From NCBI RefSeq assembly GCF_003383095.1, contig NZ_PSYW01000003.1, positions 62,001 through 126,000 on the forward strand: DNA of 64,000 nt, written 5' to 3'. The notes beneath the pieces were generated by a model, which searched no databases, was not told the origin of the DNA, and saw only the letters and a list, made by a program, of their open reading frames with translations. Of this stretch, positions 1-64,000 are shown one piece after another; position 1 is the stretch's first letter; each line of letters starts with the position of its first letter. The translations under genes were made by a program, and so were the position numbers. The DNA is from Haloferax sp. Atlit-12N. Lineage in GTDB: Archaea > Halobacteriota > Halobacteria > Halobacteriales > Haloferacaceae.

Positions 1-1
1 C

Positions 2-493
2 GACGCCGTCGGGGCGCTCGTCCCGTTCTTCCTCAAGCTCACGATTATCTCGGTCATCAGCCTCGCCGTCTTCTCGGCGATGAGCCCGCAGAAACTCAGC
101 AAGGGGATGTTGCGTCTGGGCGTCCCTCGACAGCTCACGTTCGCCATCGCGTACGGCTACCGGATGATGCCGCTCCTCGTCGAGGAGTACCACGCGCTCA
201 TCAACTCCTTCCGCCTCCGGAGCAAGGTTCCCGAAAAGCAGGGGCTGTTCAGGTGGCGCTACTTCTACTACCTGCTGACGCTCTCGGTCAAGGCGTTCTA
301 CCCGCTGATTTTCAACGTGGCGAAGCGCTCGCGGGTAACCGTGGAGGCGATGGAGACGAAGGGGTTCTCGCGCTCGCTGGGCGACGAACAGAGCCAAGCC
401 CTCCGGACCGAGGGCATGATGGTTCGGACCAGAGACGTCACGTTCGTCTTTGGGTCGCTGCTGTTCGTCGCCGCGGTCTGGGTGTTTACCTGA
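2..493 (+). CDS. ECF transporter T component (EcfT/CbiQ family), 5' partial
   Basis: The reading frame is open from base 2, so the gene begins before the window; 163 residues are visible. EcfT is the membrane scaffold that couples two ATPases to a substrate-binding S component in vitamin and metal uptake. The visible part has a hydrophobic start, the loop with LRLGVPRQLTFAIAYGYRMMPLL and the cytoplasmic stretch AKRSRVTVEAMETKGF. That stretch corresponds to the coupling region, where family members usually show Ala-Arg-Gly type motifs; here the second reads TKG. A last membrane segment ends the protein. The S component and ATPases would lie upstream, outside the window, so the substrate (cobalt, nickel, biotin or another) cannot be told. 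Confidence 0.85.
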   Translation, partial: DAVGALVPFFLKLTIISVISLAVFSAMSPQKLSKGMLRLGVPRQLTFAIAYGYRMMPLLVEEYHALINSFRLRSKVPEKQGLFRWRYFYYLLTLSVKAFYPLIFNVAKRSRVTVEAMETKGFSRSLGDEQSQALRTEGMMVRTRDVTFVFGSLLFVAAVWVFT

Positions 494-692
494 GCTGACG
501 GCACGCGTCGCCCCGCGGACTATTTTCGACTCCGTACGACTACCGAACACAGGGTACCGCTACCGAGCAGAAAGTGAGGCAGACAATCCACATAGCAACC
601 ACTTCATCGGTCATCGCCGTCAACGAGAGTATGCGAACGAGACAGATGCCGCCGGTCGGACGCGGGAGGCGCTCGGGGCGTGGTGAGCCGAG

Positions 693-1982
693 ATGAACTC
701 CGCAACGCGGGCGGAGAGAGTACCCGCCAACGACGAACCAGAATCCACAGGTGAGGAGCCCATCGGGGCCGCACATCGATACCTCCCGTGGGTAGTCGCC
801 GCCGGGTCGGCTATCCCGGTCGGCGCGCAGGTCATGGTGCTCCCGCCGGACCCGACGACGACGGCGCTCGACCTCGTCGGCGAGGGCGTCGTCGTCGCCG
901 TCCTCTTCGCGTGCCTGTTCGTGGTCCGACGAGTACGCGACCCGTTCGTCTTCTACCCGCTGGCGGGCGGCGTCGCGGCCTCGTACCTGTTCGCGCTGAC
1001 CGACTTCCTCGACGAGTTCGTCGAGCAGCCCGTCTGGTTCAGCTATCTGTTCGAAGACGGGGCACAGGCGGCCGGCGCGGCGCTCCTCGTGTTCGGCATC
1101 TACCGGTGGACCGTCGCGCGACAGCGACGGGAGACCGAACTCCGCCAACAGCGCGAACAGCTCGCCGTCCTCAACCGCGTCCTCCAACACGACATCCGAA
1201 ACGACGCGCTAGTCATCCGCGGGTGGGCGTCGGTCGTGCGGAAAGAGGCGGGGCCGGCGGCCGACGAACGGCTGGAGAACATCGTCGCCGCGAGCAACGG
1301 CATCATCGACCTCACCGAGAGCACGGCGCAGTTCACTGACGTGCTTACCTCGGAGCGGACCGCAGACCTCGAACCGAAGCCGCTGGCCGAGACCATCGAG
1401 GCGGAGCTTCGGAAGGTCCGAGCCGGACACGACACCGACGTAGCCGTCTCCGGAGACCTGCCCGAGGTGAACGTTCTCGCCCACAGCATGCTCTCCGCGG
1501 TCTTCCGAAACCTCCTCGTCACGGCCGTCGAGCGGGCGGACGCCGAGCGTCCGGGAATCCGCCTGCGCGCCGAGCGCGGCGCGGAGACCGTGACCGTCCG
1601 TATCTCCGACGACGGCCCGCCGTTCACGGAAGACGCCTTCCCGGACGCGGGCGAGACCGTCGCGGGGTCCCCCGAGTCCCGAGGTCTCTCGCTCGTCGCC
1701 GCGCTCGTCGAACAGTTCGACGGGACTGTCGCGGTCGAAAATCACCCCGAGGGCGGCGCTACCGTCGCCGTCACTCTCAAGCTCGCCGAACACGCCGCGA
1801 CTTCCCCCGCCGACCGAATCGTCGAGGGAGTCAACGAGAGCGAATCGTCACCCTCGACGTCGCGCCCGGTGACGGGCCTCGACGCGGACGACCGAGACGA
1901 CTTCGCCGCCGTGCACTCGGACCGCGAATCGCCGGCCGGTCGGGGTCCGTCTACTGGCCGCGGCGACGCCGCAAACTACTGA
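693..1982 (+). CDS. Membrane-bound sensor histidine kinase
   Basis: This 429-residue protein has about four membrane segments (roughly residues 31-50, 60-79, 85-105 and 119-140). A short coiled-coil-like linker follows, then a HisKA-type helix with the phospho-acceptor His166 in LQHDIRND. The C-terminal ATP-binding domain (about 215-365) carries an SDDGPPF D-box, while its GLSLVAALVEQ stretch matches the usual G2 region. No separate sensor domain is visible, so the membrane part is the likely sensor. The last 60 residues are a low-complexity acidic/Ser-rich tail. No response regulator is adjacent, which is common for haloarchaeal kinases. The ATG at 693 is the first in frame before the membrane block. 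Confidence 0.85.
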   Translation: MNSATRAERVPANDEPESTGEEPIGAAHRYLPWVVAAGSAIPVGAQVMVLPPDPTTTALDLVGEGVVVAVLFACLFVVRRVRDPFVFYPLAGGVAASYLFALTDFLDEFVEQPVWFSYLFEDGAQAAGAALLVFGIYRWTVARQRRETELRQQREQLAVLNRVLQHDIRNDALVIRGWASVVRKEAGPAADERLENIVAASNGIIDLTESTAQFTDVLTSERTADLEPKPLAETIEAELRKVRAGHDTDVAVSGDLPEVNVLAHSMLSAVFRNLLVTAVERADAERPGIRLRAERGAETVTVRISDDGPPFTEDAFPDAGETVAGSPESRGLSLVAALVEQFDGTVAVENHPEGGATVAVTLKLAEHAATSPADRIVEGVNESESSPSTSRPVTGLDADDRDDFAAVHSDRESPAGRGPSTGRGDAANY

Positions 1983-2086
1983 CCGCCCATCCCGACTTCG
2001 CCTTTGTACCCTCTTTTGGGCCACCCCCCGGTATCCAATCTCACCGCGCGCCAAGCATATGTGTACTCCCCGAATAGCAGTCGACA

Positions 2087-2728
2087 GTGAGCGACCCACA
2101 CGACTCCCCGGGTGGAAAGCGCGGCCCCGAGAGCAAGGTCAACCGACTGCTCCGCGAGCGTGGTCTCGACGGGTTCGGCGCGGAGCTCGAACGGCGCTGG
2201 ACCGCCGAAGCGGACGCGCGGTCGAGCCTCCGTGACCTCGCAGACGCGTTCAACCGACGGCTCCTTCGCGCGGCGCTCGACGAGCGGAACGAACGCGTCA
2301 TCGACGGCGAGGTCGAGAATCTGTACCGCGTGCTCACCGACGACGGCGTTTCGAGCGGGTCGCGAACGGATGCGGTCCGCCGGCTCGAACGCGCCGGCGT
2401 CGACGTAGCGCGACTCGAGACCGATTTCGTCTCGCACCGGGCGATGCGGACGTATCTCACCTCGTACCGCGGCGTGACGCCGCCGTCGGAGGCCGACCGC
2501 GACGATGGTGACCTCCGCGAGCGCCGGTCGGAGACCATTCGACGCCTGCTGGGTCGCGTCGAGCGCGTCACCGACAAGTCGCTGTCCGACCTCGCGGCCG
2601 CCGACGAACTCGACTTCGCTCCCGACGCCGCCGAGGTGTACGTCGACGTTCGCGTCCACTGCCCGGGCTGTGACTCCCAATACACGGTCGAAGACCTCAT
2701 CGATAGGGGCGGTTGCGACTGCGAGTAG
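2087..2728 (+). CDS. rdfA: RdfA family protein (rod-determining factor-like)
   Basis: This 213-residue protein starts with GTG. It resembles the haloarchaeal RdfA family, whose Haloferax volcanii member is needed for rod-shaped cells. Recognisable parts are the N-terminal KVNRLLRERGL segment, the LRDLADAFNRRLLRAAL helix, and a central DGEVENLYRVLTDD stretch that leads to DFVSHRAMRTYL. The C-terminus has four cysteines (192, 195, 210, 212) that could bind a metal. The next gene is an SMC-related protein, the usual partner of this family. The 330-bp gap between them suggests separate control rather than tight coupling. Family call is from memory of characteristic motifs; the role in shape is by homology only, since haloarchaea often carry several paralogues. 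Confidence 0.75.
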   Translation: MSDPHDSPGGKRGPESKVNRLLRERGLDGFGAELERRWTAEADARSSLRDLADAFNRRLLRAALDERNERVIDGEVENLYRVLTDDGVSSGSRTDAVRRLERAGVDVARLETDFVSHRAMRTYLTSYRGVTPPSEADRDDGDLRERRSETIRRLLGRVERVTDKSLSDLAAADELDFAPDAAEVYVDVRVHCPGCDSQYTVEDLIDRGGCDCE

Positions 2729-2797
2729 TCCGTTTCGCGCTCTCCGAACCACGGTTTCGAGCGACCAGTGACGACCGGATTCTCGGGGCGAAAAATC

Positions 2798-2819
2798 GTT
2801 CCACCGATAGCTGTGGAAC
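2798..2819. promoter_or_regulatory. Palindrome GTTCCA-N10-TGGAAC, copy 1
   Basis: Perfect inverted repeat with arms GTTCCAC and GTGGAAC. The spacer shares CGATAG with the second copy at 2984. It sits in the gap before the SMC-related gene and is probably a protein-binding site. Confidence 0.6.
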
Positions 2820-2983
2820 TGATTTGTGGTTCCTGCCGACAGACGAGGAGACGGCCCGAGAGGAAAGCGACGACGGGGGAGTTCGAACACAGTTCCGGAC
2901 TCGCTGATCGTCGGCTGTTCCCGTATCGGCCCAAATCGGAGTCGATAGACGCCGAGCGTACGGTTGGAACCCGTGCAAAATGC

Positions 2984-3005
2984 GTTCCAGCGATAGTAGT
3001 GGAAC
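2984..3005. promoter_or_regulatory. Palindrome GTTCCA-N10-TGGAAC, copy 2
   Basis: Identical to copy 1 at 19 of 22 positions, including the asymmetric spacer CGATAG, and 186 bp downstream of it. It lies 53 bp before the ATG at 3059. A spacer conserved beyond the arms suggests duplication or sequence-specific recognition. Confidence 0.6.
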
Positions 3006-3058
3006 GGGTTTGGGACCCGTCACCAACTGTTTTCACGGCCCCCCGTGTGGAACACCGT

Positions 3059-5002
3059 ATGGCCACGACGAACGGACCGGCCCGCCTGACCGTAGCGCGG
3101 TTCGCCGGCCTCGACGACGCGACCGTCGAGTTCGAGCCCGGCGTCTCCGTCGTCACGGGACGCGACGCGGCTGACCGAACACCGCTCCTGTGGGGTCTCG
3201 CGGCCGCGCTGGGAAGCGATGAACTCCCGTTTAACGAGGGCTTTGACGGCGGTCGGGTCGAACTCGCCGTCGAGAGCGAGACGTACACGCGGACGTTCGT
3301 GAGGGAGGGCGACCGCGTCGTCGCGTCCGGCGACCCGTACCTCGAAGACTCGACGACCGCCGACCTGTTCGCGTTCCTGCTCGGCTCCGACGAGGCCCGG
3401 CAGGCGGTGACCGGCGAGCGCGACCTGCGGGCGCTCGTCACGCACTCGGTCGACATCGACGCCGTCAAAGAGGAAATCGCGGAGCTCCGCGCCGAGCGCG
3501 CCGAGTTAGACGACCGAATCGCGGAGCTGTCCACGCTCGAATCCGAGCGCCCCCGACTCCGCGAGCGCCGCGACGAACTGGACGCGGCCGTCGAGCGCTT
3601 GGAGGCCGAGTTAGCAGACCGGCAGGAGACGCTCGCTCGAATCGAAGCATCGGCGGTCGACGCCGACACTGACGCGCGGACGGAAACCGATGCCGACGCG
3701 TCGGACGCGGAGACGCGGGCGGACCGATTACGGGAGTTGAACGCGGCGCTCGACGACGCCCAGTTCGAACTCGAGGCCGAGCGGGAGTCGCTTGACGCGC
3801 TCGACGCCGAACTCGACGAGGTCGAATCAGCACTCGCGTCGTGTCCCGCCGACACCGCCGGCGAACTCGACGAGTTGACCGACGAACTTTCCGAGTCACG
3901 CGCGCGAAAACGACGGTTAGATGCGGACATCACCGACGTTCAGCGGACGCTACGGTTCAACGAACAGTTCCTCTCGTCGGGGACGTCGCCCGTCGCCGCG
4001 AGCGCGGGCGAGGACGGCGGAGCCAACGATGACGACCGGGTCGTCTGCTGGACGTGTGGGACCTCGGTCCCCGAAGCGAGCATCGAATCGACGCTCGACC
4101 AACTCCGGACGCTCCGCGACGACCGCCGCGAGGAGCGCGCCGAACTCACCGACCGCCTCGAACGACTCCAAGAGCGCCGGTCGGAACTCGAAGACCAACG
4201 ACGACGGCGACGCGACCTCGAAACTCGACGCGATGAGTTACGCCGCGAGCGCGCCGAACGCCGGGCGCGAGTCGAGGACCTCGAAACCCAACGCGACGCC
4301 CTCGAATCGGATATCGCCGACCTGAGACGCGATGTCGAGGCCGCGGAGCCGGACGACCGCGCCGCGGTCCTCGCCGCCCATCGAGAGGTCAACCGAGTCG
4401 AGTTCGAGTTGGAGCGGCGACGCGAGGAGCGCGATGCCGTCGTCAAGGACCTCGACTCCCTCGAAGTCCAACTCGACCGACGGGCGGACCTCGAAGCTCG
4501 GCAGGACGAAATCGACGACCGAATCGTCGAGCTTCGGAGTCGTATCGAACGGCTCGAATGCGCGGCTGTCTCGGCGTTCAACGACCGGATGGCGGACGTC
4601 CTCGACGCCCTCGAATACGACCCCCTCGCCCGCCTCTGGATCGAGAGACGGGGCGACGGAGACGCCCTCGACGACGCGGACGCGGCTCCCACGGGGCGAT
4701 TCGTCCCGCACATCGAGCGCCGGACGGACGATGGAACCGTCTACGAGGACGTTATCGACCACCTCCCGGCGTCCGAGCACGAGCTTATCGGTCTCGTGTT
4801 CGCCGTTGCCGGCTACCTCGTCCACGAAGTGTCCGACGACGTTCCGTTCTTCGTTCTCGACTCGGTCGAGGCCATCGACGCCGAGCTCGTTCGCAGGCTT
4901 CTCGCCTACGTCGGCCAGGATGCCAACTACGTCGTCGGCGGCGTGTCCAGTGAGAGCGCGCAGGGCCTCCCGGAGTCGTACCGACGACTTCGGACTCCGT
5001 GA
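3059..5002 (+). CDS. Archaea-specific SMC-related protein (Sph3-like)
   Basis: 647 residues with the layout of a small SMC/Rad50-like ATPase: N-terminal nucleotide-binding half, a long charged coiled coil (about 130-540), and a C-terminal half. In the middle of the coil is a Rad50-type zinc hook, C330-W-T-C333, almost exactly half-way. The N-terminal P-loop is degenerate: GRDAADRTPLL (34-44) lacks the Walker A lysine, a feature I recall for the RdfA-linked SMC-related family. The C-terminus has a Walker-B-like FFVLDSVEAID (Asp601). The ATG at 3059 was chosen because an extended frame upstream runs through palindromes and non-coding sequence. Likely acts with RdfA on DNA or on cell-shape control; that is homology-based inference. 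Confidence 0.8.
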   Translation: MATTNGPARLTVARFAGLDDATVEFEPGVSVVTGRDAADRTPLLWGLAAALGSDELPFNEGFDGGRVELAVESETYTRTFVREGDRVVASGDPYLEDSTTADLFAFLLGSDEARQAVTGERDLRALVTHSVDIDAVKEEIAELRAERAELDDRIAELSTLESERPRLRERRDELDAAVERLEAELADRQETLARIEASAVDADTDARTETDADASDAETRADRLRELNAALDDAQFELEAERESLDALDAELDEVESALASCPADTAGELDELTDELSESRARKRRLDADITDVQRTLRFNEQFLSSGTSPVAASAGEDGGANDDDRVVCWTCGTSVPEASIESTLDQLRTLRDDRREERAELTDRLERLQERRSELEDQRRRRRDLETRRDELRRERAERRARVEDLETQRDALESDIADLRRDVEAAEPDDRAAVLAAHREVNRVEFELERRREERDAVVKDLDSLEVQLDRRADLEARQDEIDDRIVELRSRIERLECAAVSAFNDRMADVLDALEYDPLARLWIERRGDGDALDDADAAPTGRFVPHIERRTDDGTVYEDVIDHLPASEHELIGLVFAVAGYLVHEVSDDVPFFVLDSVEAIDAELVRRLLAYVGQDANYVVGGVSSESAQGLPESYRRLRTP

Positions 5003-5282
5003 CCCCGACTTGACGGTCCGAAACGACCCGTCCGTGACAGACATAGCTCTGTAATCATAATCCACTGAAAACGAACTACTCGAGAGATGCCCGTGCCATG
5101 CAGGAGTTACACGGGTAGGCCTGTTATGCACGGCCGGTCTCACTCGCAGCGACGTCGTAGGGACCGGCGTGTAGCCGGGACGCGAGCGTCGGTCCGCGTA
5201 CCTCGTCGGCTCGTTTCGAGTTGATGAATCCATCCAAAACGGGAATCAGCGGCAGAACCGGGTTGTTCGCGATTGGCAGCAG

Positions 5283-5299
5283 TTCTACTCATAGTAGAA
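5283..5299. promoter_or_regulatory. Candidate IclR operator (perfect palindrome)
   Basis: TTCTACTCATAGTAGAA: arms of 7 bases, spacer of 3. The same architecture recurs at 5525-5541 and 6385-6401 and, weaker, at 6509-6525, all flanking the IclR gene. Confidence 0.6.
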
Positions 5300-5333
5300 G
5301 TACGTGAGGCGGACAAGCGCCTCTGTGCTTGGT

Positions 5334-5348
5334 GTGCTCCGTGAGCAC
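5334..5348. promoter_or_regulatory. Palindrome GTGCTC-N3-GAGCAC
   Basis: Perfect arms of 6 bases with a 3-base spacer, 35 bp from the end of the previous palindrome and of similar geometry but different sequence. Possibly a second regulator's site. Confidence 0.4.
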
Positions 5349-5524
5349 ATGTGTCTAGTTGAACGGAAACCGAGGCTCACGTATCGAATCACTCACCGAT
5401 TCGGATTAATTATGAACATTCGTCAATCACCAGAGAGACACCCCACGGTATCAGTACGACGACAGCGAGGGTAAACCCGCGTGCGACGGCGTCGGCCGCG
5501 GTCGCTACCGACTTCGTGGGGTGT

Positions 5525-5541
5525 TTCCACCATCAGTAGAA
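5525..5541. promoter_or_regulatory. Candidate IclR operator overlapping its own promoter
   Basis: TTCCACCATCAGTAGAA follows the pattern TTCYACY-N3-AGTRGAW with one arm mismatch. It directly precedes, and touches, the TATA-like element of the IclR gene, so binding would be expected to repress the regulator's own transcription. Confidence 0.55.
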
Positions 5542-5570
5542 TTTATCTGTCCTGCTCCGAAAGGCGAACT

Positions 5571-6344
5571 ATGGCACCTAACGAAAGCGAAGGCGGCGGC
5601 AAGCGCGTGAAGGCGGTCATGCGCTCGTACCGGGTAATCGGCGTTCTGCGAGAGCAAGGGACGGTGCGGATTAACGACGTCGCGGACGCGCTCGAGGTGC
5701 CGACCAGTACTGCGCACGTACATCTGAAAACCCTCGAGGCGGCGGGGTACGTCGTCAAGGACGAACACGGGTACCGACTCGGACTTCGGTTCCTCCGCGA
5801 CGGAAGCATCACCCGGGGGCGCTTGGACGTGTACGGCGCGTCGCGGTCCGAAATCAAGGACCTCGCGGAGTCGACCGGCGAGGTGGCGAATCTCGGCGTC
5901 GAGGAGAACGGACAGCGGGTCATCGTCTACCAGGCCGAGGGCGACAAGGCGGTGTACGACAACGCGCCGATCGGCGAGTTCACGCACATGCATTGGACCG
6001 CGCTCGGAAAGGCGATTCTCGCGGAGCTCCCCGGCGAGCGGGTGACCGAAATCGTCGACGAGTACGGGCTCCCGACGAAGACCGACCACACGATCAGCGA
6101 CCGGGGGGCGCTCCTCGAAGAACTCGAGACGATACGGGAGCGAGAGTACGCGCTCGAGGACGAAGAGCGACGAGACGGGATTCGGTCCATCGCGGTCCCG
6201 CTCGTCAGCGACGGGTCGGTCATCGGCGCGGTGTCGCTGTCCGGACCGAAAGAGCGGTTCAACGACGACCGAATCGTGGACGAACTGTTCCCGGCGCTCA
6301 GAGACCGGAAGAACGTCATCGAGGTCAAGTACGCGTACGACTGA
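5571..6344 (+). CDS. IclR family transcriptional regulator
   Basis: 257 residues. The N-terminal winged helix (about 20-85) includes YRVIGVLREQGTVRINDVADAL and the recognition region VPTSTAHVHLKTLEAAGYV. The C-terminal ligand-binding domain has the family stretches GEVANLGVEENGQRVIVY and MHWTALGKAILAEL. IclR proteins usually bind a sugar acid or aromatic metabolite and control neighbouring catabolic genes. The next gene encodes mannonate dehydratase, followed by a TRAP transporter, so a hexuronate or aldonate intermediate is a likely effector. The ATG at 5571 is supported by the TATA-like box 27 bases upstream; an in-frame extension further upstream runs through that promoter. Confidence 0.9.
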   Translation: MAPNESEGGGKRVKAVMRSYRVIGVLREQGTVRINDVADALEVPTSTAHVHLKTLEAAGYVVKDEHGYRLGLRFLRDGSITRGRLDVYGASRSEIKDLAESTGEVANLGVEENGQRVIVYQAEGDKAVYDNAPIGEFTHMHWTALGKAILAELPGERVTEIVDEYGLPTKTDHTISDRGALLEELETIREREYALEDEERRDGIRSIAVPLVSDGSVIGAVSLSGPKERFNDDRIVDELFPALRDRKNVIEVKYAYD

Positions 6345-6384
6345 GCGCCATTCCCCGGTCGTTTCATCGGGTCGAACGAAATCT

Positions 6385-6401
6385 TTCCACTATGAGTGGA
6401 T
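6385..6401. promoter_or_regulatory. Candidate IclR operator before uxuA
   Basis: TTCCACTATGAGTGGAT, inner arms TCCACT/AGTGGA around a 3-base spacer. Same architecture as the sites at 5283 and 5525. It lies about 155 bases before the mannonate dehydratase start. Confidence 0.55.
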
Positions 6402-6508
6402 CAGAACCTCACAAAGATACGTTATGGATTCAAAACTGGCTGTAGAGGGGCTCTAGGGGACGATTCGTTGGTTCGCCGGACGACGATGCCGACAGCTGTG
6501 CGAAACGC

Positions 6509-6525
6509 TTTTACTTAGAGTGAGT
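6509..6525. promoter_or_regulatory. uxuA promoter with degenerate operator-like site
   Basis: TTTTACTTAGAGTGAGT resembles the IclR-site pattern with mismatches. It overlaps the TATA-like TTTTACTTA that lies 25-32 bases before the ATG at 6541. Confidence 0.35.
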
Positions 6526-6540
6526 CTGGGATGTGAGTGT

Positions 6541-7494
6541 ATGAATCCAGCAGTGATGCTGCCTCCCTCCCCGGACAGACGGTGGACCCTCGCCAAGCAA
6601 CTCGGCGTCGAAAGCGCCGTCGTACGGTTCTGGGGCGTCGACGACTGGTGGGAGTACGAGACGTTACTCGAAACCCGAAATCGGTTCGCAGACCACGGAT
6701 TCTCACTGGACGTCGTCGAGGACCGCCCGCCCATGGAGCGAACGGTCCTCGGTCAGGAGGGTCGAGACGAGGAGATCGAGACGGTGAAACGACTGCTTCG
6801 GAATATGGGACGCCTCGGCATCGACGTGTACTGCTGGGTGTGGACCGAAAACCCCGTCGGCGTCATCAGAACTTCCGATTCGATTCCGGACCGCGGTGAT
6901 TCGCTCGTCACCGGGTACGACCACGAGTGGCTGGAGCGCGCCGAGGACCACCCCGCGGCGGGTATCACCGAGGAGGAGCTGTGGGACAACCTCCAGTACT
7001 TCCTGGACGAAGTCGTGCCGGTCGCCGAGGAGGCGGGCGTCAAGATGGCACTGCACCCGGACGACCCGCCGGTCGAGGAGCTTCGGGGAGTTCCCCGCCT
7101 CGTCACGTCGCTCGAACGGTACGAGCGCGTCTTGGAACTTCACGAGAGTCCCAACCACGGCGTCACGTTCTGTCAAGGGAACTTCGCCGCGATGGGCGAG
7201 GACGTCCCGTCGGCGATTCGACGCCTCGGAGAGCGGATTCACTTCGTCCACTTCCGCGACGTCGAAGGGACGCCCGAGTCGTTCGTGGAGACGTGGCACG
7301 ACGACGGGCCCACCGACATGGCGGCAGCGATGGAAGCGTACCAAGACATCGGTTTCGACGGGGCGATTCGCCCCGACCACGTCCCCAAGATGCTCGGCGA
7401 GGAGGACCGAGCGGAAGCGCATGCGGGGTACACCGACATGGGCCGGCTGTTCGCAATCGGCTACATGAAGGGCCTCATCGAACGCGGACGGTAA
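6541..7494 (+). CDS. uxuA: Mannonate dehydratase
   Basis: 317 residues. The enzyme converts D-mannonate to 2-keto-3-deoxygluconate (KDG), a step of glucuronate breakdown. Family signs are a TIM-barrel-like start with VRFWGVDDWWEYE, the segment VYCWVWTENPVGVIRTSDS, the metal-site stretch MALHPDDPP, GVTFCQGNFAAMG, IHFVHFRDV and the late RPDHVPKM. The protein is shorter than the roughly 390-residue E. coli enzyme. The ATG at 6541 is preferred over a GTG at 6520 because of the TATA spacing. The KDG made here can be used by the kinase (18849-19814) and aldolase (19943-20590) encoded about 12 kb away. No glucuronate isomerase is visible in the window. Confidence 0.85.
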   Translation: MNPAVMLPPSPDRRWTLAKQLGVESAVVRFWGVDDWWEYETLLETRNRFADHGFSLDVVEDRPPMERTVLGQEGRDEEIETVKRLLRNMGRLGIDVYCWVWTENPVGVIRTSDSIPDRGDSLVTGYDHEWLERAEDHPAAGITEEELWDNLQYFLDEVVPVAEEAGVKMALHPDDPPVEELRGVPRLVTSLERYERVLELHESPNHGVTFCQGNFAAMGEDVPSAIRRLGERIHFVHFRDVEGTPESFVETWHDDGPTDMAAAMEAYQDIGFDGAIRPDHVPKMLGEEDRAEAHAGYTDMGRLFAIGYMKGLIERGR

Positions 7495-7667
7495 CACCGA
7501 ACCCGACCGGTCAGCCTCGTCTTGTCTCGCCCCGGCCGGCGACTACCGGCGACTGCGACGAGTACGAGTCGAACTACCCGGAGTAGAGGATATCTATCCT
7601 ATGATATATTATTAAAATGAATTATTGCGATAGATATAAGTACCAGTGTAGAATCGTTGTGAATGGT

Positions 7668-8738
7668 ATGCGTAGACAAAGCCGACGGAGCTTCATGGAA
7701 CAGCTCGGGCTACTTACTGGCACCGGGGCAATCGCATCGATGGCTGGCTGCATGGGCGGCGGCTCCAACTCCGAAAACGACGGGACGACCAATTCAGACG
7801 GCTCAGATACCGACACGACGGAGAGCGGTGGTGGCGGTCAGAGCCAATCGCTCATCATCGGGAGCGTCTTCCCCAGCGGGCACGTCATCAACGAGATGGC
7901 CAAGGAGTGGGCCTCTTCCGTCGAAGAGGAGACCGAGGGACGAGTGGCGATCACCATCGAGGAGTCCTTCGGTGGCGAAAAGGAGGTCATGGAACAGACG
8001 CAGATCGGGTCCATCGACGGGACCATCATTGGGACGCGCTGGGTCATCGACTACGACCCCAAGAACTTCTGGGTCGAGTCGCCGTTCGTCTTCGAAGGCT
8101 GGGAACAGCAGCGACGCGCGTTCCAGACGGAGTTCTTCGACGACGGCCGACAGCGCCTCCGCGAGCAGGGCAAGCAGATGCTCGTGAACGAGCCGGTGTA
8201 CCGCGGCTACCGACACACGAGCGGGAACAAGGCCTTCGAGACGCCCGAGGACATTCAGGGAACCAACCTGCGGGTGCCCGACCTCACCCCGTGGGTGAAC
8301 ATCTGGAGCGGCATCGGCGCGAGTCCGACCACCGTCGCCTTCGACGAACTCTACAGCGCGCTGCAGCAGGGCGTCGTCGACGCTCAAGAGAACCCCGCGG
8401 AGACCGTCCGGTCGTCCTCGCTGTACGAGGTCCAGGACTACTACACGCTGACCAAGCACCTCGCGTCGACGGGCTGGTTCACGCTCGGCACCCAGGCGCT
8501 TTCGAACATCTCCGACGAGGACCAGACGACGATGGTCGACTCGCTGACGTCGAGCATCCAAGAACTCAGCAGCAGCATCGCTGAATCGGAGTCGCAGGCC
8601 ATCGAAGCGCTGAAAGAACAGGGAATGAACGTGGTCGAACCCGACCGAGACGCGTGGTTAGAGGCCGCGAAGGAGCCGCTCCAGACGCAGTTCGAGGAGA
8701 ACTGGGAACCGTCGCTCGAAGAAGTGCGAAACATTTGA
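7668..8738 (+). CDS. TRAP transporter solute-binding protein (DctP family), Tat lipoprotein
   Basis: 356 residues. The N-terminus MRRQSRRSFMEQLG is a Tat signal followed by a lipobox ending SMAGC, then a Ser/Thr/Asp-rich linker. The body matches the DctP fold: a start like IIGSVFPSGHVINEMAKEW, the LRVPDLTPWVNIWSGIGASPTTVAFDELYSALQQGVVDAQENP stretch that usually contains the substrate-carboxylate arginine, and a C-terminal helix set. TRAP systems use an ion gradient to import carboxylic acids; next to uxuA a sugar acid such as a hexuronate is likely. The ATG at 7668 sets the Tat motif at the N-terminus; an upstream ATG at 7617 in the AT-rich leader is less likely. Confidence 0.88.
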   Translation: MRRQSRRSFMEQLGLLTGTGAIASMAGCMGGGSNSENDGTTNSDGSDTDTTESGGGGQSQSLIIGSVFPSGHVINEMAKEWASSVEEETEGRVAITIEESFGGEKEVMEQTQIGSIDGTIIGTRWVIDYDPKNFWVESPFVFEGWEQQRRAFQTEFFDDGRQRLREQGKQMLVNEPVYRGYRHTSGNKAFETPEDIQGTNLRVPDLTPWVNIWSGIGASPTTVAFDELYSALQQGVVDAQENPAETVRSSSLYEVQDYYTLTKHLASTGWFTLGTQALSNISDEDQTTMVDSLTSSIQELSSSIAESESQAIEALKEQGMNVVEPDRDAWLEAAKEPLQTQFEENWEPSLEEVRNI

Positions 8739-8763
8739 GCGGACGCTTACTCGTAGAGCACCC

Positions 8764-9315
8764 ATGGAAGAAGTAAATCTCGCAACGAAACTCGGCCGGC
8801 TTTTCGACGGGTTGGTCACATCCATCGCGTTAGCACTCTACGTGCTGATGATACTCGTCGTCGGGTTACAGATTCTGACCCGCTGGGCCTTGGGTTCGAT
8901 ACTCGGGTCGAGCCTCCCCTGGACGGTCAACCTCTCGCAGATGCTGCTCGTGTACATCACGTTCTTCGGCGCGGCGGTCGCCAGTCGAAAGCGACAGCAC
9001 ATCTCGCTCGACCTCCTCGTTTCGCGGCTCTCGGACGACGTCATCCGAGTCCTGACCGGCCTTCGGACGCTTCTCATCCTCGCGTTCGTCGGCGTCATGG
9101 TCTCGGGAGCGTACCCGCTGTACCTACAGAACCGGGGATTCGGCATGGGAGCGCTCCCGTCGCACCCGCCGTTCACCGAAGCGTGGCTGTACGTTCCCGC
9201 CGTCGTCGGCGGTATCTGCATCGGTATCTATGCGCTTCGTGACCTGTGGCTCGTCGCCGTCGAGCCCGAAACGATCATCGAGGACATCAAAGGAGAAGAC
9301 GAAAATGCAGACTGA
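8764..9315 (+). CDS. TRAP transporter small permease (DctQ family)
   Basis: 183 residues with four hydrophobic segments (about 17-37, 52-75, 95-118 and 138-160). Between segments 2 and 3 is the family stretch FFGAAVASRKRQHISLDLLVSRL. It forms the membrane complex with the large permease encoded directly downstream and receives substrate from the lipoprotein encoded 25 bases upstream. The C-terminal tail is acidic and cytoplasmic, as expected for a haloarchaeal member. Confidence 0.88.
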   Translation: MEEVNLATKLGRLFDGLVTSIALALYVLMILVVGLQILTRWALGSILGSSLPWTVNLSQMLLVYITFFGAAVASRKRQHISLDLLVSRLSDDVIRVLTGLRTLLILAFVGVMVSGAYPLYLQNRGFGMGALPSHPPFTEAWLYVPAVVGGICIGIYALRDLWLVAVEPETIIEDIKGEDENAD

Positions 9316-9363
9316 ACGCCGACCCGCCACCGAGACGCGCCCGCTCCAAGAGGGGTGCCGCTG

Positions 9364-10662
9364 ATGGCCGACGTCGTCCTGCTCGGCCTGTTCATCGGCG
9401 TCCTGCTCGTGCTGTACCTGTTCGAGGTACCCGTCGTGTACGCACTGGGGCTGACGAGTCTCATCCTCATGTGGACCACGTCGATTCCGTTCGAGCCGCT
9501 TCTGGTCGCCCAGACGATGGTCTCCGGGACCAACTCCTTCGTCCTGCTGGCGATTCCGCTGTTCCTCCAGACGGGGCTGTTGATGAACAAACTCGGTCTG
9601 ACGGACGTCATCTTCGACTTCGCGAAGGCCATCGTCGGGCCAATTCGCGGCGGCCTCGCCCACGTCAACATCGTCGCCAGCATCATCTTCTCCGGAATGA
9701 CGGGGACCGCGGCGGCGGACGCCGCGGGGTTGGGAGCCATCGAGTACCGGGCGATGCGCGAGGAGGGATACGACCAGGGGTTCAGCGTCGCCGTCACCGG
9801 GTCGTCGTCCATCATCGGCCCGATTATCCCGCCGAGCGTCCCGCTCATCATCTACGGGATTCTCGCGCAGGTCTCGATTGGCACGCTGTTCATCGCCGGC
9901 CTCGTCCCGGGACTGGTGATGGGCGTCGGGTTGATGATACTGTGTAGCTTCTACGCCCATCGGAACGGCTACGAGAAAGGCGACTGGTGGTCCCTCGGCG
10001 AAGTCGGCCGGACGTGTTACCGGGCGCTTCCCGCGCTCGGCACCCCGGCGCTCATCATCGGCGGGATTCTCGGCGGCTGGTTCACCGCGACCGAGGCGGG
10101 CGCAGTCGCGCTGTTCTACACGCTCATCATCGGGACCGTCTTCTACGACGGCCTCTCGCGCGAGGAACTCGTCTCATCGTTCGACGAGGGAATGACCCAC
10201 ACCGCGACGCTCACGTTCATCGTCGCGGCGGCGTCCCTGTACGGCTTCCTCATCCGGCGTGCACAGCTCCCAGAGATTCTCGCACAGGCGATTACGGGCG
10301 TGTCGACGGACCCGCTCGTGCTCATGTTGCTCATCGCCGGCGTCCTGTTCATCGTCGGGCTGATGCTGGAGACGATTGCGGCGATAACCATCCTCACGCC
10401 GGTGTTCCTCCCCATCGTCGAGCAGACCGCAATCAGCCCGATTCACTTCGGCGTCGTGATGATCGTCACGCTGATGATCGGCCTGCTCACGCCGCCGTTC
10501 GGCGTCATCCTGTTCGTGCTCAACGCCGTCACCGGCGTCTCGCTCGAACGGATTACTCGGCACATGGTCCCGTTCTACCTGCCGCTTCTGTTCACCCTCC
10601 TGTTGATTATCGTCTTCCCGGAGCTCGTCCTCTGGCTGCCCCGCGCGATGGGGCTCGCCTGA
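9364..10662 (+). CDS. TRAP transporter large permease (DctM family)
   Basis: 432 residues and about 12 membrane segments. Family motifs include AIPLFLQTGLLMNKLGLT, MTGTAAADAAGLGAIEYRAM, SSSIIGPIIPPSVPLIIYG and the late LLTPPFGVILFVLNAVTGVSLERI. This is the ion-coupled channel subunit of the importer. The ATG at 9364 gives the usual short N-terminus before the first helix; a GTG at 9355 is three codons upstream. It ends the TRAP operon; a separate dehydrogenase gene follows after 126 bases. Confidence 0.9.
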   Translation: MADVVLLGLFIGVLLVLYLFEVPVVYALGLTSLILMWTTSIPFEPLLVAQTMVSGTNSFVLLAIPLFLQTGLLMNKLGLTDVIFDFAKAIVGPIRGGLAHVNIVASIIFSGMTGTAAADAAGLGAIEYRAMREEGYDQGFSVAVTGSSSIIGPIIPPSVPLIIYGILAQVSIGTLFIAGLVPGLVMGVGLMILCSFYAHRNGYEKGDWWSLGEVGRTCYRALPALGTPALIIGGILGGWFTATEAGAVALFYTLIIGTVFYDGLSREELVSSFDEGMTHTATLTFIVAAASLYGFLIRRAQLPEILAQAITGVSTDPLVLMLLIAGVLFIVGLMLETIAAITILTPVFLPIVEQTAISPIHFGVVMIVTLMIGLLTPPFGVILFVLNAVTGVSLERITRHMVPFYLPLLFTLLLIIVFPELVLWLPRAMGLA

Positions 10663-10788
10663 GCGACGCTCCACGTCCTTTATAGAACGGTCGATAGCGG
10701 CGCGTAGGTGCGGGTACGAGAGTGATTCGCCCCGTAGAGTCGTCTGTCGACCGCAAGAGTTAGCATGCCATAGCCGGTCGAGTCGAGT

Positions 10789-11556
10789 ATGGTGGAGACA
10801 TCACCCACGGTTACCGTATCGGATAGCGCTGCGGTCGTCATCGGCGGTACGAGCGGCATCGGCCGAGCCATCGCGCTCGCCTTCGCCGACGACGGTGCCG
10901 ACGTTGTGGCGACGAGTCGCAGCGCGGACGCCGTCGAAGAGACCGCCGAAGAGCTCCGCGCTCGCGGTGCGAAGACCGCCGAAGTGACGTGTGACGTCCG
11001 AGACGACGAATCGATAGAGAACCTCTACGAAGTCGCCAGCGACGCCATCGGCGACATCGACATCCTCGTGAACTCGGCGGGGTCGGTCGCGAGAGCGTCC
11101 GTCTCCGAGATGAGCGACGACCAGTGGAACCAAGACATCGACGTGAACCTGACGGGCGTCTTCCGGGCGTGCCGCGTCTTCGGTCGCGAGATGGAGTCTG
11201 GAAGCATCGTGAACATCTCTTCGATGTCCGCACAGCAGTCCCGCGAGGAGCGCCCGGCCTACTGCGCCGCGAAGAGCGGTGTGAACGGGCTTACGCGCGC
11301 CGCGTCGGCCGACCTCGCGCCCGACGTGCGCGTCAACGCCATCGAGCCGGGATTCGTCAAGACCCCGCTCGCCGGCGACGGCTTCAACGAGGGAACCGAA
11401 CTGCGAGAGAAAATAGACGAGGGAACGCCGATGGAACGCGTCGCGACGCCGGACGAAATCGCGGGCGCGGCCGTCTACCTCGCCAGCGACGCGGCGTCGT
11501 TCACGACGGGCGCGGTCATCACGGTCGACGGCGGCTACAACGACAACGCGTTATAG
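10789..11556 (+). CDS. SDR family oxidoreductase
   Basis: 255 residues with the classical short-chain dehydrogenase layout: nucleotide-binding GGTSGIGRAIA (about residues 18-28), NSAG, the active-site Ser in IVNISSMSAQ, and YCAAK with the catalytic Tyr and Lys, then PDEIAGAAVYLASD and the C-terminal TVDGGY. Arg after the first strand (TSRS) favours NADP(H). Given the neighbours it may reduce fructuronate to mannonate, a role filled by an SDR in Bacillus, but it could equally be a sugar or aldonate dehydrogenase. The last 6 bases overlap the convergent polyol dehydrogenase gene. Confidence 0.85.
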   Translation: MVETSPTVTVSDSAAVVIGGTSGIGRAIALAFADDGADVVATSRSADAVEETAEELRARGAKTAEVTCDVRDDESIENLYEVASDAIGDIDILVNSAGSVARASVSEMSDDQWNQDIDVNLTGVFRACRVFGREMESGSIVNISSMSAQQSREERPAYCAAKSGVNGLTRAASADLAPDVRVNAIEPGFVKTPLAGDGFNEGTELREKIDEGTPMERVATPDEIAGAAVYLASDAASFTTGAVITVDGGYNDNAL

Positions 11557-12591
11557 CTCGTCGCTGACGCGGATTACGCCTTTTACTTCTTCGGGCTCGG
11601 CCGCGCGGTCGAACGCGGCCTGCGTGTCCTCGAACGACGATTCGAAGGTCACGATACTGTCCACGTCGAACCGGCCCGTTTCGATTCCCTCGATGGCCTC
11701 CGGATACGTGTTACTGAACCTGAACGACCCCTTCAGGTCGTACTCCTGGCCGATGGTCTCGACGATGTCGGTGGGGAACTCGGGTTCGAGCGGGATGCCG
11801 ACGAAGACGACGGTGCCGCCGCGTTTGACGGCCTCGGTCGTCGTCTCGATAGCGCCGCCGAAGCCGGAACTTTCGAGAACCACGTCGACGCCGCGTTCGT
11901 CGACGTGTTCGCGAATCGTCTCGACGGGGTCGGACTCCGTCACGTCGACCGCGTAGTCGACGCCGCGGGACTCGGCCAGTTCGAGCTTTTCGGAGACCAC
12001 GTCGGTCAAGACGACCGTCTCGGCTCCGCGGGCCATCGCGACTTCCGAGACGAGTTGGCCGATGGGACCGCCGCCCGTGACTAACACCGAGTCGCCCTCG
12101 GAGACGCCGCCGCGCTGACAGGCGTGCATCGCGACGCTCAGCGGCTCCGCGAGCGCCCCCTCGCGGAGCGACACCGAGTCCGGAAGCGCGTACAGGTACT
12201 CGGCGGGACACGCGACGTACTCGGTTAGTGCGCCCTCGACCGGCGGCGAAGACATGTACTCCATGTCCTCACAGAGGTGGTAGGTGTCGTCGCCGGCGCA
12301 GTACTCGCACTCTCCGCACGGGAGACCGGGTTCGATTGCCACGCGGTCGTCGGGACCGACGCGGGAGACTTCGTCCCCCACCTCGACGACGGTGCCGGCC
12401 GCCTCGTGACCGAGGACGTGGGGGAAGTCGACGACGTTACCGCCGTTTTCGCCGTGCTGGTAGTAGTGTAAGTCGGACCCGCAGATGCCGACGCGGTCGA
12501 TTCGAACCAGGACTTCGTCGGGGGCGATTGTCGGGAGGTCCCGCTCGACAAGTGTGAATTCACTAACAGCTGTGAGCTCGCAGGTTCGCAT
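11551..12591 (-). CDS. Zinc-dependent medium-chain alcohol/polyol dehydrogenase
   Basis: 346 residues. The catalytic zinc ligands are in VGICGSDLHYY and GHEAAGTV. The structural zinc lobe has the four cysteines of CGECEYCAGDDTYHLC. The nucleotide fold has VLVTGGGPIGQL followed by VLTDV, whose Asp suggests NAD. The sequence is closest in feel to sorbitol/xylitol or threonine dehydrogenases, so it probably oxidises a polyol or aldonate. The ATG at 12591 has a TATA-like GAATATAA about 30 bases upstream on the minus strand. It converges on the SDR gene with a 6-base overlap. Its exact role in the uronate cluster is unknown. Confidence 0.85.
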   Translation of the reverse strand: MRTCELTAVSEFTLVERDLPTIAPDEVLVRIDRVGICGSDLHYYQHGENGGNVVDFPHVLGHEAAGTVVEVGDEVSRVGPDDRVAIEPGLPCGECEYCAGDDTYHLCEDMEYMSSPPVEGALTEYVACPAEYLYALPDSVSLREGALAEPLSVAMHACQRGGVSEGDSVLVTGGGPIGQLVSEVAMARGAETVVLTDVVSEKLELAESRGVDYAVDVTESDPVETIREHVDERGVDVVLESSGFGGAIETTTEAVKRGGTVVFVGIPLEPEFPTDIVETIGQEYDLKGSFRFSNTYPEAIEGIETGRFDVDSIVTFESSFEDTQAAFDRAAEPEEVKGVIRVSDEL

Positions 12592-13061
12592 GCTTGTACG
12601 GAGGAGAATTACGGTTATATTCCTTTTGCCGTGTGGATCACGACAGACGGTAGTACGGGGAGTATTCACCGCACTCGACCGGACGTTTGCTTGCTCAGTG
12701 GACAGCAAAATAGCACAGACGAGCCCAACAATAGTTTCACAAACAAACACTTTTGTGAACTCTACATAGTTTGAATTATTCAGATTATTACATAATATTT
12801 GTTTTGAGTGGTCATATACTCTCCAGACTGTAAATAAGTGAGTATTACAGATGACTAGATAATATTCACAAAAAGCACATCAAAATCCTGAACACCAATA
12901 TTGTACAATCTACACATTCACTGGTCTGATACCACTATGGTTTTGCACTGACCGAAATGAGACACACGGCAGAACCACGGCGTGACACGCCTTCCGGGGG
13001 AAGCGTCACGATGCTCCGCCGCGTGGCGGGACGCTATCTGCGACGGTCGTCAGGGGCGCGT
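12592..13061. other. AT-rich intergenic region
   Basis: 470 bases, strikingly AT-rich from about 12600 to 12960, with no supported gene. It holds the promoter of the minus-strand dehydrogenase and an inverted repeat at 12736-12759. A weaker repeat CTGTAA/TTACAG lies at 12828-12850. Confidence 0.5.
12736..12759. promoter_or_regulatory. Inverted repeat TTCACAAA-N8-TTTGTGAA
   Basis: Perfect 8-base arms with an 8-base spacer, about 145 bases upstream of the dehydrogenase start at 12591. Possible operator; it could also be a chance palindrome in AT-rich DNA. Confidence 0.4.
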
Positions 13062-16000
13062 TCACCCTCGCGTCGCCAAGACATATGCGACCCCAGTGAG
13101 TCCGGCCCACGCGACACCCGCGGCGAGACCGACGCCGACCAGCGAGGCGGTGCCGACGAGTCCGCCGATGAGCCAGACGAGGACGGCCGCGCCAGCCAAC
13201 AGCTGTATTCGAAGACCGCTCACCGGTGGCGACCGACGCTGAAGGGTCAGGACCATTCCGTAGCCGCCGAGACCCAGCGCACCCACGTAGAGCCCGCTTC
13301 CGAGAAGGCCCCACACCGAGGCCAATCCGCCGAGGAACCCGTCGTCGGTCGAATCGTTCGTCGGCGACTGAGCCGTGGTCGTCGCCCCCGCCGTGTTCGG
13401 GGAGGCCGCTGTCGTCACCGTCGGAGTCACTTCGGGTGGCGCGACACCAATCGTCGTCGTGACGGTGTCGCTGTCGATGCCGAGTCGACTCTCGACGGCT
13501 AACCCGACGTCGAGAGGCTGTTCGCTCATCGTGACGCTGAGTTCGGGGGTCGACTGCACTCGCTCGGTCCCGTTCACGAAGAAGTGATAGCGACCGACTG
13601 CTGAGGTGTCGCTCGTCGAGCCGGCCCCGGACAGTCGGAGTTCGTCCGCGGCGGTCGCTGTCGCCGGAGCATCGATTCGGGCGGTCGGACGGGTGTACAG
13701 CTCGTCGGGTGCCGCGGTTCGGAACGGCGTGAAATCGACCCAGCCGCGCTCGGTGACGACGGGGTTCCCCTCTCCGGACGGGAGAATCGACGAGTGATAC
13801 GGACCGCTGGCAGCGCCCCAGTAGTTGGACTCGGCGTCGACGGTCCGAATCGGGTCCACCACGATTCGGGCGGTCGCGTTCGCGCTGACCAGCGGCTTGA
13901 TATCGACCGTGAGGCCGCGGTCTTGGCCGTAGATACTGTTGTTGACGACGTGGTGGGTCCTGGTTCCCTCGCCGGCCGTTTGGACCCCGATGCCCGTCGG
14001 GAGCGCGCCGCTCACGCGACGAATCGTCAGGGCGCTGGCTTCCGCGCTCCGCGTCTCGCTTTCGCCGTCCGTCCGGAGGACGACGACCGTGTCGTCCCAG
14101 AGCCGAGCGACCGTGAGCCGCTGTGTCAACTCGGGATTGGCGACGAGTTCTTCCAGCGGAACCGTCGATTCGGCCTGGTTGATGATCGCACCGGACGCGC
14201 CCTCGGCGAGGTACACGCCGGTTCCCGGCGTCACCCTCGAAACGGGAACCGGGTCCGCAAAGGCGTTCGTGTTGAACACGATGTCGTTGTCCCGAACGTC
14301 GGTCTCGACGACCCCGCGGACGACGACGCCGTAGGAGTTGGCGGCGATAGTGTTGTTGGCGACCGAAAGCTCGCCGCGGTGCGTTATCGGGCTGGCGACG
14401 ACCAGTCCCGCACCGGCGTTGTTCGCCAGTCGGTTCTCGCTGACGTTCGTCCGGTGAATAATCAGGTTCGAGCGGACCGAAACGGCGTGACCCCCGTTAT
14501 CGCGGACGGTGTTATTCCGGACGTCGACCCCGCGTGCCGCCGCTCCCGTCTGGAGCTCCAGTCCCGCTCCCTCGTTGCCCCGGGCGGTGTTGTCAGCCAG
14601 TGTGAGGCCCGACACGACGGTCCCATCGAGGGCGAACCCGTCGCCGCCGTTCTCGATGAGCCGGTTCCCACGAACGTCGCTCCCTCTCGTCAGCCAGTTG
14701 TTGACGTGGACAGCGTCCCCGCCGTTACCGCGAATCGCGTTGTCGGTGAGTTGCAGATTCAGTTCGAGACTGCGAGCGGTGAGGTCGACGCCGTGGCCGA
14801 CGTTGTCCGCGAGCGTGTTGTCACGGATGGTAACCGCGCCGGGTTGCGGGAGTTGGGTTCCCGACTGGCGGATACGGATGCCGGTCCGAGCGCCGCGAAT
14901 CTCGTTTCCGGCCACGGTCGCCGTCGTCTCGTCGCGAGCGTCGAGTTGGATACCGGCGTCACCGGCGGTGATGTGGTTGTGCAGCAGCGACGTATCGCTC
15001 TGGGCCGCGCGAACCGCGATTCCGCTGCCCGCGGTCGCCGAAATCTCGTTGTTCAACGCCCAGAGGCGACCGACGCTGTCGGCGGCGGCGAAGACCCCGC
15101 TCCCGTTGATATCGCGGAACGTCGACTCGCGAACGGTGAGCTGTCGCACGCGCGTCGTGGACGCGGCGCGCTCGTCGACCGGCGATATGACGTTTCCGAC
15201 GGCGAGCGAGCCCCGAACGCCGTCCGAGAGCTGTGAGACTGTCCCCTTGCGGAGGTCGACCGCAACGGGATAGAAACCGCGCGTCTCCGGGTTGACCACG
15301 TCCCCGTACTCCACGAGGAGTCGGCCGTCACTCGGGATACTGACCGGCCTCGACAGCGAGATTCGCACGCGTCCGTCCGTCCCTGAGACATCGGTGACGA
15401 GCGAGTCGAACGACCGCTCTATCGTTCCGTTTCGGTTGCTATCGAGGCCGATTCGGGCGATGCTCTTCGCGTCGACGTCGTCGACCGACCCGGAATCGGT
15501 GTACCGGAGTTCTATCGTGTCGAACGTCACGCCGACGCCGGCATCGAGCGACAGCGTGTGGTTCGACCGGTTGCCGCGCTCCACGGGCGACGCCGTAACC
15601 GAAGTCGCACCGGTCGCACCAGCCAGCGGGGTCGCCCGAATCGCGTGCCCGTCGATACGGCGGAACGCCGACCGCTCGATGCTAATCGGCGGCGTCGACG
15701 CGGTGTCGCCGACCGACAGCCCGGCGTTCGAAAAGTCTCGGAACGTTGAGTCGGTAATCGTAATCGACCCGTCCGCGCGGGCCACGGTGACGCCGCTCGT
15801 TCCGCCCTGCAGGGTCGTGTTGCGTACGACAAGCCGAGACTCGCTCGTCCCGTTGTAGCGGATGCTCGCCCACCGGCGCTCGGCGGCGGCACCCGCAGAC
15901 CGTGAAATCGTCACCGACTGGGCCGCCGTGCCGTCGACGACGAGTGAGCCGTCCACGGAGAGCGTGATTCCCTCGGCGAGTTGAACGTCGGTCCCGGGTC

Positions 16001-16229
16001 GTATCGTCAGCGTCGTCCCGGGGTCGATGTGGACGCTCTGGATGATTCGGTAGGGGCCGTCTTCCGGCGTCCACGTCGTGTCCGCGTTGATGTCCGATTC
16101 CACGAACGTGGTGTTCGCCTCGCTTTGGGCGGCCGCCACCGGACTGCCGAGTGGGACGAAAAGCGACACGACGACGAGTACGACCAGTATTCGCCGAGTC
16201 CAACCGAGAGATGAGGAAGTTAAGAACAT
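13062..16229 (-). CDS. Cell-surface right-handed beta-helix protein with C-terminal membrane anchor
   Basis: 1055 residues. A Sec-type signal (about residues 12-34, ending VAAAQS) leads into a long exported region. This contains many beta-helix turns of the form xxVxxNTVRDNGGHAVSV, typical of NosD/pectin-lyase-like solenoids, over about 60-640. A Thr/Pro/Asn-rich stretch with possible glycosylation sites follows (about 920-955). The protein ends with about four hydrophobic segments (960-1055), not with a PGF-CTERM sorting signal. Probable location is the cell envelope, facing outward. No catalytic residues could be identified, so polysaccharide binding or cleavage is only a suggestion. Next to it is an intracellular GH43 glycosidase, but they do not appear co-transcribed. 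Confidence 0.8.
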   Translation of the reverse strand: MFLTSSSLGWTRRILVVLVVVSLFVPLGSPVAAAQSEANTTFVESDINADTTWTPEDGPYRIIQSVHIDPGTTLTIRPGTDVQLAEGITLSVDGSLVVDGTAAQSVTISRSAGAAAERRWASIRYNGTSESRLVVRNTTLQGGTSGVTVARADGSITITDSTFRDFSNAGLSVGDTASTPPISIERSAFRRIDGHAIRATPLAGATGATSVTASPVERGNRSNHTLSLDAGVGVTFDTIELRYTDSGSVDDVDAKSIARIGLDSNRNGTIERSFDSLVTDVSGTDGRVRISLSRPVSIPSDGRLLVEYGDVVNPETRGFYPVAVDLRKGTVSQLSDGVRGSLAVGNVISPVDERAASTTRVRQLTVRESTFRDINGSGVFAAADSVGRLWALNNEISATAGSGIAVRAAQSDTSLLHNHITAGDAGIQLDARDETTATVAGNEIRGARTGIRIRQSGTQLPQPGAVTIRDNTLADNVGHGVDLTARSLELNLQLTDNAIRGNGGDAVHVNNWLTRGSDVRGNRLIENGGDGFALDGTVVSGLTLADNTARGNEGAGLELQTGAAARGVDVRNNTVRDNGGHAVSVRSNLIIHRTNVSENRLANNAGAGLVVASPITHRGELSVANNTIAANSYGVVVRGVVETDVRDNDIVFNTNAFADPVPVSRVTPGTGVYLAEGASGAIINQAESTVPLEELVANPELTQRLTVARLWDDTVVVLRTDGESETRSAEASALTIRRVSGALPTGIGVQTAGEGTRTHHVVNNSIYGQDRGLTVDIKPLVSANATARIVVDPIRTVDAESNYWGAASGPYHSSILPSGEGNPVVTERGWVDFTPFRTAAPDELYTRPTARIDAPATATAADELRLSGAGSTSDTSAVGRYHFFVNGTERVQSTPELSVTMSEQPLDVGLAVESRLGIDSDTVTTTIGVAPPEVTPTVTTAASPNTAGATTTAQSPTNDSTDDGFLGGLASVWGLLGSGLYVGALGLGGYGMVLTLQRRSPPVSGLRIQLLAGAAVLVWLIGGLVGTASLVGVGLAAGVAWAGLTGVAYVLATRG

Positions 16230-16508
16230 TATGCGTCAGCGTAGATATAGGATATATGTGATTTTCACGAGATATAAACGAAGTGGTACTCGGCTCTGAA
16301 ATCGACGGCGGTCAGCCGTCGGCCGTCACGACTTCCGTTCACACGGAGAGACGCATGCAGTTCGCACAATACTACAACTTCCAGCAACCGAATCAATGCT
16401 CGATGGAGGAACGCCGGTTGAGGGGGCACTAACTATGCAGTGTCCACAATGGAGTCAATGATATGTCTGTTATATCGGACGCAGAACGTGCGCCTCTCTG
16501 GGGACTGT

Positions 16509-18062
16509 TTAGTCGCTGATTTCGAAGTATTCGAAGTCGCAGTACCCGTCACCGACCGCAGAGTCGGGCGACTGCGCGACGAACAGACCGATTTTGGCAC
16601 CGATCCAGCGCCCCTGCTGGGCTTGGAACGGTTCTCCAATCGACTCGAAGCCGGTATCGTCCGTCGCGTACGCGAACTGGACGCGACCCCCGTCTTCGAC
16701 GGTCGCCCGCAGTCGTGCGGACGAGCTTCGGAGGGGCACTCGCTCAACGACCGTATCGGAGTCGCCCTCCGATGGACTGGTGTTACGTCCCTGTATCAGG
16801 CGGACTCCGTCCGTGCTCTTGCGGATACTGAGGTAGGCGTACTCGGTGCCCATGACGAGAAGCCCCCCATGCCCGGTTTCTTCTTGGAGACCGCACTGGA
16901 CTTCTGTCGTCGCCGTGAACGCCGGGGCGGGGAACTTCTGGAGAAGGAGGTTCGGGGCGGTCCACAGGTTCTCAGACTCATCAACACGCTGTTGGAACAG
17001 GCGGAGCGCGCCGGGACGGTCGGTGAGCGAGTGCCACCCGAACTTCGGGTTCCCGTGCCACTGCCACTGGAGCCCTAAGCGGGCCGCTTCGAAGTCGTCG
17101 GAGGTCTGCGGGACCATCGTCGGAAGCGTCTCAGCAGCGACATCGGGCTTTTGGTGCGTTCGAACCGGCTCCCCGGTCCCATCGCCGTCCTCGTCGCGAC
17201 CGATGACGGGCCACCCGTCGGCCCAAGCGACCGGTTGGAGATGGACGATGCGGCCGTACGGGTCGGCCTCTTGGAAGTGAACGAACCAGTCCTCGCCGCT
17301 CTCTAAGTCTACGAGCGCTCCCTGGTGCGGCCCGTTAATCGGTGTCTCCCCCTGAGCGAGGACGATTCGGTCGTCGTACGGGCCGTAGATGTCGTCCGAG
17401 CGCAGGACCGTCTGCCACCCGTCGCTAACGCCACCGGCGGGCGCGAAGATGTAGTAACTCCCGTCCCGCTTGTACAGCTTCGGTCCCTCGATTGTCGGGT
17501 GGTCGTCGTGGCCGTCGAACACCTGTCTGCTTTCGCCGGTGATGTGCGTCCCGTCCGGTGCCATCGGGGCGATGTTGAGCACGCTGTTGAAGCCAGCACG
17601 GCTCTTTGCGAACGCGTGGGCGAGATACGCGTTCCCGTCGTCGTCCCACAGCGGTGCCGTGTCGATCCACCCCTCGGCCTCGTGTACGAGCGTCAGGTCG
17701 GACCACCGACCACGGGGGTCGTCGGTTTTGGTCATGTAGACGCCGCGGTCGGGGTCGCCGTAGAAGATGTAGAACGTCCCCTCGTGGTAGTTGATCGAGG
17801 GCGCCCAGACGCCGTTCCCGTGCTGCGGACGGTCGAAATCTGGTGGTAACTCGTCGATGGCGTGATTGATGAGTCGCCAGTTCACGAGGTCGCGCGAGTG
17901 GAGTATCGGGAGCCCGGGGACGGCGTTGAAGCTCGAAGCGGTCATGAAGAAATCAGCACCCACGCGAACGACGTCAGGGTCAGAGTAGTCCGCGTATATG
18001 ACCGGGTTCCGATACTGGCCGTCGTCGAGATTCGGGTCCCAGACTGCTGAGGTGTGTTTCAT
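16509..18062 (-). CDS. Glycoside hydrolase family 43 (beta-xylosidase/arabinofuranosidase-like)
   Basis: 517 residues, no signal peptide, so cytoplasmic. The five-bladed propeller domain (about 10-300) has the expected residues: Asp in YADYSDPDVVR (general base), Asp in GWIDTAPLWDDDGNAYL, and Glu in PTIEGPKLYKRDGSYYIF (general acid). The C-terminal 200 residues resemble the concanavalin-like lobe often attached to GH43 xylosidases. It probably removes xylose or arabinose from imported oligosaccharides. The ATG at 18062 is preferred because a TATA-like TTTATTC (complement of 18087-18093) lies about 27 bases upstream, where the longer frame would start. No transporter is directly adjacent. Confidence 0.88.
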   Translation of the reverse strand: MKHTSAVWDPNLDDGQYRNPVIYADYSDPDVVRVGADFFMTASSFNAVPGLPILHSRDLVNWRLINHAIDELPPDFDRPQHGNGVWAPSINYHEGTFYIFYGDPDRGVYMTKTDDPRGRWSDLTLVHEAEGWIDTAPLWDDDGNAYLAHAFAKSRAGFNSVLNIAPMAPDGTHITGESRQVFDGHDDHPTIEGPKLYKRDGSYYIFAPAGGVSDGWQTVLRSDDIYGPYDDRIVLAQGETPINGPHQGALVDLESGEDWFVHFQEADPYGRIVHLQPVAWADGWPVIGRDEDGDGTGEPVRTHQKPDVAAETLPTMVPQTSDDFEAARLGLQWQWHGNPKFGWHSLTDRPGALRLFQQRVDESENLWTAPNLLLQKFPAPAFTATTEVQCGLQEETGHGGLLVMGTEYAYLSIRKSTDGVRLIQGRNTSPSEGDSDTVVERVPLRSSSARLRATVEDGGRVQFAYATDDTGFESIGEPFQAQQGRWIGAKIGLFVAQSPDSAVGDGYCDFEYFEISD

Positions 18063-18848
18063 GATAGCGGACAACAAGTAACGCATGAATAAACGTTGTG
18101 TTCAGGGTCCACAATTACACGATTTCGAGCGCTCTCATTAAACGGTCTGTCGATAGTGTGTATTTATCATATATGTGTCTTAATTTACCAGAAATACACC
18201 GAATTAGGCTGCAGCCGAAGAGACCGTTGTTGGAATCAATCACACATTGTCTTGGTTATATAATACAATCTATTATGGGGCTGAGATGCTTGCTGACGAA
18301 TTGTTCAACCGACATGATACCGACCCAACGACTGTGCTTTATCATCACCGCTTGGGGAATCACAAGAACTCAGACGCTGTATTCTCGGAGACATCTTCCG
18401 TCGATTAGACTTCATTCTCTCGATTAGGATTGAGCAGTCGGATTGACTACGCCAAGCGAAACCTCACCGGAACGTGGTTTCAGATCCGTAAATCCGAGTC
18501 GACCGTGTTCATAACCCGAGGATGGGGAGCCGTGAGATTTTTGTAAATATTTCACAAGTCTACTCGGCACAAGAACGCCCAATGGCCACATTAATCACTC
18601 AACAAACAAACCGTTCAATATTATTACTAATTAGATATTACTACGTCAAGAATCAGTATTGCCTTGGGTCCATCACAATATGAAATCAAGGCTATTTGCC
18701 ATCGGCTTGGGGAGTAGTTCCCTCATCTGCGATCTGCTTCGGCGTCGCCTCAGGCGGGTCGTGAGCGCGGTCAACCACGACAAAACCGAACACGTTCGAC
18801 AGTCACTTTTGTGTCTCTCGTATCGGCCGCTCAGTCGGAGAGCCGTGG
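18063..18848. other. AT-rich intergenic region with a transposase relic
   Basis: 786 bases without a functional gene. The GH43 promoter is at its left end. The middle (18286-18546) holds a degraded transposase-like reading frame listed separately. The right third (18550-18660) is very AT-rich. Confidence 0.6.
18286..18546 (+). pseudogene. Degraded transposase fragment
   Basis: In one frame, with a TAG at 18406-18408, the translation reads HKNSDAVF, then after the stop SRLGLSSRIDYAKRN and TGTWFQIRKSES. This recalls the C-terminal part of a haloarchaeal DDE transposase (pattern HKNxDAVF...LSRLGLxGRxDYxxRNxxxKWF). The upstream part MLADELFNRHDTD is unclear. The N-terminal catalytic region and terminal repeats are absent. 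I recognise the motif order but am not sure of the IS family. Confidence 0.45.
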
Positions 18849-19814
18849 TTACCGGCTGATGCCACCACTGGACTGCTCGCACACGCGCTCGACTTCGGTG
18901 GGAGTGATGATAGCTAAGTCACCATCCAGCGTTCGCTTGAGGGCCGCCGTCGCAGCGCCTGTTTCGAGTGCGTCGGGGACGGGTTCACCGTGAATCCGCG
19001 AGGCGAGATAGCCGCCGACGAAGGCGTCGCCCGTACCGATCGGGTCGACTGTCTCGGTTTCGAACGCACCCTGCTCGTACGTCTCGCCGTCGACGCGGGC
19101 GAGTGCGCCTTCGTCGCCGCGTGTGACGAGCACCGTCTCGAAGCCGAACTCCGCTTCGAGTGACGCCGCAATTGCGGCCGCGTCGCCGTCGCGTCCGAGG
19201 ACGGTTCGGGCGTCGCGCGCCGCAACGACGAATACGTCGACGAGCGGGAAGAGCGGTTCGAGCGTCTCGCGTGCCGCTTCAGGACTCCACAGCTTCGACC
19301 GATAGTTCAGGTCGAATGCGGTGGTCGCCCCCGCGCTCCGCGCGGCGTCGAGAAGCGAACGCGTCGTCGATTCCAACTGGTCGGACAGTGCGGGCGTGAT
19401 GCCGCTCGTGTAGTAGTAGGCCGCGTCTTCGAGGAGGCGCGTCGGGAGTTCGTCGGGCGTCGCGGTCGTCACCGCGGCGTCCGCCCGGTCGTAGATGACC
19501 GACGTGCCACGCGGCTCGCCGCCATGTTCGAGGTAGTACGTTCCTTGTCGGTGGTCGTCGCTCCAGACGACCGCGGGTTCGACGCCGTGTCGACGCACGT
19601 CGGTCGCGACCCGGCGGCCGAGCGCTGAGTCGGGGAGTTTCGACAGCCACGCGGCGTCGGCTCCGAGCCTGCTAGCCGCGATTGCGACGTTCGACTCCGC
19701 CCCGGCGGTGCTGAACCGTAGCGTGTCACTCGTCTCTAAGCGGCCTCCTCTCGGAGGTGATAGGCGAACCATCGTCTCGCCGAACGTCACCAGTTCAGGC
19801 GTCACAGTATCCAC
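18849..19814 (-). CDS. kdgK: 2-keto-3-deoxygluconate kinase (PfkB family)
   Basis: 321 residues, GTG start. It phosphorylates KDG to KDPG in the semi-phosphorylative Entner-Doudoroff route. PfkB signs are the N-terminal TFGETMVRLSPP, the sugar-binding AGAESNVAIAASRLG, TYYLEHGGEPRGTSVIYDR, FDLNYRSKLW, and the anion hole/catalytic base motif DPIGTGDAFVGGYLA. The gene is divergent from KDPG aldolase with 128 bases between them. The two adjacent genes complete the route from the KDG formed by mannonate dehydratase or by the enolase-superfamily dehydratase at 22069-23235. Confidence 0.9.
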   Translation of the reverse strand: MDTVTPELVTFGETMVRLSPPRGGRLETSDTLRFSTAGAESNVAIAASRLGADAAWLSKLPDSALGRRVATDVRRHGVEPAVVWSDDHRQGTYYLEHGGEPRGTSVIYDRADAAVTTATPDELPTRLLEDAAYYYTSGITPALSDQLESTTRSLLDAARSAGATTAFDLNYRSKLWSPEAARETLEPLFPLVDVFVVAARDARTVLGRDGDAAAIAASLEAEFGFETVLVTRGDEGALARVDGETYEQGAFETETVDPIGTGDAFVGGYLASRIHGEPVPDALETGAATAALKRTLDGDLAIITPTEVERVCEQSSGGISR

Positions 19815-19942
19815 TCCGTCGGGGCGGGTTTTGCATACTCGAACGTCGTGGAGTCGCGTGATAAGGACTCCGCTCTGGACGAAGTTTGCACCCGGCAGTC
19901 GTGGACCCCGAAGGTTAAGCCGTGGGTCACCCTGCTACGGAT

Positions 19943-20590
19943 ATGGTCGCTTCCACCGCCCAGCGAATCGCGGAGTCGGGCATCGTCGCAATCATCCGCG
20001 GGACCGACCCCGAAACGGCGATCGAGACGGTTGACGCGCTCCGCCGCGGCGGGGTTTCGACGGTCGAGATAACCGCGAACACCGAAGGTGTCCTCGACAT
20101 GATTCGGGACGTATCAGCGTCGTTCGGTGCCGACGAGGTCACCGTCGGCGCGGGGACCGTCCTCGACGCGGAGACGGCGCGGGCGACGACCCTCGCCGGC
20201 GCGGAGTTCATCGTCACGCCGTCGTTCGACGAGGGCGTCGTCGAAACCGCGAACCGTTACGGCGCGCCCTCGCTCGTCGGTATCGCCACGCCGACCGAAG
20301 CCGTGAACGCCTTCGAGGCCGGTGCTGACATGGTGAAGGTGTTCCCTGCGGGCACGCTCGGACCGGGGTTCGTCTCGGCGCTCGGCGGCCCGCTCGGCCA
20401 CATTCCGACCGTTCCGACCGGCGGGGTTGGACTGGACAACGTGGGCGAGTTCTTCGATGCGGGCGCGACGGCCGTCGGCGTCGGGAGCTCCATCGTCGAC
20501 ACCGAAGCCATCGCTCGCGGCGAGTTCGACGTTATTGAAGCGAACGCCCGCGCGTTCAGAGAGGCTGTCGAGGCCGCACGGTCGGAGTAG
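19943..20590 (+). CDS. kdgA: KDPG aldolase (2-dehydro-3-deoxyphosphogluconate aldolase)
   Basis: 215 residues of the bacterial Eda-type class I aldolase fold. It splits KDPG into pyruvate and glyceraldehyde 3-phosphate. Visible signs are ESGIVAIIRGTDPETA, GVSTVEITANTEG, VGAGTVLDAETA, FIVTPSFDEGVV and the Schiff-base lysine in GADMVKVFPAGTLGP, followed by VPTGGVGLDN. The ATG at 19943 was chosen over one seven codons upstream because it gives the usual short N-terminus. It is divergent from the KDG kinase gene, suggesting shared control of the two genes. Confidence 0.92.
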   Translation: MVASTAQRIAESGIVAIIRGTDPETAIETVDALRRGGVSTVEITANTEGVLDMIRDVSASFGADEVTVGAGTVLDAETARATTLAGAEFIVTPSFDEGVVETANRYGAPSLVGIATPTEAVNAFEAGADMVKVFPAGTLGPGFVSALGGPLGHIPTVPTGGVGLDNVGEFFDAGATAVGVGSSIVDTEAIARGEFDVIEANARAFREAVEAARSE

Positions 20591-20791
20591 GAGTTCGTTC
20601 GGCTCCGACGGCCGCGACAACCGAGGTGTCGCGCGTTCTGAACTGCACGAAGCGAAAGCGGAACCCGACGGTCCACACTGCTTCGGGACCGCGGGGAAGG
20701 TAGCGTCGTCACTCCCGACGCGGTGTTGCGCCGTCGGCTTCCGCTCTCACCTACGGTCGGGACGTGCTCTCGGAATCGTTGACTCGGCGCG

Positions 20792-21166
20792 TCACCGCTC
20801 GGCGACGACCTCGATTTCCACGTCGATGTCGACGGGGAGTTTCACGACCTCGACGGCGCTCCGTGCCGGATACGGTGCCGACATGTACTCGCCGTAAACC
20901 TCGTTCACCTCGTCGTAGTAGCGCATGTCCTTGAGGAAGACGGTGGCTTTCACCACGTCCGCGAGCGACGATCCGCCGGCCTCCAGAATCGCCTCGACGT
21001 TCTCGAGGGTTCGCTTCGTCTGTTCCGCCGGTGTCCCGTCGATGACTTCACCCGTTTCGGGGTCGACGGGCCCCTGTCCAGAGACGTAGAGTTTGTCCCC
21101 CGAGACGATGCCCTGCGAGTACGGTCCGATGCTGTCCGGTGCGTCCGCTGTGGTTAGTTCTTTCAT
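20792..21166 (-). CDS. RidA family protein
   Basis: 124 residues. Contains the RidA/YjgF stretches APDSIGPYSQGIVSGDKLYVSGQ, QTKRTLENVEAILEAGGSSLADVVKATVFLKDM and the C-terminal YPARSAVEVVKLPVDIDVEIEVVAE, which includes the Arg and Glu of the imine-hydrolysing members. RidA removes reactive enamine/imine intermediates; some relatives act on other carbonyl products in catabolic gene clusters. It lies 11 bases after the stop of the upstream SDR gene, so the two are probably co-transcribed. Why a sugar cluster needs it is not clear. Confidence 0.88.
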   Translation of the reverse strand: MKELTTADAPDSIGPYSQGIVSGDKLYVSGQGPVDPETGEVIDGTPAEQTKRTLENVEAILEAGGSSLADVVKATVFLKDMRYYDEVNEVYGEYMSAPYPARSAVEVVKLPVDIDVEIEVVAER

Positions 21167-21177
21167 CGTTGATGTGG

Positions 21178-22017
21178 TTACCGTCGTGATGGTACTTCGT
21201 CCGCGTCGTACACTTCATTGATGAACGACGTCGAGAGACTCGTCGTGAGGCCGCCGTCGAGGACGACGTTCTCGCCGGTGATGAAACTGGACAGCTCCGA
21301 TGCGAGGAACAGCGAGGTGTCCGCGACCTCACGCGGCGTCCCGAAGCGACCGAGCGGGTACTGGTCGAGCCAGCCTTCGCGCGCGTTCGAATCACTCCGG
21401 CCCTCTGTGTTCTCCATCTCCTCGCGCCTGCTCGCGGTTTCTATCGTCCCTGCGGAGATAACGTTCGAGCGAACACCGTGTTGGCCGTAGTGGGCCGCGA
21501 TGTTTCGCGACATCGCGAGGAGACCGCTTTTCGCCTCCGAGTAGCCGGATAAACCGATGCCGAAGAGCCCGTTGACCGAGCCCATGTGGACCATCGAACC
21601 TCCGCCGGCGGCGACCATGGCCGGGAGGACCTCCTTGCTCAGGAGGAACTGGCTCTTGAGGTTCAGGTCGACCATCCGCTCGAACGTCTCCTCGTCGCAG
21701 CGGTGCGCCACGTTCGCGGACTCGTCTGACCCGCCCGCGTTGTTCACCAGCACCTTGACCTCGCCGAACTCGTCGAGCGCGGTATCGACGAGGGTTCGAA
21801 CCTCGTCGCGGTCGGTCACGTCGCACTCGACCGGAACGACCCGGCCGTCGTGTGCGGTGGTGAGCTCCTCTGCGACCGGTCTCACGTCGTCCAACGAGCG
21901 CGAGCAGATGGCGACGTCTCCGCCAGCCTCCGCAAATCGTGCCGCGATTTCGCGACCGATACCTCGAGAGGCACCGGTTACGATTGCCGGACGGTCTCGT
22001 AGTGATAACTCAACCAT
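21178..22017 (-). CDS. SDR family oxidoreductase
   Basis: 279 residues. Classical SDR motifs: VTGASRGIGREIA, SRS (pointing to NADP(H)), NNAGGSDES, catalytic Ser in HMGSVNGLFG, YSEAKSG with Tyr/Lys, and the C-terminal ENVVLDGGLT. The ATG at 22017 places the nucleotide motif at the usual distance from the start; a longer frame begins at 22050. The gene lies between RidA and the enolase-superfamily dehydratase, so it most likely oxidises or reduces a sugar, aldonate or keto-sugar acid in the same pathway. Fructuronate reductase and KDG 5-dehydrogenase are possible. Confidence 0.85.
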   Translation of the reverse strand: MVELSLRDRPAIVTGASRGIGREIAARFAEAGGDVAICSRSLDDVRPVAEELTTAHDGRVVPVECDVTDRDEVRTLVDTALDEFGEVKVLVNNAGGSDESANVAHRCDEETFERMVDLNLKSQFLLSKEVLPAMVAAGGGSMVHMGSVNGLFGIGLSGYSEAKSGLLAMSRNIAAHYGQHGVRSNVISAGTIETASRREEMENTEGRSDSNAREGWLDQYPLGRFGTPREVADTSLFLASELSSFITGENVVLDGGLTTSLSTSFINEVYDADEVPSRR

Positions 22018-22068
22018 AGCGTGCGCACCGATGTAGTCGGGGCTATTCAACCTTGCTATGGTGTTGCA

Positions 22069-23235
22069 CTATATTCGGTACGCTTCGACGGCGTCGAGGT
22101 CGACCGAGATACCGAGTCCGGGTCCGCGCGGTGCGGGGAGACAGCCGTCTTCAACTTCGAACGGGTCCGCAATGACGTCGCCTTCCCACGCGTAGTACGT
22201 CGAGTCCGGGGGGAGTGAAAAGCCCGGAATCCCGCTCACGGCGTGGAGAATTGCCGCGGTTCGAATCCCGAGGTCGAACGCACAGTGATGGGTAAACGGC
22301 ACGCCGGCGTCTTCGAGTATCGCGGCCTGTTGCCGGATCCCGCTGATGCCGCCGGCCGGGGTGAGGTCGATGACGCCCACGTCCATCGCGCCGGCCTCGA
22401 CGAGCGAAGAGATGTTGTGTGGCACGTAGGTGTCCTCATTCGGAGCGATGGGCTGCCGAAGGCGCTGTCGCAACCGTGCGAGCGACACGTGAGAGTCCAC
22501 CCGAATCGGCTGTTCGAGGTACTGCAGGTAGATACCCTCGTCTTCGAGCATCGCGCCGACACGAACTGCCTGGTCGAGCGTCCAGCCCTGGTTCGGGTCG
22601 AGTCGGAACTCCAGTTGTCCGTCCGTCTCGTCGTGCATCGCCTTGATCCGCGCAACGTCCTGTCGCCAGTCCCTGCCCGCTTTCGTCTTGAGCACATCGA
22701 ACCCTGTGTCTAGTGCCTCTCGGGCTTTCACGCGAGATTCCTCGGGCGGCAGGATTCCGAGGCAGAACGCGACCGGGACTGGACCGGGGCTGCGGGTGCC
22801 ATCGGCCACGTGGGACCTGTGCTGGAGCGTACTCTGGGTCGGCGCGGTCCAGCCGCCGAGCAGTTCGTACACGGGTCGGTCGAGCGCTTTCCCTACGATG
22901 TCCCAACAGGCCGTTTCGACGGCGGAAAAGAACATGTCGACGTTCGTGTACTCGACGAACACCTGTCGGCGAAGGCGTTCGATTTCGAACGGCGACTGAC
23001 CGACGACCATCGGTCCGATACCGTCTTCGATGAGCGACTCGGTCGCCGTCGGCGAGAGGAACACGCGCATCTCGCCCCAGCCTTCGATACCCTCGTCGGT
23101 GTCGACGCGGACGAGCACGCGCTCCATCGATTCGAGTTCGCCGTGATTCGTGGTGTACGGGGCGATTCCGAGATGCTCGTCGGTACTCGTCAGCGGAACG
23201 TCGACAGTAACCGCTGTCACGTCGGTTATCTCCAT
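22069..23235 (-). CDS. Enolase-superfamily sugar-acid dehydratase (mandelate racemase/muconate lactonizing family)
   Basis: 388 residues. The N-terminal capping domain includes GWGEMRVF, and the barrel includes the K-x-K pair in FDVLKTKAG. The metal ligands are visible as Asp in FRLDPNQGW, Glu in YLEQPI and Glu in PNEDTY. VGVIDLTPAGGISG and the late HHCAFDLGI supply the second catalytic side. Such enzymes commonly dehydrate aldonates to 2-keto-3-deoxy acids. With the KDG kinase and aldolase close by, a hexonate substrate is plausible. The ATG at 23235 starts at MEITDVTAVTVDVPL; a longer frame would run into the upstream gene. Operon with the SDR and RidA genes is likely. Confidence 0.85.
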   Translation of the reverse strand: MEITDVTAVTVDVPLTSTDEHLGIAPYTTNHGELESMERVLVRVDTDEGIEGWGEMRVFLSPTATESLIEDGIGPMVVGQSPFEIERLRRQVFVEYTNVDMFFSAVETACWDIVGKALDRPVYELLGGWTAPTQSTLQHRSHVADGTRSPGPVPVAFCLGILPPEESRVKAREALDTGFDVLKTKAGRDWRQDVARIKAMHDETDGQLEFRLDPNQGWTLDQAVRVGAMLEDEGIYLQYLEQPIRVDSHVSLARLRQRLRQPIAPNEDTYVPHNISSLVEAGAMDVGVIDLTPAGGISGIRQQAAILEDAGVPFTHHCAFDLGIRTAAILHAVSGIPGFSLPPDSTYYAWEGDVIADPFEVEDGCLPAPRGPGLGISVDLDAVEAYRI

Positions 23236-23276
23236 ACAAACGCTTGTAGGGGGCGACAGTATGAAAGTATCGTTTG

Positions 23277-24425
23277 TTACAGACTCCTGTTCGTGGCCTC
23301 CCGAATCCACGACAGCGACCGCTCGGGCAGCAGTCCGTAGTTGTAGAACGAGACCCGCGGCACGTCGACGGCCCGGAGTGAGTCGACGATGTCGACGAGC
23401 GTGTCGCCGTCGTGTATCGCCGGGTGGCCCGGGAGGAGGCCGACGTGTAACGGTACGTCATCGGTCACCGCATCGACGCTTCGATAGGCGTTCATCACCG
23501 CCTCACGTGAGGACTCGTACGCTGGCAGACAGAAGTAGTCTACGTACTCAGACAGCTGGTCGAGGTCGGCTCCGACCATCCACTCGCGGCCGGGTTCGGG
23601 CGCGCCGACGTAGTATCCGAGCGGCGTCGACCCGCTCGCCGCGGACAGGTCCGCGTAGAGCGTCGCCAGCGTTTCTTCGCGTACGTCGACGTAGTCGGCG
23701 ACCGCGTCGTGCTCGCGGAGCCATAGCTCGGGCGAGAGGCCGTGCGGAACGGTTCCATCGACGATTTCGTCGAGCGTCTGTGCGACGGTCTCCCGAGCTG
23801 ATTCGACGTTGATGCCCGCATCCGACGCGGTTCCCCGACAGTGGTCGCAGAAGCACAGTCCGAAGAGGAACTCACCTAGCGTTCCCAGCTGAGCGTGAAT
23901 CTTCTGGTGGTGCCAACCGAACCCCGTCCCGTAGAAGTAGTCGAAGGTCTCGAGTTCGATTCGGTCGAAGTGCGCCGAGTCGGTCAGGTCGCGGACGAGT
24001 CCGGTGAGGTACTCCTGTACGTCGGGGTTCGACGGGCAGAGGCCGAATACGAGGTCGTCGCCGTGTGCGGAGGTCAGCGTCACGTCTCGATGGCGCATCC
24101 CGAGCCGCGAGTTGTGGCAGCCGACCGTCCACGAGTTCAACCGGACGTTCTCGAGACCGTCGGCGATTCCAGCGACCCAGTCTCCGGTCATTCCTTCGTA
24201 CGGAATCGGTTCGAGGCGGCCGTAGCCGCCGTCAGGGCGGAAATACGAACTCGCGCGTGCGAAGAAGGTCCGCCGCTTCGGGTTGTGCGGCGCGAACGCC
24301 TGTACGGCGTGATAGTTCGTCGCGAGGGTCACCTCGTCGACGCCCAGTTCGGCGATGCGAGCGCCCGTCTCCCGTGGTCCCGCGTCGAGCACGTCCCACG
24401 GGTACGCCCAGATAGCGAACTCCAT
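23277..24425 (-). CDS. Conserved protein of unknown function, probable TIM-barrel
   Basis: 382 residues, no signal peptide. I do not recognise a named family. It starts like a barrel enzyme (MEFAIWAYPWDVLDAGPRET...IAELGVDEVTLATNYHAVQ) and alternates strands and helices. Conserved-looking parts are LETFDYFYGTGFGWHHQK, the cysteine cluster LCFCDHCR (about residues 190-200) and FCLPAYESS. A metal or glycosidase-type active site is possible but not shown. A TATA-like TATATTTA (complement of 24451-24458) sits about 29 bases before the ATG, so this gene probably heads its own transcript that runs on into the dehydratase, SDR and RidA genes. The neighbours imply sugar-acid metabolism. Confidence 0.7.
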   Translation of the reverse strand: MEFAIWAYPWDVLDAGPRETGARIAELGVDEVTLATNYHAVQAFAPHNPKRRTFFARASSYFRPDGGYGRLEPIPYEGMTGDWVAGIADGLENVRLNSWTVGCHNSRLGMRHRDVTLTSAHGDDLVFGLCPSNPDVQEYLTGLVRDLTDSAHFDRIELETFDYFYGTGFGWHHQKIHAQLGTLGEFLFGLCFCDHCRGTASDAGINVESARETVAQTLDEIVDGTVPHGLSPELWLREHDAVADYVDVREETLATLYADLSAASGSTPLGYYVGAPEPGREWMVGADLDQLSEYVDYFCLPAYESSREAVMNAYRSVDAVTDDVPLHVGLLPGHPAIHDGDTLVDIVDSLRAVDVPRVSFYNYGLLPERSLSWIREATNRSL

Positions 24426-24469
24426 AGCGGGTCGTCACGCGGGCCGATAATAAATATACAGGAGGGTCG

Positions 24470-25325
24470 TTACTCCTTGACCGCGCCGGCGGTCATCCCC
24501 GCCACAATGTACTGTTCGAGGAACGCGAACAGGACGAGAAGCGGGATGATACCGATAACCGAGACGGTGAGCATCATCCGCCAGTCGGTCTGGAGCGCGC
24601 CGACCATCGACGTCAGCACGCGGTTAGAAGACCCCGCGCGGGATGTTGTACTTCGCGCTGTCGGTGAGGAACGTCAGCACGAACAGGAGCCGGTTCCACG
24701 CGTACAGGAACGTGTAGGTGATGCTGGCGACGAGCGCGGGTTTGGTCAGCGGAAGAACAATCTTCGTGAGCACCTGTAACTGGCTGGCACCGTCGATGCG
24801 GGCGGATTCCTCCAGTTCGACGGGAACGGTCTTGAAGTAGCCGTAGAGCATCCAGATGTTGAACGGGAGGGTGAACGCCGCTGCGGGGACGATAACGGCC
24901 AGGTACGTGTTGAACAGTCCGAGCCGGCTGATGACGTCGAACAGCCCCACGATGAGCACCACGGGGGCGAACATCTGGACGACGAGGACGGCGAGCAGGA
25001 ACGTCCGTTTGCCCACGAAGTCGTTCCGCGCGCAGGAGTACGCGGCGGGAATCGCGAGCAGAAGCGTCAGGACGACGGTTCCGAGCGAGATGACGAAACT
25101 GTTGGCAATCCAGAGGAGCACGTCGGTCTGCGTCCAGACGTCCACGTACGCCCCGAGCGACGGCTGGGACGGCACGAGCGTCGCCGGTGCGGAGAATATC
25201 TCCGACTCCGGTTTGAACGTACTGGAGAACATCGCGTAGAACGGGAACATCATTATCCCGAGTAGCGCGATGAGCATGCCGTAGACTCTGACTCGGCGCA
25301 GTCCGCCCTCGTCGTGGCCTGCCAT
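24470..25325 (-). pseudogene. ABC sugar permease (MalG/CarB type), frameshifted near the C-terminus
   Basis: The first frame encodes about 233 residues with five membrane segments and the EAA loop EESARIDGASQLQVLTKIVLPLTKPA, then stops at 24624-24626 after YNIPRGVF. In a neighbouring frame the missing end follows at once: NRVLTSMVGALQTDW, a last membrane helix and the typical terminus IVAGMTAGAVKE with TAA at 24470-24472. Removing one base around 24624-24630 joins both parts into a normal permease of about 284 residues. So this is either a real disabling mutation or a sequencing error. Start at ATG 25325 or at GTG 25331, the latter overlapping the stop of the upstream permease. Confidence 0.8.
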
Positions 25326-25327
25326 CG

Positions 25328-26266
25328 TCACAGCTCCTCACCTCCGCGGGTGTAGACCCTGAGATAGACGATAGCGAACAGGAGCAACAGCAGGAACCCG
25401 ATGACGCTGTAGGCGGCACCGAGCCCGAGATTCCCGTTCTGCAGGCCGACCTGGTAGATGTGTATCACCAGCGTCGCGGTCGTACTAATCGGACCGCCGC
25501 CTGTCATCGTCCAGATAACGTCGAAACTGACGAAGGTCCAAATCGTCGAGAGGAGCGTCGCCATCAGGATGACGCTCTTGAGTTGTGGGAGCGTAATGTA
25601 TCGGAACTGGTGCCACCGCTCAGCCCCGTCGATGGCCGCGGCCTCGTAGAGGTCCTGCGGAATCGACTGCAGACCCGCGAGGAAGATAATCGCCATGAAC
25701 GGCGTACCGATCCAGATATCCGCCACGACGACGCCCAACCACGCGATGTCGGGGTTCCCGAGAATCCCGATACCCTGCTCTATCACGCCGAGCTTGAGCA
25801 GGATGGCGTTGAGGTAGCCGAACTGTGGATGTTCTATCCACCGGAAGACGACCGCAGAGATGGCGTACGGAATTCCCCACGGGATGAGAAACGCCGTTCG
25901 GAAGAACTTCCGGCCTCGGATGTCTCCCTTGAGGTGGACTGCGATGAGCAGACCGAGTAACGTCTTTCCGGCGACGCCGACTGCGACCCACCGCCCCGTC
26001 TGCCAGAGGAGACGGTAGAAGATGTCGCTGTTGAAAATGTCGACATAGTGTTGCAACCCGACGAACGTCTCGATAGTCGAATCGGCGGGAGAACGGTACA
26101 GCGACAGGCGGAATGTCTCCAGTATCGGGTACCCTACGACGGCGACGAGAAATAACGCAGCAGGCGCTATCAAAAGGTATGCGCGGCGGTTCCGCTTGAC
26201 GTGCGCGGCGGACTGTGATAGCCGCGAATCGTCGCCTGTCTGGGTATGTTCTTCAGCGAGGCTCAT
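25328..26266 (-). CDS. ABC sugar permease (MalF type)
   Basis: 312 residues with six membrane segments, starting near residue 30 (RAYLLIAPAALFLVAVVGYPILETF). The EAA loop that docks the ATPase is visible as LYEAAAIDGAERWHQFRYITLPQLKSV. It is the first permease of a carbohydrate importer of the CUT1 class with the solute-binding protein encoded 9 bases upstream and the second, frameshifted permease immediately downstream. Confidence 0.9.
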   Translation of the reverse strand: MSLAEEHTQTGDDSRLSQSAAHVKRNRRAYLLIAPAALFLVAVVGYPILETFRLSLYRSPADSTIETFVGLQHYVDIFNSDIFYRLLWQTGRWVAVGVAGKTLLGLLIAVHLKGDIRGRKFFRTAFLIPWGIPYAISAVVFRWIEHPQFGYLNAILLKLGVIEQGIGILGNPDIAWLGVVVADIWIGTPFMAIIFLAGLQSIPQDLYEAAAIDGAERWHQFRYITLPQLKSVILMATLLSTIWTFVSFDVIWTMTGGGPISTTATLVIHIYQVGLQNGNLGLGAAYSVIGFLLLLLFAIVYLRVYTRGGEEL

Positions 26267-26275
26267 ATCGTTGCA

Positions 26276-27628
26276 TTAGTTCATCGCGTCTTCGAGGTCA
26301 CTCTGGGCGTCGTTCAAGGCCTTCTGCGGGCTCTTCTGGTCAGCGAGCGCTTCCTGTATCGCTTGGACCATCCGGTCGTTGAACTGGCTGAAATTGCTGA
26401 GTTTCGGCCGAGCACGGGCGTACTGTCCCGCCTCGACGAACGGCCCCCAGTTCTTCGACTCGGAGAAGTACTCCCGTTCGCCGACCGCCTTGACGACCGG
26501 GAGGAAGCCCTTCTGTTTCGAGTACTGGAAGCGGCGCTCCTCGTCGAAGTAGAAGCGAATCAGGTCTTGCGCGACGTCCTTGTGTTCGCTCTGGCTGAAG
26601 ATGCCCAGCGTGTCGATAGTGAACAGGCTGTACCGGCCCGCAGGACCCTTCGGGACCTGGACGATACCGTAATCGAAGTCAACCTCACCGTTCTCCTGTG
26701 ACTCGGTTATGTTGAGCCCCGTGTACACGTGCCCGATGACCATCCCGAGGTCGCCGTTCTCGAACAGTTGACGGATGTCCTGTCGGGTCGACGAAAGCGG
26801 TGAAGACTGCGTCACGCCGTGTTCGAGATGGAGGTCGGTGTAGAACGAAAGCGCCTCGACGGCGCCGTCGGAGTTGACGACGGGCATCCCCTCGTCGTCG
26901 ACCAGGTCGGCGCCGTGCGACCAGTGGTAGTGGTAGTACTGTGACCCCGTCTCGATGGCGTCGGCGCCGGCGAGACCGAGCGCTGGGATGCTCACCTCGT
27001 CGCTCTCAGTGAGGGCCTTCGCCGCCGCGAGCATATCTTCCCACGTGTCGAGCGCCGGGTTTTCCGGGTCGAGACCGGCAGCCTCGAACGCGTCTTTGTT
27101 GTAGTAGAGACACTTGTTCGACGCGGCCCACGGGACGCCGTAGTGCGAGCCGTTGTACATCGTGCCGTTGGCGACTCCCTCGGCAAACTTCTCGCCGAAC
27201 TCGCCGTCCATTAGATCGTCGACCGGTTCGAGCGCGTCCTTCCCGACGAGTTGCGGAATCCACCGAGCGGGCCAACGGCTCACGTCCGGGGCCTGTCCGC
27301 CGTCGACTCGGTTGTTCACAGTTTGCCGTGCGTTGTCCCAAGTTACACTCGTGAACTCGACGTCAACGTCGTACTCTGACTCGAAGGCGGCGTTGTTCTC
27401 CTCGAAGAACTGCTTGATGTTGTCACCGACACCCATTGTGAGGAGTTGGACGCTCTGGGTGTCGCCCCCACCCTCACCGCTGCCCTCGCCGTCAGAGCCG
27501 CTTTCGCTTCCGTCCCCGCCGCCGGTACAGCCGGCGATGGCGATCATGCCACCAGCGCCGAGCGCTTGAAGGAGCCGCCGACGGTCCAGAGTCTGTCCGC
27601 TAGCTTCTTCTGTGGTATTCTCTCGCAT
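26276..27628 (-). CDS. ABC sugar-binding protein, Tat lipoprotein
   Basis: 450 residues. The N-terminus has a Tat motif DRRRLLQALGAGGMIAIAGC ending in a lipobox cysteine, then a Gly/Ser/Asp-rich linker. The rest is a cluster B (MalE-like) solute-binding fold: EEYD-type start VQLLTMGVGDNIKQFFEENN, GGQAPDVSRWPARW, YGVPWAASNKCLYYNKDAFEAAGL and DTLGIFSQSEHKDVAQDLIRFY. The ATG at 27628 was chosen because the AT-rich ATATATAATT at 27651-27660 is a fitting TATA box; a longer frame would translate the promoter. The ligand is likely a sugar or oligosaccharide of the surrounding pathway. Confidence 0.9.
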   Translation of the reverse strand: MRENTTEEASGQTLDRRRLLQALGAGGMIAIAGCTGGGDGSESGSDGEGSGEGGGDTQSVQLLTMGVGDNIKQFFEENNAAFESEYDVDVEFTSVTWDNARQTVNNRVDGGQAPDVSRWPARWIPQLVGKDALEPVDDLMDGEFGEKFAEGVANGTMYNGSHYGVPWAASNKCLYYNKDAFEAAGLDPENPALDTWEDMLAAAKALTESDEVSIPALGLAGADAIETGSQYYHYHWSHGADLVDDEGMPVVNSDGAVEALSFYTDLHLEHGVTQSSPLSSTRQDIRQLFENGDLGMVIGHVYTGLNITESQENGEVDFDYGIVQVPKGPAGRYSLFTIDTLGIFSQSEHKDVAQDLIRFYFDEERRFQYSKQKGFLPVVKAVGEREYFSESKNWGPFVEAGQYARARPKLSNFSQFNDRMVQAIQEALADQKSPQKALNDAQSDLEDAMN

Positions 27629-27701
27629 CATCACTACCAATTGCCCCCACATATATAATTGTTTTTGTCCATATTTTATTTTTATTATGGTTGTCGGTGT
27701 C

Positions 27702-28502
27702 TCACGCGTTCTGTTCGTGAACCGCATCGAGCAGCGAGGCGAGTTCCTCGGCGATAATCGACCGAATCCGCTCTCCCTTCTCAGCGCTCGCTTCCTCGGG
27801 GAGCCCGATGGCGCCCGTCTCGGAGTACGCGTCGAACGACCGGTAGACGCTCACCGAGCCCCCGTCGAGGAGGTCCTGTCCGCCCCAGCGGTACGTCTCA
27901 CTTAGTGGTTCACCGTTCCGGGTGGACGAATCGCCGACGAGGTCGGGTCGGACCGCAAGCATGAGCGACGTTTCGAACTCGCCCCCGTGAGCCATCCCGC
28001 CGGTCTCGGTATCTCGAAGCGCCTCGATTCGGTCAGTCGCCAGCTCGAAGTAGGTCGTTCCGAGCACCTCGGCGTCGGTCTCGACGCCGACCGTGCTGAC
28101 TACGGACCCGATGAGGGGTCCGTTGCCGCCGTGGCCGTTGACGAACAACACGGCGTCGAAGTCGTTTTGAAGTCCCGTGTTCGCGATGTCCTCGAGCGTC
28201 GCGCGAATCGTTTCGAAATCTAACGACAGCGTCCCGCCGAAGGTGAGATGGTGTGGTGAGAACCCACTCCACACTGTCGGCGAGACGACGACGGGGAGAC
28301 CGTCGGTCTGCTCGACCGCAGAATCGACCATCGCCTCGACCAAGAGAGAGTCGGTCACCACCGGCAAATGTTCGCCATGCTGTTCGATGCTCCCTACCGG
28401 AATCACCAGAATCGATCCCGGTTTCGCTCCTATCTCTCGGACCTCTGCCGCGGTCATTCCTGCCCACTCGTGCTCGCGTCGTCCGATTGAGTCATACATC
28501 AT
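27702..28502 (-). CDS. Creatininase family hydrolase
   Basis: 266 residues with the family's metal-binding sites: Glu and His in GSIEQHGEHLPVVTD, Asp in that stretch, NGHGGNGP, and Glu in HGGEFETSLML. Members hydrolyse cyclic amides or related ring compounds. In sugar and inositol pathways one relative opens a keto-lactone-like product, and the archaeal ArfB acts in flavin synthesis. The gene lies between the ABC ATPase gene (1 base gap) and the solute-binding protein, so hydrolysis of an imported sugar derivative or lactone is the best inference. Start at 28502, or the next ATG codon at 28499. Confidence 0.85.
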   Translation of the reverse strand: MMYDSIGRREHEWAGMTAAEVREIGAKPGSILVIPVGSIEQHGEHLPVVTDSLLVEAMVDSAVEQTDGLPVVVSPTVWSGFSPHHLTFGGTLSLDFETIRATLEDIANTGLQNDFDAVLFVNGHGGNGPLIGSVVSTVGVETDAEVLGTTYFELATDRIEALRDTETGGMAHGGEFETSLMLAVRPDLVGDSSTRNGEPLSETYRWGGQDLLDGGSVSVYRSFDAYSETGAIGLPEEASAEKGERIRSIIAEELASLLDAVHEQNA

Positions 28503-28503
28503 G

Positions 28504-29601
28504 TCAGGCTGAGTCCGTCAGTTGCGTCTCGTTAACTGGTACGCGCGCGCCGTCGCTACCAAAGAGGTGCATGTCGTCCACGTCGAACCCGAGCGTTATC
28601 TCGTCCCCGGTGGTTGGTCGAAACTCACTTTCGACCCGCGCGACGACCTCGGACGAACCCCGGGCCGTCTGCAGGTAGAGGAAGTTGTCCGAACCGACCG
28701 GTTCGACGACGTCGACGACTGTTTCGACGTAGCCTCCCTCGCGGTCCGGCGTGAGGTCTTCCGGTCGGACGCCCAGCGTGTACTCACCAGAGGGAATGTC
28801 GACATCCAGCGTGAACTCGAAGCTCGGGGATTCGAAGCGAACGCCGCCGTCGTCGTCCGTTGCGGTCACCTCGAAGAAGTTCATCGAGGGCGACCCGATG
28901 AAGCCGGCGACGAACTCGTTGTTGGGCTCGTCGTAGCACCGCTCCGGGGGGTCGACCTGCTGGAGTTTGCCGTCGTTGAGGATGACGATACGGTCGGCCA
29001 TCGTCATCGCCTCCGTCTGGTCGTGAGTGACGTACACTGTCGTGACACCGAGGTCCTCCTGAATCCGCTGGATCTCCGTCCGCATCTGCGTCCGGAGCTT
29101 GGCGTCCAAGTTCGAAAGCGGCTCGTCCATCAGGAACACGTCAGGGTCGCGCACGATGGCTCTCCCGAGTGCGACCCGCTGTTGCTGACCGCCCGAGAGC
29201 TGTTTCGGAAGGTCGTCTAACAGCTCCGAAATCTCCAGCATCTCGGCGGCATCCTCGACACGATCCCGGACCTCGCCGTCGTCTTCACCGGCGAGACGCA
29301 GCCCGAAGGACATGTTCTCGCGGACGGTCATGTGTGGGTACAGCGCGTATGACTGGAACACCATCGCGATGTTCCGGTCCTGCGGCCGCACGTCGTTGAC
29401 GACGTGCTCGCCGATGGCGATCTCACCGCCGGTGACGGTCTCGAGGCCCGCCACCATCCTGAGCGTCGTCGACTTCCCGCACCCGGACGGTCCGACGACG
29501 ACGACGAACTCCCCGTCGTCGACGGTGAGGTCCAACCCCTCGACGGCGAGGATGTCCCCGTCGTACTCCTTACTCACGTTCGATAGTCTTACCTGGCTCA
29601 T
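28504..29601 (-). CDS. ABC sugar transporter ATPase (MalK/UgpC type)
   Basis: 365 residues. Walker A GPSGCGKST (about 38-46), Q-loop in MVFQSYALYP, signature LSGGQQQRVALGRAI, Walker B VFLMDEPLSNLDA and the switch VYVTHDQTEAM. The C-terminal 120 residues form the OB-like regulatory domain of CUT1 ATPases, including GVRPEDLT. It energises the two permeases at 24470-26266. A TATA-like TTTATTAT (complement of 29631-29638) precedes the ATG. The gene begins the operon that continues into the creatininase-family gene. Confidence 0.92.
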   Translation of the reverse strand: MSQVRLSNVSKEYDGDILAVEGLDLTVDDGEFVVVVGPSGCGKSTTLRMVAGLETVTGGEIAIGEHVVNDVRPQDRNIAMVFQSYALYPHMTVRENMSFGLRLAGEDDGEVRDRVEDAAEMLEISELLDDLPKQLSGGQQQRVALGRAIVRDPDVFLMDEPLSNLDAKLRTQMRTEIQRIQEDLGVTTVYVTHDQTEAMTMADRIVILNDGKLQQVDPPERCYDEPNNEFVAGFIGSPSMNFFEVTATDDDGGVRFESPSFEFTLDVDIPSGEYTLGVRPEDLTPDREGGYVETVVDVVEPVGSDNFLYLQTARGSSEVVARVESEFRPTTGDEITLGFDVDDMHLFGSDGARVPVNETQLTDSA

Positions 29602-30105
29602 GTCGGCTGAGGACTACTCCTCAATCCTGCATAATAAATGTTGGTGATGGAAGTCAACGACGCGCTCCCAACGGTGTTGAATCGCAGTCGGCGCCGCTGC
29701 GGTCTTCTCGACACCCCAGTCGTCGGGTGAAGCGTCTGTCCGGTCATCGGTTCTTGCCTCCCCATGCGTCTAACCGAGGGACTCAGCGGTGGTCTTCCCG
29801 AAATCATCATGGTCGGCACGCTGTATTCAACACGGTCGAAAATGGAGAACCTTGACGTACGCCTACACTCCCGTTGACATTCAGCGAACACGGCTTCTCA
29901 ACCGGTATTTCGGCCTGTTCACCGGACGCGGTTTCGCTCTCGGATTCGGCGTGTTCGGAAAATACGCATTGGAATGCGGTAAAAATAGCATGTTACTCGC
30001 TGTACTTTTTTCTGTGGTGAATACTCGGGATGTTCTTCCCGAGAGAGTTGAATACCAGTTGAACAGGGGGAAAATACTTTCACCGAGTGCGGGAAAGACC
30101 GTATC
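29602..30105. other. Divergent control region between the ABC operon and the second IclR gene
   Basis: 504 bases without a supported gene. It contains the TATA of the ABC ATPase gene at its left end, a palindrome at 30024-30043, and a TATA-like GAAAATACTTT about 27 bases before the IclR start at 30106. The middle shows nothing recognisable. Confidence 0.55.
30024..30043. promoter_or_regulatory. Palindrome CTCGGGA-N6-TCCCGAG
   Basis: Perfect 7-base arms with a 6-base spacer, 63 bases before the IclR start. Candidate operator for this regulator; a transcript hairpin is also possible. It differs from the sites found near the first IclR gene. Confidence 0.45.
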
Positions 30106-30888
30106 ATGTCCGATGGCAACGTCAAAACAATACGCGCGGTCGAAACGACGTTCGAGATTCTCGACGCTCTCAGTGGCGTCGAACCGGCCGGCCTCTCGGA
30201 ACTCGCGTCGACAGTCGACATTCCGGCAAGCACGATTTACGTCCACCTCAACACGCTCGTCGAACAGGGCTTCGTCGTCAAAGACGCCGGAGAGTACCGT
30301 CGCTCATTTCGCTTTCTTGAGGTCGGCGGAGACATCCGGCAGCGAGTCGACATCGCTCGGCTACTCAGGAATAAGGTCGAAGAACTCAGCCGAGTGACGG
30401 GCGAGATAGTCGGTGCCGCGGTCGAGGAAAACGGGAAACGAGTCATTCTGTATCGAAGCACCGGGGAGAAGGCCGCGGCGGACGAGATTCCGATCGGGAA
30501 TCGCACGGAGATGCATTGGACCTCGCTTGGAAAGGCAATCTTAGCGTACCTCCCCGAGGCTCGCCGGGCGGAAATCGTCGAGCGACACGGCCTCCCGTCG
30601 GGGACGAACAGGACCGTTAGCTCGCTGGCGGAACTCGAAGACTCGCTCGCGCGGGTCCGTGAACGGGGCTACGCCATCGACGACGAGGAACACCTCCGTG
30701 GTATTCGAGGTATCGCCGTTCCGCTTCTCGATAAGAACGGAAAGGTCAAGGCGTCTATCGGCGTGACCGGGCCACGAGACCGGTTCACCCCCGCCTACAT
30801 GTCGGAGCTGCTGAACGTACTGCAGTACAGCAAAAACGAACTCGAAGTGCGTAACCAGTACTCCGAGTACACGACCATAGACGGGTGA
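30106..30888 (+). CDS. IclR family transcriptional regulator
   Basis: 260 residues. Winged helix (about 8-70: FEILDALSGVEPAGLSELASTVDIPASTIYVHLNTLVEQGFVV) and C-terminal effector domain with VTGEIVGAAVEENGKRVILY and MHWTSLGKAILAYLPEA. It is divergent from the ABC/creatininase operon, the standard arrangement for a local regulator. It is clearly a paralogue of the IclR protein at 5571-6344, sharing the same domain order and several identical stretches. The effector is unknown, probably a sugar acid or keto-sugar acid. Confidence 0.9.
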   Translation: MSDGNVKTIRAVETTFEILDALSGVEPAGLSELASTVDIPASTIYVHLNTLVEQGFVVKDAGEYRRSFRFLEVGGDIRQRVDIARLLRNKVEELSRVTGEIVGAAVEENGKRVILYRSTGEKAAADEIPIGNRTEMHWTSLGKAILAYLPEARRAEIVERHGLPSGTNRTVSSLAELEDSLARVRERGYAIDDEEHLRGIRGIAVPLLDKNGKVKASIGVTGPRDRFTPAYMSELLNVLQYSKNELEVRNQYSEYTTIDG

Positions 30889-31353
30889 TTACCACTCGTC
30901 GTGAGTGAATTACAAAACTATGTCTGTAATGAAATATGAGAGATACGATGGGTATCGTTCGTCTCGGAGTCTTGCCGGCCTTCCGGCCGAGCAAACCGAC
31001 AAAGCCACGACGCGTCGGTAGAGTCACCACGGAGAAAGTATTGTACGAATTAAGAAATTCTAGTACGGAAGTAACTCCCTCCGTATCGCTGACGAAGCGA
31101 CCATTTGGTTGACGGCAGATTCACAGCCATCACACACGTGATGATATTTGTACTAATTTGATATATAAAATCAGAGAAACGAATACTTATTTCCACATTT
31201 CTAGTCAGAAGTTGCGTCTAGTCATCTCTGTACGACTCGCGAGATTACCTGCGGCGGTATAAACCATTCAGTTTCGAATACCCATAGGAGATAATGACGA
31301 CAGATAAAATTGAATAAAACGACCAATACCATTGGGCCGAGAGGGCTGCGAAC
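30889..31353. other. Intergenic region with no recognised feature
   Basis: 465 bases between the IclR gene and the convergent mobA gene, AT-rich from about 31040 to 31330. No reading frame, RNA gene or clear terminator was found. A short GC-rich hairpin GCCGG-CCTT-CCGGC occurs near 30975. Confidence 0.5.
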
Positions 31354-31989
31354 TTACGCACCAAACCGCTGACGGAGCGCACCGAGTTCCGCTCGCGTGT
31401 TCACGTTCGCTATCGACGCTTCGAGCGAGAGAGAGTCGGGTACCGACGACGGGTCAACGCGGTCGACCGAGAGTTCGGAGACGAGGGCTCGGAGGCTGTT
31501 CGAATCAAGCCGCCGGTCGCATCGCGCCGCCAACGCCGACGTTCGGTAGACTCCGTGGAGGAGTTGTCGACGACCCGCCGAATCGACCGGGAGCGTCGCG
31601 TCAGCACCTGAACCGGCGTGGCGGTCGATGAGCCACGACACGGCCGCGACCGACAACAGCGGCATATCGCAACCGCAGACGAAGACGTGGTCGGTCGAAA
31701 CCGTGTCGAGCGCGGCACAGAGGCCGGCGACGGGGCCGTTACACCAGTCCGCGTCCGCGACGTACCGCACTGGATCGCTGTCGGTCAGTACGCGGTCCAC
31801 AACCGTGCGTTTGTCGCGCGCCCCCGCGGCGACGATCGGTCGGCGTCTCGTCGCCGCTCGGACGCGCCGGACGACGCGTTCGACGAGCGGACGTCCATCG
31901 AAGGTGGCCGCCGCCTTGCACTCCTCGCCGAACCGCTCGCTCCGGCCTCCGGCGAGCACGACGCCGGTCACCGGTGGCTGTCGTTCCAT
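31354..31989 (-). CDS. mobA: Molybdenum cofactor guanylyltransferase
   Basis: 211 residues. The nucleotidyltransferase signature GVVLAGGRSERFGEECKAAATFDGRPLVERV stands at the N-terminus, with metal-binding FVCGCDMPLLSVAAVSWLI (usually CDxP) in the middle and the QLLHGVYRTSAL and SIANVNTRAEL regions later. MobA attaches GMP to molybdopterin for enzymes such as nitrate or DMSO reductases. The lysine of the usual GxxSRRMGxxK motif is present as ECK. The next gene upstream on this strand is an Mrp-type ATPase, 10 bases away, suggesting a joint role in cofactor supply for a metalloenzyme outside the window. Confidence 0.85.
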   Translation of the reverse strand: MERQPPVTGVVLAGGRSERFGEECKAAATFDGRPLVERVVRRVRAATRRRPIVAAGARDKRTVVDRVLTDSDPVRYVADADWCNGPVAGLCAALDTVSTDHVFVCGCDMPLLSVAAVSWLIDRHAGSGADATLPVDSAGRRQLLHGVYRTSALAARCDRRLDSNSLRALVSELSVDRVDPSSVPDSLSLEASIANVNTRAELGALRQRFGA

Positions 31990-31999
31990 CGGTCCTCGA

Positions 32000-33298
32000 T
32001 TACGGTTTCGTCGCAGTCAACAGCCAGTCGTTCGGCGTTCGTCGTTCGACGCAGAACCCGTCGATTTCTGCGGGGTCGCGGTCGGTCAGTCCGCCGAGGA
32101 ACCGTCGGACGGGCGTCGGGTCGCGGTCGCTGACGAGTGCGAACGTTTCGCCGCTCGCGAGCTCAGTGAACCGTTCTGCGACCCGCTCCTTCCGTCGCTC
32201 CGGCGGGTCTCCACGGATGTCGAGTGCGTCGTCGGGAGCGTCGACGTCCCACGCGGTCGCCGCCGCCTCGGAGACCGACTCCGCGAGTGTCTCGAACGCC
32301 GGTTCGGCGTCGCCGGGCGCGGGCGTCTCCTGAAACTGCGGGGAAAACGGGAGTTCGGCGAGCACCGTCGCGTCAAGGCGTTCGCTGGCGGCCTCACCCG
32401 GAAAGAGCTGGTGGGTGTCGCCGCAGGAGGGGCAGGCGAACTCGCGCATATTGACGACCGCCCCGAGAACCGGAACCCCGTTGTCGCGGAAGAGTTCGAT
32501 GCTCCGCGCCGTGTCCTCGAGGCTCGACTCGAAGGGCGTAGTCACAACGACGACGCCATCGACGGAAATCTCTTGTAGCGTCGTCAGGACCACGTCGCCA
32601 GTCCCCGGTGGAAGGTCCAACACGAGGGTGTCGTCGGCGCTCCAGGCGGTGTCCGCGAACAGTTCGGTCAGCGCGTCGTGCGCCATCGCGCCCCGCCACG
32701 CCAGCGGCGCGCCCGACTCCATTAACCCGACGCTCATCACGTCAAGCGAGGCGTCGGGGCCCGTCACCGAAACGGGGAGCGGATGCCCCTCGTCGTCCGA
32801 GTGAACGGGGCCGTCGACGTTGAGCAACGACGGAACGTTCGGGCCGTGGATGTCCGCGTCGAACAGCCCGGCTGAATGCTCGCCGGCGAGTGCGCACGCT
32901 AGACCGGTCGAGACGGTCGATTTCCCGACGCCACCCTTGGCACTGGCGACGGCGATGACGGTGTCGAACGCGTCCACGCCAGTCGCATCGTCGCCGGACG
33001 ACGGCGAGACGGGTTCGACGTGCGCACTCTCGACTGCGGGCACGTCGCGGACCGCCTGCGCCATCGTTCGCATGACCTGCGTCGCGTTCGCGTTGTCGAA
33101 CTCCGTCACGGCCGCGTGGACGGTCACGCTGTCCCCGTCGACGGCTATCGATTCGACCAGTCCGGCCTCGAAAACGTCGAGGTCGGCATCGGGGTCTCGG
33201 ACGGCTCGGAGCGCCGATTCGACGCGGTCTCGAAGCTCGGGCACGGTGTCTGGCTCGCTATTCGCCGGGTCGTGGTTCGTCGGTTCGTGTTCGCTCAT
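32000..33298 (-). CDS. Mrp/NBP35 family ATPase with MIP18 and DUF2249-like domains
   Basis: 432 residues in three parts. Residues 20-110 match the MIP18 (DUF59) domain. Residues 125-350 are the P-loop ATPase: ASAKGGVGKSTVSTGLA, FDADIHGPNVPSLL, VLDLPPGTGDVVLT and the paired cysteines in FACPSCGDTH. The last 75 residues (LDIRGDPPERRKERVAERF...GETFALVSDRDPTPVRRFL) resemble DUF2249. Mrp proteins carry iron-sulfur clusters to target proteins. The extra DUF2249 end and mobA next door suggest assembly of a molybdenum/iron-sulfur enzyme. The ATG at 33298 starts just before the MIP18 part; a longer frame upstream is an artefact of GC-rich sequence. Confidence 0.85.
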   Translation of the reverse strand: MSEHEPTNHDPANSEPDTVPELRDRVESALRAVRDPDADLDVFEAGLVESIAVDGDSVTVHAAVTEFDNANATQVMRTMAQAVRDVPAVESAHVEPVSPSSGDDATGVDAFDTVIAVASAKGGVGKSTVSTGLACALAGEHSAGLFDADIHGPNVPSLLNVDGPVHSDDEGHPLPVSVTGPDASLDVMSVGLMESGAPLAWRGAMAHDALTELFADTAWSADDTLVLDLPPGTGDVVLTTLQEISVDGVVVVTTPFESSLEDTARSIELFRDNGVPVLGAVVNMREFACPSCGDTHQLFPGEAASERLDATVLAELPFSPQFQETPAPGDAEPAFETLAESVSEAAATAWDVDAPDDALDIRGDPPERRKERVAERFTELASGETFALVSDRDPTPVRRFLGGLTDRDPAEIDGFCVERRTPNDWLLTATKP

Positions 33299-33300
33299 GG

Positions 33301-33948
33301 TCAGAGGTTCGGGGTTCGGTTGAGGTCGTCTTCGCCGGGCAGGGTGCGGTCGGTCTCGTCGAGGACGCCCGTGAACTGGCGACGGAAACTCCCGGAATCG
33401 ACCTCTTGGGCCCGGACCGCCGTTTCTCGCACGACGCTCTGTTCGTCGTCGGCGAGTCGGGACAGCGCCTCGGCCGCCCGGTCGGTTTCGACCCCGCCGA
33501 GCAGGTGCGCCGCCCACTCTCGCACCCGCTCGCTCGGGTCGTCGGCGGCGGCAACGAGCGCGTCACACGCGCCCTCGCCGCGGAGTTTGAAAAGCGAGAC
33601 GAGCGCGTTTCGCCGGGCGGCGTGGTGCTCGTCGTCAAGCGCGGCTTCGATGACCGCTTCGTGTGCTGCCCGGTCCAGGCGGTCGAGCGCGAACGCGGGC
33701 GACGTGTCCGTCGTGACGGCGTTCAGGTCTCGACAGCCGAAGCTGTTGCTGGGAAACGAGGGGGTGATGAACTGCATCTCCTCGGGCCACTGTCGAAACG
33801 ACGCGCCGACGTCGTCTCGCTCCAGAATCGCGTAAGAGTCGAGGGCGAGGGCTTCGAGAACGACGCCAATACCGACGCCAGCGGCACCTGCGCCGACGAT
33901 AACGGCGTCGAGCGACTCGTCCGTTTGGGGGGTCGTTGGGGCCACCAT
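33301..33948 (-). CDS. Chimeric protein: start of a flavin oxidoreductase fused to HEAT repeats
   Basis: 215 residues. Residues 10-75 are the beginning of a FAD/NAD(P) oxidoreductase: dinucleotide motif VIVGAGAAGVGIG, ERDDVGASFRQWPEEMQFITPSFPSNSFG and NAVTTDTSPAFALDR. There the enzyme ends abruptly and HEAT-type helices follow (EAVIEAALDDEHHAARRNALVSL, VREWAAHLLG, VVRETAVRAQE) to the end. The remaining 300-odd residues of a normal oxidoreductase are missing, so it cannot be a working one. The junction repeats LDRLDR, which hints at a deletion between short repeats. It shares a 61-base promoter with the divergent CobW gene. Whether the fusion has a function is unknown. Confidence 0.75.
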   Translation of the reverse strand: MVAPTTPQTDESLDAVIVGAGAAGVGIGVVLEALALDSYAILERDDVGASFRQWPEEMQFITPSFPSNSFGCRDLNAVTTDTSPAFALDRLDRAAHEAVIEAALDDEHHAARRNALVSLFKLRGEGACDALVAAADDPSERVREWAAHLLGGVETDRAAEALSRLADDEQSVVRETAVRAQEVDSGSFRRQFTGVLDETDRTLPGEDDLNRTPNL

Positions 33949-34009
33949 TAACAACAAGATAGTCTAGATAGACAATTATAAATAAGATACGGTCTAGAAT
34001 TAATAACAG
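33949..34009. promoter_or_regulatory. Compact divergent promoter with shared TATA and GTCTAGA repeats
   Basis: Only 61 bases separate two divergent genes. One AT element, AATTATAAATAA at 33974-33985, lies about 26-36 bases from both start codons and could serve both. GTCTAGA occurs on each side of it (33962-33968 and 33992-33998). Each start codon is preceded by TTAACAAC (33948-33955, minus gene) or TTAATAAC (34000-34007, plus gene). A metal-responsive repressor site is a reasonable guess. Confidence 0.55.
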
Positions 34010-35287
34010 ATGAGTCGAGAGACGATTCCCGTCACCGTGCTGAGCGGCAACCTCGGCGCGGGGAAAACGACCGTGTTGAACAACCTCCTAAACACGCAAA
34101 CGGACCTCGATATCGCGGTCCTCGTCAACGACATGGGCGAGGTGAACGTCGACGCCGAGCGCGTCGCCGAACACTCCGACATCTCGGAGGACGACGAGGA
34201 GTTAATCGAGTTGTCGAACGGCTGTATCTGTTGTGAGCTTCGGGGCGACCTGCTCGACGCGCTCGCGAAGCTCGCGCAGGCTCGCGAGTTCGATTACCTC
34301 GTCATCGAATCGACCGGTGTCGCCGAACCGCTCCCCGTCGCACAGACGCTCACGATGGGATTCGACCAGTCGGACCTCGACCCCACGGAGTTCTACGAGG
34401 AGACCGGCATCGAGCCGATGGACTACTACGAACTCGACACGACGGTCACCGTCGTCGACGCCCACCAGTTTTGGACCACGTTCGGCTCGGCGGAGTCGCT
34501 CATGGACGGCGACACCGAGAAGGACCTCGGGAGCCTCCTCGTCGAGCAGATCGAATTCTGCGACGTCCTGCTGTTGAACAAATGCGACCTCGTCGACGAA
34601 GCGGCGCTCGGCGAGATCGAGGCAGTCGTCGAGGTGCTACAGCCGCGCGCCGAAATCCTCCGAACCGAACACGGTGCGGTCGACCCGGACACAATTCTCG
34701 ACACGGGTCGGTTCGACTTCGAGGCGGCGAGCCAGTCCGCCGGGTGGATGCAAGAGCTCGAAGAACCCCACGCCTCCGCGGAGGAAGAACACGGAGTCAC
34801 CTCGTTCGTCTTCGAGTCCCGTCGGCCGTTCCACCCGGAGCGGTTCGCCGACCTGCTGAACGAACTGCCGACGAACGTCGTCCGCTCGAAAGGACACTTC
34901 TGGCTGGCGGGTCGCGAGGACATCGCGCTGGGTATCGACGTCGCGGGGCAGTCGATTCGACTCACGCCTGCGGGGCAGTGGCTCGCGACGCTCCCGGCGG
35001 ACGAGCAGGCGCAGTACTTCGAGGCGTACCCCGAACTGGAGGAAAGCTGGCATCCCGAGTACGGCGACCGGGGCTCGCAACTCGTCCTCATCGGCACCGA
35101 CATCGACCACGACGACCTCCGCGCGGACCTCGAGGCGGCCACGTTGACCGACGAGGAGATGGACGCCGACTGGAGCGCTTTCGAGGACCGCTTCCCGACG
35201 TTCGAACGCCCCGAAGACGCCGAAGAGGCTGCGGGCGGGGACGCACAGTCCGCCGAGAGCGCCGAGGAGGTCGGCCTCGCCGATTGA
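34010..35287 (+). CDS. CobW family GTPase (metal chaperone)
   Basis: 425 residues. P-loop SGNLGAGKTTVLNNL (about 12-26), metal-binding CxCC motif in NGCICCEL (Cys72, 74, 75), Walker B region DYLVIESTGVAEP and guanine-binding LLNKCDLVD. The C-terminal CobW domain starts near residue 255 (SFVFESRRPFHPERFADLL), after an acidic loop with two histidines. Family members deliver zinc or cobalt to enzymes and are often induced when zinc is scarce. Flanking HEAT and zinc-finger genes and nearby NikR regulators fit a metal-limitation island. The ATG is supported by the shared TATA element upstream. Confidence 0.9.
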   Translation: MSRETIPVTVLSGNLGAGKTTVLNNLLNTQTDLDIAVLVNDMGEVNVDAERVAEHSDISEDDEELIELSNGCICCELRGDLLDALAKLAQAREFDYLVIESTGVAEPLPVAQTLTMGFDQSDLDPTEFYEETGIEPMDYYELDTTVTVVDAHQFWTTFGSAESLMDGDTEKDLGSLLVEQIEFCDVLLLNKCDLVDEAALGEIEAVVEVLQPRAEILRTEHGAVDPDTILDTGRFDFEAASQSAGWMQELEEPHASAEEEHGVTSFVFESRRPFHPERFADLLNELPTNVVRSKGHFWLAGREDIALGIDVAGQSIRLTPAGQWLATLPADEQAQYFEAYPELEESWHPEYGDRGSQLVLIGTDIDHDDLRADLEAATLTDEEMDADWSAFEDRFPTFERPEDAEEAAGGDAQSAESAEEVGLAD

Positions 35288-35289
35288 CG

Positions 35290-35601
35290 ATGTCTTCGCC
35301 ACGCTCGCTGTTTCAAACGGTCGTCGACAAGAACGTCCCGCGCGGAACGCGGGAAGACGCCATCGACGAACTCGCCGAGGAACGGGCGACTACGCAGCTT
35401 CGACTCGTCGTAGTCACGAGCGGCCTCGACGGGCGGTACCGTCGCCAAGCCCTGAACGCGCTTAGTCGGTGTCGAGCGACGGACGCGCTCGACAAACTCG
35501 CGAACGACACGAGCCTCGCACCCCGCTTCGAGAACGGGCACAAGAAGCGCTCTAGGCACGGGTTGGGGACCGCCTCCCCCATCCGAATCTGTCGTCGTTA
35601 G
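35290..35601 (+). CDS. Small HEAT-like protein with frameshifted C-terminus
   Basis: 103 residues, starting 2 bases after the CobW stop, so translation is probably coupled. Two helix pairs are visible (RGTREDAIDELAEERATTQLRLVVV and DGRYRRQALNALSRCRATDALDKLAN). After NDTSLAP the frame turns basic and unlike its family (HKKRSRHGLG). In a neighbouring frame the same DNA reads LRERAQEAL followed by TAG at 35553-35555, a fitting HEAT-protein end. A one-base loss around 35522-35532 explains this. The function is unknown; its place beside CobW suggests a partner or scaffold. Confidence 0.65.
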   Translation: MSSPRSLFQTVVDKNVPRGTREDAIDELAEERATTQLRLVVVTSGLDGRYRRQALNALSRCRATDALDKLANDTSLAPRFENGHKKRSRHGLGTASPIRICRR

Positions 35602-35695
35602 TTAGTCCGAACGCGAGGTTATTAGGCTAAGGCAAGCAGTACCCGCCTATTTTTAATAGCTGTTTTAGTTTACTTCCGGTTGAGTTATTAACGCA

Positions 35696-35848
35696 ATGGC
35701 GTACACCTGCTCCAGTTGCGATGCACAGTTCCAGAGCGCCGCCGGTGTGACCCAGCACGTCGCCCTCCACCACAACACGTGCGCCGAGTGCGACGAGCAG
35801 TTCGACAGTACCGATTCGCTCCGCAGCCACATCCACGAGAGTCACTGA
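35696..35848 (+). CDS. Small double C2H2 zinc-finger protein
   Basis: 50 residues. Finger 1 uses Cys5/Cys8 and the His pair of QHVALHH; finger 2 uses CAEC and SHIHESH. The two fingers are separated by one residue or so, almost without a linker. The ATG at 35696 follows GTTATTAAC and has a TATA-like GTTTTAGTTTAC 25-36 bases upstream, so the gene is likely expressed alone. Such mini zinc-finger proteins are common in haloarchaea and a few influence metabolism or biofilm formation; this one's role is unknown. Its location in a metal island makes zinc-dependent regulation or zinc storage possible. Confidence 0.8.
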   Translation: MAYTCSSCDAQFQSAAGVTQHVALHHNTCAECDEQFDSTDSLRSHIHESH

Positions 35849-35883
35849 CTTAGCGAGTCGACCGCAGGTCACTCGAAGCGCGT

Positions 35884-36276
35884 TTATTCCTGGTAGGGCC
35901 ACTCCTCGTCGGCAGCGATGGTCGTCGCGAGCTGCCAACCCGCGGCTGCTGCAGCGTCCGAGACCAACTGGTACGTCCAGTCGGGGACTCGGGTGACGAC
36001 CTCGCTGGTCTCTTCCGTGCCGACGAACACGTACCGCGTCGTCTCGAAGTGGTCCCGCACGCTCGCCAGTGCCTCCGGAATCGAGCGCGGCCCCGACAGG
36101 AACTCCTGTTCATACCCCGCCTCGCGGACGCGCCGTCGTTCGATAAACGACGGCTTCGAGGAGACGATTCCGAGGTGGGTCGTCCACCGCGCGGCGTCTT
36201 CGAGCGCGTGGTTCGGTCGCGCGAGTTCGTCGAGCGCCCGCAGCGAGAATGCGAGCGTGAGGTCGTTCGACGGCAT
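35884..36276 (-). CDS. Conserved haloarchaeal protein of unknown function (DUF7124-like)
   Basis: 130 residues, no membrane segment or signal. The start MPSNDLTLAFSLRALDELARPNHALEDAARWTTHLGIVSSKPS and the later FLSGPRSIPEALASVRDHFETTRYVFVGT resemble a small uncharacterised haloarchaeal family that I recall as DUF7124; the name is uncertain. It begins one base after the stop of the flavoprotein gene, so the two form an operon. No function can be assigned. Confidence 0.6.
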   Translation of the reverse strand: MPSNDLTLAFSLRALDELARPNHALEDAARWTTHLGIVSSKPSFIERRRVREAGYEQEFLSGPRSIPEALASVRDHFETTRYVFVGTEETSEVVTRVPDWTYQLVSDAAAAAGWQLATTIAADEEWPYQE

Positions 36277-36277
36277 G

Positions 36278-37570
36278 TCAGGACCGCCCTTTCGACAGCG
36301 AGGCGGTAGCCTCCGAGTTCACTCGGTCGCGCGGTTCGAGAAGGCGTTCCGCGGCGCGGCGACCACCGACGACGTTTCGGGCGAACGGGCCGACGCTCAT
36401 CTCCGCGAGCGCGCCCGAGACGTACAGCGCCGAATCGGCGCCATCAGTCCGTCGCCACGCGAGCGTCCGGTCGTTGAGGACGGGAAAGCCGTTCGCCCCG
36501 CGTTCGAGCGACAGCGATTCGGCGAGCGTTCCCACGAGCGGGTGCTCCGTGGCGGGGTCATACCCGGTTGCGAGCACGACCTGTACGTCCGTGGCGGTCG
36601 TGCCGTCGTCGAATCGGAGCTGCAGTCTGCCGTCCGTCGTGTGCGCGTGGTCGATCTCGCCGCACCGAACGTCGAGGTCGCCGCAGTCGCGGGCGTCCGC
36701 CAGTCGGCGCGCGACGTACGGTGGGATTGTCGCATCGTGGCGCGCGGCGCGAATCCGGTCGTAGCGGGCTGCCGAGCCCGGAGGGAGCGAGTGAATCTCC
36801 TGTTCCATGTGTCGCCAGTTGATCCACTGTGGGTCCGCCTCGGTCAGTTCGACCTCCAAGCCGCGCCGCGAGAGGAGCGTCACATCCGTGCGTTTCGACA
36901 GGTGACAGGCGAGCTGCGCCGCCGTGATACCGCCGCCGACGACGAACGTCCGGCCGTCAAAGGTCGCCGCCGCCGCCGGTTCGAAGTCGTCGTCCCAAAC
37001 GTGCGCGAGCCGCGCGTCGTCGGAGAGCGACGCCGCCCACGAAGGGACTGCCGGCTGACCCCCGAGGCCGACGGCCAGAACAACGCGACGAGCGTCGAAC
37101 GACCCACGAGACGTATCCACGCGGAGCAACCCACGCGTCCGGGACCTCGTGACACCCGTTACCGTCGACTGACGGTGGCAAGCGTCGATATCGCGTCGGT
37201 CGATGACGTACCGGGCGTGGTCGAGAAACAGGTCGAGTGTCGGTCGGTTCGGATAGTCCTCGGTCGGAACGAGTTCGTGTTCCCGGTGTGCGCCCTCCGC
37301 GAACGAATCGAGCGAGAACGGCTCGGTGTCGATGTGGTGGACGAACGTCGAACGGAGGGTTTGCATTCCGCACTGTCGTGCTTTCGTCGCGAACGACGCC
37401 AGTAACCGTTCGTGAGGGTCGACCAGACAGAGTTCCTCGTGGTCGTAGCCACCTTCGTCGAGGAGGTAGTTCGCCACGCACGTCCCGTGAACACCACCGC
37501 CGATGATTACATATTCGTACGGCTGGCGGTCGAGTGAGTTGTGGTCGCCAGTCGACTCACTGTAGGTCAT
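36278..37570 (-). CDS. FAD/NAD(P)-binding oxidoreductase (lysine/ornithine N-monooxygenase-like)
   Basis: 430 residues. Two dinucleotide-binding motifs are visible: FAD site VIIGGGVHGTCVANYLL (about 20-36) and NAD(P) site FVVGGGITAAQLACHLS (about 207-223). ATGYDPATEHPL lies before the C-terminus. The stretch KARQCGMQTLRSTFVHHIDTEPFSL resembles the start of SidA/IucD-type hydroxylases and of the related zinc-regulated flavoproteins. The natural substrate is unknown. It is cotranscribed with the small protein at 35884-36276 and lies in the metal island, where a role in metallophore or thiol chemistry is possible but unproven. Confidence 0.8.
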   Translation of the reverse strand: MTYSESTGDHNSLDRQPYEYVIIGGGVHGTCVANYLLDEGGYDHEELCLVDPHERLLASFATKARQCGMQTLRSTFVHHIDTEPFSLDSFAEGAHREHELVPTEDYPNRPTLDLFLDHARYVIDRRDIDACHRQSTVTGVTRSRTRGLLRVDTSRGSFDARRVVLAVGLGGQPAVPSWAASLSDDARLAHVWDDDFEPAAAATFDGRTFVVGGGITAAQLACHLSKRTDVTLLSRRGLEVELTEADPQWINWRHMEQEIHSLPPGSAARYDRIRAARHDATIPPYVARRLADARDCGDLDVRCGEIDHAHTTDGRLQLRFDDGTTATDVQVVLATGYDPATEHPLVGTLAESLSLERGANGFPVLNDRTLAWRRTDGADSALYVSGALAEMSVGPFARNVVGGRRAAERLLEPRDRVNSEATASLSKGRS

Positions 37571-37631
37571 CTTTCACCTCCGTCTCCACCGACGTGCGTG
37601 GGAGGAGACGGCTTGCGCGTCGTTAGCGGCG

Positions 37632-37853
37632 TCATCGCCAGTCCCCGAGGTTGACGAACGAATCGCCGTACGCCGTTATCCACGTCGTCGTTCGGTACGG
37701 AACCGCCACATCCGGCGGATAAAGCGTACAAGCCGGTCGCTCAGGTGAGCCGACGACGAGTGACATCAGTTCTCTGTGAGGTCGCGGGGATGGTCCGGGG
37801 TCGGCATCGCCGCTCCAGGTTGGTTCGGTGTCGCTAGAGCTTCGGTCAGTCAT
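37632..37853 (-). CDS. DUF7511 family small protein
   Basis: 73 residues. The C-terminal half ERPACTLYPPDVAVPYRTTTWITAYGDSFVNLGDW matches the small haloarchaeal DUF7511 domain (CTxxPPD...TTWITA). The N-terminus is a short disordered Ser/Asp/Pro-rich stretch. Its ATG overlaps the stop of the gene before it in an ATGA, so translation is probably coupled. Function unknown. Confidence 0.65.
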   Translation of the reverse strand: MTDRSSSDTEPTWSGDADPGPSPRPHRELMSLVVGSPERPACTLYPPDVAVPYRTTTWITAYGDSFVNLGDWR

Positions 37854-38068
37854 GCTTCGAGGGGCTTCCGTAGCGTCTCCGCGGTTGCGGTCTCGCCTAC
37901 AACCTCGCTCGCGGCGACCGCGAACACAGAGGACGACACCTGCGCCCCCGGCCCGTCTACGCTCCCAGTACCGTGGCCGGCGTCATCCGACGGACACCCT
38001 TCGAGAGAGCCGAACGAGGCGGCACCGGGTTCAACGGCGTCGAATCGTCGTCGCGCGTACTGAGACAT
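37850..38068 (-). CDS. Hypothetical 72-residue protein
   Basis: Not recognised. Two points support it: the ATGA overlap with the DUF7511 gene, and a promoter with TATA-like CTTATTATG about 27 bases before the ATG at 38068, which itself follows TTAACAAC. The protein is Gly/Ser/Ala/Val-rich with one Cys and no membrane segment. It may also be a remnant. Confidence 0.45.
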   Translation of the reverse strand: MSQYARRRFDAVEPGAASFGSLEGCPSDDAGHGTGSVDGPGAQVSSSVFAVAASEVVGETATAETLRKPLEA

Positions 38069-38115
38069 GTGTTGTTAAAATTGAAGATAAGCATAATAAG
38101 TACTACGATTTCACA

Positions 38116-38244
38116 CTACGTAGTTAATAATCTAGTCGCGGTAAACGAGGATGGATTCAGGCGAACGAGCCCGGCGCCGATGAGCGTCCACAGAACGAGT
38201 GCCCACAACGGGAACGACCCTTCTCCGAGGTGAATGTGTGCCAT
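38116..38244 (-). pseudogene. Truncated CbiM/NikM (cobalt/nickel ECF S component)
   Basis: 42 codons. The first 28 residues, starting MAHIHLGEGSFPLWALVLW, are the N-terminus of a haloarchaeal CbiM/NikM metal-binding membrane protein, including the conserved early histidines. After GAGLV the sequence becomes unrelated and stops at 38116-38118. The rest of the gene (about 180 codons) is missing. The start still has a TATA-like TTTATTATATC 26-36 bases upstream, so a short peptide may be made. It lies directly downstream of a NikR-type gene on the same strand. Confidence 0.65.
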
Positions 38245-38409
38245 AGCCTGATTGCCAATTCTTAAATTTGATATAATAAAGTTGCTGTGTTAGGATGTTT
38301 AGAATAATAATGAAACAATATATTCTCTCGCGTTGTTAATACTTCAGATTACTTTTTTGACCCGACGACCGACGATTACAGCGGTTCGAAGACAACACTA
38401 TCGTGTACC

Positions 38410-38850
38410 TCAGGGTGACTTCAGGTCGCTGACTTCTGCGTTCATCACATCGGCGGGGACGACCGTGTATTCGACCGAGACTGACTCGTCTGCCCCGCGA
38501 ACATTTCCAATAAACCGCAAGACGTCGTCGTAGGGTGCCTCGACGACGAACGTCTCGACACAGCCCGCGTTGCCGTCGAGGCAGTTGTGCGAGTTCGACC
38601 GAATCGACGCCTCGAACTCGTGGCGAATGTCCATCATCCGGCGCTCAATCTCCGGCTTATCGTACCCAAAGACAGCGGTTACCGTCGCTAAGACACGTTG
38701 ACCCTCGTAATCGGTCTCTTCGTACTCCGCGAGTAGAGATTGGCATGCTTCACGAATGACCTCGCTTCGGCCGCTGTAGCCATGTTCCGCGGCGAACGTA
38801 TCGAGGTTGTCACGGAGTCGTTCATCCATCGAGGAGCTTACAATCGGCAT
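38410..38850 (-). CDS. NikR-type metal-responsive regulator with altered ligand set
   Basis: 146 residues. N-terminal ribbon-helix-helix (about 1-45: SSSMDERLRDNLDTFAAEHGYSGRSEVIREA) and C-terminal ACT-like metal domain. The NikR nickel square is His-His-His-Cys. Here the corresponding positions are His77, His88, Cys90 (HNC in place of HxH) and Cys97, with one extra residue before the last Cys. That points to a different metal or a changed affinity. The nearby CbiM/NikM remnant is the expected target of a nickel regulator. See the second NikR at 42096 for comparison. Confidence 0.8.
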   Translation of the reverse strand: MPIVSSSMDERLRDNLDTFAAEHGYSGRSEVIREACQSLLAEYEETDYEGQRVLATVTAVFGYDKPEIERRMMDIRHEFEASIRSNSHNCLDGNAGCVETFVVEAPYDDVLRFIGNVRGADESVSVEYTVVPADVMNAEVSDLKSP

Positions 38851-39093
38851 ATATTAAATTTGTGTTCTGAGATAATAGATATGGTGGTTGGTTGCACTGG
38901 GAGTTAATATTGGGTTCGTGTCCGGAGCTCATCGTTGGGTGCCTCTCAACGACACCCCAAGCTCGTGGAAAGCGAAGTTTCCGAGGCCTACGGCACCAAG
39001 GACAGGAGTGTCACGCATAGTATCGCTGCGGGTCTATCGCCCCGTTCACCACGGGAGTCACGACGAAACGACACACTGTGGAGTGCGGTGACG

Positions 39094-39885
39094 CTACTTC
39101 TGGCTGATGTCTCGCGGACTTCCGAGTTCGTCTCTGATTCTCGCGACGTAGTCGACGAACTCGTGGGCCGTTCGTTCGCGTGGCCGCTCTAAGTCGATGG
39201 AGATGGTCGACTGGACGGTCCCCGGGTCGGCGTCCATCACGACGACGCGGTCGGCCAGCGTCACCGCTTCGTCGATATCGTGGGTGACGAACACGACGGT
39301 CTGTTCGGTCTGCGCCCAGATGTCGAGCAGTTCGGCGTGCAGGCGGTCACGCGTCCGGGCGTCGACGCTCCCGAACGGTTCGTCCATGAGCAGTATCTCC
39401 GGGGCGACGGCGAGGGCCCGGGCGATGCCGACGCGCTGTTTCATGCCCCCGGACAGCTCCTTTGGGTAGGCGTCTTCGAAGCCGTCAAGTCCCACGAGGT
39501 CGACCAGTTCGCGAACCCGCGCCTCGCAGTCGGCGCACGCACACGCGGGCCGGTCGAGGCCGAATCGGATGTTCCCGCGGACGGTTCGCCACGGGAACAA
39601 GGCGTACTCCTGGAACACCATCCCCCGATTTAAACTCGGCTCAGTGACCGGGTCGCCATCGACCAGAATCGAGCCGCTATCGGGGTCGTCGAGCCCGGCG
39701 ATGACCCGCAACAGGGTCGTCTTTCCGCAGCCGGACGGCCCGACGACACAGCAGAACTCGCCTTCGGACACCGAAAACGAGACCTCGTCGAGCGCGTGGG
39801 TGGATTCGTACGCCTTGCTGACGCTCCGAATGCTAATCTTCTGGCTAGACTCCCGGGCAGTCGATGAGAGCTTGTTCATCGCCAT
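39094..39885 (-). CDS. ABC transporter ATPase (NitT/TauT/SsuB type)
   Basis: 263 residues. Walker A GPSGCGKTTLL, Q-loop MVFQEYALFPW, signature LSGGMKQRVGIARAL, Walker B ILLMDEPFGSVDA and switch VFVTHDIDEAV. The CACADCE cysteine cluster after GLDRPA (about residues 120-126) is unusual and could bind metal. It overlaps the permease gene by 10 bases. It powers the importer with the permease (39876-40718) and binding protein (40718-41743). The family handles nitrate, taurine, sulfonates and thiamine precursors, so the substrate is open. Confidence 0.9.
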   Translation of the reverse strand: MAMNKLSSTARESSQKISIRSVSKAYESTHALDEVSFSVSEGEFCCVVGPSGCGKTTLLRVIAGLDDPDSGSILVDGDPVTEPSLNRGMVFQEYALFPWRTVRGNIRFGLDRPACACADCEARVRELVDLVGLDGFEDAYPKELSGGMKQRVGIARALAVAPEILLMDEPFGSVDARTRDRLHAELLDIWAQTEQTVVFVTHDIDEAVTLADRVVVMDADPGTVQSTISIDLERPRERTAHEFVDYVARIRDELGSPRDISQK

Positions 39886-40718
39886 GCGAGCACACTCCGT
39901 TCGACGAGTCGAAATCCGACGTCCATACAGAGGAACGCCAGACTGATCAGAAACATGTAGGCGACGCTGGTCGCCATCGCGAGGTTGTTCGAGGCGTTGA
40001 TGATCTCGTAGCCGACGCCAGGCGCGCCGAACAGCTCAGCGCCGACGACGATCATCCAGCACCGCCCGATGCTCGTCCGGAACCCCGTCAGCACCTGAGG
40101 AGCCGCGCTCGGGAGCGCGACGAGTTTCAGCATCGAGAGGTCGCGTTCAACGCCAAGCGTCGACGCGGCATCGGTGAGGTCACTCGAGACGCCTTCGACG
40201 CCACCGTACGCCCCGTAGAAATTAATCCAAAACGCGCCGACGAAGACGATGAACGCCGCGCCGGTGTGGTGAATACCGAACCAGACGATGGCGAAGACGA
40301 CCCATGCAAGCGGCGGAATCGGCCGCAGTACACGGACGAGCGGCCGGAACCAGTCGTCGAGTGCACCGTTCCAGCCCATCGCCAACCCGAGCGAGATTCC
40401 GCAGCCCGCCCCCAAAAGGAGGCCGGGAACGTAGTGGAACAGCGTCTCCGCGAGGTGTGCGAGCCCCGTTGGAAGCACCATCTCCGACCCCAAAACGGGG
40501 GCGACAATCGCAGTCGAGGTTGCGAACAGGTCCACGAACGCGCGCACCGACGCGACCGGCCCCGGAACCAGATACGACGGCTGGGTCATCATCGCGCCGA
40601 TCCACCAGACGATGAGGAACGCGGTCAGCCCGCCGAGTCCGCGCAGATATCTCTTCGCGTCCCCCTCGAAACGGGGCATCGTGGTCGCACTGGAGTTGGA
40701 GTCGGTCTGGAGGCTCAT
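39876..40718 (-). CDS. ABC transporter permease (NitT/TauT/SsuC type)
   Basis: 280 residues with about six membrane segments (first at GLGGLTAFLIVWWIGAMM). The ATPase-contact loop is seen as DAASTLGVERDLSMLKLVALPSAAPQVLTGFRTSIGRCW. Start codon overlaps the stop of the binding-protein gene by one base, and the end overlaps the ATPase gene, so the three form a tight operon. The substrate is unknown. Confidence 0.9.
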   Translation of the reverse strand: MSLQTDSNSSATTMPRFEGDAKRYLRGLGGLTAFLIVWWIGAMMTQPSYLVPGPVASVRAFVDLFATSTAIVAPVLGSEMVLPTGLAHLAETLFHYVPGLLLGAGCGISLGLAMGWNGALDDWFRPLVRVLRPIPPLAWVVFAIVWFGIHHTGAAFIVFVGAFWINFYGAYGGVEGVSSDLTDAASTLGVERDLSMLKLVALPSAAPQVLTGFRTSIGRCWMIVVGAELFGAPGVGYEIINASNNLAMATSVAYMFLISLAFLCMDVGFRLVERSVLAWR

Positions 40719-41743
40719 TACTGGATGGCGTCGTAGGGGCTGAACGCGAACAGGTCCTCGGTCGCGACCGGTGCCTCGATGTTGCCGACGTTCGCGACGA
40801 ACTCACCCATCGTCGCGGTTTGCTCGGTGATTGCGTGGGGATCCGAGATGAACGCAGACGCCCGGGAGTCCATTGCTTTCGTGGCCAGTTGTTCGCTCAC
40901 GCCGGACCCGATAACCGACGCGGCGTGGGTAGCGGCCACATCAGGCGAATTTGCCGTGAACTCGGTCGCCGCCGTGTGCTGTTCGACCAGCGACTGGGCG
41001 ACCTCGCTGTCGTCAATCACCCGCTGGTTCGCAAACAGCACCGTAACCGGATGGTTCTCCAAGATGTTACCGGACCAGACGAGTTCCTCGAAGCCGTCCT
41101 CTTGGCCGATTATCGTCGCGAACGGCTCTTGGATGATGGTCGCGTCGATATCACCCGATTGGATCGTTTGGACCGCCTTCGCCGGTGGGACCTTCGATTT
41201 GTTGATGACGGACTCCATCTCACCGACGTTGAGGTCCTCTTGGATCCAGTACCGGAGCACGATATCAGGGACGCTCCCATCCGGCGGAGCACCGAACCGG
41301 ACCTTGCGACCGTGTTCTTCCTCGAAGCGCTCGAACGTGGCCGTCCCCTCCTGTTCGTAGAGCTCGGCGAGTTCGGTCGTCCCCATGACCTTGAAGCCGT
41401 TTCTCGAATTTGCCGCGAGGATACCGGCGTCGGTCCCTTTGTCGGCGAGAACCATCGCAGGGGTGATACCGAAAAGCGCGACGTCGACGTCCCCGCTGGC
41501 GAAGGCCTTGACGACGCTGGGACCGGAGCTGAACCGCTCTATTGAGACCTCCGCCGGAACCTCCTCGTAGTAGCCCTCTTGTTCCATCACGTAGTGTTGT
41601 ATGTTCGGGTAAATCGGGACGTACGCGACGGTCACAGAGTCGAGTGACCCACCACTTTGACCGAGACAGCCAGCGATTCCCGTTGCAGCGACCGTGCTTA
41701 CACCCGCTTTCTGGAGCAATCTTCGTCGCGTGAGTTCGACCAT
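40718..41743 (-). CDS. ABC solute-binding protein (NitT/TauT family), Tat lipoprotein
   Basis: 341 residues. Tat motif LTRRRLLQKAGVSTV and lipobox TGIAGC, then a NitT/TauT-type periplasmic fold: VAYVPIYPNIQHYVMEQEGYYEE, GDVDVALFGITPAMVLADKG, VRFGAPPDGSVPDIVLRYW, GDIDATIIQEPFATIIG. The ATG at 41743 is supported by a TATA-like TTATTATAC 23-33 bases upstream; a longer frame would translate the promoter. The operon sits between two NikR-type genes, so metal-linked control and a metal-complex substrate are worth considering beside nitrate or sulfonates. Confidence 0.88.
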   Translation of the reverse strand: MVELTRRRLLQKAGVSTVAATGIAGCLGQSGGSLDSVTVAYVPIYPNIQHYVMEQEGYYEEVPAEVSIERFSSGPSVVKAFASGDVDVALFGITPAMVLADKGTDAGILAANSRNGFKVMGTTELAELYEQEGTATFERFEEEHGRKVRFGAPPDGSVPDIVLRYWIQEDLNVGEMESVINKSKVPPAKAVQTIQSGDIDATIIQEPFATIIGQEDGFEELVWSGNILENHPVTVLFANQRVIDDSEVAQSLVEQHTAATEFTANSPDVAATHAASVIGSGVSEQLATKAMDSRASAFISDPHAITEQTATMGEFVANVGNIEAPVATEDLFAFSPYDAIQ

Positions 41744-42095
41744 CGTTATTGTTAACTTTAGAACAGAGTATAATAACAACTGTGATTTAGAGGTGTGTTA
41801 TTAATATCAGTTCCCGATGGTCGGGTCAACGTCGAAGAAGTCGCTGGTGTCCGTAGTGCGAGAACGGTGAGTCGAAGAAGTAAGTCAGTATGAGAGACGC
41901 GTCCGGTGTGTACGGCTGTTTGACCGTTCATCTCGGACCTCACCGGCACGAGAAACTCGAAGGGCTGAGGTTGGAATCGGCTCCACTCTCAGACACGAAT
42001 CGGACTGCAAACCACGATATCCGACTATAGTCGCTATTTCTCCGCCTACAGCGGACGGAGATGTCAGTCTGGGATATCGAACGTGAAAAGCGAAT
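41744..42095. other. Intergenic region between the binding-protein gene and nikR-like gene
   Basis: 352 bases without a supported gene. The left 70 bases are the AT-rich promoter of the ABC operon, with GTTATTGTTAAC at 41745-41756 and ATAACAAC further out. A 12-base palindrome CGACTATAGTCG lies at 42022-42033, close to the end of the nikR-like gene. Confidence 0.5.
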
Positions 42096-42524
42096 TTAGC
42101 TCATATCCGCGAGCGGACCGAAGTCGTCGACCGGAAGTACCGAATAATCGATCGTAAGCGTGTCTTTCGTCGCTCTGATCTTCCCGACGAACGTCGAGAT
42201 ATCTTCGAGCGATCCCTCGAGAACGAACAATTCCATACAGTGGTGCCCGCCGACATGACTGTGGAAGTTCGACGCAACGATGTCCTCGTACTCGTGGCGA
42301 AGTCGCATCATCTTCTCTTCGACGCTCGTCGTCTCGTAATCGAAGACGACGGTTACGACGCCCATCAGTTCGCGATCTTCGAGTTTCTTGTCCTCGAACT
42401 CACCGAGGAGGTTTCGACTCGCCTCTCGGAGCACTTCGCTCCGGCCAGTATATCCGTGGTCGTCCGAAAACTGGTCGATTCGCTCAAGTAGTTCTTCCGG
42501 CATCGAGACGCTAACGACAGCCAT
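42096..42524 (-). CDS. nikR: NikR-type nickel-responsive regulator
   Basis: 142 residues. N-terminal ribbon-helix-helix ([31 protein letters not shown]) and C-terminal ligand domain with the complete nickel set: His77 (LRHEYED), His88 and His90 (FHSH), Cys96 (HHCMEL). These match E. coli NikR His76/His87/His89/Cys95 one residue later. A TATA-like TTTAATATTTG lies about 27 bases before the ATG. It probably represses nickel import when nickel is sufficient. The gene lies upstream of the ABC importer operon on the same strand, a likely target. Confidence 0.88.
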
Positions 42525-42722
42525 ATAACAACTAAGCCGACATCAAATATTAAACCTTATTATTCGATTGGGATGGAGTGATGAAGGGTTCCGACGAGAC
42601 AGCGTCGAACGTCGTTTGGAACGGACACGAGTTTCGGCCACCGGTGAAGCGCAACCAGCACCGTTCTGCCGCGCTGAGTAGCCCGGTCTCAGATACTGTC
42701 ACTGATCTACTCGACTGTCCCC

Positions 42723-43895
42723 CTACGTCTCCCCAAGTGCAACCACGGTTCCGTCCGATTCGGGCATGAAAATCGCCGCTGGAGTCACGATGGCACGACT
42801 GACGCCACCTGGAGTCGTGGTCCATCGCTCTTCCCCGGTTGCTCGAGAGAGCGCGGTGAGTTGCCCTTCGCTTCGGAAGAGAACAGTATCGCCGGCTACA
42901 GTCGGCGCTCCAACCGGGTCTCCGTCTGATTCGTGTGTCCAAGACTCCTCCCCGTTCCAGTCGACCGCGTAGACCGCGTTCCCAGCGGACACGTAAACGT
43001 GCTGACCATCGACCGCGAGGGCCCGTCCCCTCGGACCGCGGACATTGAACGACCACTGGCGTGTGCCATCCGTGTCGAACGCAGTTACGTGTTGGTGACT
43101 CTGCACAACGATTCCCTTCGAATGCGCCACTGGTCCCCCAGTCACGGCACGCGTGTATGCTTCCCATTCTGTGTCACCAGTTGCGGCGTCCAACGCAACC
43201 ACGCCGGTAGACCCCGACTGCGAACCGAGATAGAGCGTGTCGCCGAGAACGGCGACCGGTTCGGTGAACGTTCGTCCACCAGCCGTTGCGCCTACCTGTT
43301 GTGACCACTGCACGGACCCGTCCCATACCGATAGTGCGTGGACCCGGCCGCTCCAATCGGGGACGTAGACCGTTCCACCATCAATCGTGGGTGCCGCCGT
43401 GAGGCGGGCGTCGATGTCGACGAGCCAGTCCTCCTCGCCGTACCGCTTCCGAAATGCGACGATACGACCCTGTTCGAGTCCCCGTTTAGCCGTCACGACG
43501 ATGTGGTCACCAGCTACTGCGGGTGGCCCATTCGGCTCCGAGCGAAGTGGCACCTGCCACCGTTCCTCGCCTGTCGCTGCGCTCAACGAGTGAAGCCGGT
43601 ACCGATGGCGTGCCGTATCGGAAATCGCATCGACGGGGACGTATAGTCGTCCGGCGTCGACTGCCGGTGTTTCAGTAGCGCGTACCTGACTGAGGTCGGT
43701 TTGCCAGACCGTCTTCGGGTCCCTCGGACCCGATGCCACCCGTCGAGTATGACCGGGGTTTCGACCGCTCATCGGCCACGTTCCGTCGACGTCTCCGAGG
43801 TCTCCCGAGGGGCGAGACGGCGAGAGACAGCCAGCAAGCGCAACACCTGTCGAACCGAGGGCTGTAAGGAGTTGGCGGCGCGTGTGGGAGGGCAC
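42723..43895 (-). CDS. PQQ-type beta-propeller lipoprotein (BamB-like)
   Basis: 390 residues from a GTG start. Tat motif THTRR-like HTRRQLLTALGSTGVALAGC at the N-terminus ends in a lipobox cysteine. Then come about seven propeller blades with the repeated A-x-D-x-x-T/D-G-x-x-x-W pattern (LSAATGEERW, LDAATGDTEW, LSRATGEERW). An ATG at 44021 would add 42 residues in front of the Tat signal; this is less likely because the signal must be N-terminal. Anchored outside the cell, probably as a binding scaffold. The base composition looks less GC-rich than most of the window. Confidence 0.75.
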   Translation of the reverse strand: MPSHTRRQLLTALGSTGVALAGCLSPSRPSGDLGDVDGTWPMSGRNPGHTRRVASGPRDPKTVWQTDLSQVRATETPAVDAGRLYVPVDAISDTARHRYRLHSLSAATGEERWQVPLRSEPNGPPAVAGDHIVVTAKRGLEQGRIVAFRKRYGEEDWLVDIDARLTAAPTIDGGTVYVPDWSGRVHALSVWDGSVQWSQQVGATAGGRTFTEPVAVLGDTLYLGSQSGSTGVVALDAATGDTEWEAYTRAVTGGPVAHSKGIVVQSHQHVTAFDTDGTRQWSFNVRGPRGRALAVDGQHVYVSAGNAVYAVDWNGEESWTHESDGDPVGAPTVAGDTVLFRSEGQLTALSRATGEERWTTTPGGVSRAIVTPAAIFMPESDGTVVALGET

Positions 43896-44054
43896 GGCAG
43901 CCAATTCTCTCAGGAAATACGTAACTTCGAGGGTATCCACGAAGCGGTCGGGGTCGTCGGTTGCTTCGAAGCTGAACCCCGGCGCGTCATACGCAACGAG
44001 TATTTGCAAGCGTAGTGGCAAAAATATATGATTATGAGTTCGGATGGTTCTGCT

Positions 44055-44597
44055 ATGAGCCCTCCACTCTCACGTCGTCGGCTACTTTCGCTCAGTAGTT
44101 CAGTCGGAACAGTTGCCCTCACTGGGTGCCTCGGCGTCGTTACAGGAAACGAGGATCAAGTCTGTGCTCCGGGGTATCGTGATGTCGGAGACGCGTTCAC
44201 AAAGCGGTCAATAGTGAACTATCTGAGGTATGCATCGTTGACGGTCCCGCAATCGGTTTCACTTGGTGGAACACTGATAGCGAGACTCACAAACGAGTCC
44301 GCTGACTCACTCACCACACTCGGAAAATCTAGGTATATGATTCAGCAGTTAGGACCGGACGGTACGTGGCGAAATTCCATCGGTGTAGCCGAAGAACACG
44401 AGTGGTCGTCGTCCCAACGGATTCTAGCGCCTGGTGAAGAACTCCAGTGGGAAATGAGACTCCGCGCCAACGAATTTTTAGGCCCGTACCAACGGTGTAC
44501 AACACACGAACCAGCCACGTACCGATTCATCTACTGGGGTTTCTCCGAACACGATGCAGGCATCGCACTCGCTGCACCGTTCGAGATTGTTGAATAG
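44055..44597 (+). CDS. Hypothetical Tat lipoprotein
   Basis: 180 residues. MSPPLSRRRLLSLSSSVG... ends in a lipobox TGC. No known domain was recognised in the rest; it looks like a small beta-rich exported domain (DGTWRNSIGVAEEHEWSSSQRILAPGEELQWEMRL), reminiscent of immunoglobulin-like accessory domains. The ATG at 44055 is preferred over 44028 and 44034 because the TATA-like AAAATATATG near 44020-44028 is about 27-35 bases upstream. It is divergent from the beta-propeller lipoprotein gene and shares its lower GC look. Confidence 0.65.
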   Translation: MSPPLSRRRLLSLSSSVGTVALTGCLGVVTGNEDQVCAPGYRDVGDAFTKRSIVNYLRYASLTVPQSVSLGGTLIARLTNESADSLTTLGKSRYMIQQLGPDGTWRNSIGVAEEHEWSSSQRILAPGEELQWEMRLRANEFLGPYQRCTTHEPATYRFIYWGFSEHDAGIALAAPFEIVE

Positions 44598-44730
44598 CGC
44601 GTGTCTGGTACACTCGTGGTCTGTTTTAGGCGAGGAGGATGTCACTCGCGTGGCGTTGAGATGAGTCGTGTCCCCGCCGGCCGCGCCCACCCTTAAGTAT
44701 CTACTTAGCGAACATTCAAGCGGAATAGAT

Positions 44731-46536
44731 ATGAGCGAGCTAGTGGACGAGGTGGTCGTCCTGTACGTCGACGACGACGAGGACTTCACCGAACTGACGG
44801 CGACGTTCCTCGAACGGGAACACGACCGGTTTCGGGTCGAAACGGCCGCCTCGGTCACCGAGGGGCTCGACCGCGTGGCAGACGCGGAGTTCGACTGCGT
44901 CGTGTCTGACTACGACATGCCCGAGCGCGACGGGTTAGACTTCCTCGAAGCCCTCCGCGAGAACGCGCCGGACCTCCCCTTCATCCTCTTTACTGGCAAA
45001 GGAAGCGAGGAGGTCGCGAGCGATGCAATCTCCGCGGGCGTCACCGACTACCTCCAGAAAGAACACGGGACCAGCCAGTACACCGTGCTCGCTAACCGTA
45101 TCGAAAACGCGGTCGAGCAGTACCGCTCACAGCGCGCGCTCGAGACGAGCGAACAACGCCTTTCGCTGTTCATCGAACAGTCGCCGCTCGGCGTCCTCGA
45201 GTACGACAGCGACTTCCAAATCGTCGGGCTCAACGAGCGCGGTGAGGAGATTCTGGGCTATACCGAATCGGAACTCCGCGACCACAGCTGGGAGCTCATC
45301 GTCGCAGACGACAGTTACGACAACGTCGACGACGTCACGGACCAGCTTGCAGTCGCGGAGGGCGGCTACCACAGCATCGACGAGAACATCCGGAAGGACG
45401 GTGAACACATCCGCTGTGAGTGGCACAACCGAGTCATCACCGACGACAACGGCGAAGTCGTCGGCATCATCTCGCTGTTCCAGGACGTGACCGAGCGAAC
45501 CCACCGTGAGGACGAACTCGAACGGACCAACGCCCTGCTCTCGACGCTCATTCGGTCGCTCCCGGTCGGTGTCCTCGCCGAAAACAGCGACCGGACGGTC
45601 CTCGCGATTAACGAGCGACTGCTCGAACTGTTCGATATCTCGGAACCGCCGACGGAACTCATCGGCGCTGACTGTCGGGAACTGGCGCAGATGGCCAGCG
45701 AATTCGTGGTTGACTCGGAGGGCTTCGTCGAGCGCGTCGACGAGCTGATCGCCGGGGCGGAGTCAGCCCACAACGAGACAGTCGCCCTGACGAACGGTCG
45801 GACGCTCAACCGAAGCTACGAACCGATCGAACTCCCCAAGGGGACCGGACACCTCTGGATGTACCGCGACACGACCGAGCAACGCGAGCGAGAACAACAG
45901 CTCCAGCGCCAAAACGAGCGGCTGAGCGAGTTTGCGAGCGTCGTCAGCCACGACCTCCGGAACCCGCTAAACGTGGCTGCTGGGAACGTGGAACTGGCCC
46001 GCCAAGACCACGAAATCGACCGTCTTGCGACCGCCGCGCGGGCGTTAGACCGCATCGACGACCTCATCGAGGACCTGCTCACACTCGCCCGAAGGGGCGA
46101 CAACGTCGGTGAACTGGAACCGGTGTCCTTGGATCCGCTCGTCTCCAACTGCTGGAGGACCATCGAAACGGCCGGCGCTGAACTCCAGACAGAGTTGACG
46201 GCGACGGTCATCGCCGACCGAAGCCGGCTCCAACAGCTCGTCGAGAACCTCATCAGGAACAGCATCGAACACGGTGGAGAGGGCGTGACGGTGACGGTCG
46301 GTGAACTCCCGGGCGGGTTCTACGTGGAAGACGACGGTGTCGGCATCCCAGTCGAGCGCCGCGACACCATCTTCGAGGCTGGCCGCACAACCTCACGTAC
46401 GGGCACCGGATTCGGGCTCGCTATCGTCAAGCAGGTCGCCGAAGCCCATGGCTGGAACGTTAACGTCGCGGAACCTGACGCACGCGGGGCGCGATTCGAG
46501 ATTACGGGAGTCACGTTCGCTGATATCGACGACTGA
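44731..46536 (+). CDS. Response regulator-PAS-PAS-histidine kinase hybrid
   Basis: 601 residues, soluble. Receiver domain (about 8-125) with Asp pair DDDED, phospho-acceptor Asp in CVVSDYDMP and the Lys of FTGKGSEEV. Then a first PAS domain (about 150-265), a second PAS-like domain (about 280-400), HisKA with His in VVSHDLRNPLNVAAGN (about 425) and HATPase with VEDDGVGIP and GTGFGLAIVKQVAEAHG. It senses an intracellular signal and passes phosphate internally; no partner is adjacent. The ATG at 44731 has a TATA-like TTAAGTATC about 30-38 bases upstream. Confidence 0.9.
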   Translation: MSELVDEVVVLYVDDDEDFTELTATFLEREHDRFRVETAASVTEGLDRVADAEFDCVVSDYDMPERDGLDFLEALRENAPDLPFILFTGKGSEEVASDAISAGVTDYLQKEHGTSQYTVLANRIENAVEQYRSQRALETSEQRLSLFIEQSPLGVLEYDSDFQIVGLNERGEEILGYTESELRDHSWELIVADDSYDNVDDVTDQLAVAEGGYHSIDENIRKDGEHIRCEWHNRVITDDNGEVVGIISLFQDVTERTHREDELERTNALLSTLIRSLPVGVLAENSDRTVLAINERLLELFDISEPPTELIGADCRELAQMASEFVVDSEGFVERVDELIAGAESAHNETVALTNGRTLNRSYEPIELPKGTGHLWMYRDTTEQREREQQLQRQNERLSEFASVVSHDLRNPLNVAAGNVELARQDHEIDRLATAARALDRIDDLIEDLLTLARRGDNVGELEPVSLDPLVSNCWRTIETAGAELQTELTATVIADRSRLQQLVENLIRNSIEHGGEGVTVTVGELPGGFYVEDDGVGIPVERRDTIFEAGRTTSRTGTGFGLAIVKQVAEAHGWNVNVAEPDARGARFEITGVTFADIDD

Positions 46537-46582
46537 GTCTCGCGTCGGAAGTTTTTACAGGTCCCGTGCGGACCGCTGTCAC

Positions 46583-46630
46583 ATGTACTATCACGGCGAA
46601 CCCGGCAGCGCGGCGCGGAGCGTCCGATGA
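46583..46630 (+). CDS. Possible 15-residue leader peptide
   Basis: ATG at 46583 encodes MYYHGEPGSAARSVR and its TGA overlaps the ATG of the next gene in an ATGA. A TATA-like TTTTTACA lies about 30 bases before it, so transcription would start at or near this codon, whereas the next gene's start is 44 bases further. Too short to be sure it is translated. Confidence 0.35.
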   Translation: MYYHGEPGSAARSVR

Positions 46631-47481
46631 CGATTACGAGCGACTGGGGCGAATGGTGGGCCCGAGAGGAACTCAACGGCATCGACGTCGAAGAGGGGGT
46701 CTCGCTGTGGTATCTCGGCGTCGCCGGCTGGGCGATACGGACGCCGGAGACCGCCATCTACATCGACCCCTACTTCAGCACCGAGCGGGACCGCGAGTAC
46801 GTCGCGCGGATGTCGCCGGTGCCGATGGAGCCGCAGTGGGCGGACGCCTGCGACGCGGTCTTCTGCACCCACGACCACCGCGACCACTTCTGGCCGCCCT
46901 CGTTCGGGCCGCTCCTCGACCACGGCGGCGCTGTCCACGCGCCCGTCGAGTGCTTCGAGAACTTCGACGTGAGCGCAATCGACGAGGCGAAGCGGACCGT
47001 CGTCGAACCCGGCGACAGCTACGAGGTCGGCGACCTCACGGTCCACGTCAGAGGCGGGTACGACCCAGACGCCGACGGCACGGTGTCGTACGTTATCGAA
47101 CACGAGACGGGCACCATCTTCCACGGCGGCGACAACCGACCCTGCGAGGCGTTCCACGAGATAGGGGCGGAGTTCGACATCGACCTCGGGATGCTCTCCT
47201 ACGGGACCGACGCCCGCGTCGTCCAAGACGGCGAGGTCATCACGCGCAAACTCTACAACGACGCGGACGAGATGATCGAGGCCGCGAACGCGCTCGGTAT
47301 CGACCGCCTGATTCCCGAGCACTGGCGGCGTTGGCGGTCGATTCACGCCGACCCCGGCGCGCTCTCGAAGGCGGCGACGACGTTCGAGTACCCGCACGTA
47401 ATCGAGGAGGTCGAAGTCGGCGACCGCTTCCGACTCGACCGGCCGGGCGTCGTCCCACCGGCGCGCCTCGGCGGTGAGTGA
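46627..47481 (+). CDS. Metallo-beta-lactamase fold hydrolase (UlaG-like)
   Basis: 284 residues. The metal-binding motif is CTHDHRDHFWP, with further ligands likely in HGGDNRP and PEHW. The start LWYLGVAGWAIRTPETAIYIDPYFS is typical of the UlaG branch, whose known member is L-ascorbate-6-phosphate lactonase. A role as a lactonase or phosphodiesterase on sugar derivatives is possible. It is not linked to a sugar operon here. ATG at 46627 overlaps the end of a possible leader peptide. Confidence 0.85.
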   Translation: MTITSDWGEWWAREELNGIDVEEGVSLWYLGVAGWAIRTPETAIYIDPYFSTERDREYVARMSPVPMEPQWADACDAVFCTHDHRDHFWPPSFGPLLDHGGAVHAPVECFENFDVSAIDEAKRTVVEPGDSYEVGDLTVHVRGGYDPDADGTVSYVIEHETGTIFHGGDNRPCEAFHEIGAEFDIDLGMLSYGTDARVVQDGEVITRKLYNDADEMIEAANALGIDRLIPEHWRRWRSIHADPGALSKAATTFEYPHVIEEVEVGDRFRLDRPGVVPPARLGGE

Positions 47482-47852
47482 ATCTCCAACCCGCCACCGA
47501 GTGCTTCTGCCCTCACGGCGACGTCGCGCAGCGTCCCCACCTCAAGGGCGATGTCGTACTGTACCACAGAAATCGCCGACAGGTCAGTCGGCGCACGGAA
47601 GTTCGACGACGAAGACGCTGGTCGGTTCGTCGTCTTCGGGCCGAGTCGGATGAGTACCGGCACAGGAGTCAGACGGCAGAGTAGCCGGCGTCAAAGCTCC
47701 ATCCTGAAGCGTGAGCCAGTTTTGGATGCAAAGCGGCGTTCGCGCTACTCGAGTGACGTCGAAGGCGGTTGGGGCGACCCGACCGGGAGGAAAGCAGCGG
47801 CGGCCCACGCACGACAGTCCATCGCGACTGGTCGGTAAGCAAGTGCAGAAAA
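47482..47852. other. Intergenic region with no recognised feature
   Basis: 371 bases between the convergent hydrolase and TrmB genes. Reading frames up to about 95 codons exist but lack a promoter, partner or recognisable family. Confidence 0.5.
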
Positions 47853-48917
47853 CTAATCCGATTCCGCATCGCTGACCGACCGAAAGACGACGCGCCGGGC
47901 CTCGAAATCTTCCAAGAACGCCTTCGAGCCACCGACCGTAAACGTGTCGTCAGACGTCTCAACCACGAACGATTCCTGGGTCGGAAAGTCGTTCGAGAAG
48001 GGCCGAACGAGGCTCTGTTTCACCGCCACGATCGTCCCAGTGGTCGTCTCGAACGCCGCGTTGCTCTGGGTGGGGCGGATGTCCATCTCGGCCGTGACGA
48101 CAGCTCCGTCCATCAGATGTAGCGTCGCGTCGAACACCGCGTGACGGAAGCTCGTGAATGTCGCCGGCAGTTGGCTTTTCGACCCGACGTGCACCTGCTC
48201 GCCCATCGGCCAGTAGTTGGCGATAAACGAGTCAAACAACGAGGACACGATGTGCTCCTCAGCGTGGTAGATGGCGTACTCATCGGAGTTCGAGTTCAGT
48301 ATCGCATCTGCCGAGGCGATGATACCGTCACCCCGGTCAACGGTAAGCGTCACTGGTGCCGGGGCGCTCCACGTCTGGATGATACTCGCGGTCGCACCGT
48401 CGATCGAACTCGTGCCGTCGTACTCCGTGACGAGAAGCATACAAAATACTCCCCGACTCTGCGCCTCTCTGAGAGAGTCCTCGACCCGATGAAGAACCGA
48501 TGCGGGAAGTGCGAGAACGAGTTCCGATTCAGCGGCGTCGATCAGCTTGTTGAGCTGAGCGAGTATCGTCCGTCGGGATTTGATGATACTGAACTTCTGC
48601 TGTTCGTAGCTCTCGGAGTCAAACAGGTCCTCTAACTGGGACTCGACGGTCTGTAGTTGGGAAACGAGATTGTCGATGCCCTCTGCGGGCGGAATCGCTC
48701 GTAACTGCGTCGGTTGGACGTGGTCGTCGATTTCGATGAGATCGCGCTCCTCGAGTTTTCCGACGATATCGTACGCGTAACTCTTAGAGATGTCAGCCTC
48801 TTCGGAGACGACACGGATTGTCGTCGCCCCGTTACGGAGTATCGTCACGTATGCTCGCGACTCCTTGTCCGAGAGCCCGATCCTCATGAGGCTGTCCACC
48901 ACCTCGTCTTCCACCAT
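47853..48917 (-). CDS. trmB: TrmB family transcriptional regulator
   Basis: 354 residues. N-terminal winged helix (about 5-75: LMRIGLSDKESRAYVTILRNGATTIRVVSEEADISKSYAYDIVGKLEE), an amphipathic linker, and a C-terminal sugar-binding region. The family controls maltose/trehalose uptake and central sugar metabolism in archaea. The ATG at 48917 is chosen because a TATA-like GATTTATC lies about 30 bases upstream; an in-frame TTG at 48935 is closer to that box than leaderless spacing allows. Neighbouring GH15 and maltodextrin-type ABC genes are the likely targets. Confidence 0.88.
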   Translation of the reverse strand: MVEDEVVDSLMRIGLSDKESRAYVTILRNGATTIRVVSEEADISKSYAYDIVGKLEERDLIEIDDHVQPTQLRAIPPAEGIDNLVSQLQTVESQLEDLFDSESYEQQKFSIIKSRRTILAQLNKLIDAAESELVLALPASVLHRVEDSLREAQSRGVFCMLLVTEYDGTSSIDGATASIIQTWSAPAPVTLTVDRGDGIIASADAILNSNSDEYAIYHAEEHIVSSLFDSFIANYWPMGEQVHVGSKSQLPATFTSFRHAVFDATLHLMDGAVVTAEMDIRPTQSNAAFETTTGTIVAVKQSLVRPFSNDFPTQESFVVETSDDTFTVGGSKAFLEDFEARRVVFRSVSDAESD

Positions 48918-49030
48918 ACCAAAGAGTTCGGCCAAGGCGGGGGATAAATCTTAGTATGAGAGTACAGACAGGGTGCTGTCCGGCGCGTGACTGCCTCGAA
49001 CCCGTTGTTCGAATGTAGCTGTAGCTACCC

Positions 49031-51040
49031 CTACTCGGTGCGGGTACCTCGAGTGACACGGGACGCGTGCGTTGCCAGTCGAATGGCGTGGGACCAACCC
49101 AACGGCGTCGCGCTGTCCGGCGCGCCGGTGTCGAAGAACTGCTCTGGGAGATACCCCGATGGAAGGCACAGACTGCCATCGAGGTCAATTTCGTCGAACA
49201 ACCGGTCCGCCCACTTCTCGGGGTCGTATTCGTCGGTCGACGAGAAGAGTCGGATCGACTTCTCGGCCGCGTACGCGCCCCAGCCAGTCGAGACGGTCCA
49301 AACCTTCTCGCTTTCCTGCCCCCGCCGCCGCCACGTATCGTCCTCGAATCGCGTGAGTCCGGAGATGTCGCCGGTCTCTTTCCAGAGCCTGGAGAACGCG
49401 GTGTGGAGATGGCGTTCGAGCCGCCGCAATCGCGTTTCGCCGATGTCCTCGATGTCCCGATAGGCGAGATGGGCGTCGACGAGTGAGAAGGTAGTGCTGT
49501 CGACTCGGTCGTCCAAGTCACCGTCCCCGTCATCTAATCGGAGCGCGTAGATACCCTCGTCGGGGGCCCATGCCATATCGAGCGCGTCGAAGACCTGCGT
49601 TGCCCGCGTAGCTGCGCGCTCTCTGGTGGTTGCATCGCACGTGACGGCCGCAATCGTACTGTAGGCCTGAACGAACTTCGCGGCGGTGTGCGTGAAACGG
49701 CCATTCGTATTCTCCCACGCGTTTTCGCATACCGTCGGAAAGCAATCGTCTTCCAGCGAGCTGTCGAGCCCATCGACTCCCGACTGTAATGCGCTCTCGA
49801 TGGCCTCGACGGTGACGTTTCGGAGCGACTGTCGGTATGCCGAGAGGTACTCGGCGAGGAAAACGAGGACGCTCGCAGTCTGGTCGGCTTGGTACTGCGT
49901 TTCCGTGCCCTCGATGTGGCCGTTCGCCCAACCCGGCGCGAGCCGGCCGTTCATCGGCCATACTCGGTGGGGCCACCGGCCGTCAGGTAACTGCGTCCGC
50001 AAGTAGAACTCGGCGCTCTGTCGGTGTGCTTCGGCTGCGTCGAACCCGAGTGATTCGTCGGCTTCCAAGAGAAACGTCGAAACTTCTCCGTCGTCTCGAA
50101 ACCACGTGTAACCATAGCCGCCGGAGTACTGGTAGAACGGATCGAAGTCCGGTCCCGCAATTCGGGCCCCAGTCGGTGCGGAGAGTAACTCAAGGACCGA
50201 AAGGTCAGTCGCGACGAGCCGATCCGTGACCGTGGGGTACTGTCCGGCCTGCCGGGCCGTCGCGAGGAGCGCGGCTGAATCGCTGTTGGGTCGTCGCGTC
50301 CGGGTCGCGACCGCAGAGAGCGCATCCGAGCGCGACTGCGTTTCGATGTCCGACAGCAGGGTGACGAGACTAGTCTCACCATCCTCGAAAGCGACGCGGA
50401 CTCCAACACCGCCGGTGAGGCGACTCTCCTCGTACTCTTCGGACGCACCGAACTCCGGAAACGACCGCGATTCCGCGGCGAGTATCTCGTCGAACCGCTC
50501 GAGTACTTGGGGCGTACACTCCACGAACTCAGTCGAGGTGCCGAGATAGTCGTGCTCTCGGTTGTGATACACCTCGACGGCGTCGTCGTGGACGAGCTGC
50601 CCAACGCGCCCATCTCGCCCCTCCGGGCTGATCTCGACGAACCCGGCCAGTTCGATATCTTCGGGTGCACCGTCGCCAAGCTCAAACGCCGTCGTGTGGG
50701 CGAGCCCGTCAGTAACGTCGCGTTGTACCACGTCGAATCCGTCGAGACGGTGCGTCGTCTCGACGAGCGACCGACCCGCTCGGTACGTCTGGCTCCCCGT
50801 GTCGAACGCATCGAACCACTCGACAGCGTCGCCGACACGGACGCCGAAGCGTGAGGACACGATGCCGCCGAATCCCGAAAGTGGGTACGAGTAGTCTCGG
50901 AGCGACCCGGCTGGTGAAACGTGAACGAGGCGTTGGTCCGACCCGCTGAATCTGCCTCGCCGCGTGCGCCGTTCGCCCGGAAATACGTCGGTCGCGTCTT
51001 CGTTCTGCTTGTAATCGTCGAGTGACCGTCGGAGTCCCAT
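49031..51040 (-). CDS. Glycoside hydrolase family 15 (glucoamylase-like)
   Basis: 669 residues, no signal peptide, so it acts on imported oligosaccharides. An N-terminal beta-sandwich (about 1-290) precedes an alpha/alpha toroid. Typical stretches are YGYTWFRDDGEVSTFLLEADESLGF, LPDGRWPHRVWPMNGRLAPGWANGHIEGTETQYQADQTASVL, WENTNGRFTHTAAKF and LGWSHAIRL, which contain the usual acidic catalytic positions. The product would be glucose. The ATG at 51040 has a TATA-like CTTTATCTG about 27 bases upstream; a long extension upstream in the same frame overlaps the divergent ABC gene and is an artefact. TrmB lies downstream. Confidence 0.88.
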   Translation of the reverse strand: MGLRRSLDDYKQNEDATDVFPGERRTRRGRFSGSDQRLVHVSPAGSLRDYSYPLSGFGGIVSSRFGVRVGDAVEWFDAFDTGSQTYRAGRSLVETTHRLDGFDVVQRDVTDGLAHTTAFELGDGAPEDIELAGFVEISPEGRDGRVGQLVHDDAVEVYHNREHDYLGTSTEFVECTPQVLERFDEILAAESRSFPEFGASEEYEESRLTGGVGVRVAFEDGETSLVTLLSDIETQSRSDALSAVATRTRRPNSDSAALLATARQAGQYPTVTDRLVATDLSVLELLSAPTGARIAGPDFDPFYQYSGGYGYTWFRDDGEVSTFLLEADESLGFDAAEAHRQSAEFYLRTQLPDGRWPHRVWPMNGRLAPGWANGHIEGTETQYQADQTASVLVFLAEYLSAYRQSLRNVTVEAIESALQSGVDGLDSSLEDDCFPTVCENAWENTNGRFTHTAAKFVQAYSTIAAVTCDATTRERAATRATQVFDALDMAWAPDEGIYALRLDDGDGDLDDRVDSTTFSLVDAHLAYRDIEDIGETRLRRLERHLHTAFSRLWKETGDISGLTRFEDDTWRRRGQESEKVWTVSTGWGAYAAEKSIRLFSSTDEYDPEKWADRLFDEIDLDGSLCLPSGYLPEQFFDTGAPDSATPLGWSHAIRLATHASRVTRGTRTE

Positions 51041-51137
51041 ACACCTACTGGCCACAGAGTTCAGATAAAGTTCTTGTGATATCTCAAAGATAATCCCTAA
51101 AGTATAAGTGGCCCTATTTTGATGAACAATTCGGACG

Positions 51138-52625
51138 ATGACAACGAACCCAGAGACGAGCAAGACGACGAAGAGCGTCTCACGACGGCGATTTATCACC
51201 GCTGCTGGTGCGACGGGGGCCACAGCGGGCCTCTCCGGCTGTGCGAGTATGTTTGGTAACGGCTCCGACACCGGTGCACAGGTCGGTGAGTCCGAAAGCG
51301 GCGGAACGACCGTCGTCTGGGGCTTTGACGCGACTGTTGCACAGGATCACGCGGACCAGCTTCGCACAGCGCTACACGAGAAAGGAGGTCTGTCGGACGA
51401 CATCCGCGTCGAGTTCCAGCCGGGCCAGCCGGACAGCGGGAAGCGTCGGGCGACGTACAACCGGCTCTTGAGCTCTCAAGAGACGACGCCGGATATGTTC
51501 ATGATGGACAACGGCTGGGTGAACATCTTCATCCAGCGGGGACAGCTCGCTAACCTCTCGGAGGTTCTCCCCGAGAGCGCGCTTTCCACCATCGAAAACG
51601 AGTACTTCGGCGGGTTCACCGAGACGGCCATCGACCCCGCCAGCGGGGACCTGTTCGGTGTTCCGCTGTACCCCGACTACCCGACGATGTTGTACCGGAA
51701 AGACCTCGTCGAAGAGGCGGGTTACAACCCGACCGAGGAGAACTGGGCCACCGAGCCGATGACGTGGAAACGGTGGTCGAACATCGCTGCCGAGGCACAG
51801 GACGTCTCGGGCGTCGATTACGGCTTTACCACCCAGTGGGACATCTACGTCGGCACCGCCTGTTGTACCTTCAACGAGGTGCTGTCTTCGTGGGGCGGCG
51901 CCTACTTCGGTGGTCGTGAGAACCTGTTCGGACCCGTCGGCGAACGCCCCGTCACCGTCGATTCGGACCCGGTGGTCAACTCGTTGAATATGATGCGAAA
52001 GTTCGTCCACGACGAGAGCTTCGACGGGAAGTTCAGCGATTACGGCGGTGGCTTCACACCGACGAACATCCTCGGGTGGATCGAAGACAGTTCGCTCGCA
52101 CCGTTCATCGACGGGAACGCCGTGTTCCACCGCAACTGGCCGTACGCGATTAACCAAGCAGCGTCGGAGTTCGGTGACGACCTCGGGACGATGCCGCTTC
52201 CCTACGGTGTCCCCGAAAGCGAGGCGCAGTTCCCCGGAACCGGTGGGTCCACCTCCGCACTCGGTGGCTGGCACATCACTGTCAATCCGAACAGCCAGAA
52301 GCTCGACGCTGTCACACAGGTCATCCAAGCGTCGATGCGCGAGGAGTTCCAGCTGTTCCTCCTGGAGATAGAGGGGTGGCTACCGCCGCGGGCGAGCCTG
52401 TTTAACTCCGAGACGGCTGCGGAGCTCGAACCGGCCGGCGACTACATGGACACGCTCCGCGTCGCCGGTGAGAACACGATGGCTCGACCGGTTACGGCGG
52501 TCTGGAACAACCAATCGAGCAAAATCGCGGAGCAGGCCAATCGCGCGGTCGGACAAGAGGTGACTTCGTCCGACGCGATGGCAACGCTCCAGTCCAGCCT
52601 CGAAGAGACTGAGAGAAGCAACTGA
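51138..52625 (+). CDS. ABC maltodextrin-type binding protein, Tat lipoprotein
   Basis: 495 residues. Tat motif VSRRRFITAAGATGATAGLSGC with lipobox, then a MalE-like fold: VVWGFDATVAQDHADQLRTALHEKGG, TTPDMFMMDNGWVNIFIQRGQLANLSEVL, YPDYPTMLYRKDLVEEAGY and a C-terminal tail. The ligand is likely maltose, maltodextrin or trehalose because of the GH15 and TrmB neighbours. A TATA-like AGTATAAGT is about 30-38 bases upstream of the ATG. Heads the operon that continues with two permeases and an ATPase. Confidence 0.9.
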   Translation: MTTNPETSKTTKSVSRRRFITAAGATGATAGLSGCASMFGNGSDTGAQVGESESGGTTVVWGFDATVAQDHADQLRTALHEKGGLSDDIRVEFQPGQPDSGKRRATYNRLLSSQETTPDMFMMDNGWVNIFIQRGQLANLSEVLPESALSTIENEYFGGFTETAIDPASGDLFGVPLYPDYPTMLYRKDLVEEAGYNPTEENWATEPMTWKRWSNIAAEAQDVSGVDYGFTTQWDIYVGTACCTFNEVLSSWGGAYFGGRENLFGPVGERPVTVDSDPVVNSLNMMRKFVHDESFDGKFSDYGGGFTPTNILGWIEDSSLAPFIDGNAVFHRNWPYAINQAASEFGDDLGTMPLPYGVPESEAQFPGTGGSTSALGGWHITVNPNSQKLDAVTQVIQASMREEFQLFLLEIEGWLPPRASLFNSETAAELEPAGDYMDTLRVAGENTMARPVTAVWNNQSSKIAEQANRAVGQEVTSSDAMATLQSSLEETERSN

Positions 52626-52688
52626 CGAGCGGAGAGCTCCACACTTACCAGATCAAATCATGAGTCCCACACCTCTCGGAGGGATAGT

Positions 52689-53681
52689 ATGAGCACCGAT
52701 ACGGCTGCGGAACCGGCACGTGAGTCACGGCAGTCGGGGCCAGTCGTTGGCTTCTTGCGGTGGCTGGAGAACCTGAGCGACACGCAGTACGCGTACCTAC
52801 TGTTGACTCCGGTATTCGTCCTGCTCGGTATCGTGGCTATCTACCCGCTCTTACGGACGTTCGAGCTGTCACTGTACGCCGTCTCGACCGACCTCTCTAG
52901 TGTCCGTTTCGTTGGTCTCGACAACTACGTCGCGCTGTTCACCGGGGAGAAAAACCGGTTCCTCCCCGGCGGGACGACGTTTCTCCCGACCGGGCTCGAC
53001 GCCGCGAGTCTCCTCGATAGCGCCCTCGTAATCACCCTCATCTTCGCCGTAGCCAGCGTATTGTTCGAGACCCTCATCGGACTGGGACAAGCGCTCGTCT
53101 TAGATCAAGACTTCTACGGCCGACGGTGGGTCCGTGCGGCGATTATCATTCCGTGGGCCGTCCCAATCGTCATCCAGGGGATGATGTTCTTCTTGATGTT
53201 CGACTCGAACGTCGGATTCGCGACGCCGATTCTCGCCGACCTCGGAGTAGTGGCACCGACCAACACACTGAACGACACGGTCAGCGCGACGTTCATCATT
53301 ATCGTCGCCGACATCTGGAAGACCTCAGCGTTCATGGCGCTACTCATCCTTGCCGGGCTCCAGAGCATCAATCGCAGCCTGTACGACGTGGCCCGTGTCG
53401 CCGGGGCGAGCAAGTGGCAGCAGTTCAGATACATCACGCTCCCGCTCATCCTGCCGACCATCGGGGTTGCAGTGTTATTCCGCTCGGTGCAGGCGATGCG
53501 CGTGTACGGTATCATCGATACTGTCTCGAGCTGTACCGTAGTCCCCTCGCTCTCCTGCATGGTCGTCTCGACGTTCAACACGCACGAGGGGACGTCTGCC
53601 GCCATTGCGTTCGTGACAGCGGCCATCATCGGCGTCGTCGTGATGGGAATCATCCTGTGGCAGGGGGAGGACGCGATATAA
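52689..53681 (+). CDS. ABC maltodextrin-type permease (MalF type)
   Basis: 330 residues with six membrane segments, first at YAYLLLTPVFVLLGIVAIYPLL. The ATPase-contact loop is SLYDVARVAGASKWQQFRYITLPLILPTIGV. The stop TAA overlaps the next start codon by one base (TAATG), so the two permeases are translationally coupled. Confidence 0.9.
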   Translation: MSTDTAAEPARESRQSGPVVGFLRWLENLSDTQYAYLLLTPVFVLLGIVAIYPLLRTFELSLYAVSTDLSSVRFVGLDNYVALFTGEKNRFLPGGTTFLPTGLDAASLLDSALVITLIFAVASVLFETLIGLGQALVLDQDFYGRRWVRAAIIIPWAVPIVIQGMMFFLMFDSNVGFATPILADLGVVAPTNTLNDTVSATFIIIVADIWKTSAFMALLILAGLQSINRSLYDVARVAGASKWQQFRYITLPLILPTIGVAVLFRSVQAMRVYGIIDTVSSCTVVPSLSCMVVSTFNTHEGTSAAIAFVTAAIIGVVVMGIILWQGEDAI

Positions 53682-54679
53682 TGTCCAGCGAAACCGACGG
53701 CGCGTCAGACGACACCGGACCGCTCGCACGGTGGGCGCGGAATGCGATCCACAACCCACGTCGCGTGTATCGAGCGTTGTTCTACGTCGCGATGGCGTTT
53801 TTCATGGTCACGACAGTGTTCCCGTTCTACTGGTTACTCGTCCTCGCGGTGACACCACAAGAGAATCTACTTTCCGGGAGTTTCCTCCCGACGGTCGACC
53901 TGTTCGGCGTCAGCGGCACGTTCCCGCTCCCCGTTCCGAAGGGGTTCAATCCGACCGCGTTCGTTACCGTCTTCGAGCAGATTCCGTTCCATCTGTACGT
54001 GCTGAATAGCTTCGTGCTAGCTGCCACGACGACGGTTATCGTCCTCGTCGTCGCGAGCCTCGCAGGCTACGTGTTCGGACGAATCGAGTTCCCCGGGCGC
54101 GCGCTGTTGATGCTCGGTATCCTCGCAATCAGTTACTTCCCGCCCGCAGCGTTCGTCATCCCACTGTTTCAGGCGTTCGCCGGCAACGCCCCGATAACGA
54201 TTCCGTTCGTAGGTGTCCCGCTATTCACACCGCCTCGACTGCTGAACACCCCGGGGTCGATGGTCATGCCGTTCAGCGCGCTGTTCTTGCCGCTGTCGAT
54301 ATTCATCCTCACGACCTTCTACGGGCAGATCCCCGACGGGTTGGAGGATGCGGCACGGGTTGAGGGAACGACCCGACTGGGCGCGCTGTTCCGCGTCATC
54401 GTGCCGCTTTCGGCACCCGGCGTGGCGACCGCGGGCGTCCTCACGTTCATCAGCGTCTACAACGAGTACTTTTTCAGCTCGATTATGGCGACCTCACCTG
54501 AAGCGTCCAAGTGGTCGCCAATTGTCGGCGGGATTCTCAGCTACCAGACCCAGTACACGACGCAGTACAACCTCATGGCCGCAGCGAGTGTTGTGGGGGT
54601 CATCCCCGTCGTCGTCCTCGTCATCATCGCACAGGAACGCATCGTCAGCGGACTGACCGCAGGAGCACTTAAAGAATAA
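53681..54679 (+). CDS. ABC maltodextrin-type permease (MalG type)
   Basis: 332 residues with six membrane segments. Contains FYVAMAFFMVTTVFPFYWLLVLAVTP at the start, the EAA loop LEDAARVEGTTRLGALFRVIVPLSAPGV and the family terminus RIVSGLTAGALKE. The ATG at 53681 overlaps the MalF stop; a longer frame begins inside malF and is not used. It has the intact end that the frameshifted permease at 24470 lacks, which helps to define that defect. Confidence 0.92.
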   Translation: MSSETDGASDDTGPLARWARNAIHNPRRVYRALFYVAMAFFMVTTVFPFYWLLVLAVTPQENLLSGSFLPTVDLFGVSGTFPLPVPKGFNPTAFVTVFEQIPFHLYVLNSFVLAATTTVIVLVVASLAGYVFGRIEFPGRALLMLGILAISYFPPAAFVIPLFQAFAGNAPITIPFVGVPLFTPPRLLNTPGSMVMPFSALFLPLSIFILTTFYGQIPDGLEDAARVEGTTRLGALFRVIVPLSAPGVATAGVLTFISVYNEYFFSSIMATSPEASKWSPIVGGILSYQTQYTTQYNLMAAASVVGVIPVVVLVIIAQERIVSGLTAGALKE

Positions 54680-54681
54680 CA

Positions 54682-55860
54682 ATGGCACGAGTACGACTCG
54701 AACACGTAAGCAAGCACTACGACGACGTAACGGCGGTCGACGACATGAACCTCGACATCGACCACGGCGAATTCATCTGTTTTGTCGGCCCGTCGGGATG
54801 TGGGAAGTCGACGACGATGGAAAGTATCGCTGGACTCACGAAGCCGAGTGAGGGCGAAATCCACATCGGCGACCGTGAGGTGACGAACCTCCCGCCGAAG
54901 GACCGCGGGGTGGCGATGGTGTTCCAGAACATCGCGCTGTTCCCCCACATGGACGTCTACGACAACATCTCCTTCGGGCTCCGCCTCCGCAACTACGACA
55001 AGGAGGAAATCGAGCGCCGCGTCGAGCGCGCCGCCGAAATCGTCCAGTTGCAGGGGATGCTCGAACGCATGCCCGACGAGATGTCCGGCGGGCAGCGACA
55101 GCGCGTCGCCATCGCCCGCGCCATCGTCCGTGAGCCCGATGTCTTTCTCATGGACGAGCCGCTGGCGAACCTCGACGCGAAGCTCAAGGTCCACATGCGG
55201 ACCGAACTCCAGCGGCTACACAAGGAACTGGACACGACCATCATCTACGTCACCCACGACCAAGAGGAAGCAATGACGCTCTCGGACCGTATCGCCGTCC
55301 TCGACTCCGGACAGCTCCAGCAGATCGACCCGCCGCTCGTCTGTTACAACGAGCCAGCGAACCTGTTCGTCGCGGGCTTCATCGGCTCGCCCTCGATGAA
55401 CTTCGCCGAGGCGACGGTCACAGAGGACTCGCTTTCGACGGCGAACTTCTCGCTCGCGTTCGATCCGGCGTCTGTCAAGGCTGTGGACGTGGGCGACGAG
55501 GTGACTGTCGGGATTCGTCCCGAAGATATCTATCCCGGCGGAACGCGCGTCGAAGTGGAAGACCCCTCTTCGCTCATCTCCACGCGTGTCGATATTCTCG
55601 AACCAATGGGTGACGAGATATTCGCGTACATGCTGTTGGGCGAACGCCGCACATCGATGGATCAATCGAGAACCGATGACCAGCTGCTGATGAGCGTTGA
55701 ACCCGACTCGACGATTCGAGAAGACACGGACGTCGAAGTCGTGATAGACCGGGGGAACGTCCATCTCTTCGGTACGGCGTCAGGCGACGCACTCGCCCAC
55801 GGCCTGTCCCCTGTTTCAGCCGAGTTAGAGACCGAGACGGCAACCGACGCAGACGACTGA
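54682..55860 (+). CDS. ABC sugar transporter ATPase (MalK/UgpC type)
   Basis: 392 residues. Walker A GPSGCGKSTTM, Q-loop MVFQNIALFPHM, signature MSGGQRQRVAIARAI, Walker B VFLMDEPLANLDA, switch VTHDQEEAM. The C-terminal regulatory domain has GIRPEDIYPGG. Two bases after the MalG stop, so it closes the importer operon. It is a paralogue of the ATPase at 28504-29601 and may serve the frameshifted system as well. Confidence 0.92.
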   Translation: MARVRLEHVSKHYDDVTAVDDMNLDIDHGEFICFVGPSGCGKSTTMESIAGLTKPSEGEIHIGDREVTNLPPKDRGVAMVFQNIALFPHMDVYDNISFGLRLRNYDKEEIERRVERAAEIVQLQGMLERMPDEMSGGQRQRVAIARAIVREPDVFLMDEPLANLDAKLKVHMRTELQRLHKELDTTIIYVTHDQEEAMTLSDRIAVLDSGQLQQIDPPLVCYNEPANLFVAGFIGSPSMNFAEATVTEDSLSTANFSLAFDPASVKAVDVGDEVTVGIRPEDIYPGGTRVEVEDPSSLISTRVDILEPMGDEIFAYMLLGERRTSMDQSRTDDQLLMSVEPDSTIREDTDVEVVIDRGNVHLFGTASGDALAHGLSPVSAELETETATDADD

Positions 55861-55941
55861 AACGACCCAACGACGCTCACCGCCGTCGGCGACAAGACGC
55901 GGTAACTCTCGGAGAACACCGGAAGTACCGCTCTCTCGACT

Positions 55942-56952
55942 TCAGTACGGAGCGCCGCAGCTCGGACACATCGGTGGCGCGCCCTCGGGGAGGTCGACGC
56001 CGCAGTGGGGGCACTCCCCGTCGGCGTCTGGCGACGTAATCTCCGTGACCGCGTCGTCGGTCGTCGCCCGAACGCCGGCCAGCGACCCAACGCTTTCGAC
56101 CGGTGACTCCGCGGAGCCCTCCTCCGACGCGGCCCGGAGAAATCGGACCCGTTCGGCGACGAACTCGGCCGCCTCGTCGGATTCCGCGTCGAGCACCGGA
56201 GCCAGTACCCGAACCGCCTCGCCGCTCTCGCGGGCCAACAGTCCGAGCGCTTCGGCGGCGCGGCCCCGGACGAAGGCGTTCTCGTCAGCGAGCCGAGCCG
56301 AGAGCGCTGCCCGAGCCTCGGCGAGCGAATCCGGCGCGCCGCAGCCGACGACCACCACCGCCGTACAGAGGTGATAGCGGACGAGTTCGTCCCGGTCGTC
56401 GAGGTGTTCGGCGAGCGTCGAGACGCGGTGGCGAAGCCGGCCGGGGTCGCCGAGCGCGACGCATTCGAGCGCCTTCGCCAACTTCTGTTTCACCTCGGGT
56501 TCGTCGAACGAGAGGCCGACGCGGAGGTCCGCGAGCACCGCCGGTGAGGCGACCGCGTCGGGGTGTTCGAGCGCGACGTAGCCCAGCGCCTCGGCCGACC
56601 GGGCGCGGACGTAGTAGAACTCGTCCTCGTCGGCGAGTCGCTCGGCGAGCGACGGAACGGCGGGAGCGACCGCGTCGGGGGCGGCCGACGCGACTGTGAC
56701 GAGCGCCTTCGCGGTCAGTAGTCGGACGGCGCGGTCGTCGTCAGTGAGAAACGGCGTGACGTCGGGGAGGAACGACTCGAACGCGGTCGGGTGTTCGTCC
56801 GCGAGGCGTCGAAGCGCTCGGAGCGCCCGCTTTCGGTCTTCCGGCGACGCCGTCAGGAGTTCCCCGAGAGAGTCGCTCACCGTCTCGTAGGCGCGGGCGT
56901 CGACTGACTCGACGAGGCGCTCCAGCGGGGGTGCGTGGCGTGTGTCGTCCAT
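55942..56952 (-). CDS. HEAT-repeat protein with C-terminal zinc ribbon
   Basis: 336 residues. Eight or so HEAT-type helix pairs fill residues 20-280 (for example VRARSAEALGYVALEHPDAV and VRGRAAEALGLLARESGEAV), giving an elongated scaffold. The protein ends with a zinc ribbon CPHCGVDLPEGAPPMCPSCG. No enzyme motif is visible. The ATG at 56952 was chosen because the longer frame runs into the beta-propeller gene. It is on the same strand as the two propeller lipoproteins upstream, after a short tandem repeat. The role is unknown; it may bridge proteins. Confidence 0.75.
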   Translation of the reverse strand: MDDTRHAPPLERLVESVDARAYETVSDSLGELLTASPEDRKRALRALRRLADEHPTAFESFLPDVTPFLTDDDRAVRLLTAKALVTVASAAPDAVAPAVPSLAERLADEDEFYYVRARSAEALGYVALEHPDAVASPAVLADLRVGLSFDEPEVKQKLAKALECVALGDPGRLRHRVSTLAEHLDDRDELVRYHLCTAVVVVGCGAPDSLAEARAALSARLADENAFVRGRAAEALGLLARESGEAVRVLAPVLDAESDEAAEFVAERVRFLRAASEEGSAESPVESVGSLAGVRATTDDAVTEITSPDADGECPHCGVDLPEGAPPMCPSCGAPY

Positions 56953-57017
56953 CGGTTCGTGCTCCTCGTTGGCGCAGTATCTCCTCGGCGCACCAATAAG
57001 TTGGTGGGTGCGCCGCG

Positions 57018-57057
57018 CGCCGCCACGACGCCGCGCCGCCACGACGCCGCGCCGCCA
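57018..57057. repeat. 16-bp tandem repeat, about 2.5 copies
   Basis: The unit CGCCGCCACGACGCCG is repeated twice in full (57018-57033, 57034-57049) and half a third time. It lies between the HEAT gene start and the stop of the propeller gene, in very GC-rich sequence. Confidence 0.7.
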
Positions 57058-57071
57058 GCGCCGAGCGAGAC

Positions 57072-58328
57072 TCAGTCCAGCGGGAACCGCGCGACTGCGC
57101 CGTCGTCGACGTACGAGGCGAACACCGACGCCTGCTCGACGCGGAGCGAAAGCCGGCTGTGCGATTCGGACTCGTACGCCCACCGCGTCTCGCCAGTCTC
57201 TCGGGCCAAAACCTCGAAGCCACGGTCCCAAGCGGGGACGACACGAGAGCCCGTGACGGCGAGCGAGTCGAGCGACGGAAGTCCGGTCACGGTGTGCCAC
57301 CGCCGCGTGCCGTCGAGGCCGAAGCAGTCGACTCGGCCGAGAATCCCGCCGTCGGGGTCGTCGACGCGGCTCCCGACGAACACCGCGTCGTCCGTGGCCT
57401 CGACCGCCCGAATCTGGTAGCCGGTAGGGTTCGCCCACCGTTTCTCGCCCGTCTCGCGGTCGAACGCGAGCAGTCCCTGACGGCCGTCCGGTCGGTCGCG
57501 GGTGAGGTACACCTGCGACCCGAGGACCATCGTGCGCCCGGCGTCGCCGATGGGAGTCCGCCACCGAACGCTCCCGTCGGACGGTTCGTAGGCCACCAAC
57601 GTTCCGTCCCACACGGCGACGACGAGTCGGGAGTCTGCGGCCACGTTGGGGAGCCACCGCTCAGATTCGGTCTGCCACCGGGTGCTTCCATCCGACGGTG
57701 AGAGCGAGACGACGCGCGATTCGGTCTCGTTCACCGGCACGCGAGCCACGACCGAGTCGTCGGTGACACCGTCGAGGAGATACGACGAGACGGCCAGTTC
57801 GAAGCGTCGGTCGCCGGTCTGCGGGTCGTAGCCCGTGAGCGTGTTCTCCGGGCCCGCGAAGTCGAGTTCGGCGACGAGCGACTCGGTGCGGACGAGTCGC
57901 GCTCGGTGGGCCGTGCCCTCGTCGCGCCACAGTTCGTCGCCCGACGAATCGACGGCGTAGAGGTCGCCATCGGTGCTGTGGACGTGGTATGGGCCGCCGG
58001 ACGGCGGGGCGACAGGGCGCGTCTCTATCGGGCCGCCCGTCTCGAACCGAAGTTCGGTCGACCCGTCCTCGCGCCGCAGACCGTACAGCGCCTTGTCCTG
58101 CATCCCGGCGAGGACGAGCCCGTCGGTGACGGCGAGCGGGCCAGCCATGAACGCGCCGTCGATGTCGCGTCGCCAGACCGGTCGTCTCCCGCCGAGTCCG
58201 GGAATCGAACTACAGCCGGCGACGGCGAGCGAACCGACGGCCGCGAGGCCGCCGAGCACCTCGCGACGGGAGACGTTTCGGTCCCGGTTCCCGGTCGAAC
58301 CCGTCCGCTCCGGGGGCTCACTCGGCAT
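57072..58328 (-). CDS. PQQ-type beta-propeller Tat lipoprotein
   Basis: 418 residues. Tat motif VSRREVLGGLAAVGSLAVAGC, then about eight blades with WRR/WRT ends and repeating T/D-G patterns (RREDGSTELRF, YDPQTGDRRFEL, SPSDGSTRW, FDRETGEKRW, LARETGETRW). Exported and membrane-anchored. It overlaps the upstream propeller gene by 11 bases, so the two are translated together. No PQQ-binding residues are obvious; the fold more likely presents a binding surface. Confidence 0.85.
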   Translation of the reverse strand: MPSEPPERTGSTGNRDRNVSRREVLGGLAAVGSLAVAGCSSIPGLGGRRPVWRRDIDGAFMAGPLAVTDGLVLAGMQDKALYGLRREDGSTELRFETGGPIETRPVAPPSGGPYHVHSTDGDLYAVDSSGDELWRDEGTAHRARLVRTESLVAELDFAGPENTLTGYDPQTGDRRFELAVSSYLLDGVTDDSVVARVPVNETESRVVSLSPSDGSTRWQTESERWLPNVAADSRLVVAVWDGTLVAYEPSDGSVRWRTPIGDAGRTMVLGSQVYLTRDRPDGRQGLLAFDRETGEKRWANPTGYQIRAVEATDDAVFVGSRVDDPDGGILGRVDCFGLDGTRRWHTVTGLPSLDSLAVTGSRVVPAWDRGFEVLARETGETRWAYESESHSRLSLRVEQASVFASYVDDGAVARFPLD

Positions 58329-59508
58329 CGAGCACCTCCGGGTCGAGGCGGGCGAGTTGCCACTCCTGTCCGACGTAGACGCCGTCGCCCGCGGCGACGG
58401 CCCAGTTCACCGTGCCGCCGTCGTGGTAGCCTTCGAACCGGTAGTCGCCGAGGAGGGTTCCGTCGGTCGCGTGGACGTACAGCACGGTCGGGTCGAACGG
58501 GACGGTCCCGCTGTGTCCCCGGACGAGGATGTCCGACCCCACGACGGTCACCAGTCGGTCGCCGACGCGGGTCGGCCCGCAGGTCACGGGGCCGGCCAGT
58601 TCGCGCCGCCACAGTCGGGTCCCGGTCTCGGCGTCGAAGGCGTACAGGAAGTAGTCCGCGCCGCCGACGTACACGCGGCCGTCGGAGACGAGCGGCCGGG
58701 CGAACACGGTGTTTCGGAGTGACGCGCGCCACCGAATCTCGCCGGTCGCCGCGTCGAGCGCCAGCAGTTCCTCGGTCGCACTCCCGACGAAGACGGTGTC
58801 GCCGGCGACTGTCACCGACGACGGCGACGGACCCACGTCGACGCGCCACGATTCGGAGCCATCGGTGGCGAACCGACGGAGCGTTCCGTCGAGGACAGGC
58901 GCGACGACGCCGGCATCGGAGCTGTCACCGGCGGATACGAAAGCGGGCGCGCCGGCGAGCGAGGCCGGCAGTTCGGCGCGGAAGCGCCGGTCGCCCTCCT
59001 CGCGGGACAGTCCGAGCAGTCGGTCTACCACGTCGTTTTCCGTGCCCGAGATGGGGAAGACGACGGTGTCGTCGGCGACGACAGGTGGATACTGAACGAC
59101 GCCCGGGTCGGCGCTACCGACGCCCGTCAGCCCGATGTTCCACGCTCGCTCGCCTGCCTCGTAATCGACCGCCGTGGCTCGTCCCGCCTTCGAAAACAGG
59201 TACGCATACTGGTCGTCGACGCCGAGCGGCGACCGGTAGCCCTTCCGGCCGGTCACCGCCCAGCGCTCCTCGCCGGTCTCGGGGTCGAGCGCGGACACCA
59301 TCGGGTCGGCGTGAAACGGGCTCCCGGTTCCGACGAGCAAGGGCCCGGACGACGGGCGCAGGGCGCGGGTCGGAGTTCGCACGCCCGCCGTCCACGCGGT
59401 CGGCATCGGGAGCGAGTCGTCGCGGCCCGTGAGGCTCGCACAGCCGGCGAGTCCGGCGGCGAGCGCCGGAATCGTCTTCAGCGCGTCGCGTCGCGAATAG
59501 GAGGGCAT
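58318..59508 (-). CDS. PQQ-type beta-propeller Tat lipoprotein
   Basis: 396 residues. Tat motif YSRRDALKTIPALAAGLAGC, then seven or eight blades (LDPETGEERW, LDAATGEIRW, FDAETGTRLW). The ATG at 59508 puts the Tat motif at the start; the longer frame would add 31 unrelated residues. First gene of a two-gene minus-strand unit, divergent from another pair of the same family. Confidence 0.85.
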   Translation of the reverse strand: MPSYSRRDALKTIPALAAGLAGCASLTGRDDSLPMPTAWTAGVRTPTRALRPSSGPLLVGTGSPFHADPMVSALDPETGEERWAVTGRKGYRSPLGVDDQYAYLFSKAGRATAVDYEAGERAWNIGLTGVGSADPGVVQYPPVVADDTVVFPISGTENDVVDRLLGLSREEGDRRFRAELPASLAGAPAFVSAGDSSDAGVVAPVLDGTLRRFATDGSESWRVDVGPSPSSVTVAGDTVFVGSATEELLALDAATGEIRWRASLRNTVFARPLVSDGRVYVGGADYFLYAFDAETGTRLWRRELAGPVTCGPTRVGDRLVTVVGSDILVRGHSGTVPFDPTVLYVHATDGTLLGDYRFEGYHDGGTVNWAVAAGDGVYVGQEWQLARLDPEVLDAE

Positions 59509-59635
59509 CAGCGAGGACGTGTGTACCGGCTGATAATACTCCTGTTGGTTTCGACGGCGGTGCGACCGGCCGCGGCCGGCAGGCCCCGAGCGAGGAGCCA
59601 CGAAGGTTTTTATCCCGCGCCGAGACGGCGGGCGT

Positions 59636-60925
59636 ATGCTCTCCAGACGCGAGGTGCTGGCCGCCGGCGGAGCCGCGCTCGTGAGTGGCCTCGCCGGCTG
59701 TGGCGGTTCCCCGCCGACTCCGGACGCGACGTTCGACGCGCCGACGACGGCGTGGCCGACTGCCGGCTACGACCCGCAGGCGACGGGTCACGCACCCGCC
59801 GGCCCGACCGAGGGAACCGTCTCGTGGAGCGTCTCGCGGAGCACCGCCGACCCGCCGCTCTACGGCGCGCTCTCCCCGCCGGTCGTCGCCGACGGCACCG
59901 TCTACGTCGCCGGGCTCGCTACCCACTACTACAGGCCGGACGACTTCGTGAGCCCGCTGGCCGCAATCGACGCCGCGTCCGGCTCGGTCCGCTGGGTCGA
60001 AGGCTTCGCGGACGGACTCGGCGGCAGCCCCGCAGTCGCCGGCGACGGCTCCGGAACCGTCGTCATCGGCGGTTACGACGGCACGCTCCACGCCGTCGGT
60101 GCCGACGGGTCAAGCGAGTGGACTGTGGACCTCGGCGGCCGGCTCGGCACGCCGACCGCGTACGGGAACCGGCTATACGTCGAAAGCGGGAGCGGTCGCC
60201 TGCACGCCGTCGGAAGCGACGGGAGCCGGCTGTGGGCCGCCGACCGGCCGGGGCCGACGGAGCTCCTCGTCGGACCGGACGAACCGGTCGAAACCACGAT
60301 GCCCGTCGCCGACGACCGCGGCGTCTACGCCGCCTTCACGCCGTTCGAGCGGGAGCGCGAGGCGGTCGTCGTCCTCGGCTACGACCACGGCGGCGGGCGG
60401 CGCTGGCGGACGGTGCTCGACGGGCGGTACGGCCGGTCGCCCAACGGTCTCGCCGTCACCGACGACGCGCTGTACGCGACCGTCGGCGGAACCGTCTACG
60501 CGCTGGACCCCGACACCGGCGAGCGACGGTGGCAGTTCGTAACCGGCTCGGCGGTGGCAGGCCCGCCGACGGTCGACGACGAGCGGGTCTACGTCGGCGC
60601 GAAGAACCTCTATGCGCTCTCGCGGAGCGAGGGCATCGAACAATGGCGCGTGGTGAACGAAGCGCCGCCGAGCCACGACCGCGACCCGACGGTACTCCCG
60701 TATCTCGCTCGTCCCCCCGTCGCCGACGGACGGGTCTACATCCGGACCGGAGCGGTCTCCGCCGCCGACGGGGCGCGGCTGTGGGGCGGCGACGCCGACG
60801 AGTGGCTCCGGACCGGGAACTACTTCGCCGAACCGTACTACAGGCGGCCGGTGGCGTCGCCGGTCGTCACCGGGGACGCGATGTATCTGACACACGCGCA
60901 CCACGGGGTGGTGAAGGTCGCATGA
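59636..60925 (+). CDS. PQQ-type beta-propeller Tat lipoprotein
   Basis: 429 residues. Short Tat signal MLSRREVLAAGGAALVSGLAGC, then propeller blades (IDAASGSVRW, LDPDTGERRW, LSRSEGIEQW). A TATA-like GTTTTTATC lies about 27 bases before the ATG. The stop overlaps the next gene's start in an ATGA, so the pair is coupled. Confidence 0.85.
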   Translation: MLSRREVLAAGGAALVSGLAGCGGSPPTPDATFDAPTTAWPTAGYDPQATGHAPAGPTEGTVSWSVSRSTADPPLYGALSPPVVADGTVYVAGLATHYYRPDDFVSPLAAIDAASGSVRWVEGFADGLGGSPAVAGDGSGTVVIGGYDGTLHAVGADGSSEWTVDLGGRLGTPTAYGNRLYVESGSGRLHAVGSDGSRLWAADRPGPTELLVGPDEPVETTMPVADDRGVYAAFTPFEREREAVVVLGYDHGGGRRWRTVLDGRYGRSPNGLAVTDDALYATVGGTVYALDPDTGERRWQFVTGSAVAGPPTVDDERVYVGAKNLYALSRSEGIEQWRVVNEAPPSHDRDPTVLPYLARPPVADGRVYIRTGAVSAADGARLWGGDADEWLRTGNYFAEPYYRRPVASPVVTGDAMYLTHAHHGVVKVA

Positions 60926-62145
60926 CCGACACCGGCAAGCGACCGACTCGGCGACGGTTCTTGGCGAGTCTCGGAAGCGCCGCCGCCGTTGGCGTGGCGG
61001 GCTGTCTCGGAACGCGGTCGGAGCACAACCCGACGAACGGGGAGTGCCCCGAGTACGACCCCGTCGAACCGGCGACGACAGACTGGCGCGGGGTGATGGG
61101 CCCGGCGACGAACACCGGGGCCGTCGCGGCCGAGGCGGTCCCCGAGGGCGACCTCACCGTCGACTGGACGGCCCCCGTCGAGACCTACGTGGGCCACCAC
61201 GTTCCGGTCGTCGCCGATGGCACCGTCTACGTCCACGACATGGACGACGAACTCTCCGCGGTCGACGCCGCGACCGGCGAGCGGGTGTGGACCAGACCGC
61301 TCACCGACCCCGAACCCGCGCCCGCAGTCGGCGGCGGGACGCTCGTCGTCGTGACCAACGCGGAGACCCACGCGTTCGACGCGGCGACGGGAGACCGGCG
61401 CTGGAAGCGAGAAGACCTCGACGGCGACATCTTCGGCGCGAGTCCCATCGTCGCGGGCGACACCGTCTACGTCCAGTCGGGCGTGGCGACCCACGCGTTG
61501 GCGCGCTCAACCGGCGAGACCCGCTGGCGGGCCGCGACCGGGTTCCCCTCCGACTCGACGCCCGCGGTGGCCGGCGACACCGTCTACGCCGCCGGCGACG
61601 ACACCTACGTCCGGGCGCTGGCCGCGGCCGACGGGACGGAGCGCTGGCGCGCGAAGACGAGCTCCCGAATCGCGTGTAACGTCTCGGTGGTCGAGGGTAC
61701 CGTCCTCGTCGGGACCGGGGCCGGAAGCGTGCTCGGATTCGATGCCGAGACCGGCGAGGAGCGCTGGCGCTACCGGCTCGAACCGAGGAAGACGAGGGAC
61801 GAACGCCGACCGAGGCAACCCGAGACCATCGCGACCGACGGCAGTCGAGTGTACGTCGCGACCGACGACCGACTGGTCACGCTCGCGCTGGCGGACGGGA
61901 CCCGCTGTTGGGACAACCGGAGCTACGCCGGGGGCTACGCGAGCGGCATCGCCGTCGGCGCGGGGAAGGTGTTCGTCCCGACGCACGACGACGGAGGCGG
62001 CTCGATGACCGTCCTCGACGCCCCGACCGGGAATACGCAACAGGAACTAATCGGAGGCAAACGCCAACGCTTCGACATCGGCCCGAGCGTCGCCGGGGGC
62101 GGCGTCTACTTCGCCGGCCGGAGCGCCATCGTTCGGCTGAGTTAG
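60922..62145 (+). CDS. PQQ-type beta-propeller Tat lipoprotein
   Basis: 407 residues. Tat motif TRRRFLASLGSAAAVGVAGC, then regular blades (VDAATGERVW, FDAATGDRRW, LARSTGETRW, LAAADGTERW, FDAETGEERW), the clearest BamB-like repeats of the group. The ATG overlaps the stop of the preceding gene. A very long upstream frame extension crosses the other propeller gene and is not used. Confidence 0.85.
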   Translation: MTDTGKRPTRRRFLASLGSAAAVGVAGCLGTRSEHNPTNGECPEYDPVEPATTDWRGVMGPATNTGAVAAEAVPEGDLTVDWTAPVETYVGHHVPVVADGTVYVHDMDDELSAVDAATGERVWTRPLTDPEPAPAVGGGTLVVVTNAETHAFDAATGDRRWKREDLDGDIFGASPIVAGDTVYVQSGVATHALARSTGETRWRAATGFPSDSTPAVAGDTVYAAGDDTYVRALAAADGTERWRAKTSSRIACNVSVVEGTVLVGTGAGSVLGFDAETGEERWRYRLEPRKTRDERRPRQPETIATDGSRVYVATDDRLVTLALADGTRCWDNRSYAGGYASGIAVGAGKVFVPTHDDGGGSMTVLDAPTGNTQQELIGGKRQRFDIGPSVAGGGVYFAGRSAIVRLS

Positions 62146-62216
62146 GGCGTTCGTCGTCGGGGTCGGTGAGGACGAGACTCCCGCCCTGTGCCCGAACCAG
62201 TCACGCGTGAGTTAGA

Positions 62217-62242
62217 TGATTACAGGGGTACACGTGTAATCA
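62217..62242. promoter_or_regulatory. Nested palindrome TGATTACA-N10-TGTAATCA
   Basis: Perfect 8-base arms with a 10-base spacer; inside it is a second palindrome TACACGTGTA (62229-62238). It lies about 120 bases before the DUF7847 gene. Could be a regulator site or a transcript hairpin. Confidence 0.4.
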
Positions 62243-62362
62243 CGATTTCGGGGAGATAGCCCGTCTCGTGCCCGCCTACACTCAGTTTTCGTGCCGGTGA
62301 GCGGACGGGTGAGAAGACCTGTCAACCAAACTTTCTTTGCTCGATGTGGAGACGTGACCAGT

Positions 62363-63229
62363 ATGGCAGCCCTCCAAGCCATCGGCACAGCCGCCGGCTC
62401 TCTCAGGCGGAACCCGATACTGTTCGTCGTCGCCGCAGCGTTCAGCCTCGTCCAACTCCCGTCGATGTTCGCGCAGGCGGTCAGCCCGGTCATCGGAAGC
62501 ATCATCTCGCTGGGGTTCAGCGGCCTCACCGTGTTCGTCGTCCCGTTCTTCCTCGGCGGCGTCCTCGGCATGGCCAACGAGGCCATCGACGGTCGAACCT
62601 CGCTCGGCACGCTCGTCAGCGAGGGGAAGTCGAACTACGTCTCGCTGCTCGCGGTCTACTTCGGCCTCCTTGCCGTCAACCTCGTGTTGGCGTTCGTCGG
62701 CGTCTTCGCGACGCTGTTCTTGGGCCTCCTCGTCATCGGCAGTAGCACCCAGCCGGGGACCGCCACGCTCGCGGTTCTGGGCATCATCGTCCTCGCCGTG
62801 ACCCTCACCTACCTCGCCGTGGTGTTCGTCTCGCAGTTCTTCGGCCACGCCATCGTCATCGACGACCTCGGCGCGGTCGACGGCATCAAGCGCAGCATCT
62901 CATGCGTCAGGAACAACCTCGTGTCGGTGTTCGGTTACTCCATCATCGTCGGCCTCGGCGGCCTTCTGGCCGGCATGGTCGGCGGCGTGGCCTCACTCCT
63001 TCTCACCCCGTCGCTCCAGCATCAGGGGGCGGCGGTGGCCGGGTCGGGAACCGGCGCGACCGCCGCGTCGGCGTTTTCGAGTCTCCCGGCGGTCGGCGTC
63101 GTCGGCATGGTCGCCATCGCGGTCGGACTCGTGCTCGTCAGCGGTCTCGTCGGTGGTTTCTTCGCCGCCTACTCGACCGCATTCTACCGGTCGATTCGAC
63201 CGGCGAACTCCGAGGGAGTAAGCGCCTGA
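62363..63229 (+). CDS. Multi-pass membrane protein (DUF7847-like)
   Basis: 288 residues with about six hydrophobic segments. The start AIGTAAGSLRRNPILFVVAAAFSLVQLP, the FFLGGVLGMANEAIDGRTSLGTLVSEGKSNYVSLL stretch and VSQFFGHAIVIDDLGAVDGIKRSI recall the haloarchaeal DUF7847 family of glycerophosphoryl-like membrane proteins. The ATG at 62363 fits the first helix better than the earlier in-frame start. The next gene is an ABC-2 type ATPase; a functional link is possible but the usual permease is not yet visible. Confidence 0.7.
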   Translation: MAALQAIGTAAGSLRRNPILFVVAAAFSLVQLPSMFAQAVSPVIGSIISLGFSGLTVFVVPFFLGGVLGMANEAIDGRTSLGTLVSEGKSNYVSLLAVYFGLLAVNLVLAFVGVFATLFLGLLVIGSSTQPGTATLAVLGIIVLAVTLTYLAVVFVSQFFGHAIVIDDLGAVDGIKRSISCVRNNLVSVFGYSIIVGLGGLLAGMVGGVASLLLTPSLQHQGAAVAGSGTGATAASAFSSLPAVGVVGMVAIAVGLVLVSGLVGGFFAAYSTAFYRSIRPANSEGVSA

Positions 63230-63315
63230 CGCCGCCGCGAACCACCGCCATTTCTGTCGGTCGTGTATCAATTCGCAACCGTTAGGCGTCCGGGGGGCGA
63301 AACGCGGGCCGTCCC

Positions 63316-64000
63316 ATGCCCTCCACCAACGCGGACGTCGCCATCGAAGCGACTGACCTCAGGAAGTCCTACGGTTCCGAGGTCGCGCTCGACGACGTCT
63401 CGCTGTCGATTCCGAGCGGAACGGTGTACGGATTCCTCGGGCCGAACGGCGCGGGGAAGACGACGACGATGCGCATCCTGACGGGGCTCTCACAGCCCAC
63501 CTCGGGGTCGGTCCGTATCTGTGGACTCGACGTGAGCGACCGTAGGAAACTCGCGCCGCACGTCGGCTACCTCCCGGAGACGCCGCCGCTGTACGACGAG
63601 TTCAGCGCCCGCGAGCAGCTCGACTACGTCGCCGACCTGCGCGACATCCCGTCGGAGACCGCCGAGGCACGCATCGACGACCTGCTCGACCAGTTCGGTC
63701 TCGTCGGCGACGCGAACAAGCGCATCGGCACGTACTCGAAGGGGATGAAACAGAAGACCGCGTTCATCCAGAGCGTGCTCCACGAACCGGACGTGCTGTT
63801 TCTCGACGAGCCGACCTCCGGACTCGACCCCCGCGCGGCGAGACAGATTCGGACCTCCATCGGCGACGTAGCCGACTCGGGGGCGACGGTCTTCCTCTCG
63901 ACGCACATCCTCCCCGTAGTCGAGGCCGTCGCCGACGAGGTCGGCGTCCTGTTCGACGGTCGCGTCGTCGCCGAGGGGACGCCCGACGAGGTGAAATCGC
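63316..64000 (+). CDS. ABC-2 type transporter ATPase, 3' partial
   Basis: 228 codons to the window edge. Walker A GPNGAGKTTTMRIL, Q-loop region VGYLPETPPLYDEFS, signature YSKGMKQKTAFIQSVL (a variant of the usual SGGQ), Walker B VLFLDEPTSGLDP and switch STHILPVVEAVADEVGVL. This class exports lipids, drugs or polysaccharides with a membrane partner normally encoded next, which would lie beyond the window. Confidence 0.9.
   Translation, partial: MPSTNADVAIEATDLRKSYGSEVALDDVSLSIPSGTVYGFLGPNGAGKTTTMRILTGLSQPTSGSVRICGLDVSDRRKLAPHVGYLPETPPLYDEFSAREQLDYVADLRDIPSETAEARIDDLLDQFGLVGDANKRIGTYSKGMKQKTAFIQSVLHEPDVLFLDEPTSGLDPRAARQIRTSIGDVADSGATVFLSTHILPVVEAVADEVGVLFDGRVVAEGTPDEVKS

Follow-up and report, generated by a model that had tools for sequence, protein, structure and literature searches.

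Paired GTTCCA palindromes upstream of a Haloferax rdfA-ASRP gene pair: candidate operators within a TA-centred site family with clade-specific arms

Archaeal upstream activating sequences, such as the GvpE and Ptr2 sites, adjoin the BRE/TATA box. IclR-family operators are 15-bp palindromes near TGGAAATnATTTCCA, and in LacI/GalR-type two-operator repressor systems the same dyad is repeated within a single promoter region. We compared with these a pair of GTTCCA-N10-TGGAAC palindromes in Haloferax sp. Atlit-12N. Like an upstream activating sequence, the GTTCCA dyad lies directly upstream of a putative core promoter at a fixed distance, but it is a long 35-bp dyad that occurs in two copies with variable spacing and clade-specific arms. 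It shares with IclR-family operators the inverted repeat at a promoter, and 22-bp relatives with a TA centre are frequent at haloarchaeal IclR loci; unlike those operators, it spans 22-35 bp, has a TA centre and occurs independently of the IclR gene, and the local IclR probably has a 15-bp operator of its own. With the LacI/GalR type it shares the repetition of a dyad within one promoter region, at distances of tens to hundreds of bp, whereas the spacing of the GTTCCA copies shifts from 51 to 186 bp between close relatives. The same gene pair is found in Haloferax volcanii as rdfA-sph3 (HVO_2174/HVO_2175), where RdfA and its SMC-like partner decide between rod and disk shape and rod shape requires both genes (PMC10869688). 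However, the Haloferax paralogue group that we infer to be of this rdfA-sph3 type (group D) carries no TA-centred palindrome, and the site is thus not essential to all such pairs. The archaea-specific SMC-related protein (ASRP) family includes the Sulfolobus coalescin, a builder of chromosome compartments (PMC9389158).

The stretch of DNA analyzed (the window) comprises 64,000 nucleotides of contig NZ_PSYW01000003.1, and the features of the locus are as follows.

2087..2728, plus strand: rdfA, rod-determining factor A, 213 aa (PF21811, E=2.7e-69, 233 bits against a cut-off of 27)
2792..2825, no strand assigned: upstream copy of the putative operator, 22-bp core GTTCCACCGATAGCTGTGGAAC at 2798-2819, A-rich left and T-rich right flank, kept in four species
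2978..3011, no strand assigned: downstream copy of the putative operator, 22-bp core GTTCCAGCGATAGTAGTGGAAC at 2984-3005, A-rich left and T-rich right flank, ending 53 bp before the ASRP ATG
3019..3038, plus strand: putative ASRP promoter, block GTCACCAACTGTTTTCACGG, invariant in four species in the alignment, with a presumptive TATA-like TTTTCA at -29..-24 from the ATG, assigned by eye
3048..3053, plus strand: third half-site TGGAAC, judged to lie outside the system, not kept in three relatives
3059..5002, plus strand: ASRP, 647 aa (NF045487 equivalog, 548.5 bits against a cut-off of 300)
5571..6344, plus strand: IclR-family regulator (PF01614, E=1.1e-32)

The RdfA assignment combines a PF21811 score above the cut-off with the adjoining SMC-like gene, and the ASRP carries a Rad50-like CxxC ('CWTCG') in the middle of its coiled coil. 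Upstream of rdfA lie a histidine kinase gene and, judged by eye, an ECF-type transporter gene; downstream of the IclR gene, ORFs resemble by eye a uronate-dehydratase/TRAP-transporter cluster.

Both palindromes described in the initial annotation were recovered as exact copies, 186 bp apart from start to start, with CGATAG common to the two spacers. The 4,012,076-base genome contained only these two exact copies, both between rdfA and ASRP, while base composition predicted 0.15 per genome and the reversed-pattern control gave none in the same genome. The chance of a second palindrome within 208 bp was ~1.6e-5 from base composition. A random genome-wide spread, which had been set in advance as the outcome that would speak against a functional site, was ruled out by the placement of both genomic copies at one locus. 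The supposed third half-site at the start codon did not hold up: TGGAAC ends 5 bp before the ATG at 3059, reads TCGAAC at the same position in H. gibbonsii and H. prahovense, and is lost in genome G278.

We then compared 15 Haloferax genomes and found an orthologous ASRP in four of them: the window's own genome (G000), G239 (H. gibbonsii ATCC 33959) and G298 (H. prahovense DSM 18310), both at 88% identity, and G278 at 71%. All four species with the orthologous rdfA-ASRP pair had exactly two GTTCCA-N10-TGGAAC palindromes between the two genes, and the preset expectation that the motif recurs upstream of orthologous pairs was borne out in 4/4. The exact palindrome was absent (0 copies) from the exactly searched Haloferax genomes without the orthologous pair, and a search of all 15 genomes allowing up to three mismatches gave no GTTCCA site outside the four among its best matches. 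In all four species the downstream palindrome ends 52-53 bp before the ASRP ATG, beside the invariant promoter-like block. The alignment showed the palindromes and this promoter-proximal block as conserved islands, with the remaining spacer largely diverged or deleted; the ~130 bp between the copies are mostly deleted in two species and otherwise diverged. The earlier suggestion that similarity extends beyond the arms proved right, since nearly all eight copies from the four species share AAA at -6..-4 and C at -1, each with its mirror image. The conserved unit is a ~35-bp dyad, AAA-nnC-GTTCCA-nnG-m-TA-k-Cnn-TGGAAC-G-nn-TTT, with G at +8 and a TA centre across the eight copies. The asymmetric CGATAG core was discarded as part of the site, as it varies in relatives (GATATC, GATAGC, GCTATC); judged from these alignments, the conserved core consists of the central TA plus G/C three bases out, that is, a symmetric site. 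Exact GTTCCA-N10-TGGAAC matches also occur outside Haloferax, in many genomes of the order. Among the matches listed, their spacers are unlike those of the window, highly repeated between genomes and mostly of the CCGCCGGTG type, as expected of conserved coding sequence, which we infer them to be; we therefore judged them irrelevant.

Haloferax carries further rdfA-ASRP paralogue groups, and two of these, B (tandem) and C (divergent), have ATTACA-N4-TA-N4-TGTAAT or a degenerate form of it at the promoter. The 22-bp TA-centred architecture recurs before ASRP in other genera, with the arms RTTACA, RTAACA, ATAACG and ATGACR. Among 61 Haloferacaceae ASRP loci, which include close relatives and are not 61 independent cases, 40 had a 22-bp palindrome with a TA centre in the 400 bp preceding the ASRP start, against a prediction of 0.66 from control sequence taken at these loci. 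Independent shuffles gave a similar picture, with perfect 6/6 arms and a TA centre in 11/80 loci against 0.35; other centre dinucleotides had no comparable excess (AT, CG and GC, at most 3). At loci with readable promoters, the site lies by eye ~20-40 bp upstream of the TATA box. A smaller number of loci (8/61, against 0.47 expected) had a TA-centred site within 330 bp after the ASRP stop. At loci from several genera (L325 4831, L328 5256, L259 5853, L304 1875, L301 1887 and L336 6381) the palindrome lies no more than ~100 bp past the stop codon, sometimes between convergent genes, and the ASRP gene can thus be flanked on both sides.

To relate arms to proteins, we built maximum-likelihood trees of 60 RdfA and 60 ASRP proteins and assigned arm classes manually, those of L258 and L266 being taken from weaker 4/6 sites. 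The arm type changed 8 times on the RdfA tree and 9 times on the ASRP tree, compared with a mean of ~32 for shuffled labels, and the GTTCC and RTGAC classes were each of single origin. Genome G353 holds one RTAAC paralogue and one RTGAC paralogue, the latter grouping with RTGAC pairs of another genus; because these paralogues differ in their arms, the arm code is a property of the locus and not simply of the host. The covariation points to a regulator in each clade whose specificity matches the arms, with the physical linkage of site and gene as a confounder: operators linked to genes on the DNA will partly reproduce the gene tree no matter which protein binds them, so that the match between arms and clades is no proof of binding by the gene product.

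A sister motif, RTTACA-N4-TA-N4-TGTAAY, was found at ~20 sites in this genome, against 0 for the reversed pattern; most lie on the window's contig. Two members lie within the window.

30909-30930: RTTACA-N4-TA-N4-TGTAAY
62219-62240: RTTACA-N4-TA-N4-TGTAAY

Nearly all sites are intergenic, mostly upstream of sugar-catabolism and IclR-linked genes according to heuristic gene calls. A mainly convergent-gene or architectural role for them was rejected, as 3/18 in this genome look convergent and the others are upstream of a gene or ambiguous. Thirty haloarchaeal IclR loci contained 20 TA-centred 22-bp palindromes against 1.05 expected. In the 21 family genomes sampled in which no ASRP match was strong (E>1e-100), ATTACA-type sites were absent (within-genus permutation p=0.004), and six of these 21, scanned with a generalised pattern, had 0-1 sites versus 3-15 in ASRP carriers. 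The absence of sites from ASRP-less genomes links the sites to the presence of RdfA/ASRP, with co-loss alongside sugar catabolism as the alternative. The motif looks like an undescribed haloarchaeal carbon regulon; a targeted literature search found no description of it in open-access papers.

The IclR-family regulator encoded next to the pair was considered as a binder of the GTTCCA palindromes. IclR genes flank rdfA-ASRP in many genera, and three of the four species with the palindromes have the window-type IclR directly downstream of ASRP. The sites nevertheless do not follow this gene. An IclR orthologue (96-99% identity) is present in G000, G239, G298 and G297, while in G278 the best match reaches 42% and yet there are two GTTCCA sites; conversely, G297 has a 96%-identical IclR and no GTTCCA site at the locus. 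In genome G297, rdfA is gone and only the last codons of ASRP are left; its 92%-identical match to the window starts at 4868. A remnant of 37 residues (L320 8671-8781, G297:C4) lies beside the intact IclR gene; the loss of the pair coincides with the absence of the palindromes, and IclR-TRAP remains. The IclR gene is also surrounded by a separate set of sites.

5284-5298 (the first, TCTACTCATAGTAGA), 5526-5540 and 6386-6400, no strand assigned: 15-bp sites TCYACTMATRGTRGA around the IclR gene (five strand-matches against 0.45 expected)

All three sites are kept in the four genomes with the IclR, G297 included, and are absent at the G278 locus. These sites are most likely the regulator's own operators, judged from this distribution, and probably serve the downstream uronate/TRAP-like cluster. 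We therefore rejected the adjacent IclR as the binder, on one genome with IclR and no site (G297), one with sites and no such IclR (G278) and the conserved operators of its own, and consider that reading very improbable. We regard it as similarly far-fetched that the palindromes act as RNA, as hairpins in a read-through rdfA-ASRP transcript that would serve, for example, as a processing or attenuation signal. Stems of 6-7 bp with loops of 8-10 nt could form, and the arms change symmetrically between clades, but double-stranded DNA explains the symmetric changes equally well, the AAA/TTT flanks and the TA centre are superfluous for a hairpin loop, and at other loci the sites stand ahead of TATA boxes or in the gap separating divergently oriented rdfA and ASRP, positions that need not be part of a transcript. 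A role in chromosome architecture, in which the sites recruit or load the SMC-like ASRP rather than act in transcription, draws on the kinship of ASRP with the compartment-building coalescin (PMC9389158) and on the sites just 3' of ASRP stop codons, some of them between convergent genes. Most sites, however, keep a fixed place ahead of a TATA box or start codon, and the GTTCCA sites are confined to their own locus and not spread over the genome; we hold such a role to be improbable.

A regulator encoded elsewhere has to be weighed more seriously. It would be a paralogue of the protein that binds RTTACA-N4-TA-N4-TGTAAY at sugar-catabolism genes, and rdfA-ASRP would be one target in a nutrient-responsive network of several regulators with diverging specificity. 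The RTTACA sites before many sugar genes in Haloferax fit a global regulator equally well, and the excess of TA-centred palindromes at haloarchaeal IclR loci speaks for this reading. RTTACA arms are also found at the Haloferax rdfA-ASRP groups B and C, and the IclR-ASRP-rdfA block of Haloarcula litorea sits in an L-rhamnose catabolism cluster. Against this, genomes without ASRP are without the sites, and the locus has its own specificity: GTTCCA arms occur only here, and in the g11 genomes the ATGACR arms occur almost only at rdfA-ASRP loci, with RTTACA sites elsewhere. We consider an outside regulator possible, at somewhat less than an even chance. In the genomes compared, the sites keep company with the gene pair: 4/4 species with the pair have two sites, and none is present at the G297 locus, from which the pair has been lost. 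This co-occurrence speaks for RdfA or ASRP itself as the binder, which we put a little short of even, about level with an outside regulator. When RdfA was searched for a DNA-binding or regulator fold, neither sequence searches (Pfam, PDB) nor structure comparisons (Foldseek, VIA-align) gave anything usable (0 Foldseek matches of the model to solved structures at E<=0.001; best VIA-align Z 4.7). The confident AlphaFold model of RdfA (mean pLDDT 89) has a helical N-terminal part and a long helix at 140-171, and the C-terminal region contains conserved CxxC and CxC cysteines.

The initial annotation had proposed a cooperative operator or a DNA site for the encoded proteins themselves. The class of answer appears right, and the sites do accompany rdfA-ASRP rather than the neighbouring IclR, but RdfA, as one such protein, is without a recognisable DNA-binding fold. 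The dyads exceed chance (2 against 0.15 expected) and their position is kept in 4/4 orthologues; the palindromes are very probably protein-binding operators. That they act as an upstream operator pair, serving a dimeric regulator of rdfA-ASRP specific to the clade, is about an even call, and we lean modestly towards a regulator that is encoded by the locus or strictly co-inherited with it. Cooperativity would be a further possibility. The two copies are spaced at 186 bp (window), 178 bp (G278) and 51 bp (G239 and G298), and the downstream copy alone keeps its distance to the gene; these three spacing values come near whole helical turns (17.9, 17.1 and 4.9) only if a turn is taken as about 10.4 bp, and three are too few to establish phasing. 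As a working model of the paired operator, a symmetric dimer would bind the palindromes sequence-specifically and control the transcription of ASRP, and perhaps of rdfA too. The downstream copy, just upstream of the promoter-like block, would occupy the position of an archaeal upstream activating sequence, and the second copy, 51-186 bp further upstream, could raise occupancy or form a DNA loop. Position gives activation a slight preference over repression, as neither site overlaps the promoter-like block. The regulator would be co-inherited with the pair, and its most economical candidate would be RdfA, possibly together with ASRP, resulting in autoregulation. A broader version is rather unlikely: RdfA, alone or with its SMC-like partner, would bind DNA sequence-specifically at a TA-centred palindrome of its own. 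Each paralogous pair would then have a separate arm code and autoregulate, and in some genomes it would also act at roughly a dozen or more promoters of sugar catabolism, tying carbon use to SMC-like chromosome organisation and to cell shape in haloarchaea.

Operators are of a known kind; the new part would be a site family with clade-specific arms tied to rdfA-ASRP. We found no description of such a family in the open-access papers searched, a set that leaves most subscription journals outside. The clade-specific sites offer short DNA probes with which to name the regulator and to test DNA binding by RdfA, and a sequence-defined DNA site tied to an ASRP would give a handle on how ASRP/coalescin proteins are regulated or recruited.

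Some further arrangements were observed at related loci. In Haloarcula, loci L331 and L332 have paired 19-21-bp palindromes (CTTTCAATGAGATTGAAAG, GTTTCCAATATGATTGGAAAC) upstream of the IclR gene that look like classical IclR operators. We had considered that the RTTACA site travels with the orthologous IclR into Haloarcula, and rejected this on finding RTAAC-type 5/6 sites elsewhere at these loci and separate IclR-like palindromes such as GTTTCCAATATGATTGGAAAC; for the same reason, that IclR does not determine the arm code. On a plasmid of Haloarcula litorea (L337, L338), the IclR-ASRP-rdfA block inside the L-rhamnose cluster occurs twice. At L313, three tandem TA-centred palindromes with ATAACA/ATTACA/ATAACA arms and near-identical spacers are located at 6598, 6632 and 6666, 34 bp apart and ~1.7 kb after the ASRP gene.
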